Source: an uncultured Lactobacillus sp. (lineage in GTDB: Bacteria > Bacillota > Bacilli > Lactobacillales > Lactobacillaceae). From it: a DNA stretch of 51,586 nucleotides. Under the pieces are notes generated by a model that was given only the letters and a program-made list of their open reading frames with translations, made no database searches and was not told the DNA's origin. Every line of letters starts with the position of its first letter. Positions within the stretch are counted from its first letter, which is position 1. The stretch spans positions 1 through 51,586 of the forward strand of contig NZ_CANBCQ010000013.1 of the NCBI RefSeq assembly GCF_947367125.1, in the 5' to 3' direction. This document shows positions 1 to 51,586 of the stretch, in pieces. A program made the position numbers and the translations under genes.

Positions 1-128
1 AAAGAACCAAACAGCCTTTTAATGGTTGCTTGATTCTATTCATTTACTCATTATCAACAGGATTTGACAAAGAGCCAATATAAGCAAGCTCCTTTTAGTG
101 TGAATAATTTTTTAAATCTGATACTTAA

Positions 129-713
129 TTACTTCTTTTTGTTGACCATAATTTCGTCAATCAAGCCGTATTCCTTAGCTTCTTCAGCAGTTAAGTAGTT
201 GTCACGCTCGGTATCCTTTTGGATCTTTTCTAAAGGTTGACCGGTAGTTTCGTGTAAGATTTCGTTGATCTTCTTACGGCTCTTTAAAATTTCATTAGCT
301 GCAATTTGAATATCGGTTTGTTGACCTTGAGCACCACCTAATGGTTGGTGAATTAAAACAGTTGAGTTAGGAAGTGCAAAACGCTTACCTTTGGTACCAC
401 TAGTCAAAAGGATAGAGGCCATTGAAGCTGCCATACCAATTGCAATAGTTGATACGTCTGACTTAATAAAGTTCATGGTATCCATGATAGCCAAACCGGA
501 AGTGATTACACCACCTGGTGAGTTAATGTAAAGTGAAATATCCTTGGTGTTGTCTTGAGCGTCAAGGAAGAGTAATTGTGCAATGATTGAGTTAGCCATT
601 TGGTCATTAATTTCACCGCTAAGCATGATAATTCTGTCTTTTAATAAGCGTGAGTAAATGTCATAAGCACGTTCACCACGAGCAGTTTGTTCAATAACTG
701 TAGGTACTAGCAT
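129..713 (-). CDS. clpP: ATP-dependent Clp protease proteolytic subunit ClpP
   Basis: The 194-residue product is full length for ClpP, the serine peptidase that forms a double-heptamer barrel and degrades proteins unfolded by ClpX, ClpC or ClpE in the cytoplasm. The catalytic triad is visible: Ser97 in GMAASMAS, His122 in LIHQPLGG and Asp171 in ERD. The oligomerisation motif INSPGG is at 63-68. An AGGAGG ribosome binding site lies just upstream of the ATG (721-726 on the plus-strand coordinates). A CIRCE element overlaps the start of transcription, so HrcA heat-shock control is likely. The gene stands alone, divergent from the secreted protein gene at 899. Confidence 0.97.
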
Positions 714-743
714 AAATTTGCCTCCTAATTGATTTCGTATTAA

Positions 744-770
744 TTAGCACTCTTTTGAGTACAGTGCTAA
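744..770. promoter_or_regulatory. CIRCE operator (HrcA binding site) of clpP
   Basis: The left arm TTAGCACTC (744-752) and right arm CAGTGCTAA (762-770) are separated by 9 bases, matching the CIRCE consensus TTAGCACTC-N9-GAGTGCTAA with one mismatch. It sits against the -10 box of the clpP promoter. CIRCE is the known binding site of the repressor HrcA, so clpP here probably belongs to the HrcA regulon. No convincing CtsR heptad repeat was found beside it. Confidence 0.9.
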
Positions 771-798
771 TTAAATCACTTCGTAATAAAAGTGTCAA
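770..798 (-). promoter_or_regulatory. clpP promoter
   Basis: On the minus strand a perfect -35 TTGACA (793-798) is followed after 17 bases by the -10 TTTAAT (770-775). The CIRCE element begins at the edge of the -10 box, the usual arrangement for repression by occlusion. Confidence 0.75.
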
Positions 799-828
799 AT
801 AAAGAAGCTCAATGGTAATAAAAATGTA

Positions 829-858
829 TTTTAGCTAATAGTATTTATATATTATAAT
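829..858 (+). promoter_or_regulatory. Promoter of the first secreted protein gene
   Basis: A consensus -10 TATAAT is at 853-858. A weak -35 (TTTTAG, 829-834) lies 18 bases upstream. The TTG start at 899 follows a leader of about 35 nt. Confidence 0.6.
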
Positions 859-898
859 GTAGAGGTAAAACACAAAATATGAGATATGGAGGATAGGT

Positions 899-2527
899 TT
901 GAAGTATTCAAATAAATTTTTAAGTGCTACATCAGCTGTAGCTCTTGGTGTTGGTTTGTTAATAGGTTCTACAAATGCTGTATTTGCAGATAATTCCAAG
1001 ACTACTGATAGTAATACAGATGTTGCAAAGACTGATTCTAATGCTAAGAAGGGACCAGCTCAAACAAGTACCTCTTATAACTTAATGGTTAAAGTAGGTA
1101 GTAACAAGAGTTATCCTGTTTACAAAAAGATTAGTAATGGTAAGCCTAGTGGCAAGATTGCTGATGCTAGAGACTATCAATATGCACATATTCAATCCGA
1201 TCAGAGAATTAAGACACATGATGCAACTTACTGGCGTATTTATGTCAATGGACGAAAAGTAGGTTATGTTAACCAAAACTACTTTACTAGAAACACAATT
1301 GCTGTTCCTAAGACTGTTAGCTTAGTCCAAAATAGTAATTATGAATTTGATCCAACTGATGCGGTTAGCTATGTGACGAATAGCATGGGTACCGTAATTG
1401 ACGTCCAAGATATCAACATCTCAACAGATTCGATTGATTGTTCAAAGCCAGGTACGCAAAATGTTAAGTATAGCTACGGTAGTGCTAAAGCAACTGTGAA
1501 AGTAACAATCAGAAAGAGTACTAAAGAAGGCATTACTGACGCTGATAGTGTTCAAGCTCAACCATTTGATGGAAATTTAAAGTCATGGAAAACTTATTAC
1601 GGCAGTTCTGCTAACTATGTAACTAAGACCGACTTTACTCCTGATAAAAATAAGCATAATTACGACAGTGATAGTGATAAATTAGACTTTAAGACGCGCT
1701 TCTTCCAACCAGTTTTATTAAGTGTTGTGCGTAATATTAAGGATGACGACTATATTAACCGTGTAGGTCATATTCCAGAAGGTATTACCATGTCAAATGG
1801 CTGGCTTTACACTAGTTTGCTCAGCAGCACCCTTATTAGTAATGGACATATTGTGGGTTACAATTTGAACCACTTGACCAATGCTTTCAACGGTCAATAT
1901 TTGCTTGATATGAAACAAAAGAAGTTTAATTCTTATGTTAAAAATATTAAAGTTAGTCCATATATCCCAATTGGACACGGTCAAGCAATGGGTTCAACTG
2001 ATAAGTATATTTATGTTTTAAACAACAATAACAAGGTTTCATATAAGAGTAACTTGTCAGAGGAATTGATCCAAATCCGTAAGAGTGACATGTGCATTAA
2101 CAAGATTTGGACTATTAAATGTGTAAATAGTAGCAACTCAGAAGGTCGTTACTTTAACAATGGTGTTGTAGTAAATGATCACAAACTTTACACTACTCTT
2201 TACAATAAGGAAAAAGATCAAACTGAATACTGGGAATTCAACCGTAAGGGCGATAACTGGTACCCAACTATGGTAGGTGCAACTAAGGGCGGCATTGTAT
2301 CTAACACTTACACTCAAGGATTTACTTATGATGCTAAGAATAATAACTTCTATCTTGCCTTTAATGATGTTATTGCTAAGATAGCTACTAATGGTAAAGT
2401 AAAGGATACTTATCAATACCACACTGGACGTGAAATTGAAGGTATTGCAGTTTACAATAATCATCTTTATGCTAACTTAGCTCAACGTGCTGAATTGCTT
2501 GAAAGTAATCAAAAATTGAGTAAATAA
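899..2527 (+). CDS. Secreted S-layer-associated-type protein (SH3-like, Ig-like and C-terminal repeat domain), copy 1
   Basis: The 542-residue product starts at TTG (899) with GGAGG 6 bases upstream. A Sec signal peptide (about 1-30, ending NAVFA) is followed by an SH3-like domain (about 58-132, YWRIYVNGRKVGYVNQNYF), an Ig-like domain (about 136-206) and a long C-terminal domain (about 210-540) with propeller-like repeats. There is no LPXTG motif, SLAP domain or transmembrane anchor, so retention must be non-covalent. The gene at 4194 is a clear paralogue (for example KVSPYIPIGHGQ against KVSPYIKLGHGQ). From memory, homologues next to clpP in L. acidophilus were found in S-layer-associated protein fractions. 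Three cysteines (IDCSKPG, SDMCINK, TIKCVN) are absent from the paralogue. Exact function is unknown. Confidence 0.85.
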   Translation: MKYSNKFLSATSAVALGVGLLIGSTNAVFADNSKTTDSNTDVAKTDSNAKKGPAQTSTSYNLMVKVGSNKSYPVYKKISNGKPSGKIADARDYQYAHIQSDQRIKTHDATYWRIYVNGRKVGYVNQNYFTRNTIAVPKTVSLVQNSNYEFDPTDAVSYVTNSMGTVIDVQDINISTDSIDCSKPGTQNVKYSYGSAKATVKVTIRKSTKEGITDADSVQAQPFDGNLKSWKTYYGSSANYVTKTDFTPDKNKHNYDSDSDKLDFKTRFFQPVLLSVVRNIKDDDYINRVGHIPEGITMSNGWLYTSLLSSTLISNGHIVGYNLNHLTNAFNGQYLLDMKQKKFNSYVKNIKVSPYIPIGHGQAMGSTDKYIYVLNNNNKVSYKSNLSEELIQIRKSDMCINKIWTIKCVNSSNSEGRYFNNGVVVNDHKLYTTLYNKEKDQTEYWEFNRKGDNWYPTMVGATKGGIVSNTYTQGFTYDAKNNNFYLAFNDVIAKIATNGKVKDTYQYHTGREIEGIAVYNNHLYANLAQRAELLESNQKLSK

Positions 2528-2547
2528 TTAGTCAATTAGTTTAAATA

Positions 2548-2583
2548 AAAAACTCGGAATCAAATGAGATTCCGAGTTTTTTT
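2548..2583. terminator. Bidirectional terminator between convergent genes
   Basis: The stem AACTCGGAATC (2551-2561) pairs perfectly with GATTCCGAGTT (2568-2578) and is flanked by A-rich and T-rich tracts. It can serve both the secreted protein gene and the convergent permease. Confidence 0.92.
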
Positions 2584-2593
2584 ATACTGTCTT

Positions 2594-4027
2594 TTATTTA
2601 TTTTTAGCATCTTGATACTTTTTAATTGCTGGTAAAATCAATCCTAAAGCAATTAAAATGATTGGAGTTAAGATGTTCAAAACTAATGTGAATGGATCTG
2701 GTGAATAAATACCAAAGATACAACAAGCAGCAGTAACTACAAAACACCAAATACCAGCAGTGTAGGCTAAACCTTGATGCTTAGTCATTTGGTAAGTGGT
2801 TTGGAACTTTTGTTGTTGTTTTCTTAAAGCAACATAAGCCGCAAATACCCAAAGATAACGAAGTGGCATTGTAGTGGAATTTAATTTAACCAATTGTGCC
2901 ATAACCGCTTGAGCATTAGGAACTAAAGCTTGGATTGCAATTAATCCTCCAGACAAAATCACGATCATCCAAATACCGTTAATATAAGCACCATGCTGGT
3001 TTAATTTCATCAAGCTCTTAGGAATAAACTCTTTGGCTTCTTTACTGCCTAAAAGCATTCTTAATGGAGCATCGATACTAATTACTAAAGTTGAAAATTG
3101 ACCAATTACATTACACCAGGAGTAGATGTACATGAATAATCCGCCAACGTGGTAATACTCGCCTAATTTTTGGAAAGCCATGTAAGCACCGTTTGAGATG
3201 TATTCATTTAAATTGGCGTTAACTACTTTAGGATCGAACATTAAAGCCATTGCAAAAGTACCTAAGATGGCAGATATCATAACCATGATTGCCAAAGCCA
3301 TCATTGCTTTAGGGAAGTTTTTAGATGGATTTTGGACTTTATTAACATATGGTGAAATCTTTTCACAGCCACCAACGGCAAATACTAAGATTGAAAGTGA
3401 AGTAAAGTATTTAACGTTAAAGGTTGGCATTAAATTCTTCCAGTTAAAGTCAATTGTGTGAAATCCTGCACCAGGATTGATAGCTGGTGCTGCGAACATC
3501 ATGATAATAAATAGAATAGACATGATAAACATGGAAGAACCAGCAACAGTGGCTAAACCTTTAAGGACCGGAATCCCACGACTAGCAACCCAACAGAAAA
3601 ATAAAAAGATTACTAATGTGGCAAATTGAGTCCAGGCAGTAGGTAAGCCGTCATACCATCTGGTATTACCGAAAATACCCCAAGCCATAGCTCTTAAACC
3701 ACCAGTACCCTTGCTGGAAATGTAGACAATATGACAGGCCCAATAAGTCCAACCAGCGTAATAAGCCCATTTTGGCCCCATGGTAGCATTAACCCAAGAT
3801 GAAACCCCACCTTCGGCGTTCTTGAAGGTAGCTCCGAGCTCACCAACCATTAAGGCATAAGGAACAAAGTAGAGAAGGAACATAACGACCCAACTAAAGA
3901 TGACCTTTGTTCCATCAAAGTAGACATAACCGTTAACAACGTTACCAAATCCCCACACCGTGGAGAAAGCCATCATTGCTAAGGTAGTCCACATCATCTT
4001 TTTGGGATTAGTTTGTGATTCGATCAT
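2594..4027 (-). CDS. APC-superfamily amino-acid permease/antiporter
   Basis: The 477-residue product has about 12 hydrophobic segments along its whole length and begins with the APC signature region (TTLAMMAFSTVWGFGNVVNGY; GELGATFKNAEGGVSSWV at about 62-79). Sequence style and length fit the glutamate/GABA-type antiporter branch of the amino acid-polyamine-organocation superfamily in the cytoplasmic membrane. The substrate cannot be read from sequence. No decarboxylase gene is adjacent, which argues against a simple acid-resistance exchanger. The gene is inserted in opposite orientation between two paralogous secreted protein genes. A cre-like site lies upstream at 4083-4096. A second member of the family is at 34389-36014. 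Confidence 0.88.
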   Translation of the reverse strand: MIESQTNPKKMMWTTLAMMAFSTVWGFGNVVNGYVYFDGTKVIFSWVVMFLLYFVPYALMVGELGATFKNAEGGVSSWVNATMGPKWAYYAGWTYWACHIVYISSKGTGGLRAMAWGIFGNTRWYDGLPTAWTQFATLVIFLFFCWVASRGIPVLKGLATVAGSSMFIMSILFIIMMFAAPAINPGAGFHTIDFNWKNLMPTFNVKYFTSLSILVFAVGGCEKISPYVNKVQNPSKNFPKAMMALAIMVMISAILGTFAMALMFDPKVVNANLNEYISNGAYMAFQKLGEYYHVGGLFMYIYSWCNVIGQFSTLVISIDAPLRMLLGSKEAKEFIPKSLMKLNQHGAYINGIWMIVILSGGLIAIQALVPNAQAVMAQLVKLNSTTMPLRYLWVFAAYVALRKQQQKFQTTYQMTKHQGLAYTAGIWCFVVTAACCIFGIYSPDPFTLVLNILTPIILIALGLILPAIKKYQDAKNK

Positions 4028-4082
4028 AAATTTTCTCCCTATTATTAATAAATATATTTATGTGAACTTTTTAATTATATAC

Positions 4083-4096
4083 CAGAAGCGTTTTCA
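4083..4096 (-). promoter_or_regulatory. Possible cre (CcpA) site upstream of the permease
   Basis: CAGAAGCGTTTTCA differs from the degenerate cre consensus TGNAANCGNNNNCA at the first two positions. It lies 56 bases upstream of the permease start. Weak evidence on its own. Confidence 0.35.
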
Positions 4097-4193
4097 AAGT
4101 ATGCTAATAAAGGAATTTTTTTGTAAATCATGTTCTTATTTGATATATCTGTGATAAAATGAACGTGATTTTTTGAAATAGGAGGAATATGAG

Positions 4194-5729
4194 ATGAAAA
4201 AAGGGAAAAGAATAGTATTGACTTTTGTAGCGAGTGCTGCATTGGTTGGTAGTTTTTTAGCAATGAATCAAGGTAAGAGTGTTGATGCTAAAAGCTATAG
4301 TAAGGCTGTTACCAAGATTGCAGGTAATGGCAACTATGCTATTTATCATAATGTTTCTAGCAAGGGTCCTAGTGGTAAATTTACTTCTACTAAGTACTTT
4401 AAGCACGGTCAAATTCAATCTAAAAAATATGTTTCTACTAAAAAAGGAAACTTTTGGAACATCATTGTTGATGGCCGTAATGTAGGTTGGGTTAGTCAAA
4501 ACTTTTTTGCTAGAAATCAAATTTCTGTAGCTAATGATGTTAGTTTAGTCCACAATAGCAATTACAGTTTCCCAACAAGGGATGCAATTAACTATGTAAC
4601 TGATAGTCAAGGAACGGCAATTAACCCTGACCGGGTTAGTGTTTCTCGCGGTTCAATTAATTCAGGCCAATCGGGTACTACTAAAGTAGAATATTCTTAT
4701 GGCAAGGCTAAGGCAAGCGTTAATGTCACAGTTCGTTCTGATAAAAATGAAGGTATAGCTAGTGCCGATGTCTCAGCTAAGAAGGGCCCTAAGGCAGTTC
4801 ATACTTGGAACGGTGGTTCAAAGGGATCATCAAGAAATTGGAACCGTGCACATGGCTATCGTTCAGAAACAAGTTCAAACTCTTATAACGGTGGCGGTAT
4901 TACTTTACGTACACGGTTGTATCAACCTCGTTTTGTTAGTTTAGGCTATGGTCAATCTGCTGATGCAATGGGTCAAGTTGGAGTAATCCCTGAAGGAATT
5001 ACCGTAAATAATGGCGTATTTACTGCTTCTATGTATACAAGCAGTGGCGATTCAAGAGGACGCCTTGTTTCTTATAATTTAAATGCACTTAAGAGCAAAT
5101 ATGCTGCACAAAACTTAACTACAATGGGATGGAGTACTTTTAAGAGCTATGCTAATAATATTAAGGTTTCCCCATATATTAAGTTGGGTCATGGTCAATC
5201 TTTAGGATCTTCTGCAAGTTATATCTATGTTTTGGCAAATAACAATAAGACTGCAAATTCTACTGCTTCAGAAGAAATTATGCAAGTAAGAAAGAGTGAC
5301 ATGAAGATCAACAAGATTTGGACCGTTAAAACTTGGAATGGTGGTAGTGACTATCCTCGTTATTTCCACAACGCAACTTTTGTAGGCGACAATACAATGT
5401 ATGCTTTATTCCACAATGGTGGTCGTCACTCATATGAATACTGGAAGTTAACAAGAAGTGGTGATACTTGGACACCAGAAGAAGTTGGCTCAACTCAAAG
5501 TGATTTTGTTACTGGTTCACCAGTACAAGGATTTGCATATGACTCAAATCACAACCAATTCTATATTGGCTTTAATGATTATATTTTCCGTGTAGGCGAA
5601 AATGGTAGTTATGAAGGCAGATATCACTTTAACACTAAACGTGAAATCGAAGGTCTCTCCGTTTCAGGCTCTACTCTATATACTGAATTAGCACAACGAG
5701 CAGAATTGTTAACTGCTAAGACTAAGTAA
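4194..5729 (+). CDS. Secreted S-layer-associated-type protein, copy 2 (paralogue of the 899 gene)
   Basis: The 511-residue protein starts at ATG 4194 after GGAGG (4181-4185). It has a signal peptide (about 1-32, ending SVDA), an SH3-like domain (about 40-112, FWNIIVDGRNVGWVSQNFF), an Ig-like domain (about 115-183) and a C-terminal domain (about 225-505) rich in aromatic-Gly strands, ending REIEGLSVSGSTLYTELAQRAELL. The layout and many blocks match the 899 gene. Unlike that copy it has no cysteine. It carries an extra Gly/Ser/Asn-rich linker (about 200-230). There is no covalent wall anchor, so it is probably held in the S-layer or wall by charge or by the SH3-like region. The function is not established. 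Confidence 0.85.
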   Translation: MKKGKRIVLTFVASAALVGSFLAMNQGKSVDAKSYSKAVTKIAGNGNYAIYHNVSSKGPSGKFTSTKYFKHGQIQSKKYVSTKKGNFWNIIVDGRNVGWVSQNFFARNQISVANDVSLVHNSNYSFPTRDAINYVTDSQGTAINPDRVSVSRGSINSGQSGTTKVEYSYGKAKASVNVTVRSDKNEGIASADVSAKKGPKAVHTWNGGSKGSSRNWNRAHGYRSETSSNSYNGGGITLRTRLYQPRFVSLGYGQSADAMGQVGVIPEGITVNNGVFTASMYTSSGDSRGRLVSYNLNALKSKYAAQNLTTMGWSTFKSYANNIKVSPYIKLGHGQSLGSSASYIYVLANNNKTANSTASEEIMQVRKSDMKINKIWTVKTWNGGSDYPRYFHNATFVGDNTMYALFHNGGRHSYEYWKLTRSGDTWTPEEVGSTQSDFVTGSPVQGFAYDSNHNQFYIGFNDYIFRVGENGSYEGRYHFNTKREIEGLSVSGSTLYTELAQRAELLTAKTK

Positions 5730-5744
5730 AAAATAATAAAATAC

Positions 5745-5790
5745 AAAAAGACCGCTATTCGTAATTACATACGAACAGCGGTCTTTTTTA
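5745..5790. terminator. Bidirectional terminator
   Basis: A long hairpin (AAGACCGCT-A-TTCGTA pairing with TACGAA-C-AGCGGTCTT) is followed by TTTTTT. It ends the second secreted protein transcript. Read in reverse, it also follows the tRNA-Arg gene. Confidence 0.92.
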
Positions 5791-5794
5791 TGTG

Positions 5795-5866
5795 TGGACC
5801 CCCTGGGAGTCGAACCCAGATTCTAAGAACCGGAATCTTATGTGCGATCCATTACACTAAGGGTCC
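5795..5866 (-). tRNA. tRNA-Arg (anticodon CCG)
   Basis: Read on the minus strand, the acceptor GGACCCT pairs with GGGGTCC (one G-T pair) and the discriminator is A. The D stem is GTG/CAC. The anticodon stem TAAGA/TCTTA encloses the loop TTCCGGT with anticodon CCG. The T arm is CTGGG-TTCGACT-CCCAG. The CCA end is not encoded. It decodes CGG arginine codons. Confidence 0.95.
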
Positions 5867-5960
5867 AAGTGACTCACAAAAATTAGTATATCAAAAAAAC
5901 GATTGAAATAAAAATGATTTTATTTAACTTATGACTTTTTAAAAATCGTGCATCTTTTTC

Positions 5961-5989
5961 TTGAATTACGAAAAATACATTGTTATACT
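5961..5989 (+). promoter_or_regulatory. Promoter of the cggR-gapA-pgk-tpiA operon
   Basis: The -35 TTGAAT (5961-5966) and -10 TATACT (5984-5989) are 17 bases apart. The leader before cggR is about 120 nt. The -10 box lies inside a perfect palindrome that is listed separately. Confidence 0.75.
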
Positions 5990-5997
5990 AACAATGT
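5977..5997. promoter_or_regulatory. Perfect palindrome over the -10 box: candidate operator
   Basis: ACATTGTTA (5977-5985) and TAACAATGT (5989-5997) are exact reverse complements with TAC between them. The repeat covers the -10 and extends to about +1. A bound dimer would block RNA polymerase. It does not resemble the CggR, Rex or cre consensus, so the regulator is unknown. Confidence 0.6.
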
Positions 5998-6057
5998 CGA
6001 GTGAGAAATGTATGAATTGAATGAAGAAGTACGTTTCTCTTATATTTTTAAGTATTC

Positions 6058-6098
6058 TGGGACACAAAACGACACATAGCTGGTCGGAAGCCGTCCCA
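6058..6098 (+). promoter_or_regulatory. Possible CggR operator in the cggR leader
   Basis: Two imperfect 6-N6-4 modules, TGGGAC-N6-CGAC and TGGTCG-N6-GTCC, are separated by 7 bases that contain ATAG. The Bacillus CggR operator is two CGGGAC-N6-TGTC modules separated by ATAG. The likeness is partial, but the position just upstream of cggR is right for autoregulation. Confidence 0.45.
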
Positions 6099-6114
6099 TG
6101 GAAAGGAGGGAACG

Positions 6115-7146
6115 ATGGATTCGGACTTTTCTTTGCTCGAAGCACTCGTTCCTGACGTCTTAAAGATTCTTCGACAAAGGTATCTTGTCCTTGAGCAGAT
6201 TTCACTGCATGCACCAATTGGTCGGCGGAGTGTTGCTCAGCATTTAGGGCTTTCAGAGAGAAACATTAGAACTGAAACTGAATATTTAAGTCAGTTAGGT
6301 TTGATTGAAACTAAGAGTTTTGGCATGTTTTTAACTGAAAAGGGCGAGAAAACATTACAAGATGCAGGGCCGTTGATTGACCGACTTTTCAATGCTGGTG
6401 AGACAGAAGTTGCCTTAGCTAAAAAGCTGGGGATTGAACGAACTTTAATTGTTCCAGGCAATGCTGATCTACAAGATCGAGTATATGAAGAGATGGGAGA
6501 GAAGTTAAGCTCAGCTTTAAATTTACTCTTGCCATTAGGTCATTCAATAGTTACAATTCTAGGTGGAGCGGCGTTAGCTAAATCGGCTAAATATTTGTCA
6601 CCGGCTTTAGCTAATAACCGTCAGTTAGAATTTGTTCCAGGTCGAGGAGCCTTGGGCGAAAATGTAGAAACGCAAAGTAATACAATCGTCCAAGAGATGG
6701 CTGCTAAAACTTCAGGTACATATAAGACATTGTATTTACCTGAACAAGTTTCAGCCGATGCTTACAAATCATTAATTCGTGAATCCTCGATTTCGGATGT
6801 TCTGCAAGATATTTCTCAAAGTGATGCTGTGATTCATGGTATTGGACTAGCACACGAAATGGCACAGCGCAGAGGCTATGATTCAATTAAGCTGTCTGAA
6901 CTTCGAGAGAAAAAAGCCGTTACCGAATGTTTCGGGTGTTTCTTCGATAAAAATGGCAAGGTTGTCGACCGCATTACCCAGGTTGGATTGCAGTTTGAAA
7001 ACCTGAATAAAATACCCCACATATTTGCCTTTGCTTGTGGTGCTAGAAAAGCTCAAGCAATTAAAGCTTATATGCCTAATGCGCCTCATCAAACCTGGTT
7101 AATTACTGATGAAGGCGCCTCAAATATGATTTTAAAGGGGAAATAA
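6115..7146 (+). CDS. cggR: Central glycolytic genes regulator CggR
   Basis: The 343-residue protein begins at ATG 6115 after a strong AAAGGAGGG. It has an N-terminal winged helix-turn-helix (about 30-75, GRRSVAQHLGLSERNIRTETEYLSQLGLI) and a SorC-type sugar-phosphate binding domain (about 90-340) with the motif LGGAALAKSAKYL. In Bacillus, CggR represses the gapA operon and is released by fructose-1,6-bisphosphate. Its place as first gene of cggR-gapA-pgk-tpiA supports the same role here. Confidence 0.95.
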   Translation: MDSDFSLLEALVPDVLKILRQRYLVLEQISLHAPIGRRSVAQHLGLSERNIRTETEYLSQLGLIETKSFGMFLTEKGEKTLQDAGPLIDRLFNAGETEVALAKKLGIERTLIVPGNADLQDRVYEEMGEKLSSALNLLLPLGHSIVTILGGAALAKSAKYLSPALANNRQLEFVPGRGALGENVETQSNTIVQEMAAKTSGTYKTLYLPEQVSADAYKSLIRESSISDVLQDISQSDAVIHGIGLAHEMAQRRGYDSIKLSELREKKAVTECFGCFFDKNGKVVDRITQVGLQFENLNKIPHIFAFACGARKAQAIKAYMPNAPHQTWLITDEGASNMILKGK

Positions 7147-7198
7147 AATCCCGTTTAAAATAAATGTTGTTTATAGTTCTTAAGGAGGACTTTAGGTT

Positions 7199-8215
7199 AT
7201 GACAGTTAAAATTGGTATTAACGGTTTCGGCCGTATCGGTCGTTTAGCATTCCGTCGTATTATGGACCTTGGCGAAAAGTCAAAGGACATCGAAGTTGTT
7301 GCTATCAACGACTTGACTACTCCAGCAATGCTTGCTTACTTGCTTAAGTACGACACTACTCATGGTACTTTCAACCACGAAGTTTCATCAACTGAAGATT
7401 CAATCGTAGTTGACGGTAAGAGTTACCACGTATACGCAGAACCACAAGCACAAAACATTCCATGGGTTAAGAACGATGGTGTTGACTTCGTTCTTGAATG
7501 TACTGGTTTCTACACTAGCAAGGCTAAGTCACAAGCTCACATCGATGCAGGTGCTAAGCGTGTATTGATCTCAGCTCCAGCTGGTAACGACTTGAAGACT
7601 ATCGTTTACTCAGTAAACGAAGACACTTTGACTGCTGATGACAAGATTGTTTCAGCTGCTTCATGTACTACTAACTCACTTGCACCAATGGCTAACGCTT
7701 TGGACAAGGAATTTGGTATTGAAGTTGCCACTATGACTACTATCCACGCATACACTGGTACTCAAATGACTTTGGATGGCCCTTCACGTAGTGGTAAGGA
7801 ACAAGACGCTCGTGCTGCTGCTGAAAACATTATTCCTCATACTACTGGTTCAGCTAAGGCTATTGGTTTAGTATTGCCTAACTTGAACGGTAAGATGAAC
7901 GGTCACGCACAACGTGTTCCAGTTCCAGATGGCTCAGAAACTGAATTAGTATCAATCTTGAGCAAGAAGGTTACTGCTGACGAAGTTAACGAAGCTATGA
8001 AGAAGTACGAAAGCCCATCATTTGCTTACAACGGTGACCACATTGTTTCTAGCGATGTTCTTAACATGACTGCTGGTTCAATCTTTGACCCAACTCAAAC
8101 TATGGTAACCACTGCAGGTGACAAGCAATTAGTTAAGACTGTTGCTTGGTACGACAACGAATACTCATTCACTTGCCAAATGGTACGTACTTTATTACAC
8201 TTTGCAACTCTTTAA
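7199..8215 (+). CDS. gapA: Glyceraldehyde-3-phosphate dehydrogenase, type I
   Basis: The 338-residue enzyme oxidises and phosphorylates glyceraldehyde-3-phosphate with NAD+ in glycolysis. The Rossmann motif [10 protein letters not shown] is at 6-15, the catalytic Cys156 is in SAASCTTNS and the partner His183 is in [10 protein letters not shown]. The start follows AAGGAGG. Strong use of a small codon set (AAG, GAC, GTT, CCA) marks it as very highly expressed, like pgk and tpiA. A terminator-like hairpin separates it from pgk, so gapA mRNA is probably in excess over the distal genes. Confidence 0.98.
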
Positions 8216-8260
8216 TCATTAATTTTAATTAACTGATTATATAGTTAAGTGGTAATTGAG

Positions 8261-8295
8261 AAGGCGGAGGGAGATTCTTCCTTCCGCCTTTTTTT
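8261..8295 (+). terminator. Intercistronic terminator/attenuator between gapA and pgk
   Basis: The stem AAGGCGGAGGGAG pairs with TTCCTTCCGCCTT (including a G-T pair) and is followed by TTTTTTT. pgk starts 35 bases later with no clear promoter between, so it probably acts as a partial terminator or an mRNA stabiliser. Confidence 0.82.
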
Positions 8296-8329
8296 GAAGA
8301 AAAAATATCAAAATAATCGGAGGATTATA

Positions 8330-9541
8330 ATGGCTAAATTAATCGTTGACGATCTTGATGTTAAAGGCAAAAAGGTCTTAGTTCGTGTAGACTTCAACGT
8401 TCCAATTAAAGACGGTGTTATTGGTGACGACAACCGTATTGTTGCTGCACTTCCTACTATTAAGTACATCATTGAACATGGTGGCAAGGCAATCTTACTC
8501 AGCCACTTAGGTCGTGTTAAGTCAGATGCTGACAAGAAGGAATTATCATTAAAGCCAGTTGCTGAACGTTTAAGTGAACTTCTTAAGAAGCCTGTAACTT
8601 TTGTACCTGCAAACGAAGGTAAAGAAGTTGAAGACGCAATCAACAACATGAAGGATGGCGACGTTATCGTTCTTGAAAACACTAGATTCCAAGATATCGA
8701 CAACGACTTTGGCAAGCGTGAATCAGGTAACGATCCTAAGCTTGGCGAATACTGGGCAAGTCTTGGCGACATGTTTGTAAATGATGCCTTTGGTACTGCA
8801 CACAGAAGTCACGCTTCAAACGTTGGTATTGCAACTGCTATGAAGGAAAACGGCAAGCCTGCAGCAGCTGGTTACTTGCTTGAAAAGGAAATCAAGTTCT
8901 TAGGTGATGCTGTTGAAAACCCAGTTCACCCATTCGTAACTATTCTTGGTGGTGCTAAGGTTTCAGACAAGATTGGTGTTATCGAAAACTTAATTCCTAA
9001 GTCAGACCACATCTTAATCGGTGGTGGTATGGCTTACACCTTCTTAGCAGCACAAGGCCACAAGATCGGTAAATCATTGTTTGAAGCTGATAAGGTAGAC
9101 CTTGCTAAGGACTTGCTTAAGAAGGCTGGCGACAAGATCGTTCTTCCTGTAGACAACGTAGCTGCTACTGAATTCTCAAACGATGCTTCACGCGAAGTTG
9201 TTGGTGATGATATTCCTGATAACATGATGGGTCTTGACATTGGTCCTAAGACTGTTGAAAAGTTCAAGGACATCTTAAAGGATGCTAAGACTGTTGTTTG
9301 GAACGGCCCAATGGGTGCTTTCGAAATGCCTAACTTTGCAGAAGGTACTTTGGAAGTTGGTCGTGCATTGGCAGACCTTAAGGACGCAACTACTATTATC
9401 GGTGGTGGTGACTCAACTGCTGCTGCTAAGCAATTAGGTATTGCTCCTAAGATTACCCACATTTCTACCGGTGGTGGTGCTTCACTTAACTACCTTGAAG
9501 GTAAGGAATTGCCAGGTATCGCTTGCGTTTCAGACAAGTAA
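8330..9541 (+). CDS. pgk: Phosphoglycerate kinase
   Basis: The product is 403 residues from ATG 8330, preceded by CGGAGGA at a normal distance. A longer in-frame start at GTG 8249 would place the N-terminus inside the gapA terminator and is rejected. The N-terminal motif [11 protein letters not shown] is at about 13-23. The nucleotide-binding loop LGGAKVSDK and the C-terminal GGGDSTAA are present. It makes ATP from 1,3-bisphosphoglycerate. Codon use is strongly biased, as in gapA. Confidence 0.98.
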
Positions 9542-9565
9542 TAGTAAGGAAAGGACAATAGATTA

Positions 9566-10324
9566 ATGAGTCGTACGCCAATTATTGCTGGTAACTGGAA
9601 GTTACACATGAATCCAGATCAAACTACTGAATTCGTTGATGCTGTTAAGGATAAGTTGCCAGATCCAAGTAAGGTTGAATCACTTATTTGTGCCCCTGCA
9701 GTTGACCTTGATGCTTTAAGAAAAGCAGCTAAGGGTTCAAACTTGCACATCGGTGCAGAAAACTGCTACTTTGAAGACGAAGGTGCTTACACCGGTGAAA
9801 CTTCACCAAAGGTCCTCAAAGAAATGGGTATGGACTATGTAATTATTGGTCACTCAGAACGTCGTGGCTACTTCCACGAAACTGATGAAGACATTAACAA
9901 GAAAGCTAAGGCTATCTTTGCTAATGGTTTGAAGCCAATTATTTGCTGTGGTGAATCACTTGAAACTCGTGAAGCTAACAAGCAAGAAGAATGGGTAGTT
10001 GCTCAAATTAAGGCTGCATTAGATGGTCTTACTGCTGAACAAGTATCTTCACTGGTAATTGCTTATGAACCAATCTGGGCTATTGGTACTGGTAAGACTG
10101 CTTCATCGGACCAAGCTGAAGAAATGTGCAAGACTATCCGTGAAACTGTTAAGGACTTGTACAATGAAGAAACTGCAGAAAACGTTCGTATTCAATACGG
10201 TGGTTCTGTAAAGCCAGCTAACGTTAAGGAATTAATGGCTAAGCCTGATATTGACGGTGGTTTAGTTGGTGGTGCTTCATTAGTACCAGAATCATTCTTA
10301 GAATTGGTAAACTACCAAGACTAA
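9566..10324 (+). CDS. tpiA: Triosephosphate isomerase
   Basis: The 252-residue TIM barrel interconverts dihydroxyacetone phosphate and glyceraldehyde-3-phosphate. Catalytic Lys12 is in GNWKLHMN, the catalytic His is in IIGHSERR, the catalytic Glu is in [13 protein letters not shown] and the phosphate loop YGGSVKPAN is present. It is the last gene of the glycolytic operon, 24 bases after pgk, and is followed by a terminator. Confidence 0.98.
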
Positions 10325-10335
10325 TTAATGATAAT

Positions 10336-10369
10336 AAAAATAGCTTCTGCATTTGCGGAAGCTATTTTT
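10336..10369 (+). terminator. Terminator of the glycolytic operon
   Basis: AAAAATAGCTTC pairs with GAAGCTATTTTT around a short loop that contains a further GC pair, ending in a T tract. Confidence 0.9.
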
Positions 10370-10462
10370 ATGTATATTTAAATAACAAATTATTAAGCTA
10401 TAAGATGGCTGCAAAGATACTTTTGATAAGTGAATTTATTATAAAATAATAACAGCTAGGTC

Positions 10463-10490
10463 TTGTATTTTTAGCTGAACAAAGTATAAT
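10463..10490 (+). promoter_or_regulatory. Promoter of a candidate small RNA
   Basis: The -35 TTGTAT (10463-10468) and the consensus -10 TATAAT (10485-10490) are 16 bases apart. No gene on this strand follows until 12127, and a strong terminator lies at 10618-10653. Confidence 0.65.
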
Positions 10491-10496
10491 ATTCAG

Positions 10497-10653
10497 TGGA
10501 GGTTGAATTAGTTTAATTGAACCTTCATTATTCAGTCTCTGCCTAATAATTCCTTATTACTTAATAAATACAAACTTTATGGCAGAAGATACATCTATAT
10601 CTATATCACTTTCTAGGAAAGCAGTTATGAAGATTTTTCATGACTGCTTTTTT
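10497..10653 (+). ncRNA. Candidate small non-coding RNA (about 157 nt)
   Basis: The predicted transcript starts 6-7 bases after a good promoter and ends at a canonical terminator. It can form three hairpins. The first is GAGGTTGAATTA against TAATTGAACCTTC (two mismatches, 3-base loop). The second is TCTGCC against GGCAGA around an AU-rich loop. The third is the terminator AAAGCAGTTATGA against TCATGACTGCTTT (one G-T pair, then six T). No reading frame with a ribosome binding site is present. It fills the gap between tpiA and the convergent gene at 10652. I do not recognise an RNA family. Confidence 0.5.
10618..10653 (+). terminator. Terminator of the candidate small RNA
   Basis: A 13-bp stem with one G-T pair and a 7-base loop is followed by TTTTTT. 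The T tract is on the plus strand, so it does not belong primarily to the minus-strand gene that ends at 10652. Confidence 0.85.
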
Positions 10654-11167
10654 AGTTAGGATTTACTTCAAAGCCAATTGGTGGAAAAGTAGGTAATTTT
10701 AAAGGTGTGACATGCCATTGGGTAAACAGGACGGAAGTTAAAAGGATAAAAGGCACATCTTCAGGCTTAGTGATGTCACAAATCAAAACGCCGCCGCGGT
10801 CGCCCATAATAGTTTGAACACTTGCCACACTTTTGATTCCAGAGCGAAAAGTATATGTTCCGCGTTTAATGCTGCCTGTAACAATATATTTTAATTGAGT
10901 TAGATAAAAGATATTGGCAGTTGGCGTATTTAGCTTTTTAACCCCAACTAAAGAGTGATTAACGACATCAATTGTAAAAGAAGAAATTAACCCGACACCA
11001 TCAGAAAAAAGACGGCCCACTTCTTGTTTATGAAGATTATTTAAGTATAAAGTGTGGTTAGGATTATCGAGATTACCTTGAATAAAAAATTCAACTTTAC
11101 CATCCTGATTAAGCACAGGAATTTGACCGTAATCTTTTTCTTGATCAAGTTCTAGCCAAAATCGCAT
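10652..11167 (-). CDS. Tubby C-terminal-like (LURP-one-related type) protein
   Basis: The 171-residue protein has no signal peptide or membrane segment. It is built of many short beta-strands (VEFFIQG, HTLYLNN, QEVGRLFSD, SSFTIDVV, KYIVTGSI) with a C-terminal hydrophobic stretch (VPFILLTSVLFTQWHV), the pattern of LURP-one-related/tubby C-terminal barrels. I base this on fold style, not on a diagnostic motif. It lies 19 bases downstream of a HAD phosphatase on the same strand, so the two are probably cotranscribed. The function is unknown. Confidence 0.7.
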   Translation of the reverse strand: MRFWLELDQEKDYGQIPVLNQDGKVEFFIQGNLDNPNHTLYLNNLHKQEVGRLFSDGVGLISSFTIDVVNHSLVGVKKLNTPTANIFYLTQLKYIVTGSIKRGTYTFRSGIKSVASVQTIMGDRGGVLICDITKPEDVPFILLTSVLFTQWHVTPLKLPTFPPIGFEVNPN

Positions 11168-11186
11168 ACTTACTCACCTCATATCT

Positions 11187-12059
11187 TTAAATATTATTGT
11201 TTGTAATAAATCGATTTAAAATATAAGCTACACCATCTTCATTGTTTCTCTTGGTAACAACTTGAGCTATATTTTTGATTGTTGGAATAGCGTTTCCCAT
11301 TGCTACGCCAGTACCCGCTGCTTGGATCATACTTTCATCATTCAAGTTATCACCAATTGCGGCAATTTCTTCTCGTTTAATTCCTTTTAACTTAGCATAG
11401 TCCAGTAGAGCAATACCTTTTTGTGCATGATAATCATTAATCTCAATATTTGAAGATGAACTTGAGGTAACTACTAGGCCGCCAATTGCAGCAATTTCTT
11501 TTTTGATATCTACAAAAGCTTCGTGGCCGCGAGCATCAAAGGCAATGATCTTCATTACTTCTATTTTAGGATCTTTCAGTAAATCTTCAAAGCTGTTAAT
11601 TTGTTTCATGTTCATGATGGACCGATTACCAGCAGAAATTGCAACAGCCTGCTTAAAATCGAATAAAGGATTTAAATCTACCATTAAGTGAGCGACATTG
11701 GCGATACGTTGATTTAAATCTTCGCTGTATACTTGATTAGTAGTCAAAATTTCAAAATAGAAGCCTGCTTGATGCAATAATTGAACTAACTGTTGGGCTT
11801 TAGGTTTAGAAATACTATGTTTAATCATAAGTTGGTTGTTCTCATTAAAAACTAGAGCACCGTTAAGATTAATAAAGCCAGTATGCAAATCAGCTTTTTT
11901 TAAAATTGAACGCGATTCACGTGGAGCACGGCCGGTAGCAATTAAAAACTCAATTCCGTTCTTTTGTGCATTTTTCACAGCTTTTACATTAGCAGGTGAA
12001 ACCGTCATGTCTGAATTGAAAAGTGTGCCATCAAGATCACAAGCAACTAATTTGATCAT
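11187..12059 (-). CDS. Cof-type HAD-IIB sugar-phosphate phosphatase
   Basis: The product is 290 residues from the ATG at 12059, which has GGGAG upstream. A longer frame to 12149 would overlap the divergent ung start and lacks a ribosome binding site. HAD motif I DLDGTLFNSD, motif II ATGRA, a catalytic Lys in the C-terminal half and motif III GDNLNDESM are all seen. Members dephosphorylate sugar phosphates or flavin intermediates. The substrate is not predictable. Confidence 0.92.
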   Translation of the reverse strand: MIKLVACDLDGTLFNSDMTVSPANVKAVKNAQKNGIEFLIATGRAPRESRSILKKADLHTGFINLNGALVFNENNQLMIKHSISKPKAQQLVQLLHQAGFYFEILTTNQVYSEDLNQRIANVAHLMVDLNPLFDFKQAVAISAGNRSIMNMKQINSFEDLLKDPKIEVMKIIAFDARGHEAFVDIKKEIAAIGGLVVTSSSSSNIEINDYHAQKGIALLDYAKLKGIKREEIAAIGDNLNDESMIQAAGTGVAMGNAIPTIKNIAQVVTKRNNEDGVAYILNRFITNNNI

Positions 12060-12126
12060 AATTTTTCTCCCATTTATTATTAAATTAATGATACCATAAA
12101 GAGGATAAGAAAAGAGGGGGTAACAC

Positions 12127-12825
12127 TTGGCTAAAGCATTAATTGGCAACGATTGGGATCAAATATTGAACCCTGTCTTTGCAAGTGAGAAATATCACGA
12201 ATTACATAATTTCTTAAAAGAAGAATATGCTACTAAGCAAATTTATCCTGATATGTATCATATTTTTACAGCGTTTAAGTTGACACCGTTTGCCAAAACT
12301 AAAGTGGTTATTTTAGGTCAAGATCCATATCATAATCCGGGTCAAGCTAATGGGATGAGTTTTTCGGTCATGCCAGGCACGACTTTACCACCATCACTTA
12401 GAAATATTTATAAAGAGTTGTACGATGATGTCGGAGCTAGGCCAGTTAATCATGGCTATTTAAAGAAATGGGCTGATCAAGGAGTGCTACTTTTAAATGC
12501 CGTTTTAACAGTACCATATGGGCACGCTAATGGTCATCAAGGTAAAGGCTGGGAAAATGTCACTGATACAGCAATTAAGGCTCTCAGTGAGCGAGGCAAG
12601 GTAGTTTTTATCTTATGGGGAAGATTTGCTCAAAATAAAATTCCATTAATTGATCAAAGCCAAAATTTTATTATTAAATCTTCACACCCAAGTCCATTTT
12701 CAGCTGATCGTGGTTTCTTTGGTTCGCGACCATTTTCGCGTTGTAATACGGCGTTAAAGAATTTTGGCGAAACACCTATTGATTGGCAATTACCGGAAAC
12801 AGTAAGTAAATCTGATTTAGCATAA
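12127..12825 (+). CDS. ung: Uracil-DNA glycosylase (family 1)
   Basis: The 232-residue enzyme removes uracil from DNA as the first step of base excision repair. It starts at TTG 12127 after GAGGGGG. The water-activating motif GQDPYH is at 64-69 (Asp66), and the minor-groove loop [14 protein letters not shown] is in the C-terminal third. The length is typical. pta follows after 9 bases, so ung-pta-tsaE look like one operon. Confidence 0.97.
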
Positions 12826-12834
12826 GAGGTAAAG

Positions 12835-13830
12835 ATGAGCGTATTTTCATTATTTAAAAAGCAAGTTGAAGCTGCACAAGATAAAAAGAGAATTGTTTTT
12901 CCTGAAAGTGATGATTTAAGAGTTCTCACTGCTGTAGCTAATTTAAATAAAGATGGTATTATTGAACCAATTTTAATTGGCAATCCTGATGAAATTGCTA
13001 AATTGGCTAAGGAGCATAATTTAGATTTAGCTGATGTTAAAATTTATGATCTTAATAATTATGCTGAGCTTGACCAAATGGCTGCAGCATTCGTTAAAGC
13101 TAGAAGAAAAGATATCAGTATCGAAGAAGCCAAACTTAAGCTGGCTAAAGGAAATTACTTTGGCACGATGTTAGTTAAAATGGGCAAAGCAGACGGGATG
13201 GTTTCTGGAGCTGCGCATTCAACTGCTAATACTGTTTTGCCAGCATTGCAATTAATTCATGCTGCCAAAGGGATGCACCGCGTTTCAGGTGCCTTTGTAA
13301 TGGAAAAGGGTGATGAACGCTATATTTTTGCGGACTGTGCAATTAATATTGATCCTGATGAAGAAACCTTGGCTGAAATTGGCTATCAATCTGCATTAAC
13401 TGCCAAGATGGCCGAAATTGATCCTAAAGTTGCCTTTTTAAGTTTTTCAACTAAAGGCTCAGCTGAAAGTCCGATGGTTGATAAGGTTCATGATGCAGCT
13501 GCAATGTTCCAAAAGAATCACCCAGAAATTCCAGCTGATGGGGAATTGCAATTTGATGCTGCGTTTGTGCCTGCTGTTGGTGAAAAAAAGGCTCCGAGTT
13601 CAAAGGTAGCAGGACATGCAAATGTTTTCGTCTTCCCAGAACTGCAATCTGGTAATATTGGCTATAAGATGGTGCAAAGATTGGGTGGTTTTACTGCAGT
13701 AGGCCCAATTTTACAAGGTTTGGCTGCTCCGGTGAATGATTTGTCACGGGGATGCAGTGAACAAGATATTTATGATCTAGCTATTGTTACCGCTGCACAA
13801 GTTTTAGCAAAGGACAAGAATAATGACTAA
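12835..13830 (+). CDS. pta: Phosphate acetyltransferase
   Basis: The 331-residue short form of phosphotransacetylase exchanges acetyl-CoA and acetyl phosphate. The family motifs RIVFPESDDLRVL (19-31), GMVSGAAHSTANT and GGFTAVGPILQGLAAPVNDLSRG are present. With acetate kinase (ackA, 49721 in this window) it forms the Pta-AckA pathway. It overlaps tsaE by 8 bases, indicating translational coupling. Confidence 0.96.
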   Translation: MSVFSLFKKQVEAAQDKKRIVFPESDDLRVLTAVANLNKDGIIEPILIGNPDEIAKLAKEHNLDLADVKIYDLNNYAELDQMAAAFVKARRKDISIEEAKLKLAKGNYFGTMLVKMGKADGMVSGAAHSTANTVLPALQLIHAAKGMHRVSGAFVMEKGDERYIFADCAINIDPDEETLAEIGYQSALTAKMAEIDPKVAFLSFSTKGSAESPMVDKVHDAAAMFQKNHPEIPADGELQFDAAFVPAVGEKKAPSSKVAGHANVFVFPELQSGNIGYKMVQRLGGFTAVGPILQGLAAPVNDLSRGCSEQDIYDLAIVTAAQVLAKDKNND

Positions 13831-14302
13831 ATTAGAAATTAATTCTGCGGCAGAAATGCAAAAATTAGGTGCAACTTTAGCCCAGACAGCTCGGCCCCAT
13901 GATTTGCTTTTATTAAATGGTGATTTAGGTGCTGGTAAAACAACGATGACTCAAGGACTAGGACGAGAGTTAGGGGTAAGGCGCCCTGTTAAGAGCCCTA
14001 CGTTTACAATTGTCCGTGAATATCGCGAAGTAAAATTGCCACTTTTCCATATGGATTTTTATCGTTTGGAAAATGATGATCTTTCTTCAATTGATTTGGC
14101 AGGTTATTTGGCTGAGCCTGGTTTGGTAGTAATTGAATGGCCACAATTAGTAATGGCTGATTTACCAAATGAGTATTTACAGTTAACGATTACGCGCGTA
14201 GATGATAGCTGGGCTTCAACTAAGCGGATTGTAGAATTTGATCCACATGGTAAACGCAATGAAGAGTGGGTCAAAAATGTCTTAACAGAATTTGATGAAT
14301 AA
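13823..14302 (+). CDS. tsaE: tRNA threonylcarbamoyladenosine biosynthesis ATPase TsaE
   Basis: This 159-residue P-loop ATPase acts with TsaB and TsaD to place t6A at position 37 of ANN-decoding tRNAs. The Walker A motif GDLGAGKTT is near residue 33, and the conserved SPTFTIVREY and HMDFYRL are present. It overlaps pta. It ends at a terminator shared with the convergent exonuclease gene. Confidence 0.95.
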   Translation: MTKLEINSAAEMQKLGATLAQTARPHDLLLLNGDLGAGKTTMTQGLGRELGVRRPVKSPTFTIVREYREVKLPLFHMDFYRLENDDLSSIDLAGYLAEPGLVVIEWPQLVMADLPNEYLQLTITRVDDSWASTKRIVEFDPHGKRNEEWVKNVLTEFDE

Positions 14303-14303
14303 A

Positions 14304-14340
14304 AAGAAGATCTCTAGGAACTTTTCCCTAGAGATCTTTT
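14304..14340. terminator. Terminator after tsaE
   Basis: AAGATCTCTAGG pairs perfectly with CCTAGAGATCTT and is followed by TT. With A-rich flanks on the other side it can work in both directions. Confidence 0.88.
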
Positions 14341-14872
14341 AAATTTGATAAACTAAATTTTTAATAGCTTCATCACCGAATTCTTTTTCTTGATTGATTA
14401 AGATACCAGCACATGCTTCGCTATCACTTAAGGCATTGTGATGGTGCCAAAGTTCAACATCCAGTGCTTGAGAAACTGTATCTAATTTGTGATCGAGGAG
14501 TTCTGGCTCAAGTAATTTACTTGTAGCTAAAGTATCGATTACCAAATAATGCGGTTCTTCAATTCCATATCGAGCTAGACTTTGCCGCATAACATTAGTA
14601 TCAAAGCGAGCATTATGGGCGGCAACCAGCATTCCTGGTTGATATAAACCTTTAATATGCGGCCAAACTTCAGCCATTGTCGGGGCATTTTTTACATCGT
14701 CAGCTGTAATTTGGTGTACCTGAATATTACGCGCATCAAATGGCATTTGTGGATTAATTACTGTATAAAAGCGGTCAACAATTTTATTATTTCTGACCAT
14801 AACTAGAGCCAGTGAACAAGCACTTTCTGGATAATGGTTGGCCGTTTCGAAGTCCATTGCAATAAAATTCAT
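14339..14872 (-). CDS. DEDDh 3'-5' exonuclease (DnaQ/PolC-epsilon type)
   Basis: The product is 177 residues from ATG 14872, preceded by AAAGGAGA. An upstream in-frame start at 14902 is less likely. The exonuclease motifs are in order: Exo I MDFET, Exo II HNARFD, and Exo III with the DEDDh histidine in HHHNALSDSEA. It is a stand-alone proofreading-type domain without polymerase parts. It is divergent from murB. Confidence 0.93.
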   Translation of the reverse strand: MNFIAMDFETANHYPESACSLALVMVRNNKIVDRFYTVINPQMPFDARNIQVHQITADDVKNAPTMAEVWPHIKGLYQPGMLVAAHNARFDTNVMRQSLARYGIEEPHYLVIDTLATSKLLEPELLDHKLDTVSQALDVELWHHHNALSDSEACAGILINQEKEFGDEAIKNLVYQI

Positions 14873-14967
14873 AAAAATCTCCTTTATAAGGAAGTATATC
14901 ATTAATATTAATGAAGCTAACTGTTTTCTGCGGTAAAATAGTACAAGAAACTTTAAGGAGGCTAATC

Positions 14968-15864
14968 ATGGAATTACTTGATTTGAAAAAACAAGGAATT
15001 GATATTAAAGAGCAAATTCCATTAAGCAGGTATACTTTCACTAAAACAGGCGGTCCAGCTGAATTTGTTGCTTTTCCTAAAAATGTTAACGAAGTAGAGC
15101 AACTGGTGGAAGTTACACGTAAAAAACAGATTCCATTAACAATCATTGGCAATGCCTCAAACCTGATTATTCGTGATGGCGGAATTGATGGTTTAATAAT
15201 TATTTTAACTGAATTAAAAGAAATTAAAGTAACAGGTAATCAAGTTACAGCTGATGCTGGTGCACGAATTATTGATACAGCCTTTACTGCGGCACATCAT
15301 GGCTTAAGTGGCATGGAATTCGCTGCAGGTATTCCAGGCAGTATCGGCGGTGGTGTCTTTATGAACGCTGGGGCTTATGGCGGAGAAATGCAAGAAGTCG
15401 TTCAAAGCGTCAATGTTTTAACCAGAGCAGGAGAGTTTAAAACATATTCTAATGAAGAAATGAATTTCTCCTATCGCCATTCATTAGTCCAAGAAAATGG
15501 TGATATTGTCTTAAGTGCAACTTTTGCACTTAAAACAGGTAATAAGCTGGAAATTTTAGATCAAATGCATTATTTGAATGCTTTACGTCGCTATAAGCAA
15601 CCGCTAGAATATCCATCCTGTGGTAGTGTATTTAAGCGACCAACGGGTCATTTTGTGGGACCAATGATCATCAAGGCAGGACTGCAAGGTAAGCAAATTG
15701 GTGGTGCACAAGACTCTACTAAACACGCTGGCTTTATTGTGAATAAAGGCGGAGCAACAGCTACTGATTATCTTGATTTGATCCACCTGATTCAAAAAGT
15801 AATCAAAGAAAAATTTGGTCTTGATTTACAAACTGAAGTAAGAATTATTGGTAAAGAAAAATAA
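14968..15864 (+). CDS. murB: UDP-N-acetylenolpyruvoylglucosamine reductase MurB
   Basis: The product is 298 residues from ATG 14968, which follows AAGGAGG. The longer frame from 14911 lacks a ribosome binding site. MurB is an FAD enzyme that reduces UDP-GlcNAc-enolpyruvate to UDP-MurNAc for peptidoglycan. The FAD-binding region (FTKTGGPAEFVAFP, IGNASNLIIRDGGIDG, GIPGSIGGGVFMNAGAYG) and the proton-donor segment YPSCGSVFKRP are clear. It lies directly upstream of potABCD; from memory the pairing is also found in streptococci. Confidence 0.96.
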   Translation: MELLDLKKQGIDIKEQIPLSRYTFTKTGGPAEFVAFPKNVNEVEQLVEVTRKKQIPLTIIGNASNLIIRDGGIDGLIIILTELKEIKVTGNQVTADAGARIIDTAFTAAHHGLSGMEFAAGIPGSIGGGVFMNAGAYGGEMQEVVQSVNVLTRAGEFKTYSNEEMNFSYRHSLVQENGDIVLSATFALKTGNKLEILDQMHYLNALRRYKQPLEYPSCGSVFKRPTGHFVGPMIIKAGLQGKQIGGAQDSTKHAGFIVNKGGATATDYLDLIHLIQKVIKEKFGLDLQTEVRIIGKEK

Positions 15865-15880
15865 AATAATCTAGCAAAAC

Positions 15881-15914
15881 AAGCTACAGGCTGGAAGGCT
15901 TGCAGCTTATTTTT
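15881..15914 (+). terminator. Terminator or attenuator between murB and potA
   Basis: AAGCTACAGGCT pairs with GGCTTGCAGCTT (one mismatch, two G-T pairs) and is followed by ATTTTT. No separate potA promoter is evident, so readthrough from murB is likely. Confidence 0.72.
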
Positions 15915-15928
15915 ATGTGGGGATGGGA

Positions 15929-17026
15929 ATGGATATTATCAAATTAAAGCACATTACCAAAAAGTATGATGATGGTTTTGTAGCTCTTAAAGATATTAAT
16001 TTAACTATTGAATCTGGTAAATTTTATTCATTACTTGGTCCTAGTGGATCAGGTAAATCGACTATTTTACGTATTATTGCTGGCTTTACTCAACCGTCGA
16101 GTGGACAAGTGTTCTTCGATGGTCAAGATATTACCAATCTCGATGCTTCCAAGCGGCATATTAATACAGTCTTTCAAAATTATGCTTTGTTTCCACACTT
16201 GGATGTTTTTCAAAATGTGGCTTTTGGGCTAAAAATTAAGAAAAAACCGATGAATGAAATTAAACCTGCCGTTAAAGAAGCTCTGCATATGGTGCGACTA
16301 GATGGTTATGCTAATCGTGAAATCTCAGAGCTTAGTGGTGGGCAACAGCAACGAGTTGCGATTGCGCGGGCAATTGTAAATGAACCTAAAGTTTTACTGT
16401 TAGACGAATCATTATCAGCTTTGGATAAACGGTTACGAAAAGACATGCAGTTTGAACTGCGAGCAATTCAAAAGAAATTGGGAATAACTTTTATTTTTGT
16501 TACCCATGATCAAGAAGAAGCCTTATCAATGAGTGATGAAATTTTCGTTTTAAATGATGGTCAAATTCAACAGAGTGGAAATCCGGTAGCAATTTATGAT
16601 GAGCCAGTTAATGACTTTGTGGCCCGTTTTATTGGTGATTCCAATATTTTATCTGGGCGAATGATCCATGACTATGAGGTAGAGTTTGCCAATAACAAGT
16701 TTAAGTGTGCCGATGGTGGAATGAAACCGAATGAAAAGGTAGAAGTTGTTATCCGTCCTGAAGATTTAGATATTGTTAAGCCTGAAGATGGCAAGATCGT
16801 AGTTACAGCGCAAACGCAATTGTTTTTAGGCGATCACTTTGAAATTAAGGCGATTGATGCCAATGAAAATGAATGGCTGATTCATTCTACTAATGGGGTT
16901 AAATTAGGACAACGAGTTGGGCTATTTTTTGATCCAGAAGATATCCATGTTATGCGACTTAATGAAAGTCAGCGTGATTTTGATGCTCGACTAGAAAAAT
17001 ATGAGGCAGATGAGAATGAAAAATAA
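15929..17026 (+). CDS. potA: Spermidine/putrescine ABC transporter ATP-binding protein PotA
   Basis: The ATPase has about 365 residues. Several in-frame starts lie close together (GTG 15917, ATG 15923, ATG 15929); I prefer 15929 because GGGGA is at a usable distance. Walker [10 protein letters not shown], signature [14 protein letters not shown], Walker [13 protein letters not shown] and the H-loop FVTHDQEEA are present, followed by a TOBE domain (about 280-350). One detail differs from the usual Walker B motif: Ser replaces Pro in DESLSALD. It is first in a tightly overlapping potABCD operon. Confidence 0.96.
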
Positions 17027-17828
17027 AAAAATGTTTTTTATGATTCCATATCTACTCTGGATTATTCTTTTTGTTATTTTGCCAATCTTATTGATCCTCT
17101 GGTATTCATTTACTGATAGCAGCAATACTTTTACCTTGAAGAATTATGTTGAGTTTTTTAGAAATGGTACTTTTTTAAAAATGATGCTTAATTCATTTTG
17201 GTATGCATTTTTGATAACTTTTTTAACTTTGATCATTTCATATCCGGCAGCGTATTTTTTAACAAAAATGAAAAATCAACAGCTGTGGCTTCTGTTAATT
17301 ATTTTACCGACTTGGATCAATCTTTTGCTTAAAGCCTATGCTTTTATTGGCATTTTAGGTAATGATGGTTTGGTGAATAAATTTTTGCGCTTATTTGGGA
17401 TAGGACCAGTAAATATTTTATTTACCGATTTTGCTTTTATTTTTGTAGCTACTTATATTGAAATTCCTTTTATGATTTTACCGATTTTTAATGCGATTAA
17501 AGAAATCAATCCAGCAGTTATTCAAGCTTCAGAAGATTTAGGCGCTAGCAAATGGCAAACTTTTCGCTATGTACTTTGGCCACTGTCTCGTCCGGGTGTA
17601 GAAAGTGGAGTACAGGCTATCTTTATTCCGTCATTATCATTATTTATGCTTACTAGATTAATCGGCGGCAATCGCGTAATTACACTAGGGACTGCTATTG
17701 AAGAATACTTTATGACGACGATGAATTGGAATATGGGGGCAACGATTGGCGTTGTTTTAATCGTTTTGATGGTAATAGTTATGTTAATTACTAGTAGAAA
17801 GGCTAGACGAAAGAAGGTGGATCTATGA
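17016..17828 (+). CDS. potB: Spermidine/putrescine ABC transporter permease PotB
   Basis: The product is about 270 residues. ATG 17016 is favoured because GAGG sits 9 bases upstream; ATG 17001 and 17010 are alternatives. There are six hydrophobic helices, with the permease EAA loop [22 protein letters not shown] at about 175-196, where PotA docks. It overlaps the end of potA and shares ATGA with potC. Confidence 0.94.
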
Positions 17829-18640
17829 GAAATCGTCATTTAGTAGCCAGAATTTATCTTACATTTATCTTGATTCTGCTGTATGTGCCAATTTTTTATT
17901 TGATCTACTTTTCATTTTCTAGTGGCAAAAATATGAATAAATTTGAGCATTTTACTTTGGCTCATTATCAAACTTTATTTCAGGACAATCGCTTATTAGC
18001 AATCTTTTTAGAAACAATTTTATTAGCCCTTCTTTCTAGTTTAATTGCGACCATTATTGGTACTTTTGGCGCAATTGCCATCGCAGCAATGAAAAAAGAG
18101 TCTAACAAAAAAACGACCTTAGCTTTGAATAATGTCTTAATGGTTTCGCCTGATGTTATTATCGGAGCTAGCTTTTTGATCTTCTTTACCGCTTTAGGAA
18201 TCGGGTTAAATTTTGGGTCTGTTTTATTAAGTCATATTGCTTTTTCGATTCCAATTGTAGTTTTAATGGTCTTACCGCGAATTAATGAAATGGATATGTC
18301 GTTAATTGATGCGGCACGCGACTTAGGCGCCAATTCATGGCAAGTTTTTAGTGATGTCTTGATTCCAGTAATTATGCCGGGAATTTTTTCAGGTCTATTC
18401 ATGGCCTTGACTTACTCCTTAGATGATTTCGCTGTGACTTTCTTTGTAACAGGAAATGGCTTCTCTACTCTTTCTGTAGAAATTTATTCTCGGGCAAGAC
18501 AGGGGATTGATCTTGAAATCAACGCTTTGAGTACAGTAATGTTTTTATTTGTTTTACTGCTTGTAGGAATATATTATTTCATCACCACTAAAAAGGGGAG
18601 AAAGAAGAATCATCGGGTGATGGGAGGCTGGGTTAAATGA
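17825..18640 (+). CDS. potC: Spermidine/putrescine ABC transporter permease PotC
   Basis: The 271-residue permease has about six membrane helices and the EAA loop DAARDLGANSWQVFSDVLIPVIMPG at about 160-184. It pairs with PotB to form the channel. The start codon overlaps the potB stop (ATGA), and the stop overlaps potD in the same way, indicating translational coupling. Confidence 0.95.
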   Translation: MRNRHLVARIYLTFILILLYVPIFYLIYFSFSSGKNMNKFEHFTLAHYQTLFQDNRLLAIFLETILLALLSSLIATIIGTFGAIAIAAMKKESNKKTTLALNNVLMVSPDVIIGASFLIFFTALGIGLNFGSVLLSHIAFSIPIVVLMVLPRINEMDMSLIDAARDLGANSWQVFSDVLIPVIMPGIFSGLFMALTYSLDDFAVTFFVTGNGFSTLSVEIYSRARQGIDLEINALSTVMFLFVLLLVGIYYFITTKKGRKKNHRVMGGWVK

Positions 18641-19710
18641 AAAAGGTTATAGCGGCGATTACAGCAATTTTAATCGCCTGCGCAGGTCTTTGGGGCTTAG
18701 CTCATCATTTAGAAAAGTCGGCTACTGGCGGAAATAAGCAAAGTTTAATTATTTATAACTGGGGCGATTATCTTGATCCCCAATTAATTAAAAAGTTTGA
18801 AAAGCAAACTGGCTATCATGTAGTTTATGAAACGTTTGATTCTAATGAAGCAATGTATACTAAAATTAAACAAGGTGGAACGGCGTATGACGTAACTATT
18901 CCTTCCGAATACATGGTAACCAAGATGCGTAAGGCTCATTTGCTTGATCGATTAGATCAAAGACAAATTCCTAATATGAAATATATTGGTAAAAGTTTTT
19001 TGCATAAATCATTTGATCAAAATAATGATTACTCGGTGCCATATTTTTGGGGGACATTAGGGATTGTCTATAATGATAAATTTATCAAAAAGGGCTCAAT
19101 AAAAACTTGGAATGATTTGTGGCGTAAAAAATATCGTCACCAAATTTTGTTAGTTGATTCAGCTAGAGATGCGATGGGAATGGCATTAGTTTCTTTAGGC
19201 TATTCAATGAATACTAGCTCAAGCATTAAATTACATTTAGCACAAACTAAGCTTAATAGCTTAGGCCCTAATATTAAGGCGATTATTTCGGATGAAATGA
19301 AAATGTATTTGGTGCAAAATGAAGCGGCAATTGGCGTGACATGGTCTGGTGAGGCACATGAAATGATGGAACAAAATCCGCATTTACATTATGTAGTGCC
19401 TAAGCAAGGTTCAAATTTATGGTTTGATAATTTTGTTATCCCTAAAACTGTTCAAAATAAAAAGGCAGCATTAAAATTTATTAATTTTATGCTTGAACCC
19501 AAAAATGCTGCACAAAATGCAGAATATGTTGGCTATGCTACACCAAATATCGCAGCTCAAAAATTATTGCCTAAAAAAGTTAGCGATAATCGCCAATTTT
19601 ATCCTGCCCAAAGTACACTGAAAAATTTGCAGGTCTTTAAAGATTTAGGACCTAAAAAGATGCAGGAATATAATGACCTATTTTTAGAATTTAAAATGTA
19701 TGCACGATGA
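18637..19710 (+). CDS. potD: Spermidine/putrescine-binding protein PotD
   Basis: The 357-residue protein has an N-terminal hydrophobic segment containing a lipobox-like LIAC (Cys15), suggesting a lipoprotein with a short signal. The mature part begins with the family motif IIYNWGDYLDPQLIKKFEKQTG and contains PYFWGTLGIVYN and EAAIGVTWSGEA, typical of the PotD fold that captures polyamines outside the membrane. The lipid anchor is probable, not certain. It is last in potABCD. Confidence 0.95.
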   Translation: MKKVIAAITAILIACAGLWGLAHHLEKSATGGNKQSLIIYNWGDYLDPQLIKKFEKQTGYHVVYETFDSNEAMYTKIKQGGTAYDVTIPSEYMVTKMRKAHLLDRLDQRQIPNMKYIGKSFLHKSFDQNNDYSVPYFWGTLGIVYNDKFIKKGSIKTWNDLWRKKYRHQILLVDSARDAMGMALVSLGYSMNTSSSIKLHLAQTKLNSLGPNIKAIISDEMKMYLVQNEAAIGVTWSGEAHEMMEQNPHLHYVVPKQGSNLWFDNFVIPKTVQNKKAALKFINFMLEPKNAAQNAEYVGYATPNIAAQKLLPKKVSDNRQFYPAQSTLKNLQVFKDLGPKKMQEYNDLFLEFKMYAR

Positions 19711-19748
19711 ATTGGGTCGGTTATAATTAGAAAAGAAAGGAGTAATCA

Positions 19749-20591
19749 ATGCATTTTAACATTTCCAATTTATTTACTTGGGATAATTTTTCCATTGCAT
19801 TAGATGTTTTAATAATTTGGTTTCTAGTCTATCGTTTAATCATGTTAATTCGAGGAACCAAGGCAGTACAATTAGCAAAAGGGATTGTTTTTATTTTTAT
19901 TGTGAGAATTGTTGCCGGTTTGCTTCAATTGCATGCAGTAACCTATATTGTAGACCAAATTGTTTCTTGGGCAGTAATTGGGATTATTGTTATTTTTCAA
20001 CCAGAAATTCGGCGTGGGCTAGAACGTTTGGGACGAACGCCCATTTTTAACGGTCGAGGCGAAAGTGAACACGCTCAGTCAGTTAAAATGGTGCAGGAAC
20101 TAGATAAGGCAATTCAATATATGTCTAAAAGAAGAATTGGTGCCTTGATCACAATTCAACAAGATACAGGATTAGATGATTATATTGAAACTGGAATTAA
20201 GCTTGATGCCGATATTACAGGCGAATTGCTAATCAATATCTTTATTCCTAATACCCCGTTGCATGACGGTGCGGTAATTATTAACAATAATCGTATTGCC
20301 GTTGCGGCGGCTTATCTGCCGTTATCAGATAACAGCATGATTCCTAAGCGCTTGGGTACGCGTCACCGAGCTGCAGTTGGTATTTCTGAAGTAACCGATG
20401 CAGTTACCATTGTTGTTTCCGAAGAAACTGGTGGCGTAACTATTACTAGAAATGGTCGTTTTTTAGTAGATTTGTCACGTGAAGAATATTTGAAATATTT
20501 GAATGCACAACTTGTGCCTAAAGAAGAAAAAAAGATACCTTGGATTCGTCGGGTGATTAACAAGGTCTGGAAATGGGGTGCAGGTCGATGA
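19749..20591 (+). CDS. cdaA: Diadenylate cyclase CdaA
   Basis: The 280-residue membrane enzyme makes c-di-AMP from two ATP. Three N-terminal transmembrane helices (about 12-85) are followed by the DisA_N catalytic domain with DGAVII (LHDGAVIINN) and RHRAAVG (GTRHRAAVG). It heads the conserved cdaA-cdaR-glmM operon. AAAGGAG precedes the ATG, and a TATAAT at 19722-19727 may be its -10. c-di-AMP controls potassium and osmolyte balance and cell-wall state. Confidence 0.96.
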   Translation: MHFNISNLFTWDNFSIALDVLIIWFLVYRLIMLIRGTKAVQLAKGIVFIFIVRIVAGLLQLHAVTYIVDQIVSWAVIGIIVIFQPEIRRGLERLGRTPIFNGRGESEHAQSVKMVQELDKAIQYMSKRRIGALITIQQDTGLDDYIETGIKLDADITGELLINIFIPNTPLHDGAVIINNNRIAVAAAYLPLSDNSMIPKRLGTRHRAAVGISEVTDAVTIVVSEETGGVTITRNGRFLVDLSREEYLKYLNAQLVPKEEKKIPWIRRVINKVWKWGAGR

Positions 20592-21547
20592 AAAACTTTT
20601 GGGATAAACGTTGGGTTATCAAAGTAATTTCATTGTTATTTGCTATTTTGTTGGTAGTCTATATTGATTCAACTCAGACTGGTTTTGTGACCCAAGGCGA
20701 ACCAAAAAAGACCCAGCAAACGGCTAATGAGACACAAACGATCAGTGTTCCTTTACAAGTTTCAGTTAATACGGATAAATATTATGTAGTTGGTTACCCC
20801 GAAAAGGTAAAAATAACTTTGGAAGGCTCTAATGCATTAGTTACTTCGACCGTTAACACGCAAAGTTTCCGGGCTTATATTGATTTAACTCATAAAAAGA
20901 TTGGAAAACAGACTGTAAAAGTCGAAGTTACTGGCTTAAATAGTCAATTATCTTACACAATCAATCCGGCAACGGTTAATGTGGACATTGAACGGCGAAA
21001 ATCTCGTACCATGCCTGTTCAAATAGAGTATAATAAAAATGCTGTTGCTAATGGCTATAATATTGGTTCAGCTAGCGTCGATCCACAACAGGTTGAAGTT
21101 ACTGGTTCTAGAAGCGAAGTAAACCAAATTGATCAGATTGTTGCTAAGCTGCCACTACCTAATGGCATTAATCATTCTTATGAGCGTCAAGTTATTTTAG
21201 TAGCTGAAGATAGTAAAAAACGTCAATTAAACGTAGTGATTAACCCAGCAACGGCAAAAGCGAGTCTTCCGATTTCACTTTCAAAGAAAACTGTTAAGTT
21301 GAATTTGAAGCCTAAGAATGAAGAGAATAATAAGGTCTATTCAGTTTCTGCTAAAAATGATGAAGTGACTTTGTATGGACAAAAAGCAACACTAGCCAAA
21401 ATTAAGCAGTTAGATGTTGATATAGATCTGAAAGGAATTACTTCTTCGACTATAAAAAATTATCCTTTAGTTTTGCCTAAGGGAGTTGCTAAAATTGATC
21501 CTACAGAAGTACAGATATCAATTAAAGTAAAGAATGCTAATAATTAA
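20588..21547 (+). CDS. cdaR: CdaA regulatory protein CdaR (YbbR-domain protein)
   Basis: The product is 319 residues from ATG 20588, whose A overlaps the cdaA stop (ATGA). A single N-terminal membrane anchor (about 10-28) is followed by tandem YbbR domains outside the membrane (about 60-320; repeated patterns such as KVKITLEG, QVEVTGSRSEV, EVTLYGQKATL). In other firmicutes CdaR binds CdaA and tunes c-di-AMP synthesis. The operon position supports this role. Confidence 0.93.
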   Translation: MKNFWDKRWVIKVISLLFAILLVVYIDSTQTGFVTQGEPKKTQQTANETQTISVPLQVSVNTDKYYVVGYPEKVKITLEGSNALVTSTVNTQSFRAYIDLTHKKIGKQTVKVEVTGLNSQLSYTINPATVNVDIERRKSRTMPVQIEYNKNAVANGYNIGSASVDPQQVEVTGSRSEVNQIDQIVAKLPLPNGINHSYERQVILVAEDSKKRQLNVVINPATAKASLPISLSKKTVKLNLKPKNEENNKVYSVSAKNDEVTLYGQKATLAKIKQLDVDIDLKGITSSTIKNYPLVLPKGVAKIDPTEVQISIKVKNANN

Positions 21548-21569
21548 TTTGAGAAAGGTTGTTTATTAA

Positions 21570-22922
21570 ATGTTAAAATATTTCGGAACTGATGGTGTTC
21601 GTGGCGTAGCTAATCAAGGCTTAACTCCAGAAATGGCTTTTAAATTAGGCCGTGATGGTGGTTATGTTTTAACTAAAAACAAAAAAGATGGCGAACAAGC
21701 TAAGGTTTTAGTATCACGTGATACTCGTATTTCAGGTCAAATGCTCGAATACGCCCTTATTTCAGGTCTTCTTTCAGTCGGAATTGAAGTACTTGAAGTT
21801 GGAGTTATTACTACTCCAGGTCTTTCTTACTTAGTTCGAGCACAAGGTGCAGATGCTGGTGTACAAATTTCTGCTTCACATAACCCAGTAGAAGATAACG
21901 GAATCAAGTTCTTTGGTAGTGATGGTTTGAAGCTTTCTGATGAAATGGAAGGCGAAATTGAAAAGCTGATCGATGCCAAGGAAGACAAGTTGCCTCGTCC
22001 ATCTGCTGAAGGTTTGGGTACGGTAACTGACTTCCATGAAGGCTCAGCTAAGTACTTACAATTTATTGAAAACACTATTCCTGAAGATTTGAGTGGGATT
22101 AAGGTAGTTATTGATGGTGCTAATGGTGCTTCAAGTGCTTTGATTTCAAGATTGTTTGCTGATTGTGGAGTTGACTTTACTACAATTGCCACTCATCCAA
22201 ATGGTTTAAACATTAACGATCATGTTGGTGCTACCCATACTGAAAAATTGCAAGAAGAAGTCGTTAAGCAAGGCGCACAACTTGGTTTAGCCTTTGATGG
22301 GGATGCAGACCGTTGTATTGCTGTTGATGAAAATGGTAACGAAGTTGACGGTGACCACATCATGTACGTCATTGGTTCATATTTGGCAGAACATGGTCGT
22401 TTGAAGAAGGACACGATTGTTACTACTGTAATGAGTAACCTCGGTTTTACTAAGGCTCTTGAAAAAGAAGGCTTGAAGAATGTTCGCACTCAAGTTGGTG
22501 ACCGCTACGTTTCTGAAGAAATGCGTGCTCACGGCTACAATCTAGGTGGTGAACAATCAGGTCACGTTATTATGAGTGATTATCACAATACTGGTGATGG
22601 TATGTTAACTGGGTTGCATTTAATGCTCGTAATGAAGAAGACTGGTAAGTCATTAAGTGAACTTTTGAAAGACTTCAAAGACTACCCACAATGCCTAGTT
22701 AATGTTCCAGTTGCTGACAAGAAGAGCTGGAAAGAACACCAACCAATTCTTGATGAAATTGCTGCAGTAGAAAAGGATATGGCTGGAAATGGTCGTGTAC
22801 TTGTTCGTCCATCAGGTACTCAAGACTTGCTTAGAGTCATGGCTGAAGGACCAACTCAAGAAGAAACCGATGCTTATGTAGACCGTATCGTTAAAGTGGT
22901 CGAAAAGGAAATGGGTAAGTAA
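21570..22922 (+). CDS. glmM: Phosphoglucosamine mutase GlmM
   Basis: The 450-residue enzyme converts glucosamine-6-phosphate to glucosamine-1-phosphate for peptidoglycan precursors. The N-terminal [11 protein letters not shown], the active-site serine loop [17 protein letters not shown], the metal loop DGDADRC and the C-terminal phosphate loop [12 protein letters not shown] are all present. GlmM also binds and inhibits CdaA in related species, so the three-gene operon links wall synthesis to c-di-AMP. Confidence 0.97.
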
Positions 22923-22947
22923 AATCCTAATTGAATAATCGATAAGT

Positions 22948-22978
22948 AAAAAGTCGTGAGTTAAATCACGGCTTTTTG
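22948..22978 (+). terminator. Terminator after glmM
   Basis: AAAAAG-T-CGTGA pairs with TCACG-G-CTTTTT (one G-T pair) around a 6-base loop. Confidence 0.88.
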
Positions 22979-23022
22979 TATAATTAATGCTAGATGTAAT
23001 TTTTAAAATCCGAGGGGTTAAA

Positions 23023-23838
23023 ATGGCTATTAAATTAATTGCAGTTGATTTAGACGGAACTTTGTTATCAAGTAATAATACTATTTTGGCAGAAACTCAA
23101 AGAACATTGCGTGTTGCAGTGCAGAATGGGATTAAAGTCGTTTTAGCAACTGGTCGACCATTGTCGGGAGTCTTGAATTTTGCTAAGCAATTAGGTCTTG
23201 AGGGTGATGATCAATATGCAATTGTGTTTAATGGCGCTGTGATCCAAACTATTTCAGGCCATGTTTTAATGAGCCAGGAATTAAATTATCAAGATTTCAA
23301 TAATATGTTGCGTTTTCAACGCTTGAGTCATGTAAATGTCCACTTTGAAACGACGAAGTATTTTGTGACTACTGATCGTGATTTGTCTGTGCAAATGCAA
23401 ATTAACGCAGCCTTGACTGATAATATTATGAAGGTCAGAGATCGTAAAGAGATTCCACAAGACTTTACTTTTAATAAAGTTGGTTTTACCTCAACTGAAG
23501 GTGCTGATCAGGTGGAAAAACTTTGGAATAGTTTGCCTGATTGGGCTTTTCAAACTTACGATATTGTTCGTAGCTTTGACAGTATTATTGAATTAAATGC
23601 CTTAGGTGCTTCTAAAGGGAATGCTTTGATGGATTTAGCTTCGCGGTTAAAAATAGCTCAAAAAGATGTCATGATTTTTGGTGATCAAGGCAATGATATT
23701 TCCATGTTTTCTAACCCTGAGTTCATGAAAGTAGCGATGGGTAACGCCATTGGTGAAATTAAGGATAAAGCAGATTATGTGACTGATGATAACGATCATA
23801 ATGGGATTGCTAAGGTACTTAAGAAATTTGTTTTATAA
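23023..23838 (+). CDS. Cof-type HAD-IIB phosphatase
   Basis: The product is 271 residues from ATG 23023, preceded by GAGGGG; the longer frame from 22987 begins inside the spacer after the glmM terminator. HAD motifs DLDGTLLSSNN, ATGRPLSG and GDQGNDISMF are present, with a class IIB cap between. It is a general sugar-phosphate phosphatase. It is a separate gene from, and not very similar to, the HAD protein at 11187. Confidence 0.92.
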   Translation: MAIKLIAVDLDGTLLSSNNTILAETQRTLRVAVQNGIKVVLATGRPLSGVLNFAKQLGLEGDDQYAIVFNGAVIQTISGHVLMSQELNYQDFNNMLRFQRLSHVNVHFETTKYFVTTDRDLSVQMQINAALTDNIMKVRDRKEIPQDFTFNKVGFTSTEGADQVEKLWNSLPDWAFQTYDIVRSFDSIIELNALGASKGNALMDLASRLKIAQKDVMIFGDQGNDISMFSNPEFMKVAMGNAIGEIKDKADYVTDDNDHNGIAKVLKKFVL

Positions 23839-23868
23839 AGTATAAAAAATTAGTTAGAAGTGATTTTT

Positions 23869-24061
23869 ATGACAGAAACTAAATATGATGCAAAATATGT
23901 GTGATATGCATAAGGGAGAAGTGCTTTTGCAGCTGCTCAAGGTGTCCTCATTATCTCAAAGTGATATTGCAGCAATGCAAAAAAAATTGAAAGATAAGGC
24001 GAAAGATGCCCCTGAAACAGTAACATGCAATTGTTTACCATCTGAAAAAGCTAGATGTTAG
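23869..24061 (+). pseudogene. Small reading frame, probably split (MTETKYDA... plus a 58-residue frame)
   Basis: An ATG at 23869 opens MTETKYDAKYV and then stops. An overlapping frame (23885-24061) reads MMQNMCDMHKGEVLLQLL onward for 58 residues and ends with CNCLPSEKARC. The second frame has amphipathic, protein-like composition (LSQSDIAAMQKKLKDKAKD) but no ribosome binding site at its own ATGs. The two look like one small gene of about 64 residues broken by a frameshift near 23885-23895. I do not recognise the family. The Cys-rich tail could bind a metal. Confidence 0.4.
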
Positions 24062-24071
24062 GGGGAGTTAG

Positions 24072-24788
24072 ATGAAGAGCATCATAAAAATAATTTTACG
24101 GCTAGTGATGGTTGGTCTGACCACATTGTCCTTTTGGCTATTAATGACTAGTGATGTAAGTTTAAAAATCAACAATACACAGGCAATGGGAAAAGAAGTA
24201 ATTAACCGTGTAGTTGCGGACTCAGACAATCCTAGTTTAAAAACGGGGGTAAAGCTCTTGGAAGCTTCTGGATTAGAGCAGACATTATTAGAGCAACTTC
24301 CGCCAAAGTATCGGATTGATTTATCTTATGCTGATTTATATAAATTGTGCGAGAAATATAATGATCAAGGGAGATTAACCACTAAAGATTTAAATTTGAC
24401 GAGTAAAACTAAATTAGAAGAAATTATTAATGAATATTTGGTCAAGCAAATTAATCATAAATTGAAAGAAGATTCAGAAGATGTAAATCATATTGTGACA
24501 ATTTATGAATATTCAATTTTGGTAGTAGCGCTATTATTCTTATTAGCAGTAATTTTAATCTTATTTGGCCGCCCGTCCGCTTCGATTCCGCTATTTTTGG
24601 CAACCCTTGCCTCATTTATAGCTTTGTGGATAGTTTCTAATGAAACGATGATCGCATTGCAAAGCCGAGTTTATAGTGGAATTATGGTAACTCTTTCGCA
24701 AGAAATTTGGTTCGGTTTGACCATTGGAATTATTGCGGCAGTTGTATGGCCATTTTTAAATAGATTAACTAAAAGGAAGAAAAATTAA
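24072..24788 (+). CDS. Membrane protein of unknown function (4 predicted helices)
   Basis: The 238-residue protein starts after a strong AGGGGGAG. One helix is at the N-terminus (about 7-27), followed by an outer hydrophilic domain of about 115 residues with many charged residues, then three C-terminal helices (about 148-168, 172-190, 208-228) and a basic tail. No catalytic motif is visible. It shares the A of its stop codon with the ATG of the tyrosine phosphatase gene, so the two are translationally coupled. I do not recognise the family. Confidence 0.75.
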   Translation: MKSIIKIILRLVMVGLTTLSFWLLMTSDVSLKINNTQAMGKEVINRVVADSDNPSLKTGVKLLEASGLEQTLLEQLPPKYRIDLSYADLYKLCEKYNDQGRLTTKDLNLTSKTKLEEIINEYLVKQINHKLKEDSEDVNHIVTIYEYSILVVALLFLLAVILILFGRPSASIPLFLATLASFIALWIVSNETMIALQSRVYSGIMVTLSQEIWFGLTIGIIAAVVWPFLNRLTKRKKN

Positions 24789-25243
24789 TGAAGAAAATTT
24801 TGTTTGTATGTCATGGTAATATTTGTCGTTCACCGATGGCAGAGGCCGTGATGCAATACTTATTAAAAGAAAATAACTTAGCAGATCAATATATTGCTGA
24901 ATCTAAAGCAACTACGCAGGATGCTTTAGGTCATGAGATTGATGCTCGTGCACAACGGGAATTAGTTGCAAAACATATTCCATATGATCGTGGTCATCGT
25001 GCTAGTCAAATGACGCGGTCAGACTATGATAATTATGAATATTTAATCTGCATGGATGAAGAGAACTTTGCAGATATGAATCGAATTACTGGGGGAGATC
25101 CTAAGCATAAGGAACACAAGATTTTAGAATTTGCTGACTCCTATGATGATGTGGATGATCCTTGGTATACAAATGATTTTGAGACAGCTTATAACGAAAT
25201 TTATCGCGGTTGTGAAGGATTAGTTAAAAAGTTAGCTGAATAA
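24788..25243 (+). CDS. Low-molecular-weight protein-tyrosine phosphatase
   Basis: The 151-residue protein has the P-loop CHGNICRS (C-X5-R) at 9-16 and the C-terminal general-acid motif DDPWY, both diagnostic for LMW-PTPs. Family members remove phosphate from tyrosine (or arginine) residues in the cytoplasm. In firmicutes they often act on capsule or stress regulators. The partner kinase is not in this window. Confidence 0.93.
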   Translation: MKKILFVCHGNICRSPMAEAVMQYLLKENNLADQYIAESKATTQDALGHEIDARAQRELVAKHIPYDRGHRASQMTRSDYDNYEYLICMDEENFADMNRITGGDPKHKEHKILEFADSYDDVDDPWYTNDFETAYNEIYRGCEGLVKKLAE

Positions 25244-25278
25244 AAATAAGATTGGCGCTAAGCCCATCTTATTTTTTT
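25243..25278. terminator. Bidirectional terminator between convergent genes
   Basis: AAATAAGAT-T-GG pairs with CC-C-ATCTTATTT around a short loop, with T tracts on both outer sides. Confidence 0.88.
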
Positions 25279-26414
25279 GCAATTAAGCGAACGATATTTT
25301 CAGTTGTGCGGCTTACGTTTTCTGGTCCGTCTTTTAGGGCTTGCTCTATATCTTCTGTTTTAGCAAGAATCCCGAAAATAGCGGTAAAGCCTTCATCATA
25401 GAGTTGATCAATACCTTGACCTAAATGACCTGCTAAAGAAATAACTGGTACGTGATATTTCTGGGATATTTTGGCAACTCCGAAAGGGGTTTTACCGAAT
25501 TTAGTTTGAAAATCAGTTCCGCCTTCGCCAGTAAAAACATAGTCAGCTTCCTTGATCTTTGCTTCGAGCTTAGTTTCTTGGGCAATTAATTGCACGCCTG
25601 GATGAATAACAGCGTTAGTAAAGGCGATCAGCCCAGCGCCTAGGCCGCCAGCAGCACCACTACCAGAAATTTTGGCAACGTTTTTACTAATAGTCTGGTC
25701 AATTACCTGTGCATAGTGAGATAAATTCTGGTCTAGAATTTTAACGGTTACATTATCTGCGCCTTTTTGTGGGCTAAAGACGCTACTTGCGCCATTAGGT
25801 CCAGTTAGAGGATTAGTTACGTCACTGGCTAATAAAAACTTAGTATCTTTAATACGAGGATTAATTGAAGAAAGATCAATATTGGCAATTTGATCTAAAG
25901 CACCACCTGCTAGCTTTTGAGTAATTTCATGCTGATTTTGATCAAGAAATTTAACACCAAGTGCTTGTGCCATACCAGCACCACCATCATTGGTGCTGCT
26001 TCCGCCAAGACCGATGATAATCTTTTTAACGTTGTGCTTCAAAGCTGCATTAATTAATTCGCCAGTTCCGTAAGTAGTAGTCTTTAAAATTGTTTCAGGA
26101 GTTCGTTCTTTTTTTGCAACATAGCAGAGGCCACTAGCTTGCGCCATTTCGATAATTGCGGTCTGTCCATCACCTGAGATACCATAATAAGCCGGTACTT
26201 TTTGATTAAGTGGACCAGTGACATTTATTTGATATTTTTGCCCGTTTGTAGCATCAACTAATGAATCAGTTGTACCTTCTCCACCGTCAGCCATTGGTAT
26301 AGCGATTATTTGTGCATCGGGAAGAACTTTTTGAATACCACTTTTCATTGCCATACAGACTTCTTTTGCTGTCATACTTTCTTTAAATGAATCAGGTGCA
26401 AGAATGAATTTCAT
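25269..26414 (-). CDS. glxK: Glycerate kinase (GarK/GlxK family)
   Basis: The product is 381 residues from the ATG at 26414, preceded by GAGGT; an upstream frame to 26465 starts inside the promoter region. The N-terminus MKFILAPDSFKESMTAKEVC and the loops ADGGEGTTDSLV, GLGGSSTNDGGAGMAQALG and GSGAAGGLGAGL are typical of glycerate 2-kinases that phosphorylate glycerate with ATP. It is divergent from the bgl operon. A palindrome lies in its upstream region. Confidence 0.95.
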   Translation of the reverse strand: MKFILAPDSFKESMTAKEVCMAMKSGIQKVLPDAQIIAIPMADGGEGTTDSLVDATNGQKYQINVTGPLNQKVPAYYGISGDGQTAIIEMAQASGLCYVAKKERTPETILKTTTYGTGELINAALKHNVKKIIIGLGGSSTNDGGAGMAQALGVKFLDQNQHEITQKLAGGALDQIANIDLSSINPRIKDTKFLLASDVTNPLTGPNGASSVFSPQKGADNVTVKILDQNLSHYAQVIDQTISKNVAKISGSGAAGGLGAGLIAFTNAVIHPGVQLIAQETKLEAKIKEADYVFTGEGGTDFQTKFGKTPFGVAKISQKYHVPVISLAGHLGQGIDQLYDEGFTAIFGILAKTEDIEQALKDGPENVSRTTENIVRLIAKK

Positions 26415-26448
26415 TTTAATTACCTCACTTTTTAGTTCATTGTAAAAT

Positions 26449-26470
26449 ATTTTGTGCTTTTTCACAAAAT
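26449..26470. promoter_or_regulatory. Inverted repeat upstream of glycerate kinase: possible operator
   Basis: ATTTTGTG (26449-26456) and CACAAAAT (26463-26470) are exact inverted repeats with a 6-base spacer. They lie between the divergent glycerate kinase and bgl promoters. The spacing (6, not 8) does not fit a Rex box. Confidence 0.4.
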
Positions 26471-26474
26471 TATA

Positions 26475-26503
26475 TTGACACCGCTTACAATGTTGACTAT
26501 TAT
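26475..26503 (+). promoter_or_regulatory. bgl operon promoter with overlapping cre site
   Basis: A consensus -35 TTGACA (26475-26480) is 17 bases from TATTAT (26498-26503); TATAAT overlaps at 26501. TGACACCGCTTACA (26476-26489) fits the cre consensus TGNAANCGNNNNCA with one mismatch and overlaps the -35. CcpA bound there would repress the operon in glucose. Confidence 0.7.
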
Positions 26504-26516
26504 AATACCTGTAAGT

Positions 26517-26603
26517 GAGCGGATTACTGATACGATCAGGTTTTAGCTATTACAAATAATGTTGCGTTGGTATATCATTATTTGTGATAGCTTTTTCTTT
26601 TTT
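26517..26603 (+). promoter_or_regulatory. RAT antiterminator element and terminator ahead of the bglG-type gene
   Basis: The region from GGATTACTGATAC to ATCAGGTTTT (26521-26544) matches a ribonucleic antiterminator (RAT) stem-loop of the BglG/LicT family. Its 3' side runs into a 17-bp terminator stem (AGCTATTACAAATAATG, 26545-26561, against 26576-26592, one G-T pair) followed by a T-rich tract. Binding of the antiterminator to the RAT would prevent the terminator from forming. Confidence 0.88.
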
Positions 26604-26619
26604 GCTAAGGTAGTGAATT

Positions 26620-27452
26620 ATGAAATTTCTTAAAACATTTAATAATAGTGCTGCCTTAATTGAAAATGATCAAGGCCAGGAAGAAATAGTCCTAGGCAAG
26701 GGCGTAGGATTTGGTCTAAAAAAGGTGATCCTGTTGATGAAAGCAAAATTGAACGTTGCTTCGTTACCAAAGATGAAGTGGATCAAGTTAAGAGCTTTGA
26801 CCCTAAAACAATTGAAGTAACTAATAAGGTGCTTCAGCTGGTCGAACCTCTGCTTCAGATTAAGTTCAATGACTTTCAGTATCTCGCTTTGACAGATCAC
26901 ATTGATTTTGCGGTTACGCGAATTAAGGATCATATTGATATAGCTCCCGCTAACAATAGTTGGGAAGTTCAAAATCTTTTCCCAAAAGAATTTGCGGCAG
27001 CTAAAAAAGTGGTCAATCTAATTAATCAGGAAATGCAGATCAAAATGCCGCAGAGTGAGTCAGTTTTGATGACTTATCACCTGGTTAATGCTAAGAGTGA
27101 TGTTTCTCAAGTACAAGAAACAATTCAGATTACAAATTTGATTCGTGGGATAGTCGATATTATTCAATTGCAATATTCAATGCAACTTGATACGAGTTCC
27201 TTTAACTATAGTAGGTTTGTTTCGCATTTGCGCATTTTGTTAGTTAGATTTTTACGAAATAAGCAAAAGGGGGAGGCTTCACTTGATCCTGCAATGCTAG
27301 GTTTTATGAAAATCAAATATAGTAAAGCGTATGAAACAGCGGAACGGATCACTACTTACTTACATGCAAAAATGGGATGGGATTTAGACTCAGATGATGA
27401 ATTTTATCTTGTTTTACATATTTGGTGCGTAACTAGTCGTCAAGATAATTAA
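26620..27452 (+). pseudogene. BglG/LicT-family transcriptional antiterminator, frameshifted
   Basis: The N-terminal RNA-binding domain (MKFLKTFNNSAALIENDQG...VLGKGVGFGLKK) is in one frame to about 26723. The remainder (GDPVDESKIERCFV, then PRD1 and PRD2 to DSDDEFYLVLHI) is in the next frame. Adding one A to the six-A run at 26718-26723 restores a single protein of about 277 residues, the normal length. Conserved PRD histidines (LTDHIDFA, MTYHLVNA, LVLHIWC) remain. RAT elements lie both before and after the gene. The lesion may be a true mutation, slippage in a homopolymer, or a sequencing error. If real, the operon loses its positive regulator. Confidence 0.88.
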
Positions 27453-27467
27453 ATATCTAAGTTACTT

Positions 27468-27927
<460 letters not shown>

Positions 27928-27937
27928 GTTATAATAA

Positions 27938-29446
<1,509 letters not shown>

Positions 29447-29458
29447 TGCTATATAGTC

Positions 29459-29495
29459 AAAAAGATGTTGAGAATTTTTTCTCAGCATCTTTTTT
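29459..29495 (+). terminator. Terminator after bglA
   Basis: AAAAAGATG-T-TGAGAA pairs with TTCTCA-G-CATCTTTTTT around a T-rich loop. Confidence 0.9.
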
Positions 29496-29613
29496 CTTTA
29501 CTGTTATTTTTTGTATACAGTGTATAAGCAATATTTTTTAAAAATGTCAATATACCATATGAAATTAAAAAGTGTATAATAATCCATATCAATTTTATAT
29601 AGGAGTTGTCTTT

Positions 29614-30570
29614 TTGAATAGGAATAAAAAGAAACGCAAGAAAGTATGGTTGGTAATTGGGATTGTAGTAGTCGTACTTATCGCATTAATTGGAGCAGGT
29701 GAAGCTTATTTCTTTAATGTGGCTTTTGTACCTGGTGAAAAGAGCGTGTTGAATAAATACTCTCATTATCGCAAAAAGGATCCTTTAGCTAATCAAAAGA
29801 AATGGTATGCTGAAGCAAAAAAGCAGCGCTGGTACATTAAGTCAGCAACAAGCAATTACCGGTTAGATGCCAATTACATTCCGGCTAAAAATTCGCATAA
29901 AACGGTCGTGCTTTTGCATGGCTTTGGTAATAATAAAAATACCATGGGACCATATGCCGGCATGTTTCATGAGTTAGGCTACAATGTGTTAATGCCCGAT
30001 GCCCGGGCACATGGGCAAAGCCAGGGTAAATATATTGGTTATGGTTGGCCGGAAAAATATGACGTGCGCAAGTGGGTTGAAAAGGATCTGGCTAAAGAGG
30101 GTAAAAAGCAGAAGATCGTGATCTTTGGCGTCAGCATGGGTGGTGCCACTGCGATGATGACGAGCGGCATTAAGATGCCTAGCCAGGTTAAAGCTTATAT
30201 TGAAGATTGTGGCTATACCAGTGTAAAAGATGAATTCTTGCATGAAGCACAGGATATTTATCATCTTCCTGGACCGATCGGTTCATTTTTTGTTGATGGC
30301 TTAAGTTTAGTGGCTAAAACTAATTTAGGCTTTTATTTAGGGGATGCCTCATCGGTTGATTCAGTAAAGAAAAATGATAAGCCAATGCTGTTCATTCATG
30401 GCGGCAATGATCCGTTTGTACCGACCAAAATGGTTTATGCAAATTACAAGGCGGCTAAAGGACCAAAGCAATTGTGGATTGCTAAAAAAGCAACGCATGC
30501 TCGCTCATTTGAGACTTATCCGAAAGAGTATCAGCATCGAGTAGATAAGTTTTTGAAAAAATACGTATAA
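29614..30570 (+). CDS. Membrane-anchored alpha/beta hydrolase
   Basis: The product is 318 residues from TTG 29614, with AGGAG 8 bases upstream; a longer frame begins at the promoter -10. A basic N-terminus and one helix (about 10-32) anchor the enzyme outward. The alpha/beta hydrolase motifs are: oxyanion region VVLLHGFGNN, nucleophile elbow GVSMGGA, acid in GGNDPFVP and histidine in KATHARSF. The substrate is unknown. Bacillus YqkD-like proteins have a similar layout. Confidence 0.9.
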   Translation: MNRNKKKRKKVWLVIGIVVVVLIALIGAGEAYFFNVAFVPGEKSVLNKYSHYRKKDPLANQKKWYAEAKKQRWYIKSATSNYRLDANYIPAKNSHKTVVLLHGFGNNKNTMGPYAGMFHELGYNVLMPDARAHGQSQGKYIGYGWPEKYDVRKWVEKDLAKEGKKQKIVIFGVSMGGATAMMTSGIKMPSQVKAYIEDCGYTSVKDEFLHEAQDIYHLPGPIGSFFVDGLSLVAKTNLGFYLGDASSVDSVKKNDKPMLFIHGGNDPFVPTKMVYANYKAAKGPKQLWIAKKATHARSFETYPKEYQHRVDKFLKKYV

Positions 30571-30572
30571 GA

Positions 30573-30607
30573 AAAAAGGAATGTGTCAAAATGATACATT
30601 CCTTTTT
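30573..30607 (+). terminator. Terminator after the hydrolase gene
   Basis: AAAAAGGAATGT-G-TCA pairs with TGATACATTCCTTTTT. Its 3' side is the first copy of the 24-bp repeat that borders the bacteriocin locus. Confidence 0.88.
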
Positions 30608-30622
30608 GAATACAATAATTTA
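30599..30622 (+). repeat. 24-bp direct repeat, left copy, bordering the bacteriocin locus
   Basis: This stretch, TTCCTTTTTG...AATAATTTA, is identical over 24 bases to 34365-34388. The copies are 3.77 kb apart and enclose the bacteriocin genes. The left copy includes the 3' arm of the hydrolase terminator. Confidence 0.85.
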
Positions 30623-30829
30623 ATTTTACAAACTATATATATCAATTAACTAATGTGACTATAAAATACTAGCTATGCTTAAAGCACAAAACACAGATAC
30701 TATTGTTTTTAATAAGTCAACTGCAAATAAAGGAACAAAAGATGATTGCTTGCTATTGAAACCGATTACAAAGGGGGCTATATTGTAGGTGAAGACAAAA
30801 GTGAAGAATAATTCTTCAGAGGTAATTTT

Positions 30830-30997
30830 ATGGAAGAAACTAAATTTGATGAAGTTCCAGAAGAGGAACTTGAGTCGGCAGTTGGTGGTAGACATAGGAA
30901 AGAATCCGATAGTTGGATGACTCATGTGATTGAATTTGGAAAAGGTTTTTTAAATAGCTTTGCAACTACTGGAAGCCATTTGAAGGGAAGTAACTAA
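30830..30997 (+). CDS. Double-glycine bacteriocin prepeptide 1 (55 aa)
   Basis: The 55-residue peptide begins with a class II leader (MEETKFDEVPEEELESAVGG, 20 residues; hydrophobic residues spaced before GG). The predicted mature part is 35 residues, starts RHRKESDSW and continues as an amphipathic stretch (WMTHVIEFGKGFLNSFATTG). AGAGG lies about 10 bases upstream of the ATG. The next gene starts one base after the stop. An ABC exporter with a leader peptidase follows, supporting the call. I do not recognise the mature sequence from any named bacteriocin. A 37-codon frame upstream (30675-30788) has no ribosome binding site and is probably not a gene. Confidence 0.82.
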   Translation: MEETKFDEVPEEELESAVGGRHRKESDSWMTHVIEFGKGFLNSFATTGSHLKGSN

Positions 30998-30998
30998 A

Positions 30999-31190
30999 AT
31001 GGAAAAAGAGGAACTCAAGAAGTATGAATCATTGAACAATGATAATTTATCTGATACAGTAGGTGGCCATCGTCATAGACATAGTGGATATTATGATGCA
31101 GGTCATTATGTAGGAAAGGCTGTACAAGCTGCGGCTGCAGTGGCTACAATTATTGGCTTATGCTGTGTAGCGAAGAACAATAAAGAGTAA
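30999..31190 (+). CDS. Double-glycine bacteriocin prepeptide 2 (63 aa)
   Basis: The leader is about 23 residues, ending NDNLSDTVGG. The mature peptide is about 40 residues. It starts with the unusual HRHRHSGYYD, contains GHYVG (a GxxxG motif), then the alanine-rich helix KAVQAAAAVATIIG, and ends with two adjacent cysteines (LCCVAKNNKE). GxxxG motifs and tandem GG-leader genes are hallmarks of two-peptide (class IIb) bacteriocins, so this is probably the partner of the 30830 peptide. The adjacent cysteines are atypical. The start codon is one base after the previous stop. Confidence 0.85.
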   Translation: MEKEELKKYESLNNDNLSDTVGGHRHRHSGYYDAGHYVGKAVQAAAAVATIIGLCCVAKNNKE

Positions 31191-31210
31191 CTTTAATATT
31201 TGTTAAAGAA

Positions 31211-31423
31211 ATGATAAAAATGAAAAATGAAATTTTAATTTACAAGTTACTTTCGATAATAACAGGCGTTCTTATTTTGACTCTGATTTTGTTGGTGAAT
31301 CCCACGACTTTATTTAATAAAGCAATTGATTTTTTATTAGTAGTAGCGTTAATTATTGTTGATATAAAAATTATTATAGAAGTCAGAAAAGCCAAAAAAG
31401 TAAAAAAAGAAAAGGATGATTAA
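31211..31423 (+). CDS. Small two-helix membrane protein, probable bacteriocin immunity protein
   Basis: The product is 70 residues (67 if ATG 31220 is used). It has two hydrophobic helices (about 10-28 and 35-56) and a strongly basic/acidic tail (EVRKAKKVKKEKDD). Its place directly after two bacteriocin prepeptides is where immunity genes normally lie. It has no motif of a known immunity family, so the role is inferred from context. Confidence 0.7.
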   Translation: MIKMKNEILIYKLLSIITGVLILTLILLVNPTTLFNKAIDFLLVVALIIVDIKIIIEVRKAKKVKKEKDD

Positions 31424-31438
31424 TATTCCTTATAGGTG

Positions 31439-31473
31439 AAAGTCTTTGAATTGAGAAAATTCAAAGACTTTTT
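31439..31473 (+). terminator. Terminator between the peptide/immunity genes and the exporter
   Basis: AAAGTCTTTGAATT pairs perfectly with AATTCAAAGACTTT (14 bp) and is followed by TTT. It probably makes peptide mRNA more abundant than exporter mRNA. Confidence 0.85.
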
Positions 31474-31503
31474 GCATAAATAATTCATTGAGGAGATGAT
31501 TTA

Positions 31504-33666
31504 ATGCTATTGAAATATAAGTGGGAGTATATTCCTCAAATAGACGAATCAGATTGTGGTGTTGCGTGCTTGGCAATGATTCTAAAACATTATCATAGTC
31601 AGGTATCGATTGCACATTTGCGACATATGGCAAAAACTAACACAGAAGGGACAAGTGCTCTAGGATTAGTAAAAACTGCTGAACAATTTAATTTGGAAGT
31701 TCAAGCAATAAAAGCGGATATGACTCTGTTTGATATAAAAGATTTACAGTATCCGTTTATTGTTCATGTAATTAAAGATGGAGACCTTCTTCACTATTAC
31801 GTAGTCTTAGCTAGTACCAAAAAATCAATAATTATCGCTGATCCAGATCCAGAAGTTGGTATAAAACGGATGTCCAGAAAAGAATTTGAAAAAGAATGGA
31901 CTAGAATTACTCTTTTAATGGCACCAACTACTGAATTTAAGCCAGTGAAGGAAAAGAGAAATACTTTTTTATCACTATTTCCATATATGCTAAAGCAAAA
32001 GAAAATTGTCAGAAACATAGTCTTGGCTTCTCTTCTTATGACAATTATCGGAATTTGTAGTTCATATTTCTTACAAGGAATAATTGACACCTATATTCCA
32101 GATGGGACATATTTTACCTTGTCAGTTATTGCAATTGGATTATTAGTTGCATATGTATTCAATTCTATCTTTTCATATGGGCAGCAGTTTTTGTTAAATG
32201 TGTTAGGTCAACGCCTTTCAATCGATTTAAATTTAAAGTATATTAGGCATATTTTTGAACTTCCGATGGAATTTTTTACCACTAGAAAAACTGGTGAAAT
32301 TACGTCAAGATTTTCTGATGCTAGTAAGGTTATTGATGCTTTAGCTACAACAGTTATTTCACTATTTCTAGATTTAACGATTGTAATTTTAATGGGAATA
32401 ATGCTAGCCGTTCAAAACTTAACTTTGTTCTTAATCACAATTGCGACACTACCATTGTATGCAATTGTGATTTTAGGTTTTGCTAAGCGTTTTGAACGCT
32501 TAAATAATGATCAAATGGAAGGTAATGCGATAGTTAGCTCCTCAATTATTGAAGATATTCAAGGGATTGAAACTATTAAGGCTCTAAATAGTGAGGAAGT
32601 TCGCTATCGAAGAATTGACAATCAATTTGTTAACTTCTTAAGAAAATCATTTAAGTATAGCAAAACTGAAGCATTACAGGATGCATTGAAATCATTTATC
32701 CAGATGTCGTTAAACGTAGTAGTATTATGGATCGGCTCTTGGATTGTCATGCATAATAAAATGACAATTGGTGAGTTAATGACTTACAATGCTCTTTTGG
32801 CATATTTTGTTAGCCCTCTACAAAATATTATTAACTTGCAACCGTTACTTCAATCTGCCAATGTGGCTCAAAATAGGTTAAACGAAGTTTATCTTGTAAA
32901 TAGTGAGTTTGATAGTAAGACTGATACGGTTAAGAAAGTTGATCAAATCAAAGGTGATATTGAATATAAACAAGTAAGTTATAAATATGGGTATGGCAAA
33001 GATGTTTTACAGAATATAAACCTTAAAATTAAACAAGGTGAAAAACAAGTTATAGTTGGAATGAGTGGATCGGGTAAATCTACTATGGTAAAAATGTTGG
33101 TTGCCTTTTTTGCGCCAAATGAAGGTACAGTAACAATCAATGGAATTCCTACAACAGCAATTGATAAACATGTACTAAGATCATATATTACGTACGTACC
33201 GCAGACTCCATATACCTTTGCGGGTACAATTAGAGAAAATTTATTATTAGGAAGTAGACCCGATACAACTGAAGTGGATATGATAAAAGCTTGTCAATTA
33301 GCTGAATTTGAGCATGAGGTAGAAAAGCTGCCTTTAAAGTTTGATACTCCATTGGATGAAAATGCCAAAGTGCTTTCTGGTGGACAAAAGCAACGCTTGA
33401 CCATTGCAAGAGCAATATTATCACCCGCTAGTGTTTTAATTTTTGATGAATCGACTAGTGGCTTGGATACTATAACGGAGAAAAAGGTAATTGATAATCT
33501 AATGAAATTACAAGATAAGACTATTATTTTCATTGCCCATAGATTATCGGTTGCTAAAAGAGCCGATGATATCGTAGTAATTGATGACGGTAAAATAGTT
33601 GAAGAAGGTAATCACAATAAATTAATGGCTAACAAAGGTTATTACTACGATTTGGTTAATAGTTAG
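31504..33666 (+). CDS. Bacteriocin ABC transporter with C39 leader peptidase domain
   Basis: The 720-residue protein starts after GAGGAGATG. The N-terminal C39 peptidase (1-140) cleaves GG leaders: Gln12, Cys18 (SDCGVACL), His97 (LLHYYVV) and Asp113 (IADPD) form the expected catalytic set. The membrane domain (about 150-440) has six helices. The ATPase domain has Walker A GMSGSGKST (about 520), signature LSGGQKQR (about 624), Walker B VLIFDEST and the H-loop IAHRLS. The length and order match ComA/LagD-type exporters. It would process and export the two peptides encoded upstream. Confidence 0.95.
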   Translation: MLLKYKWEYIPQIDESDCGVACLAMILKHYHSQVSIAHLRHMAKTNTEGTSALGLVKTAEQFNLEVQAIKADMTLFDIKDLQYPFIVHVIKDGDLLHYYVVLASTKKSIIIADPDPEVGIKRMSRKEFEKEWTRITLLMAPTTEFKPVKEKRNTFLSLFPYMLKQKKIVRNIVLASLLMTIIGICSSYFLQGIIDTYIPDGTYFTLSVIAIGLLVAYVFNSIFSYGQQFLLNVLGQRLSIDLNLKYIRHIFELPMEFFTTRKTGEITSRFSDASKVIDALATTVISLFLDLTIVILMGIMLAVQNLTLFLITIATLPLYAIVILGFAKRFERLNNDQMEGNAIVSSSIIEDIQGIETIKALNSEEVRYRRIDNQFVNFLRKSFKYSKTEALQDALKSFIQMSLNVVVLWIGSWIVMHNKMTIGELMTYNALLAYFVSPLQNIINLQPLLQSANVAQNRLNEVYLVNSEFDSKTDTVKKVDQIKGDIEYKQVSYKYGYGKDVLQNINLKIKQGEKQVIVGMSGSGKSTMVKMLVAFFAPNEGTVTINGIPTTAIDKHVLRSYITYVPQTPYTFAGTIRENLLLGSRPDTTEVDMIKACQLAEFEHEVEKLPLKFDTPLDENAKVLSGGQKQRLTIARAILSPASVLIFDESTSGLDTITEKKVIDNLMKLQDKTIIFIAHRLSVAKRADDIVVIDDGKIVEEGNHNKLMANKGYYYDLVNS

Positions 33667-33678
33667 GGGGAACTTGTT

Positions 33679-34320
33679 ATGGAATATAAAGATTTAGAAA
33701 GTAGCAAGTTTTATTCTTATAAATTTAAAAATTTTTCAACTATGATTATTTTGCCAGCCTTTCTATTAGTCGTATTTGTTCTTGTAGGGTCAGTATTTGC
33801 TGTACGTGAGAAAACGGTAAAATTAGTTGGGATAGTAGAACCCACTAGCTCCTTAAATGTAAAAAATGATGCTGAATATTATGAAGGACAAATAATTGGA
33901 AAAGGAAAGAGTGTTGTTCTAAACTCAGGGAGAAAAATTAAGACAAGTAAAGTTAATGAAGTGCATTTCTCGGGAAATAATGTGGTTTTGTTTCCGAATC
34001 TAACTGATCAAAAAGAAATTAAAGTAGCTTCATATGCACCAAATGACGAAATTTCACTTTTGAAAAATGGACAAAAAATAAAGTTTCAAATAAAAAATAG
34101 GTATGGTGAAAATATAATTATTGATGGAAAAATTAACAGCGTAGCGATTTATCCTAAAGAAGTTGGTGGCAAAGAGGGTTACTTAGTGATGTCAACAATA
34201 TTACCGACTGAAAAAGAAAAATCATATTTAAGATATGGGATGGAGAGCCAAGTTACAGTAATTATAAGTAGACAAACCTACTTTAATTTCCTAAAGGATG
34301 AACTTTTTGATAAACAATAG
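33679..34320 (+). CDS. Bacteriocin secretion accessory protein (membrane-fusion type)
   Basis: The 213-residue protein has a cytoplasmic N-terminus, one helix (about 20-42) and an extracytoplasmic beta-rich domain with a hairpin-like KNGQKIKFQIKNRYGENIIIDGKI. It starts 12 bases after the exporter, following GGGGGA. This is the position and layout of the LcnD/MesE-type accessory proteins that work with C39 exporters. It is much shorter than the usual 450 or so residues and lacks the long coiled coil, as do some lactobacillus versions. Confidence 0.82.
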   Translation: MEYKDLESSKFYSYKFKNFSTMIILPAFLLVVFVLVGSVFAVREKTVKLVGIVEPTSSLNVKNDAEYYEGQIIGKGKSVVLNSGRKIKTSKVNEVHFSGNNVVLFPNLTDQKEIKVASYAPNDEISLLKNGQKIKFQIKNRYGENIIIDGKINSVAIYPKEVGGKEGYLVMSTILPTEKEKSYLRYGMESQVTVIISRQTYFNFLKDELFDKQ

Positions 34321-34350
34321 ACAGTAATTACGATTTTGTGTAAAAAAAAA

Positions 34351-34375
34351 GAAAGGCATGTGCCTTCCTTTTTGA
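34351..34375 (+). terminator. Terminator at the right end of the bacteriocin locus
   Basis: AAGGCA pairs with TGCCTT around TG, with a further AAAG/CTTT extension, followed by TTTTT that belongs to the right direct-repeat copy. Confidence 0.75.
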
Positions 34376-34388
34376 ATACAATAATTTA
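34365..34388 (+). repeat. 24-bp direct repeat, right copy
   Basis: Identical to 30599-30622. It ends exactly at the stop codon of the convergent permease (34389). Removing one copy plus the bacteriocin genes would leave a simple hydrolase-terminator-permease junction. Confidence 0.85.
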
Positions 34389-36014
34389 TTACTTAGTGGC
34401 GTTAGCTGGTTTTCCACGACCGACAAGCCAAGTTAAAATTAAAGCGATAATTGCTTCAATGACAATCAAGGCAATCCGGATTGATAATTTTGTGCTACCT
34501 AGCCAAATATCTAAGATGATTGAACCGATAATTAAGATTCCCATCCAAATCCATTGTACTTTATCAAAAGCAACACCATATTCAACTTCCCGGCGTCTAA
34601 TGCCAGGTAAGATCGCACCTAAGCCAATCAAGACTACTACGGCGACAATATTGATGACTAATTCATACCACCAAAGACCAGTTCCTTGCTTTACATCTTG
34701 TGGTGCAAAACCAAGGATAGTGGCAGCTGCTGTGACTAGTAACAAGAGCAGTCCTACCAACCAAGCTAGCTTATCATTTTTAATGAAAACATATTGTGAA
34801 GGGAACTTCTTAGAATTTTTTCTAACTCGCATAAATGAGTAGAAGATCCAGCAGGTTACACCTGGTGAAATGATTGAGTTAAGGTTTAACAACCAGTTAA
34901 AAATGTCATTCATGTCAGGTAAGAAGATACCCAAGATCATAATAAATGATGAAAGAGCAACAGTTAAGATATAACCATTAACTGGCAAGCCATTCTTGTC
35001 CTTTTTACGCAAGAACTTAGGCATGTACTTGTCACCAGTGTCTGAAATCAGCATTCTGGTCATTGCATCAAGCAAGACGGCAACCAAAGCACAGTTGAAG
35101 AAGAGTGAGGTCCAAGCCCAGAAGTAAAGCAGAAAGTGTCCCATCCCGAACTGCTGGCCTAACATGTCAAAGAGGTAGTAAGCCCCGTTCATCTTTAAGT
35201 CATTTGGAATATGGTTAGCGTCAAAGTAAATGCCTAATGCAAATGAACCTAAAATAGTTAAGAAAGCAGTCATTAATGCCAAAGCGATCATTGCTTTAGG
35301 AAAGTCTGTCTTAGGCTTCTTCATCTTAGTTACATATGGTGCAACCAATTCGGCTCCGTTCATCGCATAAATTAACATTCCGACAGTTGACCAGTAGTGC
35401 AGGTTAAAGTTAGGAATGATTGAATGTAAGCCAAAATTCTTAGTTGCCATGTGACCGCCTGATTTAATTAAACCAAAGAAGGCCAAGACAACGAACAAGA
35501 CAACCATGATAATCATCAAGCCACCACCAATAGTGGAAAGAAATTCCATTGAATTAGAAAAATGGTGTTCAACAATGATGAAAGCAATAAATACTACGAA
35601 AGTTAAAATGGCAAATAATGAGGTTGGGATCTTATCTTGAAAATCCTTTGTACCAGTTATTGCCCAGCCTAAGTCAACGATAATTTCATTAGCAGAGTCA
35701 ACTGCGTAAGGAATTGAAGCAGCCCAATAGGTCCAAGCTGTAAAGTAACCTAAAAATTCGCCATCAGTACCACGAACCCATGAAGAAAGTCCGCCGCCTT
35801 CTTTATCAAAGGTAGAGCCAAGTTGCCCAACCATTAATGAATAAGGCGTAACATAAAGCAAACACATAATAATCCAAGAGGTGATTACAGGCATCCCTTG
35901 GTTTTGAAAATTGTACATGATATCGTCTAGTCCGATAACCGTACATAATGCCATCAAGGTCAAAACCGGCCAAGTGATGGTCTTCATTTTACTTGTTGAA
36001 GTTAAATCGTCCAA
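34389..36014 (-). CDS. APC-superfamily amino-acid permease/antiporter
   Basis: The 541-residue protein has 12 or more hydrophobic helices, beginning ITWPVLTLMALCTVIGLDDI and containing GQLGSTFDKEGGGLSSWVRG. It belongs to the same glutamate/GABA-antiporter-like branch as the 2594-4027 permease, with an extra C-terminal pair of helices. The start is a TTG at 36014 with AAGGATG upstream; the next ATG (residue 10) has no ribosome binding site. Substrate unknown. Confidence 0.87.
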   Translation of the reverse strand: MDDLTSTSKMKTITWPVLTLMALCTVIGLDDIMYNFQNQGMPVITSWIIMCLLYVTPYSLMVGQLGSTFDKEGGGLSSWVRGTDGEFLGYFTAWTYWAASIPYAVDSANEIIVDLGWAITGTKDFQDKIPTSLFAILTFVVFIAFIIVEHHFSNSMEFLSTIGGGLMIIMVVLFVVLAFFGLIKSGGHMATKNFGLHSIIPNFNLHYWSTVGMLIYAMNGAELVAPYVTKMKKPKTDFPKAMIALALMTAFLTILGSFALGIYFDANHIPNDLKMNGAYYLFDMLGQQFGMGHFLLYFWAWTSLFFNCALVAVLLDAMTRMLISDTGDKYMPKFLRKKDKNGLPVNGYILTVALSSFIMILGIFLPDMNDIFNWLLNLNSIISPGVTCWIFYSFMRVRKNSKKFPSQYVFIKNDKLAWLVGLLLLLVTAAATILGFAPQDVKQGTGLWWYELVINIVAVVVLIGLGAILPGIRRREVEYGVAFDKVQWIWMGILIIGSIILDIWLGSTKLSIRIALIVIEAIIALILTWLVGRGKPANATK

Positions 36015-36166
36015 TTAAATTCTCATCCTTCTCTATTCAAAAATATTTACTTCCTAATAAAGATAAGAATCCTGGCGACTTGTTTTTACATTTTTCGTTC
36101 ATCCTATTCCTTTCCTAAGTGAAGGTATTCAAATAAATTCTACCTATTAAAATTGCTGGTGACTAG

Positions 36167-36182
36167 TGTAAAGCGCTTTCTA
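36167..36182 (-). promoter_or_regulatory. Possible cre-like palindrome upstream of the second permease
   Basis: TGTAAAGCGCTTTCTA contains the perfect palindrome AAAGCGCTTT seen in many CcpA sites, but one base is inserted relative to the TGNAANCG spacing. It lies about 155 bases upstream of the permease start. Confidence 0.35.
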
Positions 36183-36271
36183 TTTACAATCAAATCACTT
36201 TACTTATTATTGGTAAGCATGTATAATAAAACTAACAAAAAGTAAGCTGCAAAATTAAAAGAAAGGTGGGG

Positions 36272-36379
36272 ATGCTCATGACTGGACAAGTATTGGCAAT
36301 TGGAATTATTATTTTGGCGTTGGGACTATTAACTAAGGAAAGAAAGCCAGCGCCTCAAAGAATAAATAGACGCAGATAA
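36272..36379 (+). CDS. Small single-helix membrane peptide (35 aa)
   Basis: The 35-residue frame starts at ATG 36272 (or 36278) with a strong AAAGGTGGGG before it. One hydrophobic helix (VLAIGIIILALGLLT, about 7-21) is followed by a very basic tail (KERKPAPQRINRRR). It lies 9 bases before rpsN, so it is probably cotranscribed. I do not recognise the family; the good ribosome binding site and clean helix support a real gene. Confidence 0.6.
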   Translation: MLMTGQVLAIGIIILALGLLTKERKPAPQRINRRR

Positions 36380-36388
36380 GAGGTATTT

Positions 36389-36574
36389 ATGGCAAAAACA
36401 TCACAAATTATTCGTAATAAACAAGAAGCAAAATTTTCAACTAGGGCATACACGCGTTGTGAACGTTGTGGTCGACCACATTCAGTTTATCGCAAATTTG
36501 GCTTATGCCGAGAATGTATGCGGGAATTAGCCCATCAGGGTCAACTTCCAGGTGTTAAGAAAGCTAGCTGGTAG
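36389..36574 (+). CDS. rpsN: 30S ribosomal protein S14, zinc-binding (type Z)
   Basis: The product has 61 residues, the length of the short S14 class. Four zinc ligands are seen: CERC and CREC, 15 residues apart. The C-terminus VKKASW is typical. It stands outside any ribosomal operon. S14 binds 16S rRNA in the head of the 30S subunit. Confidence 0.95.
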
Positions 36575-36586
36575 AAAGGAAAGCCA

Positions 36587-37030
36587 ATGAAAGTTTTTGT
36601 AGCAGGTTCTCGCGGCAAAGACTTATTGCAAACTGACTTAAATGGTGCTGTTAAATTAATGAAGGCAACAGAAAAGAATGGCGTGAAGCGTTATATTCAA
36701 TTAAGTTCTGCTTTTGCCCTAGATCAAGATAAGTGGATAGAAATTCCTTCTTGGGCTGGGATTATTGATTATGATATTGCCAAGTATTTTGCAGATGAAT
36801 GGTTAATTCACAATACTAATTTAGATTACACCATTATTCAGCCAGGTAATTTAATAGAAAAACCAGCTACTGGGACAACTTCATTTACTCCAGCTGGTGG
36901 AGAAAATTCAATTGCAGATGTAGCCCATGTGTTAGTAGATAGCTTGAAGTATGATAATACAATTCATCAAGTAATTATTATGCATGATGGTGATACACCA
37001 ATTGATGAAACCTTAAGCAAAGTTAAATAA
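36587..37030 (+). CDS. NAD(P)-binding atypical SDR protein with internal N-terminal deletion
   Basis: The 147-residue frame starts after GAAAGGA. It begins with a normal Rossmann strand (MKVFVAGS) but goes straight to RGKDLLQTDLNGAVKLMKATEKNGVKRYIQLSS, which in full-length members lies near residue 75-85. About 65-70 residues, including the glycine loop and the next beta-alpha-beta unit, appear to be missing in frame. The C-terminal part (YTIIQPGNLIEKP...) looks intact. It probably cannot bind NAD(P) normally. Likely a decayed but open gene. Confidence 0.8.
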   Translation: MKVFVAGSRGKDLLQTDLNGAVKLMKATEKNGVKRYIQLSSAFALDQDKWIEIPSWAGIIDYDIAKYFADEWLIHNTNLDYTIIQPGNLIEKPATGTTSFTPAGGENSIADVAHVLVDSLKYDNTIHQVIIMHDGDTPIDETLSKVK

Positions 37031-37035
37031 TTTCT

Positions 37036-37063
37036 AAAACGGGTCAGTTTGACGCGTTTTTTT
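37036..37063 (+). terminator. Terminator after the NAD-binding protein gene
   Basis: AAAACG-G-GTCA pairs with TGAC-G-CGTTTT around GTT, followed by TTT. Confidence 0.78.
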
Positions 37064-37104
37064 GTTAAAGTTTAAGAAGTAAAAAGATAGAAAAGAGAAA
37101 GGTA

Positions 37105-37626
37105 ATGGATAAATTTCACTTTACTAAACGAGAAAAAATTTTTTTGCTGCTTGCTTTAATGGTTTTAATTGCTTTATTTATTTCTAGTTCGATGACTTAC
37201 CATGAACAGGAAATCCATGATAGTAAAATCAATCATTATTTTGGTTGGCTAGAAAATATAGTTGCGGGCTGGAATTTTACTTATGGCGGAAGAGTTCATA
37301 ATGTTCAAGTTGATGGACGAGCTGGGTTAGCTCAATTTGTTCTGCGTAAGCTAGCACACTTTGGCTCGTATTTTTTGCTTGGTGGCTTTGGTTATTTAGG
37401 CTTGAGACGAATTTTTAAAATTAAATGGGTTGCACCAATTTTGACCTGGTTGATTACGATTGCTTTTGCTGCTTTTGATGAGTATCATCAATTCCTGACA
37501 GGAGATAGAACACCTAGTGTTCATGATGTAATGCTCGATGGCGCTGGGGCTTTAACAGCAATTTTATTAATTATGCTTTGTTCATTTTTAAGAAGAAAAT
37601 TTTTTGTCAATAAAAAGCAAGTTTAA
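37105..37626 (+). CDS. VanZ-family membrane protein
   Basis: The 173-residue protein has four predicted helices (about 12-28, 82-98, 112-130, 148-165). The conserved VanZ-like motifs RKLAHFGSYFLLGG and DEYHQFLTGDRTPSVHDVMLDGAGA are present. VanZ-like proteins are linked to teicoplanin resistance in enterococci, but most family members have no known role, and none is claimed here. Confidence 0.88.
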   Translation: MDKFHFTKREKIFLLLALMVLIALFISSSMTYHEQEIHDSKINHYFGWLENIVAGWNFTYGGRVHNVQVDGRAGLAQFVLRKLAHFGSYFLLGGFGYLGLRRIFKIKWVAPILTWLITIAFAAFDEYHQFLTGDRTPSVHDVMLDGAGALTAILLIMLCSFLRRKFFVNKKQV

Positions 37627-37638
37627 TTGTTTGACACA

Positions 37639-37667
37639 TTGAATTTTCAAGTGCTGTGAGTTAAGAT
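37639..37667 (+). promoter_or_regulatory. yebC promoter
   Basis: TTGAAT (37639-37644) and TAAGAT (37662-37667) are 17 bases apart. yebC starts 43 bases downstream. Confidence 0.5.
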
Positions 37668-37709
37668 AATAACGTTAATTAATATTAGAAAAAAGAAAGA
37701 AGGATCCTT

Positions 37710-38438
37710 ATGTCAGGACATTCAAAATGGCACAATATTCAAGGCCGCAAGAATGCGCAAGACGCAAAGAGAGGTAAAATTTTCCAAAAGTTATCTCGTG
37801 AAATTTATATGGCTGCAAAGAGTGGTGGTCCTGATCCTGATGGGAATCCTACATTACGTATGGTAATTGATAAGGCACGTTCCAACAACATGCCTAAGGA
37901 CAACATCAAGCGTGCCATCAAGAAAGCCGAAGGTGGCTCAGAAGAACACTACGACGAAATCACTTATGAAGGTTACGCTCCAGGTGGTGTAGCAGTCTTT
38001 GTTGAAGCTTTGACTGATAACAAGAACCGTACTGCTTCAGATGTTCGTGTTGCTTTCACTCGTAACGGTGGTTCACTTGGTGCTACTGGTTCAGTGGCTT
38101 ACATGTTTGACCGTAAAGGCTACATTGTAATTGATCGTTCAACTACTGATGCTGACGAAGATCAAGTATTACTTGATGTTATGGACGCTGGTGGTGACGA
38201 TCTTCAAACTAGTGATGACGCATACGAAATTTATACTGATCCTAAGCAATTTGCTGAAGTTCGTGATGCCTTGATTAAGGCTGGTTACAAGCTTGCAGAT
38301 GCTGAATTAACTATGATTCCACAAAACACCACTCCAGTTCCAGCAGATAAGAAGGAACAATTTGAACACTTAGTTGATGCACTTGAAGATAGTGACGATG
38401 TTCAAAATGTTTACACTGCAGCAGCTGATGAAGATTAA
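37710..38438 (+). CDS. yebC: YebC/TACO1-family protein
   Basis: The 242-residue protein carries the family N-terminus [25 protein letters not shown], followed by the [35 protein letters not shown] block. Long annotated as a transcription regulator, the family has more recently been linked to translation through stalling motifs such as polyproline. The start follows GAAGGA. Codon bias suggests good expression. It is followed by a terminator at 38550. Confidence 0.95.
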
Positions 38439-38549
38439 TTAGTTTAGTTAATAAAATGTACTTGGGATAAAGTTGATTACAAGCAAATTGGAGAATTAAC
38501 TTGGAAGAGTGTTGAAAATACAACTCAAGTTGATGGTCAGGTTTAGATT

Positions 38550-38596
38550 AAGGAATTAAGCAACTAAAGGATAGTTGTTTGATTCCTTTTCTTTTA
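38550..38596 (+). terminator. Terminator downstream of yebC
   Basis: AAGGAATTAAGCAACTA pairs with TAGTTGTTTGATTCCTT (two G-T pairs) and is followed by TTCTTTT. The 110 bases between yebC and this hairpin can be read as a short tail (VDYKQIGELTWKSVENTTQV), possibly debris of a lost gene. Confidence 0.75.
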
Positions 38597-39185
38597 TGAT
38601 ATTTTCTTCTAGTCTGATTCTAATTAATAGATAACCAAAGCTGCTATAGCCATAGGCAGTACGTTCAAATTGCTTAAAGATATGATAATAGCCATTTAAC
38701 GTCTCTTGCCAGTTAAAGTAGGCCCTCACCAAAGTATTTACAGCGTTCATGACGTGGATGAGCATCGGCTATGGCAAGTTGATGACTAACGGCCGCTTCA
38801 ACTTCTTGTTTATTCTGTTTAGGATGTTCTTGACGCCACTTCTTTCTAGTTAAAGCTCGCTTAGTTTTTCTCCAAGGCTTAGGAGAAAGGATATTCTGCT
38901 TTTTAAGCAAGTTATAGACAGTTGAGTAAGATACTTTAATATCCTCAAATTGTTCAAGCAGTTCGGTAAAATGTTTGAAGTTACAGTTTTGATATTTAGA
39001 TCGGTATAAGGTTACAATTTTATTGTTAATTTCTGTGGTGAGACGATTAACAGGTTTGCGGTCTGTGTTCCCATGAACGAAGGCCGCTTTTCTTATTGCC
39101 TTTATGATTTACTACTTCTTTAATTGTCCGGTACTGTTCTTCATACTTAAATAAATCCTTTTCACTATTGCCATAACTTCCAATA
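38590..39185 (-). pseudogene. Degenerate transposase of the IS1202-like (ISNCY) type
   Basis: Read on the minus strand from about 39185, pieces of one transposase follow in order but in different frames. These are KYEEQYRTIKEVVNHKGNKK, AAFVHGNTDRKPVNRLTTEI, KVSYSTVYNLLKKQNILSPKPWRKTKRA, AIADAHPRHERCKYFGE, then directly AYFNWQETLNGYYHIFKQF. Two internal deletions are visible: the helix-turn-helix after GNKK, and the region between KYFGE and AYFNWQE that holds the first catalytic Asp. The assignment rests on remembered family motifs. Clear terminal inverted repeats were not found. Confidence 0.75.
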
Positions 39186-39294
39186 ATAGAGATTATGACA
39201 TAAATAAATTATTGCCAAAATATTGAAAAATAGCATAATGCTGTTTTATTATATTCATGGTGTTATTTTTTTATATTATTTTAGGAGGAAAAAT

Positions 39295-40032
39295 ATGCTT
39301 TCTAAAAGAAACCAAGACTTAAATAAAAATTTAGCTGATGAAAAGCAACGTTTCAGCATTAGAAAGTTTAACGTTGGGGCTGCCAGTGTATTACTTGGTA
39401 CCTCATTAATGCTTGGCGTAAGTACGCAAGTAGCTCATGCCGATAGTAATGTAAATGACAATAGCATTGCGACTATTAATGCAAGCAATGCAGATAATCA
39501 AGACAAGCAAGTAACTATAAGCAATCATACTGCTCAAGATAATGTGAATTTCGAAGCAAATAAGACTTCTGAAAGCACTGTAGATGATACTCAAACTTCA
39601 AAAGATTCTACTGAAGATAAAATTGCTTCAACTCAAAAAGTTAATAATAAGAAGACTGAATCATTAGAAAAGAAGGCTGATGATTCATCATTAACAACTC
39701 AAGAAAGTAATCAAGTTCAAAAAGATCAATCTAATAACGTAACTGCAACTACTAATAAGAGTACTCAAGATTCTAAAGAAACTACTACTTTGAATCTTCA
39801 ATCTGCACAACATGTTACTAATCTGCTCTTAAAGAATCTAAAGCAGTCACTCCAGCAAAGCAAGTTAGTGCTATCCTTAATATTTATGATTATGGTGATG
39901 TTGATCCACAAACGCCCAATGCGAATCATGCTAATGATGTGGCATTTACTTATAATGGCACATTTACAGATGGTTTATCAATCAAAGATGCAATTCAGGC
40001 GCAAATTGATGCGGATACTCAAAAGCAATTAG
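39295..40032 (+). pseudogene. YSIRK-type surface adhesin, N-terminal fragment (frameshifted)
   Basis: The frame starts at ATG 39295 after TTAGGAGGAAAA. It encodes a YSIRK-G/S signal peptide (QRFSIRKFNVGAASVLLGTS, cleavage after VAHA near residue 50) and a Ser/Thr/Asn/Gln-rich region. Near 39823 the sensible reading moves to the next frame; after that point this frame is hydrophobic nonsense (LKQSLQQSKLVLSLIFMIMVML). The continuing frame reads SALKESKAVTPAKQVSAI and leads into the large fragment that follows. One missing base near 39821-39824 explains it. Confidence 0.85.
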
Positions 40033-43000
40033 CTTATAAAGACCAAGGTACTGCAATTATTCCAGATAAAGATGGCCTTCCTACTGAAATTGGAGTCTCA
40101 CCTGTAATTTCTGCACCGTTTAGCGATAATGACCTTGGAGGTTACTTTTTCCGGGATAAGACTACCGATACTTATCGACAAAATAAACAAACTCAGTTAG
40201 TTGATGCCTATAATAAGTGGCGGAATTATAAGAAAGCTCATTTTGCATTAGCTGGTTATAAATTAGTCGATCAAGATGAACAAGCTATTAATCTTGATGA
40301 TCCTATTGAAGATGGCAAGACTTATAATATTTATGTTAATCACCAACTTTCGGTTGTGAACGTCTATCACTGGACCGAATTAAAACGCACGGTTGAGTTT
40401 AAGTATTATTACAAGCAAGATGATAAAAATGCTCAGGCTGCCGATTCAGTTACTAAAAATGGTTACTATAATGATGGAAAATATAATCAAACCCAGCCTG
40501 AGCAATTTGTTAATACGGCGGGTAAACCAGTTTTCAGTAATTTGCCAAAAAAAGATAGTAATGTAAATCAAACCGATATTAGTGATGCCAATAGCTTCGA
40601 AACAAGACTATTACCTGATGATTTAAAAACTACTAAAGATCAAACTAAAGTCCTTCATGATACCATTAATAGCAGATATATCGATTTGGCTGCAGGATTA
40701 ATTACGGACAGTCAGGGTAATCTAAATAACTATGGGAAGGCTTCTATGATATACCCAAGTGGCACTATTCTTTTTGAAGGCGAGCCCGTAAAACAAATCG
40801 ATAATTGGCATACTTTTGACCCTAATGTACCAGACACGGGTAGTGATGATATTAATGATACAAATACCTATTCCACAGTACAGGGTGGCTTCAATAAAGG
40901 TACAGGCTATGTGGTTGAACGTGTCGATAACCCGGCTACCACGACTATTTACTACTACCACGATCAACCAGTGGACATCACATTTGAAGATGTAACTAAC
41001 GGAGACGCCAATGCTCCTGTCTTGTCTAACTTTACTGCAAGTAAGGATCTGCGTGTAGATTTAAACAGTCAATATATCCCTGGTAAGCCACACACTACTC
41101 CAAAAGATAAGAAAAATAATAAAAACCAAAAGTACGAAGCTTACAGCTATCAAGCTGATGACAACACTTATAGCACCAATGCCATTAACGTTGATCCATC
41201 AGGTACTTTAAAGTCAAGTAAATCTTTAAACTATGCTGATATCTTGAAAGCTTACACTGATAATGGTTATGCGTTAGTTTCAAGTGATCCAGATGATTTA
41301 ACTTATGAACTTGAAGATGTCTATGATAATAACCGCAATTTGCAACATAAAAAGCGTGTAGTTAAGTTGGTTCACCGTGCTGTCGCACATACTGATACTA
41401 AGACTGCTAACCGTACCATTCACTATGTAGCTAATACTAAGGATGGCAAGCAATTACAAGACGATACTACACAAAATGTAGCTTTAACTAGCAGTACTTA
41501 CTATACGGATGCTGTAACAGGCAACCGCGTAAATGCAAAACAAGATGCAAATGGCGATTGGATTGTAGATACCGCTAATACTGATCCAGTTCCTGCAATT
41601 ACTTGGACTATAAATGCTGACAAGAGTACTGGCTTGACAACAGATAATAAGAACTTTGCTGCCATTACAACTCCAGAAACTATTACCTTAGATGCTGCCG
41701 AAGCTGCAAAGCGTGGAACTGATGGAGGCGAATGGTACTTAGTTTCAACTGACAAGAACGGTGAAGTATCTTACGGCGATCCAACTAGCGACACTTGGAA
41801 GAGCGATACTCCTAATAAGATTGCTGATGGTTACTTGGTCTACAAGCAAAAGGCCCAATATAACATTCACTACATCGACGTTAACGGCGTTGAAGGAAAA
41901 ACTACCTACGAACCAACTGATGGTAAGGAATTAAAAGATCATCAAGTAACTGGTGTCGGTAGTGAAGATAAGACCTATGTCGGTGACACTCCAGATGCTA
42001 CCCAGAAGTTATGGAGCCCAGCAGATTATGAAAAGGCTGGTTATGTTTTAGTTGGCTTATCTGATAATGCCAAGGGTGATTTACTTGGTAAGCAAACTTT
42101 AACCAAAGGTGTTCAAGATCAATACGTTTACTTGAAGCACGCAGTTAAGGACATTACACCAAACACTCCAGCCCACGAAGTGCCAAAAGATCCAGATGGT
42201 AATCCAACTATTGATCCGAAGAGTTTACATAAGGAATTTACTCGCACTATTACCTTTGTTGCAAATAACGATGCCAAGAGTCCTTTGAAGGATAGCATCC
42301 CCCAAAAGGTTGAGTTTGATGGTCATATTTATGTAGATATGGTAACTGGTCAAACCACCACTCCAGAGACTGTTAAGGATGCAAATGGTAAAACGACACA
42401 AGTTGCAACTACCAAAGCTGGCAAGATTGAATGGAACCATGACACTCAAACTATGGATGGTGTTCGTCGTCAGTACATTACCTTAAACAAGGGCGACAAG
42501 TACGCAACTTCTGATGATATGGTTGGTACTTGGCACTGGATTAGTGGTACGGCTGACGAGATTACTTTGACACCAACTTCAGATAATCCTGCGGACCTTC
42601 AATTAGTTTACGAAAAGAACGAGCATGAAACAGGTCCAGATGAAGATCATGACTTACCAAAGGTTGACGTTAAGCAAGAAACAAAGACCTTCACTAGAAC
42701 TGTTGTCTACCGTGGTACTAAAGATGGTGGCAAGACTTATGAAGATGTAAATGGTTCACCAGATGGTAAGAACACTTACAAGCAAACTGTAACCTTTACT
42801 AGAAATATTTTCTCAACTACTAATAAAGATGGTAAGGTAACAATTCTTGAAACTGATCCATGGACAGCTACTAATAGTACTATGGCGCGTGTAGATTCAA
42901 AAAAGCCTAGTGAAGTTGGTTATGATAAAGTTGATATTGAATCAGTTCCTGCAATCACCGTAGATCCAAATTCTGACAAGGAAGATTTAGGAACTACTGT

Positions 43001-43916
43001 TGTAACTTATACTGTAAATTCAGTAGAGAACACTTACCACGTAACAGTTCACTACGTTGATGAAGACGGTAATGTCATCAAAGATCCAGTTAAGGACCCA
43101 GTTGACTACAAGAATGGCGAATCTTACGACGAAAACAGTAAGAAAGACACAACTATTGAACACGATGGTAAGACTTACGAATTTACTCGTGTAAAGGAAG
43201 GCGACGTTCCAGCCGGTACCATTGATGGAAAAGACGTTGATGTAACTTATGTTTACAAGTTGAAGGAAACTCCAGTAACTCCACCAGTAGAAAATACTTA
43301 CAATGTAACTGTAAACTTTGTAGATGAACATGGTAATGTTTTGCAAGATCCACGTCATAGTTCAGATCATAAGAATGGCACGGACTACAATGAAAGTGAC
43401 CATCCAACAACGATTACTAAGGATGGCAAGACTTACACTTACATTCGTGTAGAAGATGATAAACCAACTGGAACTATCAATGGTAGGGATGTTGTAGTTA
43501 CTTATGTTTACAAGGAAGTTGAAACTCCAAGTGAACCAACTACCCCAACACAGCCATCTACTCCAAGCACTCCATCTGAACCTGATACTCTAGCAACTCC
43601 AGATGAGCCAGCCAAAAAGACTAACTTTGGTAACGATGTAGCTCCATCCCACGAAAGTTACACTGATACTAACAAGGCTAAGTTTGAAAATGTAAATACT
43701 AAGAAGAAGTCCACTTCAACTAATGCGGTCTTGGCTGAAGATACAATTGCGGCTCACAAGACTCCTAAATACCGCAGAAGTGCAGTTCCACAATCAGATA
43801 GAGTTTTACCACAAACCGGTGAAAAGAAGACCTCTGGATATGTAGTTATTGGTTTAGCAGCTCTGGCATTAGCAAGTATCTTTGGTTTAGCAATTGATCG
43901 TAAGAAGAAACACTAG
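39939..43916 (+). CDS. LPXTG mucus-binding-type adhesin, main fragment after a frameshift
   Basis: The open frame runs from about 39824 (first usable start GTG 39939) to 43916, about 1325 residues. It holds a non-repeat region (to about 460), several Mub-type modules with the RTIxFVAN/RTIHYVAN signature (about 490, 770, 915), and two MucBP repeats (TYHVTVHYVDEDGNVIKDP and TYNVTVNFVDEHGNVLQDP, about 1030 and 1130). A Pro/Ser/Thr-rich wall-spanning stretch follows, then the sortase signal LPQTGE, a helix and KKK. Joined to the 39295 fragment, the intact protein would be about 1540 residues. Without the signal peptide this part would not be secreted. The frameshift may be real, phase-variable or a sequencing error. 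Confidence 0.88.
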   Translation: MAFTYNGTFTDGLSIKDAIQAQIDADTQKQLAYKDQGTAIIPDKDGLPTEIGVSPVISAPFSDNDLGGYFFRDKTTDTYRQNKQTQLVDAYNKWRNYKKAHFALAGYKLVDQDEQAINLDDPIEDGKTYNIYVNHQLSVVNVYHWTELKRTVEFKYYYKQDDKNAQAADSVTKNGYYNDGKYNQTQPEQFVNTAGKPVFSNLPKKDSNVNQTDISDANSFETRLLPDDLKTTKDQTKVLHDTINSRYIDLAAGLITDSQGNLNNYGKASMIYPSGTILFEGEPVKQIDNWHTFDPNVPDTGSDDINDTNTYSTVQGGFNKGTGYVVERVDNPATTTIYYYHDQPVDITFEDVTNGDANAPVLSNFTASKDLRVDLNSQYIPGKPHTTPKDKKNNKNQKYEAYSYQADDNTYSTNAINVDPSGTLKSSKSLNYADILKAYTDNGYALVSSDPDDLTYELEDVYDNNRNLQHKKRVVKLVHRAVAHTDTKTANRTIHYVANTKDGKQLQDDTTQNVALTSSTYYTDAVTGNRVNAKQDANGDWIVDTANTDPVPAITWTINADKSTGLTTDNKNFAAITTPETITLDAAEAAKRGTDGGEWYLVSTDKNGEVSYGDPTSDTWKSDTPNKIADGYLVYKQKAQYNIHYIDVNGVEGKTTYEPTDGKELKDHQVTGVGSEDKTYVGDTPDATQKLWSPADYEKAGYVLVGLSDNAKGDLLGKQTLTKGVQDQYVYLKHAVKDITPNTPAHEVPKDPDGNPTIDPKSLHKEFTRTITFVANNDAKSPLKDSIPQKVEFDGHIYVDMVTGQTTTPETVKDANGKTTQVATTKAGKIEWNHDTQTMDGVRRQYITLNKGDKYATSDDMVGTWHWISGTADEITLTPTSDNPADLQLVYEKNEHETGPDEDHDLPKVDVKQETKTFTRTVVYRGTKDGGKTYEDVNGSPDGKNTYKQTVTFTRNIFSTTNKDGKVTILETDPWTATNSTMARVDSKKPSEVGYDKVDIESVPAITVDPNSDKEDLGTTVVTYTVNSVENTYHVTVHYVDEDGNVIKDPVKDPVDYKNGESYDENSKKDTTIEHDGKTYEFTRVKEGDVPAGTIDGKDVDVTYVYKLKETPVTPPVENTYNVTVNFVDEHGNVLQDPRHSSDHKNGTDYNESDHPTTITKDGKTYTYIRVEDDKPTGTINGRDVVVTYVYKEVETPSEPTTPTQPSTPSTPSEPDTLATPDEPAKKTNFGNDVAPSHESYTDTNKAKFENVNTKKKSTSTNAVLAEDTIAAHKTPKYRRSAVPQSDRVLPQTGEKKTSGYVVIGLAALALASIFGLAIDRKKKH

Positions 43917-43966
43917 AAAAAATAGTTTTAAATAAAAAGGGCTCTTTGTCAAACACCCTAAAATAT

Positions 43967-44009
43967 AAAGGTAGATAGAAACATGCCGATGTTTTTATCT
44001 ACCTTTTTT
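43967..44009 (+). terminator. Terminator after the adhesin gene
   Basis: AAAGGTAGATA-G-AAACAT pairs with ATGTTT-T-TATCTACCTTT around GCCG, followed by TTT. Confidence 0.9.
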
Positions 44010-44459
44010 CTTTTGCTTTTTTCTTTCCAAAAATTTTGAAGGGCGAGCGTCTTAAAGCTTATTTACCATGGCAAGAACAAGTCCAAGCAGAAGAACTTAA
44101 AAAACCGCCTCAGTATAACAGTGAGGCGGTTTTTGATACACTATTGTATTTGACACTTTGAAGTGGCAATAAGTAAAATTAAATCAGGTTCTCTACAATG
44201 GTTAGCTACACTAGTCATTCGAGTTATGCTTGGGATTAACAAGTGCTAATTCCTTTTCTTTTCTTTTATTTTATATGAAATCAAATTACAAACTGCAAGC
44301 AGATTAAAGCTAATCACATTAATCTTGTGATTAATAGAATAATGTCCCAAGTGATGGTTCATGTCATATTCTCTTTTTTGGAGGTTATCGTAGAAAAATA
44401 ACTTTCAATAACGAATTGTTTTTTTAATTAATTTCATTGGTTGATTCGGAATAATTGAG

Positions 44460-44579
44460 ATGTTAGATATAATGAAAGACGAAATGAAGAGAGATAATTT
44501 AAAGTTTACTGTTGCTGAATTATCAATTGATGATGTTACTTCAATGCTTGAAGCAAACGGTTGGGTATCAGAAAACTAA
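44460..44579 (+). CDS. Possible 39-residue peptide of unknown function
   Basis: The frame MLDIMKDEMKRDNLKFTV... to LEANGWVSEN has a charged first half and an amphipathic LSIDDVTSMLEANGW segment. GGAATAATTGAG before the ATG is a poor ribosome binding site. A hairpin with a T-rich tail (about 44649-44700) follows, so it could be a short transcribed unit. It resembles the leader part of some ribosomally made peptides, but no modifying enzyme or exporter is adjacent. Confidence 0.35.
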   Translation: MLDIMKDEMKRDNLKFTVAELSIDDVTSMLEANGWVSEN

Positions 44580-44989
44580 TTATTTCGAACTTAATTGAGC
44601 ATTCCTAATTACTTCACAAAAAAGTGGAGCAAAAACTTTACTAACTTATAGGTTTAATTCTGATAGTATATTGGAATTAACCTTTTATTTTTCTTTTTTC
44701 AAAGATAAAAAGTGTCTGGGAAAAAACTAACTCTTAGATGCCCAAAAACGATCAATCCAACTCTTGATTTTAAGTTGGTTGACCGTCTTTGCCGGCCGCT
44801 TTTGGTTTTAGCCAAACGTTCTAATGTAGTCGTTGTTTAAAATTCATCTACTTCGTAAGCCTTAAGATCACGGACCTGATCAGTTGTGGCAGCTTGAACG
44901 ATGATCTCATTTTGGATTTCATCGTTCTTTTTTCAGTCTAGAAATTATTTTTTTAAAATTTTTTTCAAAATAAAAAAGAAAAATCGACT

Positions 44990-45003
44990 TTTTTTGCGTA
45001 ATA
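44990..45003 (+). promoter_or_regulatory. Possible competence-sigma (cin-box-like) element of comG
   Basis: TTTTTTGCGTAATA lies 30 bases before the comGA start and resembles the streptococcal cin-box core TACGAATA with an extra base. No ordinary -35/-10 pair is evident. Suggestive only. Confidence 0.3.
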
Positions 45004-45032
45004 AATAGTGTGAGGTAAAAAAGGAGGATTTT

Positions 45033-46007
45033 ATGAAAACACGAGAGGTTGTCAACGAGTTACTTATTTCAGCAATTACTAAAAGGGCTAGCGATATTTT
45101 CTTTTTTCCGAAAAAAGAGGGGTTAGTTGTAGAATTTCGGACAGAAAAAGGCGTTATTGAGCAGACAACTTTTTCTACAGATTTTGGCAAAGAAGTTATT
45201 AACTTTTTTAAATATAGTGCGCAAATGGATATTGCTGAACATCGTCGGCCTCAAGTAGGTGCCATGATTTATGAGAGCAATGGACATGAATATTGTTTAC
45301 GTTTATCTAGTTTGGGAGATTTTTCTGATCAAGAGTCATTAGTAATTCGGGTGATTTACGGCATTGATCATAGTCAGTATTTTTTCCCAGAGCAGTTAGA
45401 AATGATTAAAAAAGTTGCTCAGAGTAGGGGATTAATTATTACTAGTGGACCGACTGGTTCTGGTAAAACGACAACGATGTACGAAGTTGCTAAAAGCATG
45501 AGTCAGAACAAAGTGGTGATGACCATCGAAGATCCCGTTGAAGTTCATGAACCTTCTTTTTTGCAAGCACAGGTCAATAACGAAGCAGGAATTGATTATC
45601 AAAGTTTGTTAAAAGCAGCCCTGCGACATCGTCCAGATATTTTGATTATTGGTGAAATTCGCGACCAAGGAACGGCACGATTGGCCGTTGATGCCGCTTT
45701 AAGTGGACACTTAGTTTTTGCAACTATTCATGCTAAAAGTACTTTGCAAACTATTTCGCGACTTGAGGGGCTAGGGATTAGACGCGATGAATTAGCCAAT
45801 TGCTTAACGGCAGTTTCATATCAGCGTCTACTAGTTAGTCAGGGAAAGCTGAAATGCTTAATGGATATCGCAGCTGATTCCTTGCTCAAAAGTGAGCTGG
45901 AAAAATCAATTCGGAGTGAGTTCGTTAATTGGCAAGAAAACTTAGAATTTTTGTGGAAGGGAGGAGATATCAGTAATGAAGTATATCGGCAATTCCAAAA
46001 AGGATAA
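45033..46007 (+). CDS. comGA: Competence pseudopilus assembly ATPase ComGA
   Basis: The 324-residue secretion ATPase starts after AAGGAGG. Walker A GPTGSGKTT is at about 139-147, the Asp box TIEDPVE, Walker B DILIIGEIRD, and the His box HLVFATIHAKS are all present. ComGA powers assembly of the transformation pseudopilus at the membrane. It overlaps comGB by 32 bases. A canonical C-terminal Cys4 zinc module is absent, as in other short ComGA proteins. Confidence 0.94.
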   Translation: MKTREVVNELLISAITKRASDIFFFPKKEGLVVEFRTEKGVIEQTTFSTDFGKEVINFFKYSAQMDIAEHRRPQVGAMIYESNGHEYCLRLSSLGDFSDQESLVIRVIYGIDHSQYFFPEQLEMIKKVAQSRGLIITSGPTGSGKTTTMYEVAKSMSQNKVVMTIEDPVEVHEPSFLQAQVNNEAGIDYQSLLKAALRHRPDILIIGEIRDQGTARLAVDAALSGHLVFATIHAKSTLQTISRLEGLGIRRDELANCLTAVSYQRLLVSQGKLKCLMDIAADSLLKSELEKSIRSEFVNWQENLEFLWKGGDISNEVYRQFQKG

Positions 46008-46977
46008 GCTCAATGGTGAAGAACAGCTGGCCTTCTTAGATTATTTAAAACATAGTTTAGATAATGGTTTTTCTTTGATTAATTCTATCAAGTTAATGCC
46101 AGCACTTTGGCCTAAAAAACGAGAACTAATGAAGAAAATGGCACTTCAAATGCAAGAAGGAGCAAGTTTTAGTGCAGAGTTGCTCAAATTAGGTTTTTCT
46201 AAAACAACAGTAACTCAGGTTAACCTGGCCTTGCAGCAAGGAAATTTAGTTGAATGCTTGCAGCAATTAGCAACACTGAATCGGCTAAAACAAGAACAGT
46301 TTAAAAAATTGCGTGCAGAATTATCCTATCCGTTGGTATTAGCGATAATGATGGTACTGTTATTAGTATTTATGCAATCGTTTGTCTCAACTCAATTTAG
46401 TGATAGTAATGATCATTCGGGCGATGTTGTCATGCTGGGATTGATTATCGTTGTATTACTCGGTTTATACTTTTTGGCAAAAATTGTGACTTTACTCAAT
46501 CAGCAGGATTATGATTCCATGAAAAAGTTGATTAAATATCCACTAATTGGTCAGGTAGTCATGCTTTATATTCATTATTTATTGGTTTATGACATTGGAA
46601 TGCTGCTAGCTAGTGGCTTTTCCTTGCAGCGAATGTGTGAATATGCGGCAAAGCAAGAAAAGGGATCATTGCAACAAGCGTTGGGGCAAAAAATAGGTCA
46701 TGATTTGGCTGAAGGCAAAAATCTCGAAGAGATTATTATGGCAGAAAGTTTTCTACCAAATAGTTTGCTGATTTTGTTGCAAACTGGTTCTGAAAGAAAG
46801 AGTTTGAGTAAACGATGTCTATTATTGGGACGCAGTTTATTTTTGGATTTAACTGAAAGAATAGAAAAATTAGTTGTTAATGTGCAGCCGGTTTGTTTTA
46901 TTTTGATTGGTTTATGCATTATTGGGATGTACTTAAAGTTATTGTTACCAATGTACTCAATGATGCAGGGCTTGTAG
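45976..46977 (+). CDS. comGB: Competence pseudopilus membrane protein ComGB
   Basis: The 333-residue protein has the two T2SF (GspF) domains, each ending in membrane helices (about 120-138, 155-175, 305-327), with the family pattern LKHSLDNGFSLINSIKLMP. The polytopic platform protein sits between ComGA and the pseudopilins. The start lies inside comGA after GGGAGGAG. Confidence 0.92.
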   Translation: MKYIGNSKKDKLNGEEQLAFLDYLKHSLDNGFSLINSIKLMPALWPKKRELMKKMALQMQEGASFSAELLKLGFSKTTVTQVNLALQQGNLVECLQQLATLNRLKQEQFKKLRAELSYPLVLAIMMVLLLVFMQSFVSTQFSDSNDHSGDVVMLGLIIVVLLGLYFLAKIVTLLNQQDYDSMKKLIKYPLIGQVVMLYIHYLLVYDIGMLLASGFSLQRMCEYAAKQEKGSLQQALGQKIGHDLAEGKNLEEIIMAESFLPNSLLILLQTGSERKSLSKRCLLLGRSLFLDLTERIEKLVVNVQPVCFILIGLCIIGMYLKLLLPMYSMMQGL

Positions 46978-46987
46978 GAGGATAAAA

Positions 46988-47332
46988 ATGAAAAAGAAGA
47001 TGAAGAAATATTTAGCAAATATTATGGCTAAACGCCGTAAGCAAGAGGGATTTACCTTGATTGAAATGGTAGTGGTAATTGCTATTATTGTGATTTTGAT
47101 TTTGTTAATTGTGCCTAATTTGATTAAGCAAAAACAAACCGCTGAAACTAAGACTGCCAGTGCCTTTAAGACCACTTTACAAACGCAGGTTGAATTATAT
47201 AAAGATGAGCACGATGTACCTAAGAACTTTGATGAGTTAAAAAAAGGCGATTATTTGACTAATGATCAAATCCAAAAAGCTAATAAGGAGTTCATCTTGG
47301 AAAACGGTAATGTGGTTGAAAAAAAGAAATAA
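46988..47332 (+). CDS. comGC: Major pseudopilin ComGC
   Basis: The 114-residue product has the type IV prepilin signal KQEG-FTLIEMVVVIAIIVILILLIVP; ComC-type peptidase would cut after Gly and methylate Phe. A coiled hydrophilic tail (about 50-114) follows. It is 10 bases after comGB, behind AGGAGG. ComGC is the main subunit of the transformation pseudopilus. Confidence 0.94.
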   Translation: MKKKMKKYLANIMAKRRKQEGFTLIEMVVVIAIIVILILLIVPNLIKQKQTAETKTASAFKTTLQTQVELYKDEHDVPKNFDELKKGDYLTNDQIQKANKEFILENGNVVEKKK

Positions 47333-47732
47333 GATTAATGGCTTTTCTTTATTAGAAGTAATAATTACTCTGGGAGTTTGCTGCGGGATTTTACTAATTG
47401 GCAGTTTACAGTTGAAAAGATATCAAGAAAAATTAATCTTTGATAATACGGTTAAGCAAGTTACTACTGCGCTTGATCAGACATCTAGATACAGTACGAT
47501 TAAAGAAGTTACTATTGGCGTTTCGTATTTATCAAAATCACATAAAATTGTTTTCTCTGGCGGAGAATATCAAAAAAATGTATCGATTGACCCTAATATT
47601 AGAATTACAGGGTTAGATCATTTTAAATTTAATTTAACTGGCTATTCCAGACCAGGTACAGTGACTTTAACTGGTTATGGCTTGGAAAGAAAATTGAAAT
47701 ATCAAATGCTGTGGGGAAGAGTAACGGAATGA
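47310..47732 (+). CDS. comGD: Minor pseudopilin ComGD
   Basis: The product is about 140 residues if ATG 47310 is used; a start at 47262 would add 16 residues. The prepilin motif is KING-FSLLEVIITLGVCCGILLIG. The gene overlaps comGC and shares ATGA with comGE. The two adjacent cysteines in the helix are unusual. Confidence 0.88.
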   Translation: MWLKKRNKINGFSLLEVIITLGVCCGILLIGSLQLKRYQEKLIFDNTVKQVTTALDQTSRYSTIKEVTIGVSYLSKSHKIVFSGGEYQKNVSIDPNIRITGLDHFKFNLTGYSRPGTVTLTGYGLERKLKYQMLWGRVTE

Positions 47733-47998
47733 TCAAACTTAAGGGCTTTTTAGTAATTGAAAGTTTTATCGCGATTATTATTGCGGTAATTGCTGTTAGC
47801 TGCTTGTATGTGACAGTAGCTGAAAATCAGAAAAATGGTCGTGAACTAGAGCTAAAGACAGATCGCGCTTATGCTTATCATATTTTAAATAAAACTGACT
47901 TAAAACAAATAATGGTTCATAACCGAATTTATCAAAAGGCAGGACATCATCATGTTTGGGATACGACGACTGAGCAAACTTTTGCGGTTAAAGAGTAG
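47729..47998 (+). CDS. comGE: Minor pseudopilin ComGE
   Basis: The product is 89 residues from ATG 47729, whose A overlaps the comGD stop; GGGGAAGAG precedes it. The prepilin-like helix is KG-FLVIESFIAIIIAVIAVSCLYV. It ends inside comGF. Assignment relies on position and the helix because ComGE sequences diverge strongly. Confidence 0.82.
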   Translation: MIKLKGFLVIESFIAIIIAVIAVSCLYVTVAENQKNGRELELKTDRAYAYHILNKTDLKQIMVHNRIYQKAGHHHVWDTTTEQTFAVKE

Positions 47999-48479
47999 GG
48001 GATTTATGCTTGCTGAAGCGATGTTTTCTTTATTTATTACGATGATGGTCTTGCTGATTTTGCAAAATTTATTATTAAGCATTAAAAAAGCAAACTTAAA
48101 TCAAAATCAACATGTTAATGAAGTGGCATATGCTTATGTGCAGCTAGAAAATTTTATGCATGCGGAAAAAATTAAGACGGTATACCCGCTTCCTAAATTA
48201 GCTACGAGTAATAGCGCTTCTTTTAAATGCATTGATCGAAAGGGAGAAGAAACAACTTATCGGATTGAGTATTATCGCAAAAATATCCTGAAGGTATCTG
48301 GAGCGGGTAAAGGATATATGCCGCTACTATTTAATGTTAAGGATGCGGATTTTAAAACTACTAAAGATAAAATTATTATTCGCGTGAATGAAAGAAATAA
48401 GGGAAAATCTGATTTAGTTTTTCAGCTTGATGAGGAACGAGAAAAAGAAAATGATAAAGCGAAGAAAAAAGAAACATAA
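47952..48479 (+). CDS. comGF: Minor pseudopilin ComGF
   Basis: The 175-residue product carries the prepilin-like segment SRG-FMLAEAMFSLFITMMVLLILQNLLL near residue 17 and then the ComGF domain (NEVAYAYVQLENFMHAEKIKTVYP, RKGEETTYRIEYYRKNILKVSG). It overlaps comGE by 47 bases and comGG by 29, consistent with a compact operon. Confidence 0.87.
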   Translation: MFGIRRLSKLLRLKSRGFMLAEAMFSLFITMMVLLILQNLLLSIKKANLNQNQHVNEVAYAYVQLENFMHAEKIKTVYPLPKLATSNSASFKCIDRKGEETTYRIEYYRKNILKVSGAGKGYMPLLFNVKDADFKTTKDKIIIRVNERNKGKSDLVFQLDEEREKENDKAKKKET

Positions 48480-48615
48480 AGTAAAAGGCAGCGCCTTATT
48501 AAGTAGTGTATTAGTTTTAATGACTACACTCTTGTTTATCAAAATGTATCAAGACATTTATCGCGCTAGTATGGAAAATAATCGGCTAATCATTGAATGT
48601 TTAACCGGTGATTGA
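48451..48615 (+). CDS. comGG: ComGG-like small pseudopilin
   Basis: The product is 54 residues from ATG 48451 with GAGGA upstream (48427 is an alternative start). A very basic N-terminus (MIKRRKKKHKVKG) precedes one helix (SALLSSVLVLMTTLLFIKMY) and a short tail. It is shorter than the usual 100 or more residues of ComGG, as in other lactobacilli. Last gene of the com operon. Confidence 0.72.
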   Translation: MIKRRKKKHKVKGSALLSSVLVLMTTLLFIKMYQDIYRASMENNRLIIECLTGD

Positions 48616-48621
48616 CTTTCC

Positions 48622-48650
48622 TTGCACCTCTTTACCCCTTTCTATAAAAT
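48622..48650 (+). promoter_or_regulatory. Promoter of the ytxK-ackA unit
   Basis: TTGCAC (48622-48627) and TAAAAT (48645-48650) are 17 bases apart, 25 bases before the ytxK start. Confidence 0.5.
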
Positions 48651-48674
48651 AATTAGGGTATGGGGGGACCTTTT

Positions 48675-49676
48675 ATGGAAAATTTTGAAAAAATCTTTAA
48701 TCAGTTCTTAGATTGCGTGCAAACTTTGCAAACTGCTTTAAATGTGTCATTTACCGAAGCTTTAGTGGAAACTTTTGATAACTTAGAAAGTGGCAAAATT
48801 AAAGTTGAAAATGGTGCACCAGATGAAAAAACGGTGGCTGAACTAAGTAAAAAATATCAAGCGTTGAATTATGATGAAATTAGTCAAAAAGAAAAAGCAC
48901 AAGTTTTTACTTTTCTAACTTTAAAAGCTGTTAATGATGATGGCTTTGACGTTAATCAAATGCCAACACCACCTGCAATTGCTACGGTAGTGGCAATGTT
49001 AATGCACAAGTTATTAAAAGATCAGAAAATGGAAATTGTTGATCCAACTGTTGGTACAGGCAATTTGCTTTTTTCAACTATTTCGCAACTTAAGGCACTT
49101 AATCATTCCAAGGATAATTATCAATTAGTAGGAATTGATAACGATGAAGACATGTTAAGCCTAACTGATGTAGCTGCACATTTGAACAATATTGAGATTG
49201 ATTTATATCATCAAGATGCTTTGATGCCATGGATGTGTCCTAATGCAGATGCCATTGTAAGTGACTTGCCTGTGGGCTATTATCCAGTGGATGAGAATGC
49301 TAAAAACTTTGAAAACAAGGCCAATAAAGGACATTCTTTAGCTCATCTATTATTGATTGAACAAATTATCAATAATTTGAAGCTAAATGGCTATGCCTTT
49401 TTGGTAGTGCCTAAGTCGATTTTGTCAGGCAAAATTGGGGCTGACTTTATGCCATGGCTAACTAAAAAAGTTTATTTAAAGGCAATCGTAGAATTACCAG
49501 ATGACATGTTTAAGAATAAGTTTAATCAAAAATCAGTTTTGGCTTTCCAAAATCATGGTGATGAAGCTAAGGCCAGTGAGGTTTTATTAACAAAACTTGA
49601 TTCCTTGAAAAAAGAAGAGTCTTTAATCCAATTTAATGTTAAACTGGACGAATGGTATGCAAAAATTAACCATTAG
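48675..49676 (+). CDS. ytxK: Class I SAM-dependent methyltransferase, YtxK family
   Basis: The product is 333 residues from ATG 48675, preceded by GGGGGGA. The SAM-binding loop DPTVGTGNLLFS and a motif IV variant SDLPVGYYP (in place of NPPY) are seen, together with the N6-adenine-MTase-like motif VVPKSILSG. YtxK lies between comG and ackA in many firmicutes. Its substrate is not known. No restriction partner is present. Confidence 0.88.
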   Translation: MENFEKIFNQFLDCVQTLQTALNVSFTEALVETFDNLESGKIKVENGAPDEKTVAELSKKYQALNYDEISQKEKAQVFTFLTLKAVNDDGFDVNQMPTPPAIATVVAMLMHKLLKDQKMEIVDPTVGTGNLLFSTISQLKALNHSKDNYQLVGIDNDEDMLSLTDVAAHLNNIEIDLYHQDALMPWMCPNADAIVSDLPVGYYPVDENAKNFENKANKGHSLAHLLLIEQIINNLKLNGYAFLVVPKSILSGKIGADFMPWLTKKVYLKAIVELPDDMFKNKFNQKSVLAFQNHGDEAKASEVLLTKLDSLKKEESLIQFNVKLDEWYAKINH

Positions 49677-49720
49677 TCTATCAAACACTTATTTTTATGA
49701 AAGAAGAGGATTTATTTTTT

Positions 49721-50905
49721 ATGAAAAAAGTTTTGGCAATCAACTCTGGTAGTTCATCTTTTAAGTACAAATTGTTTTCACTGCCAGATGAAAAGGTTCT
49801 TGCCAAAGGAATGGCTGATCGAGTAGGGCTTTCAAATTCATCATTTGAAATTAAATTAGCTGATGGAACTAAGCATGTTGAGAAAACTGAGATTCCAGAT
49901 CAGGAAGCTGCAGTTAGCTTATTGCTTAAGTTTTTAAAGGGTTATCATGTTGTTGAAGAGCTGACAGAAATCGTTGGTGTAGGACATCGTGTGGTTAATG
50001 GTGGAGAATATTTTAATGATTCTACTATTATTACCAAGGAAAATTTACCTAAGATTTATGAATTATCTGATTATGCGCCACTTCATAACCCTGCAGAAGC
50101 CCGTGGGATTGAAGCATTTATGAATGTTCTTCCAAATGTGCCTGAAGTTGCGGTCTTTGATACTACTTATCATCGCAATCTTGATCCAGTTCATTATTTA
50201 TATTCACTCCCTTATGAATATTATGAAAAATATGGTGTACGTAAATATGGTGCTCATGGTACCTCGATTCGTTATACGGCTCCACGCGCAGCAAAATTGT
50301 TGGGCAAAGATTTAAGGGACTTAAAATTAGTAATCTGTCACTTAGGCTCAGGTGCTTCAATTACCGCAGTTAAAGACGGCAAATCTTATGATACTTCAAT
50401 GGGATTTAGTCCAATTGCTGGAATCACGATGTCAACTAGAACTGGTGATATTGACCCTTCATTGGTGCAACATTTAATGAAGGTAGAACACAAGTCAATG
50501 GATGAAATGATTTATATCATGAATAATAAGTCAGGTTTGTTAGGCTTGTCAGGCATTTCACCAGATATGCGTGATATTCGAAAGAGCGATAGTGAACGTG
50601 CAAAGTTAGCCAGACAAATTTTCATCAATCGAATCATTCGCTATGTTGGTGCTTATATTGCTGAAATGGGTGGTGTTGATGCAATTATCTTTACTGCTGG
50701 AATTGGAGAAAATGATACAGGCATAAGAAAAGCAGTTCTTAATGCTTTTGGTTATATGGGCGTTGAAGTAGACGATGATGCCAATGAAAATGTAAGCGAA
50801 GGCGTAATTACTCAATCAAGTTCAGATATTAAGGGAATGCTTATTCCAACTAATGAAGAATTAATGATTGAACGTGACGTAGTTCGTTTAACTAATATTG
50901 ATTAA
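49721..50905 (+). CDS. ackA: Acetate kinase
   Basis: The product is 394 residues from ATG 49721, after AGAGGA. An upstream ATG at 49697 would add 8 residues. The motifs VLAINSGSSSFKYKLF, the catalytic VAVFDTTYHRNL, GAHGTS, CHLGSGASITAV and TAGIGEN define the family. It makes ATP and acetate from acetyl phosphate and completes the pathway begun by Pta. Confidence 0.97.
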   Translation: MKKVLAINSGSSSFKYKLFSLPDEKVLAKGMADRVGLSNSSFEIKLADGTKHVEKTEIPDQEAAVSLLLKFLKGYHVVEELTEIVGVGHRVVNGGEYFNDSTIITKENLPKIYELSDYAPLHNPAEARGIEAFMNVLPNVPEVAVFDTTYHRNLDPVHYLYSLPYEYYEKYGVRKYGAHGTSIRYTAPRAAKLLGKDLRDLKLVICHLGSGASITAVKDGKSYDTSMGFSPIAGITMSTRTGDIDPSLVQHLMKVEHKSMDEMIYIMNNKSGLLGLSGISPDMRDIRKSDSERAKLARQIFINRIIRYVGAYIAEMGGVDAIIFTAGIGENDTGIRKAVLNAFGYMGVEVDDDANENVSEGVITQSSSDIKGMLIPTNEELMIERDVVRLTNID

Positions 50906-50938
50906 GCATTTTAATCGCAAAACAATGGAGGTCTATGC

Positions 50939-50944
50939 TATAAT
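50939..50944 (+). promoter_or_regulatory. -10 box of the tmRNA gene
   Basis: TATAAT is preceded by TGC, forming an extended -10. The tmRNA 5' end lies 16 bases downstream. The -35 is poor. Confidence 0.55.
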
Positions 50945-50959
50945 AATTAAGTATCTCAA

Positions 50960-51324
50960 GGGGATGTTTTGGGATTCGACAGGCGTAGACCCGCATTGAC
51001 TGCGGTTCGTAGGTTACGACTACGTAAAAACGTTACAGTTAAGTATAACTGCAAATAACAAAAATTCTTACGCATTAGCTGCTTAATTTAGCGCATGTGT
51101 TGCTCTTTGTCGGTTTACTTGCGGCTGACACTGAGTATCAACTTTAGCAAGTTACGTTTAACTACCTCACCTGAATAGTTGAAAAGAGTCTTAACAGGTT
51201 AGCTAGCTCATCCTAGCCCTGTTATATGGCGTTTTGAGCTAGTGAAGTTCAAGTAATATAACTATGATCGTAGAGGTCAATGACGAGATGCGTTTGGACA
51301 GGGGTTCAATTCCCCTCATCTCCA
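50960..51324 (+). ncRNA. ssrA: Transfer-messenger RNA (tmRNA)
   Basis: The 5' end GGGGATG pairs with the 3' CATCTCC, and GGACAGGGGTTCAATTCCCC gives the T arm of the tRNA-like domain. The tag reading frame (51051-51086) encodes ANNKNSYALAA and then TAA; with the charged alanine the tag is A-ANNKNSYALAA. tmRNA rescues stalled ribosomes and marks the product for ClpXP, whose peptidase gene is at the left end of this window. CCA is not encoded. Confidence 0.97.
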
Positions 51325-51330
51325 TAGATA

Positions 51331-51362
51331 GCCGCTCTAGAGTAATTCTAGAGCGGTTTTTT
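51331..51362 (+). terminator. Terminator of ssrA
   Basis: CCGCTCTAGA pairs with TCTAGAGCGG and is followed by TTTTTT. Confidence 0.92.
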
Positions 51363-51406
51363 GTTAGTCATAGATCTACATTTTAGTTATGATTAATCCA
51401 TAAAAA

Positions 51407-51462
51407 TAAGTATTAAACATTATAAGCAGGAAACCATATAATAAATACTAGTTTAATACTTA
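51407..51462 (+). promoter_or_regulatory. Promoter bracketed by 12-bp inverted repeats
   Basis: TAAGTATTAAAC (51407-51418) and GTTTAATACTTA (51451-51462) are exact inverted repeats. Between and over them lie a -35 TTAAAC (51413-51418) and a consensus -10 TATAAT (51437-51442) with an 18-base spacer. The arrangement suggests operator halves on both sides of the promoter. Confidence 0.6.
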
Positions 51463-51491
51463 CTTTAGATAATTGAAGAGGATAAGTAATA

Positions 51492-51539
51492 ATGACTGAA
51501 ACTGTCAAATCGAAACTGTCAAATCTTTTGTGTAAATAG
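51492..51539 (+). pseudogene. Broken gene start with 14-bp tandem duplication
   Basis: An ATG with GAAGAGGATAAG upstream opens MTETVKSKLSNLLCK and stops. GAAACTGTCAAATC occurs twice in tandem (51498-51511 and 51512-51525), shifting the frame. The original gene is not recognisable from the few bases left before the window ends. Confidence 0.4.
51498..51525 (+). repeat. Perfect 14-bp tandem duplication
   Basis: Two adjacent exact copies of GAAACTGTCAAATC at the start of a reading frame. A 14-base change alters the frame, so gain or loss of one copy could switch the gene. Confidence 0.85.
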
Positions 51540-51586
51540 ATCTTTCTCGTAAATTGATTTTTTAATTATTTATTTAATCAAAGTAG

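Follow-up and report, generated by a model that had tools for sequence, protein, structure and literature searches.

What does a five-gene locus with two tandem peptide genes encode, and how did it come to lie between two ordinary genes? The locus occupies positions 30830-34320 of the window, that is, the whole analyzed stretch of 51,586 nucleotides (contig NZ_CANBCQ010000013.1, positions 1-51,586, forward strand) from an uncultured Lactobacillus sp. (assembly GCF_947367125.1). The sequences of the locus and its relatives make it very likely that we are dealing with a self-contained acquired cassette encoding a plantaricin S-type two-peptide bacteriocin.

A sequence-only reading had called the locus apparently undescribed. 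The exact pair of peptides is indeed absent from the open-licence literature searched, which is weak evidence, but both peptides are of the plantaricin S/muricidin kind. The claim is weakened further by a relative from L. intestinalis that was listed among potential class IIb pairs in 2017 (PMC5471241, Table 5). Several features are new: a His-Ser N-terminus in one subfamily of alpha peptides, variation of the alpha GxxxG motif, loss of Ser from the beta motif, a linked small membrane protein likely to provide immunity, a regulator-free locus with a conserved promoter-like site and hairpin, its enclosure by 24-bp repeats, and the presence of sister cassettes elsewhere. The cassette adds natural variants to a bacteriocin family that is small but includes peptides of solved structure (plantaricin S).

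Table 1. Features of the cassette and its borders (window coordinates).
Feature	Position	Strand	Basis
Left copy of 24-bp exact direct repeat, after alpha/beta hydrolase gene	30599..30622		repeat search
Putative promoter, TTGAAA-17-TATATT	30756..30784	+	10/12 consensus matches
pep1, beta peptide precursor (Pls-beta/Mur-beta-like), 55 aa, mature RHRKESDSWMTHVIEFGKGFLNSF...	30830..30997	+	ORF, profiles, leader-free models
pep2, alpha peptide precursor (Pls-alpha/Mur-alpha-like), 63 aa, mature HRHRHSGYYDAGHYVGKAV...	30999..31190	+	ORF, profiles, leader-free models
Small hydrophobic (two-helix) protein, probable immunity protein	31220..31423 (listed ORF 31211-31423, 70 aa)	+	position, linkage (putative function)
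15-bp-stem hairpin, attenuator-like, between immunity and exporter genes	31438..31472	+	stem in 3/3 sister cassettes
C39 peptidase-ABC exporter, 720 aa	31504..33666	+	TIGR01193, catalytic residues, tree
Accessory protein, bacteriocin-secretion accessory family, 213 aa, middle part missing	33679..34320	+	TIGR01000 partial match
Terminator-like site, 3' of accessory gene	34353..34373	+	scan: 2 found, 1.7 expected
Right copy of 24-bp direct repeat, adjoining permease stop codon	34365..34388		repeat search

Family placement of the two peptides

The ORFs bear out the sequence-only reading of two tandem GG-leader peptides (55 and 63 residues) one base apart (position 30998), and the same arrangement of two adjacent GG-leader peptide genes is observed in both sister cassettes. 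Putative cleavage after GG (ESAVGG|RHRKE in pep1, DTVGG|HRHRH in pep2) would expose the N-termini that had been proposed, RHRKE and HRHRH. Both mature peptides contain a GxxxG or GxxxG-like motif, GHYVG in alpha and GFLNS in beta, and the earlier assignment to class IIb two-peptide bacteriocins is well backed by sequence. Orthologous peptide pairs in the two sister cassettes are 60/55% and 44/46% identical. The dN/dS ratios among the sister loci are 0.09, 0.34, and 0.29 for pep1 and 0.17 and 0.25 for pep2, that is, at most 0.34 in five of six comparisons with the sixth saturated, although these ratios are rough because dS is near saturation (1.3-2.6). The orthologs and the dN/dS values reject an origin as chance ORFs.

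General family models score low: pep2 reaches 13.9 bits against Bacteriocin_IIc (PF10439; gathering cut-off 27.1), and pep1 gives no hit. In PDB, the beta profile scores best against 6go0, the plantaricin S beta peptide, although at E 0.038 this hit carries little weight by itself; mature pep2 retrieves no plantaricin from PDB. In 397 Lactobacillaceae genomes, a seven-row beta profile matches muricidin beta (E 8.5e-8); with the alpha profile, the muricidin genome is not among the hits at E 0.001. Both profiles find a bridging pair in genome G190 (beta E 1.5e-10, alpha E 3.2e-12).

Leader-free alpha and beta models were then used to rank 25 peptides, each score being compared with 10000 shuffles. 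The alpha model ranks G190-alpha, Mur-alpha, and Pls-alpha on top, and the beta model G190-beta, a L. nantensis peptide, Mur-beta, and Pls-beta; these seven scores are reached by 0 to 2 of 10000 shuffles. Each of the Pls and Mur peptides is assigned to its correct side, so that both window peptides resemble the matching Pls/Mur peptide above the level of shuffles. By sequence, both belong to the plantaricin S/muricidin family, pep1 as its beta peptide and pep2 as its alpha peptide. The edge of the family is soft, because peptides from G457 and G412 score lower (the G412 beta is reached by 256/10000 shuffles) and the L. nantensis peptide outranks Mur-beta. Other class IIb types were rejected: peptides of L. 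taiwanensis and L. zeae, which we take to be lactacin F-like, score no better than many shuffles with the alpha model, and with the beta model 126/10000 shuffles attain the score of one L. taiwanensis peptide.

The closest named systems show both kinship and divergence. Muricidin of L. murinus DSM 20452 (Mur-alpha/Mur-beta) is a two-peptide pair that shares the FGKGFLxxF core in beta and the GHYxGKAV core in alpha, but the window peptides are longer, the window alpha starts with HRHRHS, and the window beta has Glu before FGKG where Mur-beta has Ser. Plantaricin S (PDB 6gnz, 6go0) shares alpha GHY(A/V)GKA with its GxxxG, and beta W...FGxGFLN. It differs in that residues 2-22 of Pls-alpha lack His-Ser and that Pls-beta S17xxxG21 is replaced by ExxxG in the window beta, followed by GFLNS. 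L. intestinalis DSM 6629 (PMC5471241, Table 5) is a member of the His-Ser alpha subfamily, with exporter and short accessory protein 70% and 40% identical to those of the window; however, its pep1/pep2 are only 36% identical to those of the window, and its locus also encodes a CAAX-protease-like (Rce1-like) protein, a kinase, and a regulator of the LytTR type.

Motif variation and N-terminal histidines

The GxxxG motif noted earlier in peptide 2 is confirmed: G12xxxG16 (GHYVG) is the counterpart of Pls-alpha G9xxxG13. All ten alphas of the subfamily have GxxxG/A with an invariant first Gly, the second position being Gly in seven and Ala in three. This pattern is as predicted by mutagenesis of Pls-alpha, where G9A reduces activity 20-fold and G13A 2-fold (PMC6382864, section 7). 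The beta motif departs from published mutagenesis. At the position of S17 in S17xxxG21, a motif taken from Pls-beta mutagenesis rather than from any formal definition of the family, pep1 has Glu, with Gly kept; among seven subfamily betas this residue is Glu in five and Gln in two. The adjacent cysteines reported for pep2 are present but not conserved (LL6 has one Cys and MGBC166701 none), and disulfide chemistry was rejected on this basis.

Near the mature N-terminus, His-Ser occurs in 10/10 alphas of the window subfamily. Neither Pls-alpha (residues 2-22) nor Mur-alpha has it, nor do alpha-like peptides that are more remote. Four of the latter come from the same genus (L012, L010, L041, and C24), which rejects His-Ser as a genus-wide alpha trait. 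By sequence, pep2 fits the ATCUN pattern (NH2-X-X-His). His3 is found in only 6/10 subfamily alphas, which rejects ATCUN as a strict subfamily rule, and His2 or His3 in 9/10. Because His-Ser is conserved in the subfamily, some role of the N-terminal histidines is plausible. The His-tailed subgroup provides candidates for the metal or pH control proposed earlier; the opening parts of literature abstracts contain no clear case of a copper- or pH-dependent two-peptide bacteriocin.

Export, probable immunity, and expression

The exporter has the intact Cys18/His97/Asp113 ascribed to it earlier, as well as the ATPase motifs GMSGSGKST, SGGQ, and LIFDE, and scores 1039 bits against TIGR01193 (cut-off 523.85). 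In the exporter tree it forms one clade with both sister exporters (support 100/100). The accessory protein is short, as had been noted. It matches TIGR01000 in two stretches, the best covering profile positions 348-456 of 457, with 124.7 bits (cut-off 258.85), and by sequence is a shortened relative of that family.

The 70-residue ORF described earlier as two-helix is present, but its start may be the second Met (31220), where the LL6 homolog aligns, and the two helices come from hydropathy only. In all seven loci inspected, namely six peptide pairs and the alpha of G056, a small hydrophobic protein is encoded near the alpha gene, and one Pro is common to these proteins. They are 11-49% identical to that of the window, with only Met and one Pro invariant; position and linkage make the window protein a probable immunity protein.

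The promoter-like site is not significant alone (26 sites found vs 19.3 expected); upstream of pep1, both sister cassettes have TTGAAA with TATACT or TATAAT at spacings of 18 and 16, counted by eye. The hairpin was not called by the terminator scan; its stem CTTTGAA/TTCAAAG is seen in 3/3 sister cassettes, with a T-run of at least five in 2/3. The locus was correctly described as having no kinase, regulator, or pheromone, and none was found in the stretches around the two sister cassettes.

A natural scenario is that a sigma-A type promoter would drive pep1, pep2, and the immunity gene, and the hairpin upstream of the exporter gene would let only part of the transcripts continue through the genes for exporter and accessory protein. 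Both leaders would be cut after GG by the C39 domain, and the exporter with its short accessory protein would export the mature peptides. These would turn helical at the target membrane, pair via alpha G12xxxG16 and beta G19xxxS23, insert, and kill close relatives, probably by way of a membrane receptor, while the small membrane protein would shield the producer.

Other readings have some points in their favor. Pheromones, too, can have GG leaders and leave the cell through C39 exporters, and in some related loci a further short GG peptide is encoded next to a kinase and a LytTR regulator. Nevertheless, it is very unlikely that the window peptides are quorum-sensing pheromones or other C39-exported signals rather than killers, as the cassette lacks kinase and regulator, both peptides are of the Pls/Mur alpha and beta type, and an immunity-like gene is linked. 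Equally improbable is a lactococcin G/enterocin 1071-type bacteriocin: pep1 does match NF038034 lactGbeta_entB (E 0.017), and Pls-beta and LcnG-beta themselves have been aligned (PMC6382864), but the match reaches 15.3 bits where the cut-off is 37, pep2 has the GHYxGKA stretch of Pls-alpha and Mur-alpha, and the leader-free models, in a set from which lactococcin G was absent, sided Pls and Mur correctly.

A silent locus, intact merely through recent acquisition, would agree with the sporadic distribution of sister cassettes (3/75 genus genomes, own included), with the broken state of another locus of the same genome (C56), and with the L. kefiranofaciens locus, an accessory remnant only. We give this reading very little credence, since all five window genes are open with intact motifs, and dN/dS is well below 1 among sister loci with dS near saturation. 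A plantaricin S-type bacteriocin remains the preferred reading.

Insertion site and sister cassettes

The 24-bp repeat has only two copies in its own assembly, even with up to two mismatches allowed, and the flanking genes adjoin without the cassette in 7/75 genus genomes; apparently, the cassette was inserted between two ordinary genes. One of these encodes an APC permease. Plantaricin JK uses an APC protein as its receptor (PMC4985602); the neighboring permease was set aside as a receptor, the flanking gene being matched in 70/75 genus genomes.

Plasmid origin was rejected: pep2 has no match in 72,556 plasmid records, and of the 82 records that match the accessory protein, none spans 80% of it. 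Virus origin was likewise rejected, viral contigs containing no accessory relative. A pep2 scan of genome contigs found no relative, though the collection includes LL6 and MGBC166701, and is thus insensitive.

One sister cassette follows prs and has 125-bp repeats; the other follows guaA and has an integrase downstream. For a possible far end of the guaA element, 8 shared bp were seen by eye; a search of 14.6 kb yielded no repeat longer than this, and a search of that genome gave one exact copy. Tn7088 of L. crispatus M247 (PMC10763512) is a Lactobacillus integrative mobilizable element with a bacteriocin cluster as cargo, an arrangement that the MGBC166701 sister locus also suggests. It differs in carrying a class I TOMM cluster at a tRNA-Thr gene, whereas the window cassette has no integrase.

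A broader proposal, which we regard as unlikely, is that in a Lactobacillus sensu stricto branch of plantaricin S-type bacteriocins GG cleavage exposes a conserved N-terminal His-Ser (often ATCUN) that would bind copper, nickel, or zinc or sense acid, and that the genes of this branch spread as a 3.8-kb integrase-free cassette by entry into intergenic positions where a gene has its 3' end. If so, killing by the His-Ser branch would be switched by metal or low pH. As observed, the genes form a compact cassette in three genomes, and the sites differ between them.

Cassette genes and family assignment

The five genes of the predicted bacteriocin cassette lie where the sequence-only reading had placed them. 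The leaders of both peptide precursors end in GG, and the exporter is, as that reading held, a full C39-ABC protein with Cys18, His97, and Asp113 present and intact ATPase motifs. The accessory protein, related to its family but shortened, has 39-73% identity to five other Lactobacillus accessory proteins. The 373-aa homologue from contig C24 of the same genome aligns with it in two pieces (window residues 1-92 with 1-86, 43%; residues 104-210 with 264-370, 28%); thus, about 177 residues are absent from its middle. In the plasmid collection, none of the 82 records matching the accessory protein reaches 80% coverage of it.

By sequence comparison, the first peptide (pep1) is the beta and the second (pep2) the alpha component of a pair related to plantaricin S (Pls) and muricidin (Mur). 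The top PDB match of the beta profile is plantaricin S beta (E 0.038), and the alpha profile has no match in the PDB. Among 397 Lactobacillaceae genomes, the beta profile matches 19 (E 0.001), including muricidin itself (L086), identical in sequence letters to Table 5 of PMC5471241, and pairs in the genomes G190, G457, and G412. The alpha profile matches 11 of these genomes, the best outside the genus being G190; the muricidin genome is missing from this set. Many of the other opened matches of both searches are leader-only matches or other GG peptides. In leader-free models applied to 25 peptides, those of G190, muricidin, and plantaricin S are near the top, each on the correct alpha or beta side. 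The edge of the family is soft, because plantaricin E (9.5 bits) and a C24 peptide (8.3) come next in the alpha model, an L. nantensis peptide (14.1) outranks Mur-beta in the beta model, and the G457 and G412 peptides get lower scores. The open-licence papers searched contain no match to fragments of the window peptides; this absence is weak evidence, since a Pls-alpha fragment from a published paper was likewise missed.

Distribution and insertion sites

As a lone query, pep2 matches 3 of 41 genomes, its own among them. In 75 genus genomes (E 0.01), the pep2 and pep1 profiles match 10 and 13 genomes, respectively; on inspection, several weaker matches are leader-only or other GG peptides, and alpha-beta loci were accepted in six genomes (see table). 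The ten-row exporter tree joins the window, MGBC166701, and the first LL6 locus (100/100), and these three sister cassettes have the common gene order beta, alpha, small membrane gene, exporter, accessory gene. In the same tree, the exporter of a contig titled Faecalicatena absiana (L062) clusters with that of L. agrestimuris, reflecting contamination or transfer.

Accepted alpha-beta loci and associated features
Feature	Location	Content
Accepted locus	window	beta 30830-30997, alpha 30999-31190
Accepted locus	MGBC166701 (G078)	
Accepted loci	Lactobacillus sp. LL6 (G024)	two loci
Accepted locus	L. agrestimuris (G044)	
Accepted locus	L. intestinalis (G007)	
Accepted locus	G056	alpha on one contig, beta on another
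Accepted locus	own genome, C56 (L064 / L047)	broken; degraded paralogue encoding a kinase and a regulator, an exporter split over two frames, a short accessory and a Fic-domain protein, plus two alphas with His-Ser, an immunity-like gene, and a broken beta; a public record titles this contig 'uncultured Clostridium'
Second two-peptide-like GG pair	own genome, C24 (L048:4939-5299)	with exporter and 373-aa accessory
Accessory remnant	L059:4012-5027	L. kefiranofaciens ATCC 43761 contig; 67%; adjoins weak transposase-like ORF under the Pfam cut-off
Unrelated GG peptide	L031:1363-1599	mature start RHGHGHGHYHGG; one more His-rich N-terminus in the genus
Immunity-like small gene without bacteriocin pair	L167:1498-1680	
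Immunity-like small gene without bacteriocin pair	L166, about 1490-1660	
Leader motif TATATATGTAAGTTGATG	L050:4300; L056:5456; L064:4967 and 7619	upstream of peptide genes or nearby; some copies then a CTTAG...CTAAG-like stem; possible regulator site or RNA element

The window cassette, located between a hydrolase gene and a permease gene, is bracketed by two identical 24-bp repeats with no further copies in its own assembly. Read by eye, the listings for the 75 genus genomes show the two flanking genes adjacent and convergent in seven (G051, G023, G048, G019, G088, G045, and G043), where the protein matches are 46-62 bases apart. An eighth genome (G058) has fragments of both next to each other, and in the remaining listed genomes the two genes are separated. 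BLAST of the joined window flanks spans the junction for six of these first seven genomes, and the two nearest are 77% identical; for the remaining one (L113), the alignment is confined to the permease side. The LL6 cassette is flanked by a 125-bp exact copy of the 3' end of prs, whose identity was confirmed, and the MGBC166701 cassette lies 3' of guaA. Downstream of the MGBC166701 cassette come a gene containing a P-loop-like stretch (by eye; no Pfam match), a gene for a replication-type protein, a DUF3173 gene, and one for a tyrosine integrase; the far end of this guaA element was not found. The window and LL6 cassettes are integrase-free.

N-terminal histidines and helix-contact motifs

All ten subfamily alphas (window, L049, L055, L054, L050, L056, L052, L078, and two from the broken C56 locus, of which one has a leader in a different frame) carry His-Ser near the mature N-terminus, a count that is partly circular because the subfamily was delimited by similarity including this stretch. 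His-Ser is lacking in residues 2-22 of Pls-alpha, in Mur-alpha, and in the alphas of G190, G457, and G412. The same holds for four alpha-like GG peptides of the genus that are more distantly related: L012 (starting RNKLAYN), L010, L041, and C24. Among 13 other GG peptides from 30 PF10439 loci, obtained with a rough parser that leaves several rows doubtful, one has His within the first six residues and none has His-Ser. A Fisher test of the ten alphas against these 13 yields p values of 9e-7 (His-Ser) and 1e-4 (His at position 2 or 3), although the sequences are related and these are not true probabilities. His stands exactly at position 3 in 6 of the 10 alphas and within the first six residues in 5 of the 7 betas.

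In Pls-alpha, G9A mutation is reported to cause a 20-fold loss, G13A a 2-fold loss, and Leu at either position a loss of more than 40-fold (PMC6382864). The first Gly of GxxxG is invariant in the ten subfamily alphas, and the second is Gly in seven and Ala in three. S17xxxG21 is important in Pls-beta; in the seven subfamily betas, its Ser is replaced by Glu (five) or Gln (two), its Gly never changes, and all seven keep the GF(L/W)x(S/G) that comes next. The beta contact would then shift by one turn, toward GxxxG/S. The model in PMC6382864 is an antiparallel membrane dimer working via a receptor, which for plantaricin S had not yet been described.

Candidate immunity protein and control of expression

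A small hydrophobic protein, the candidate immunity protein, is encoded near the alpha gene at each of the seven examined loci, of which six are pairs and one is the G056 alpha. These proteins are 11-49% identical to that of the window, with only Met and one Pro invariant. Their profile matches 16 of 75 genomes (E 0.01), so immunity-like small proteins extend beyond the alpha-beta loci; the two such loci examined, L166 and L167, have no peptide pair within about 3 kb. Immunity genes without a neighboring peptide pair are common.

The window locus was said to have no regulator, and this holds; none was seen in the fetched stretches of the sister cassettes either. Kinase and LytTR regulator genes are present at the L. 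agrestimuris, L. intestinalis, G056, and C56 loci. The second LL6 locus shows no kinase or regulator in the fetched 9-kb stretch that contains it and, like the L. agrestimuris and L. intestinalis loci, encodes an Rce1-like protein. Control of the window cassette from elsewhere in the genome may occur, the C56 locus holding a kinase-regulator pair. The comparison of upstream regions favors expression without a dedicated regulator, because a promoter-like site, TTGAAA plus TATA(T/C/A)T with spacing of 17, 18, and 16, precedes the beta gene in the three sisters, and the motif found 5' of the peptide genes in L050, L056, and C56 (less exact in L054) is missing there at up to two mismatches. All three sisters also have a CTTTGAA...TTCAAAG hairpin 5' of the exporter, not called by the terminator scan; a T run of at least five accompanies it in the window and LL6 and is absent in MGBC166701.
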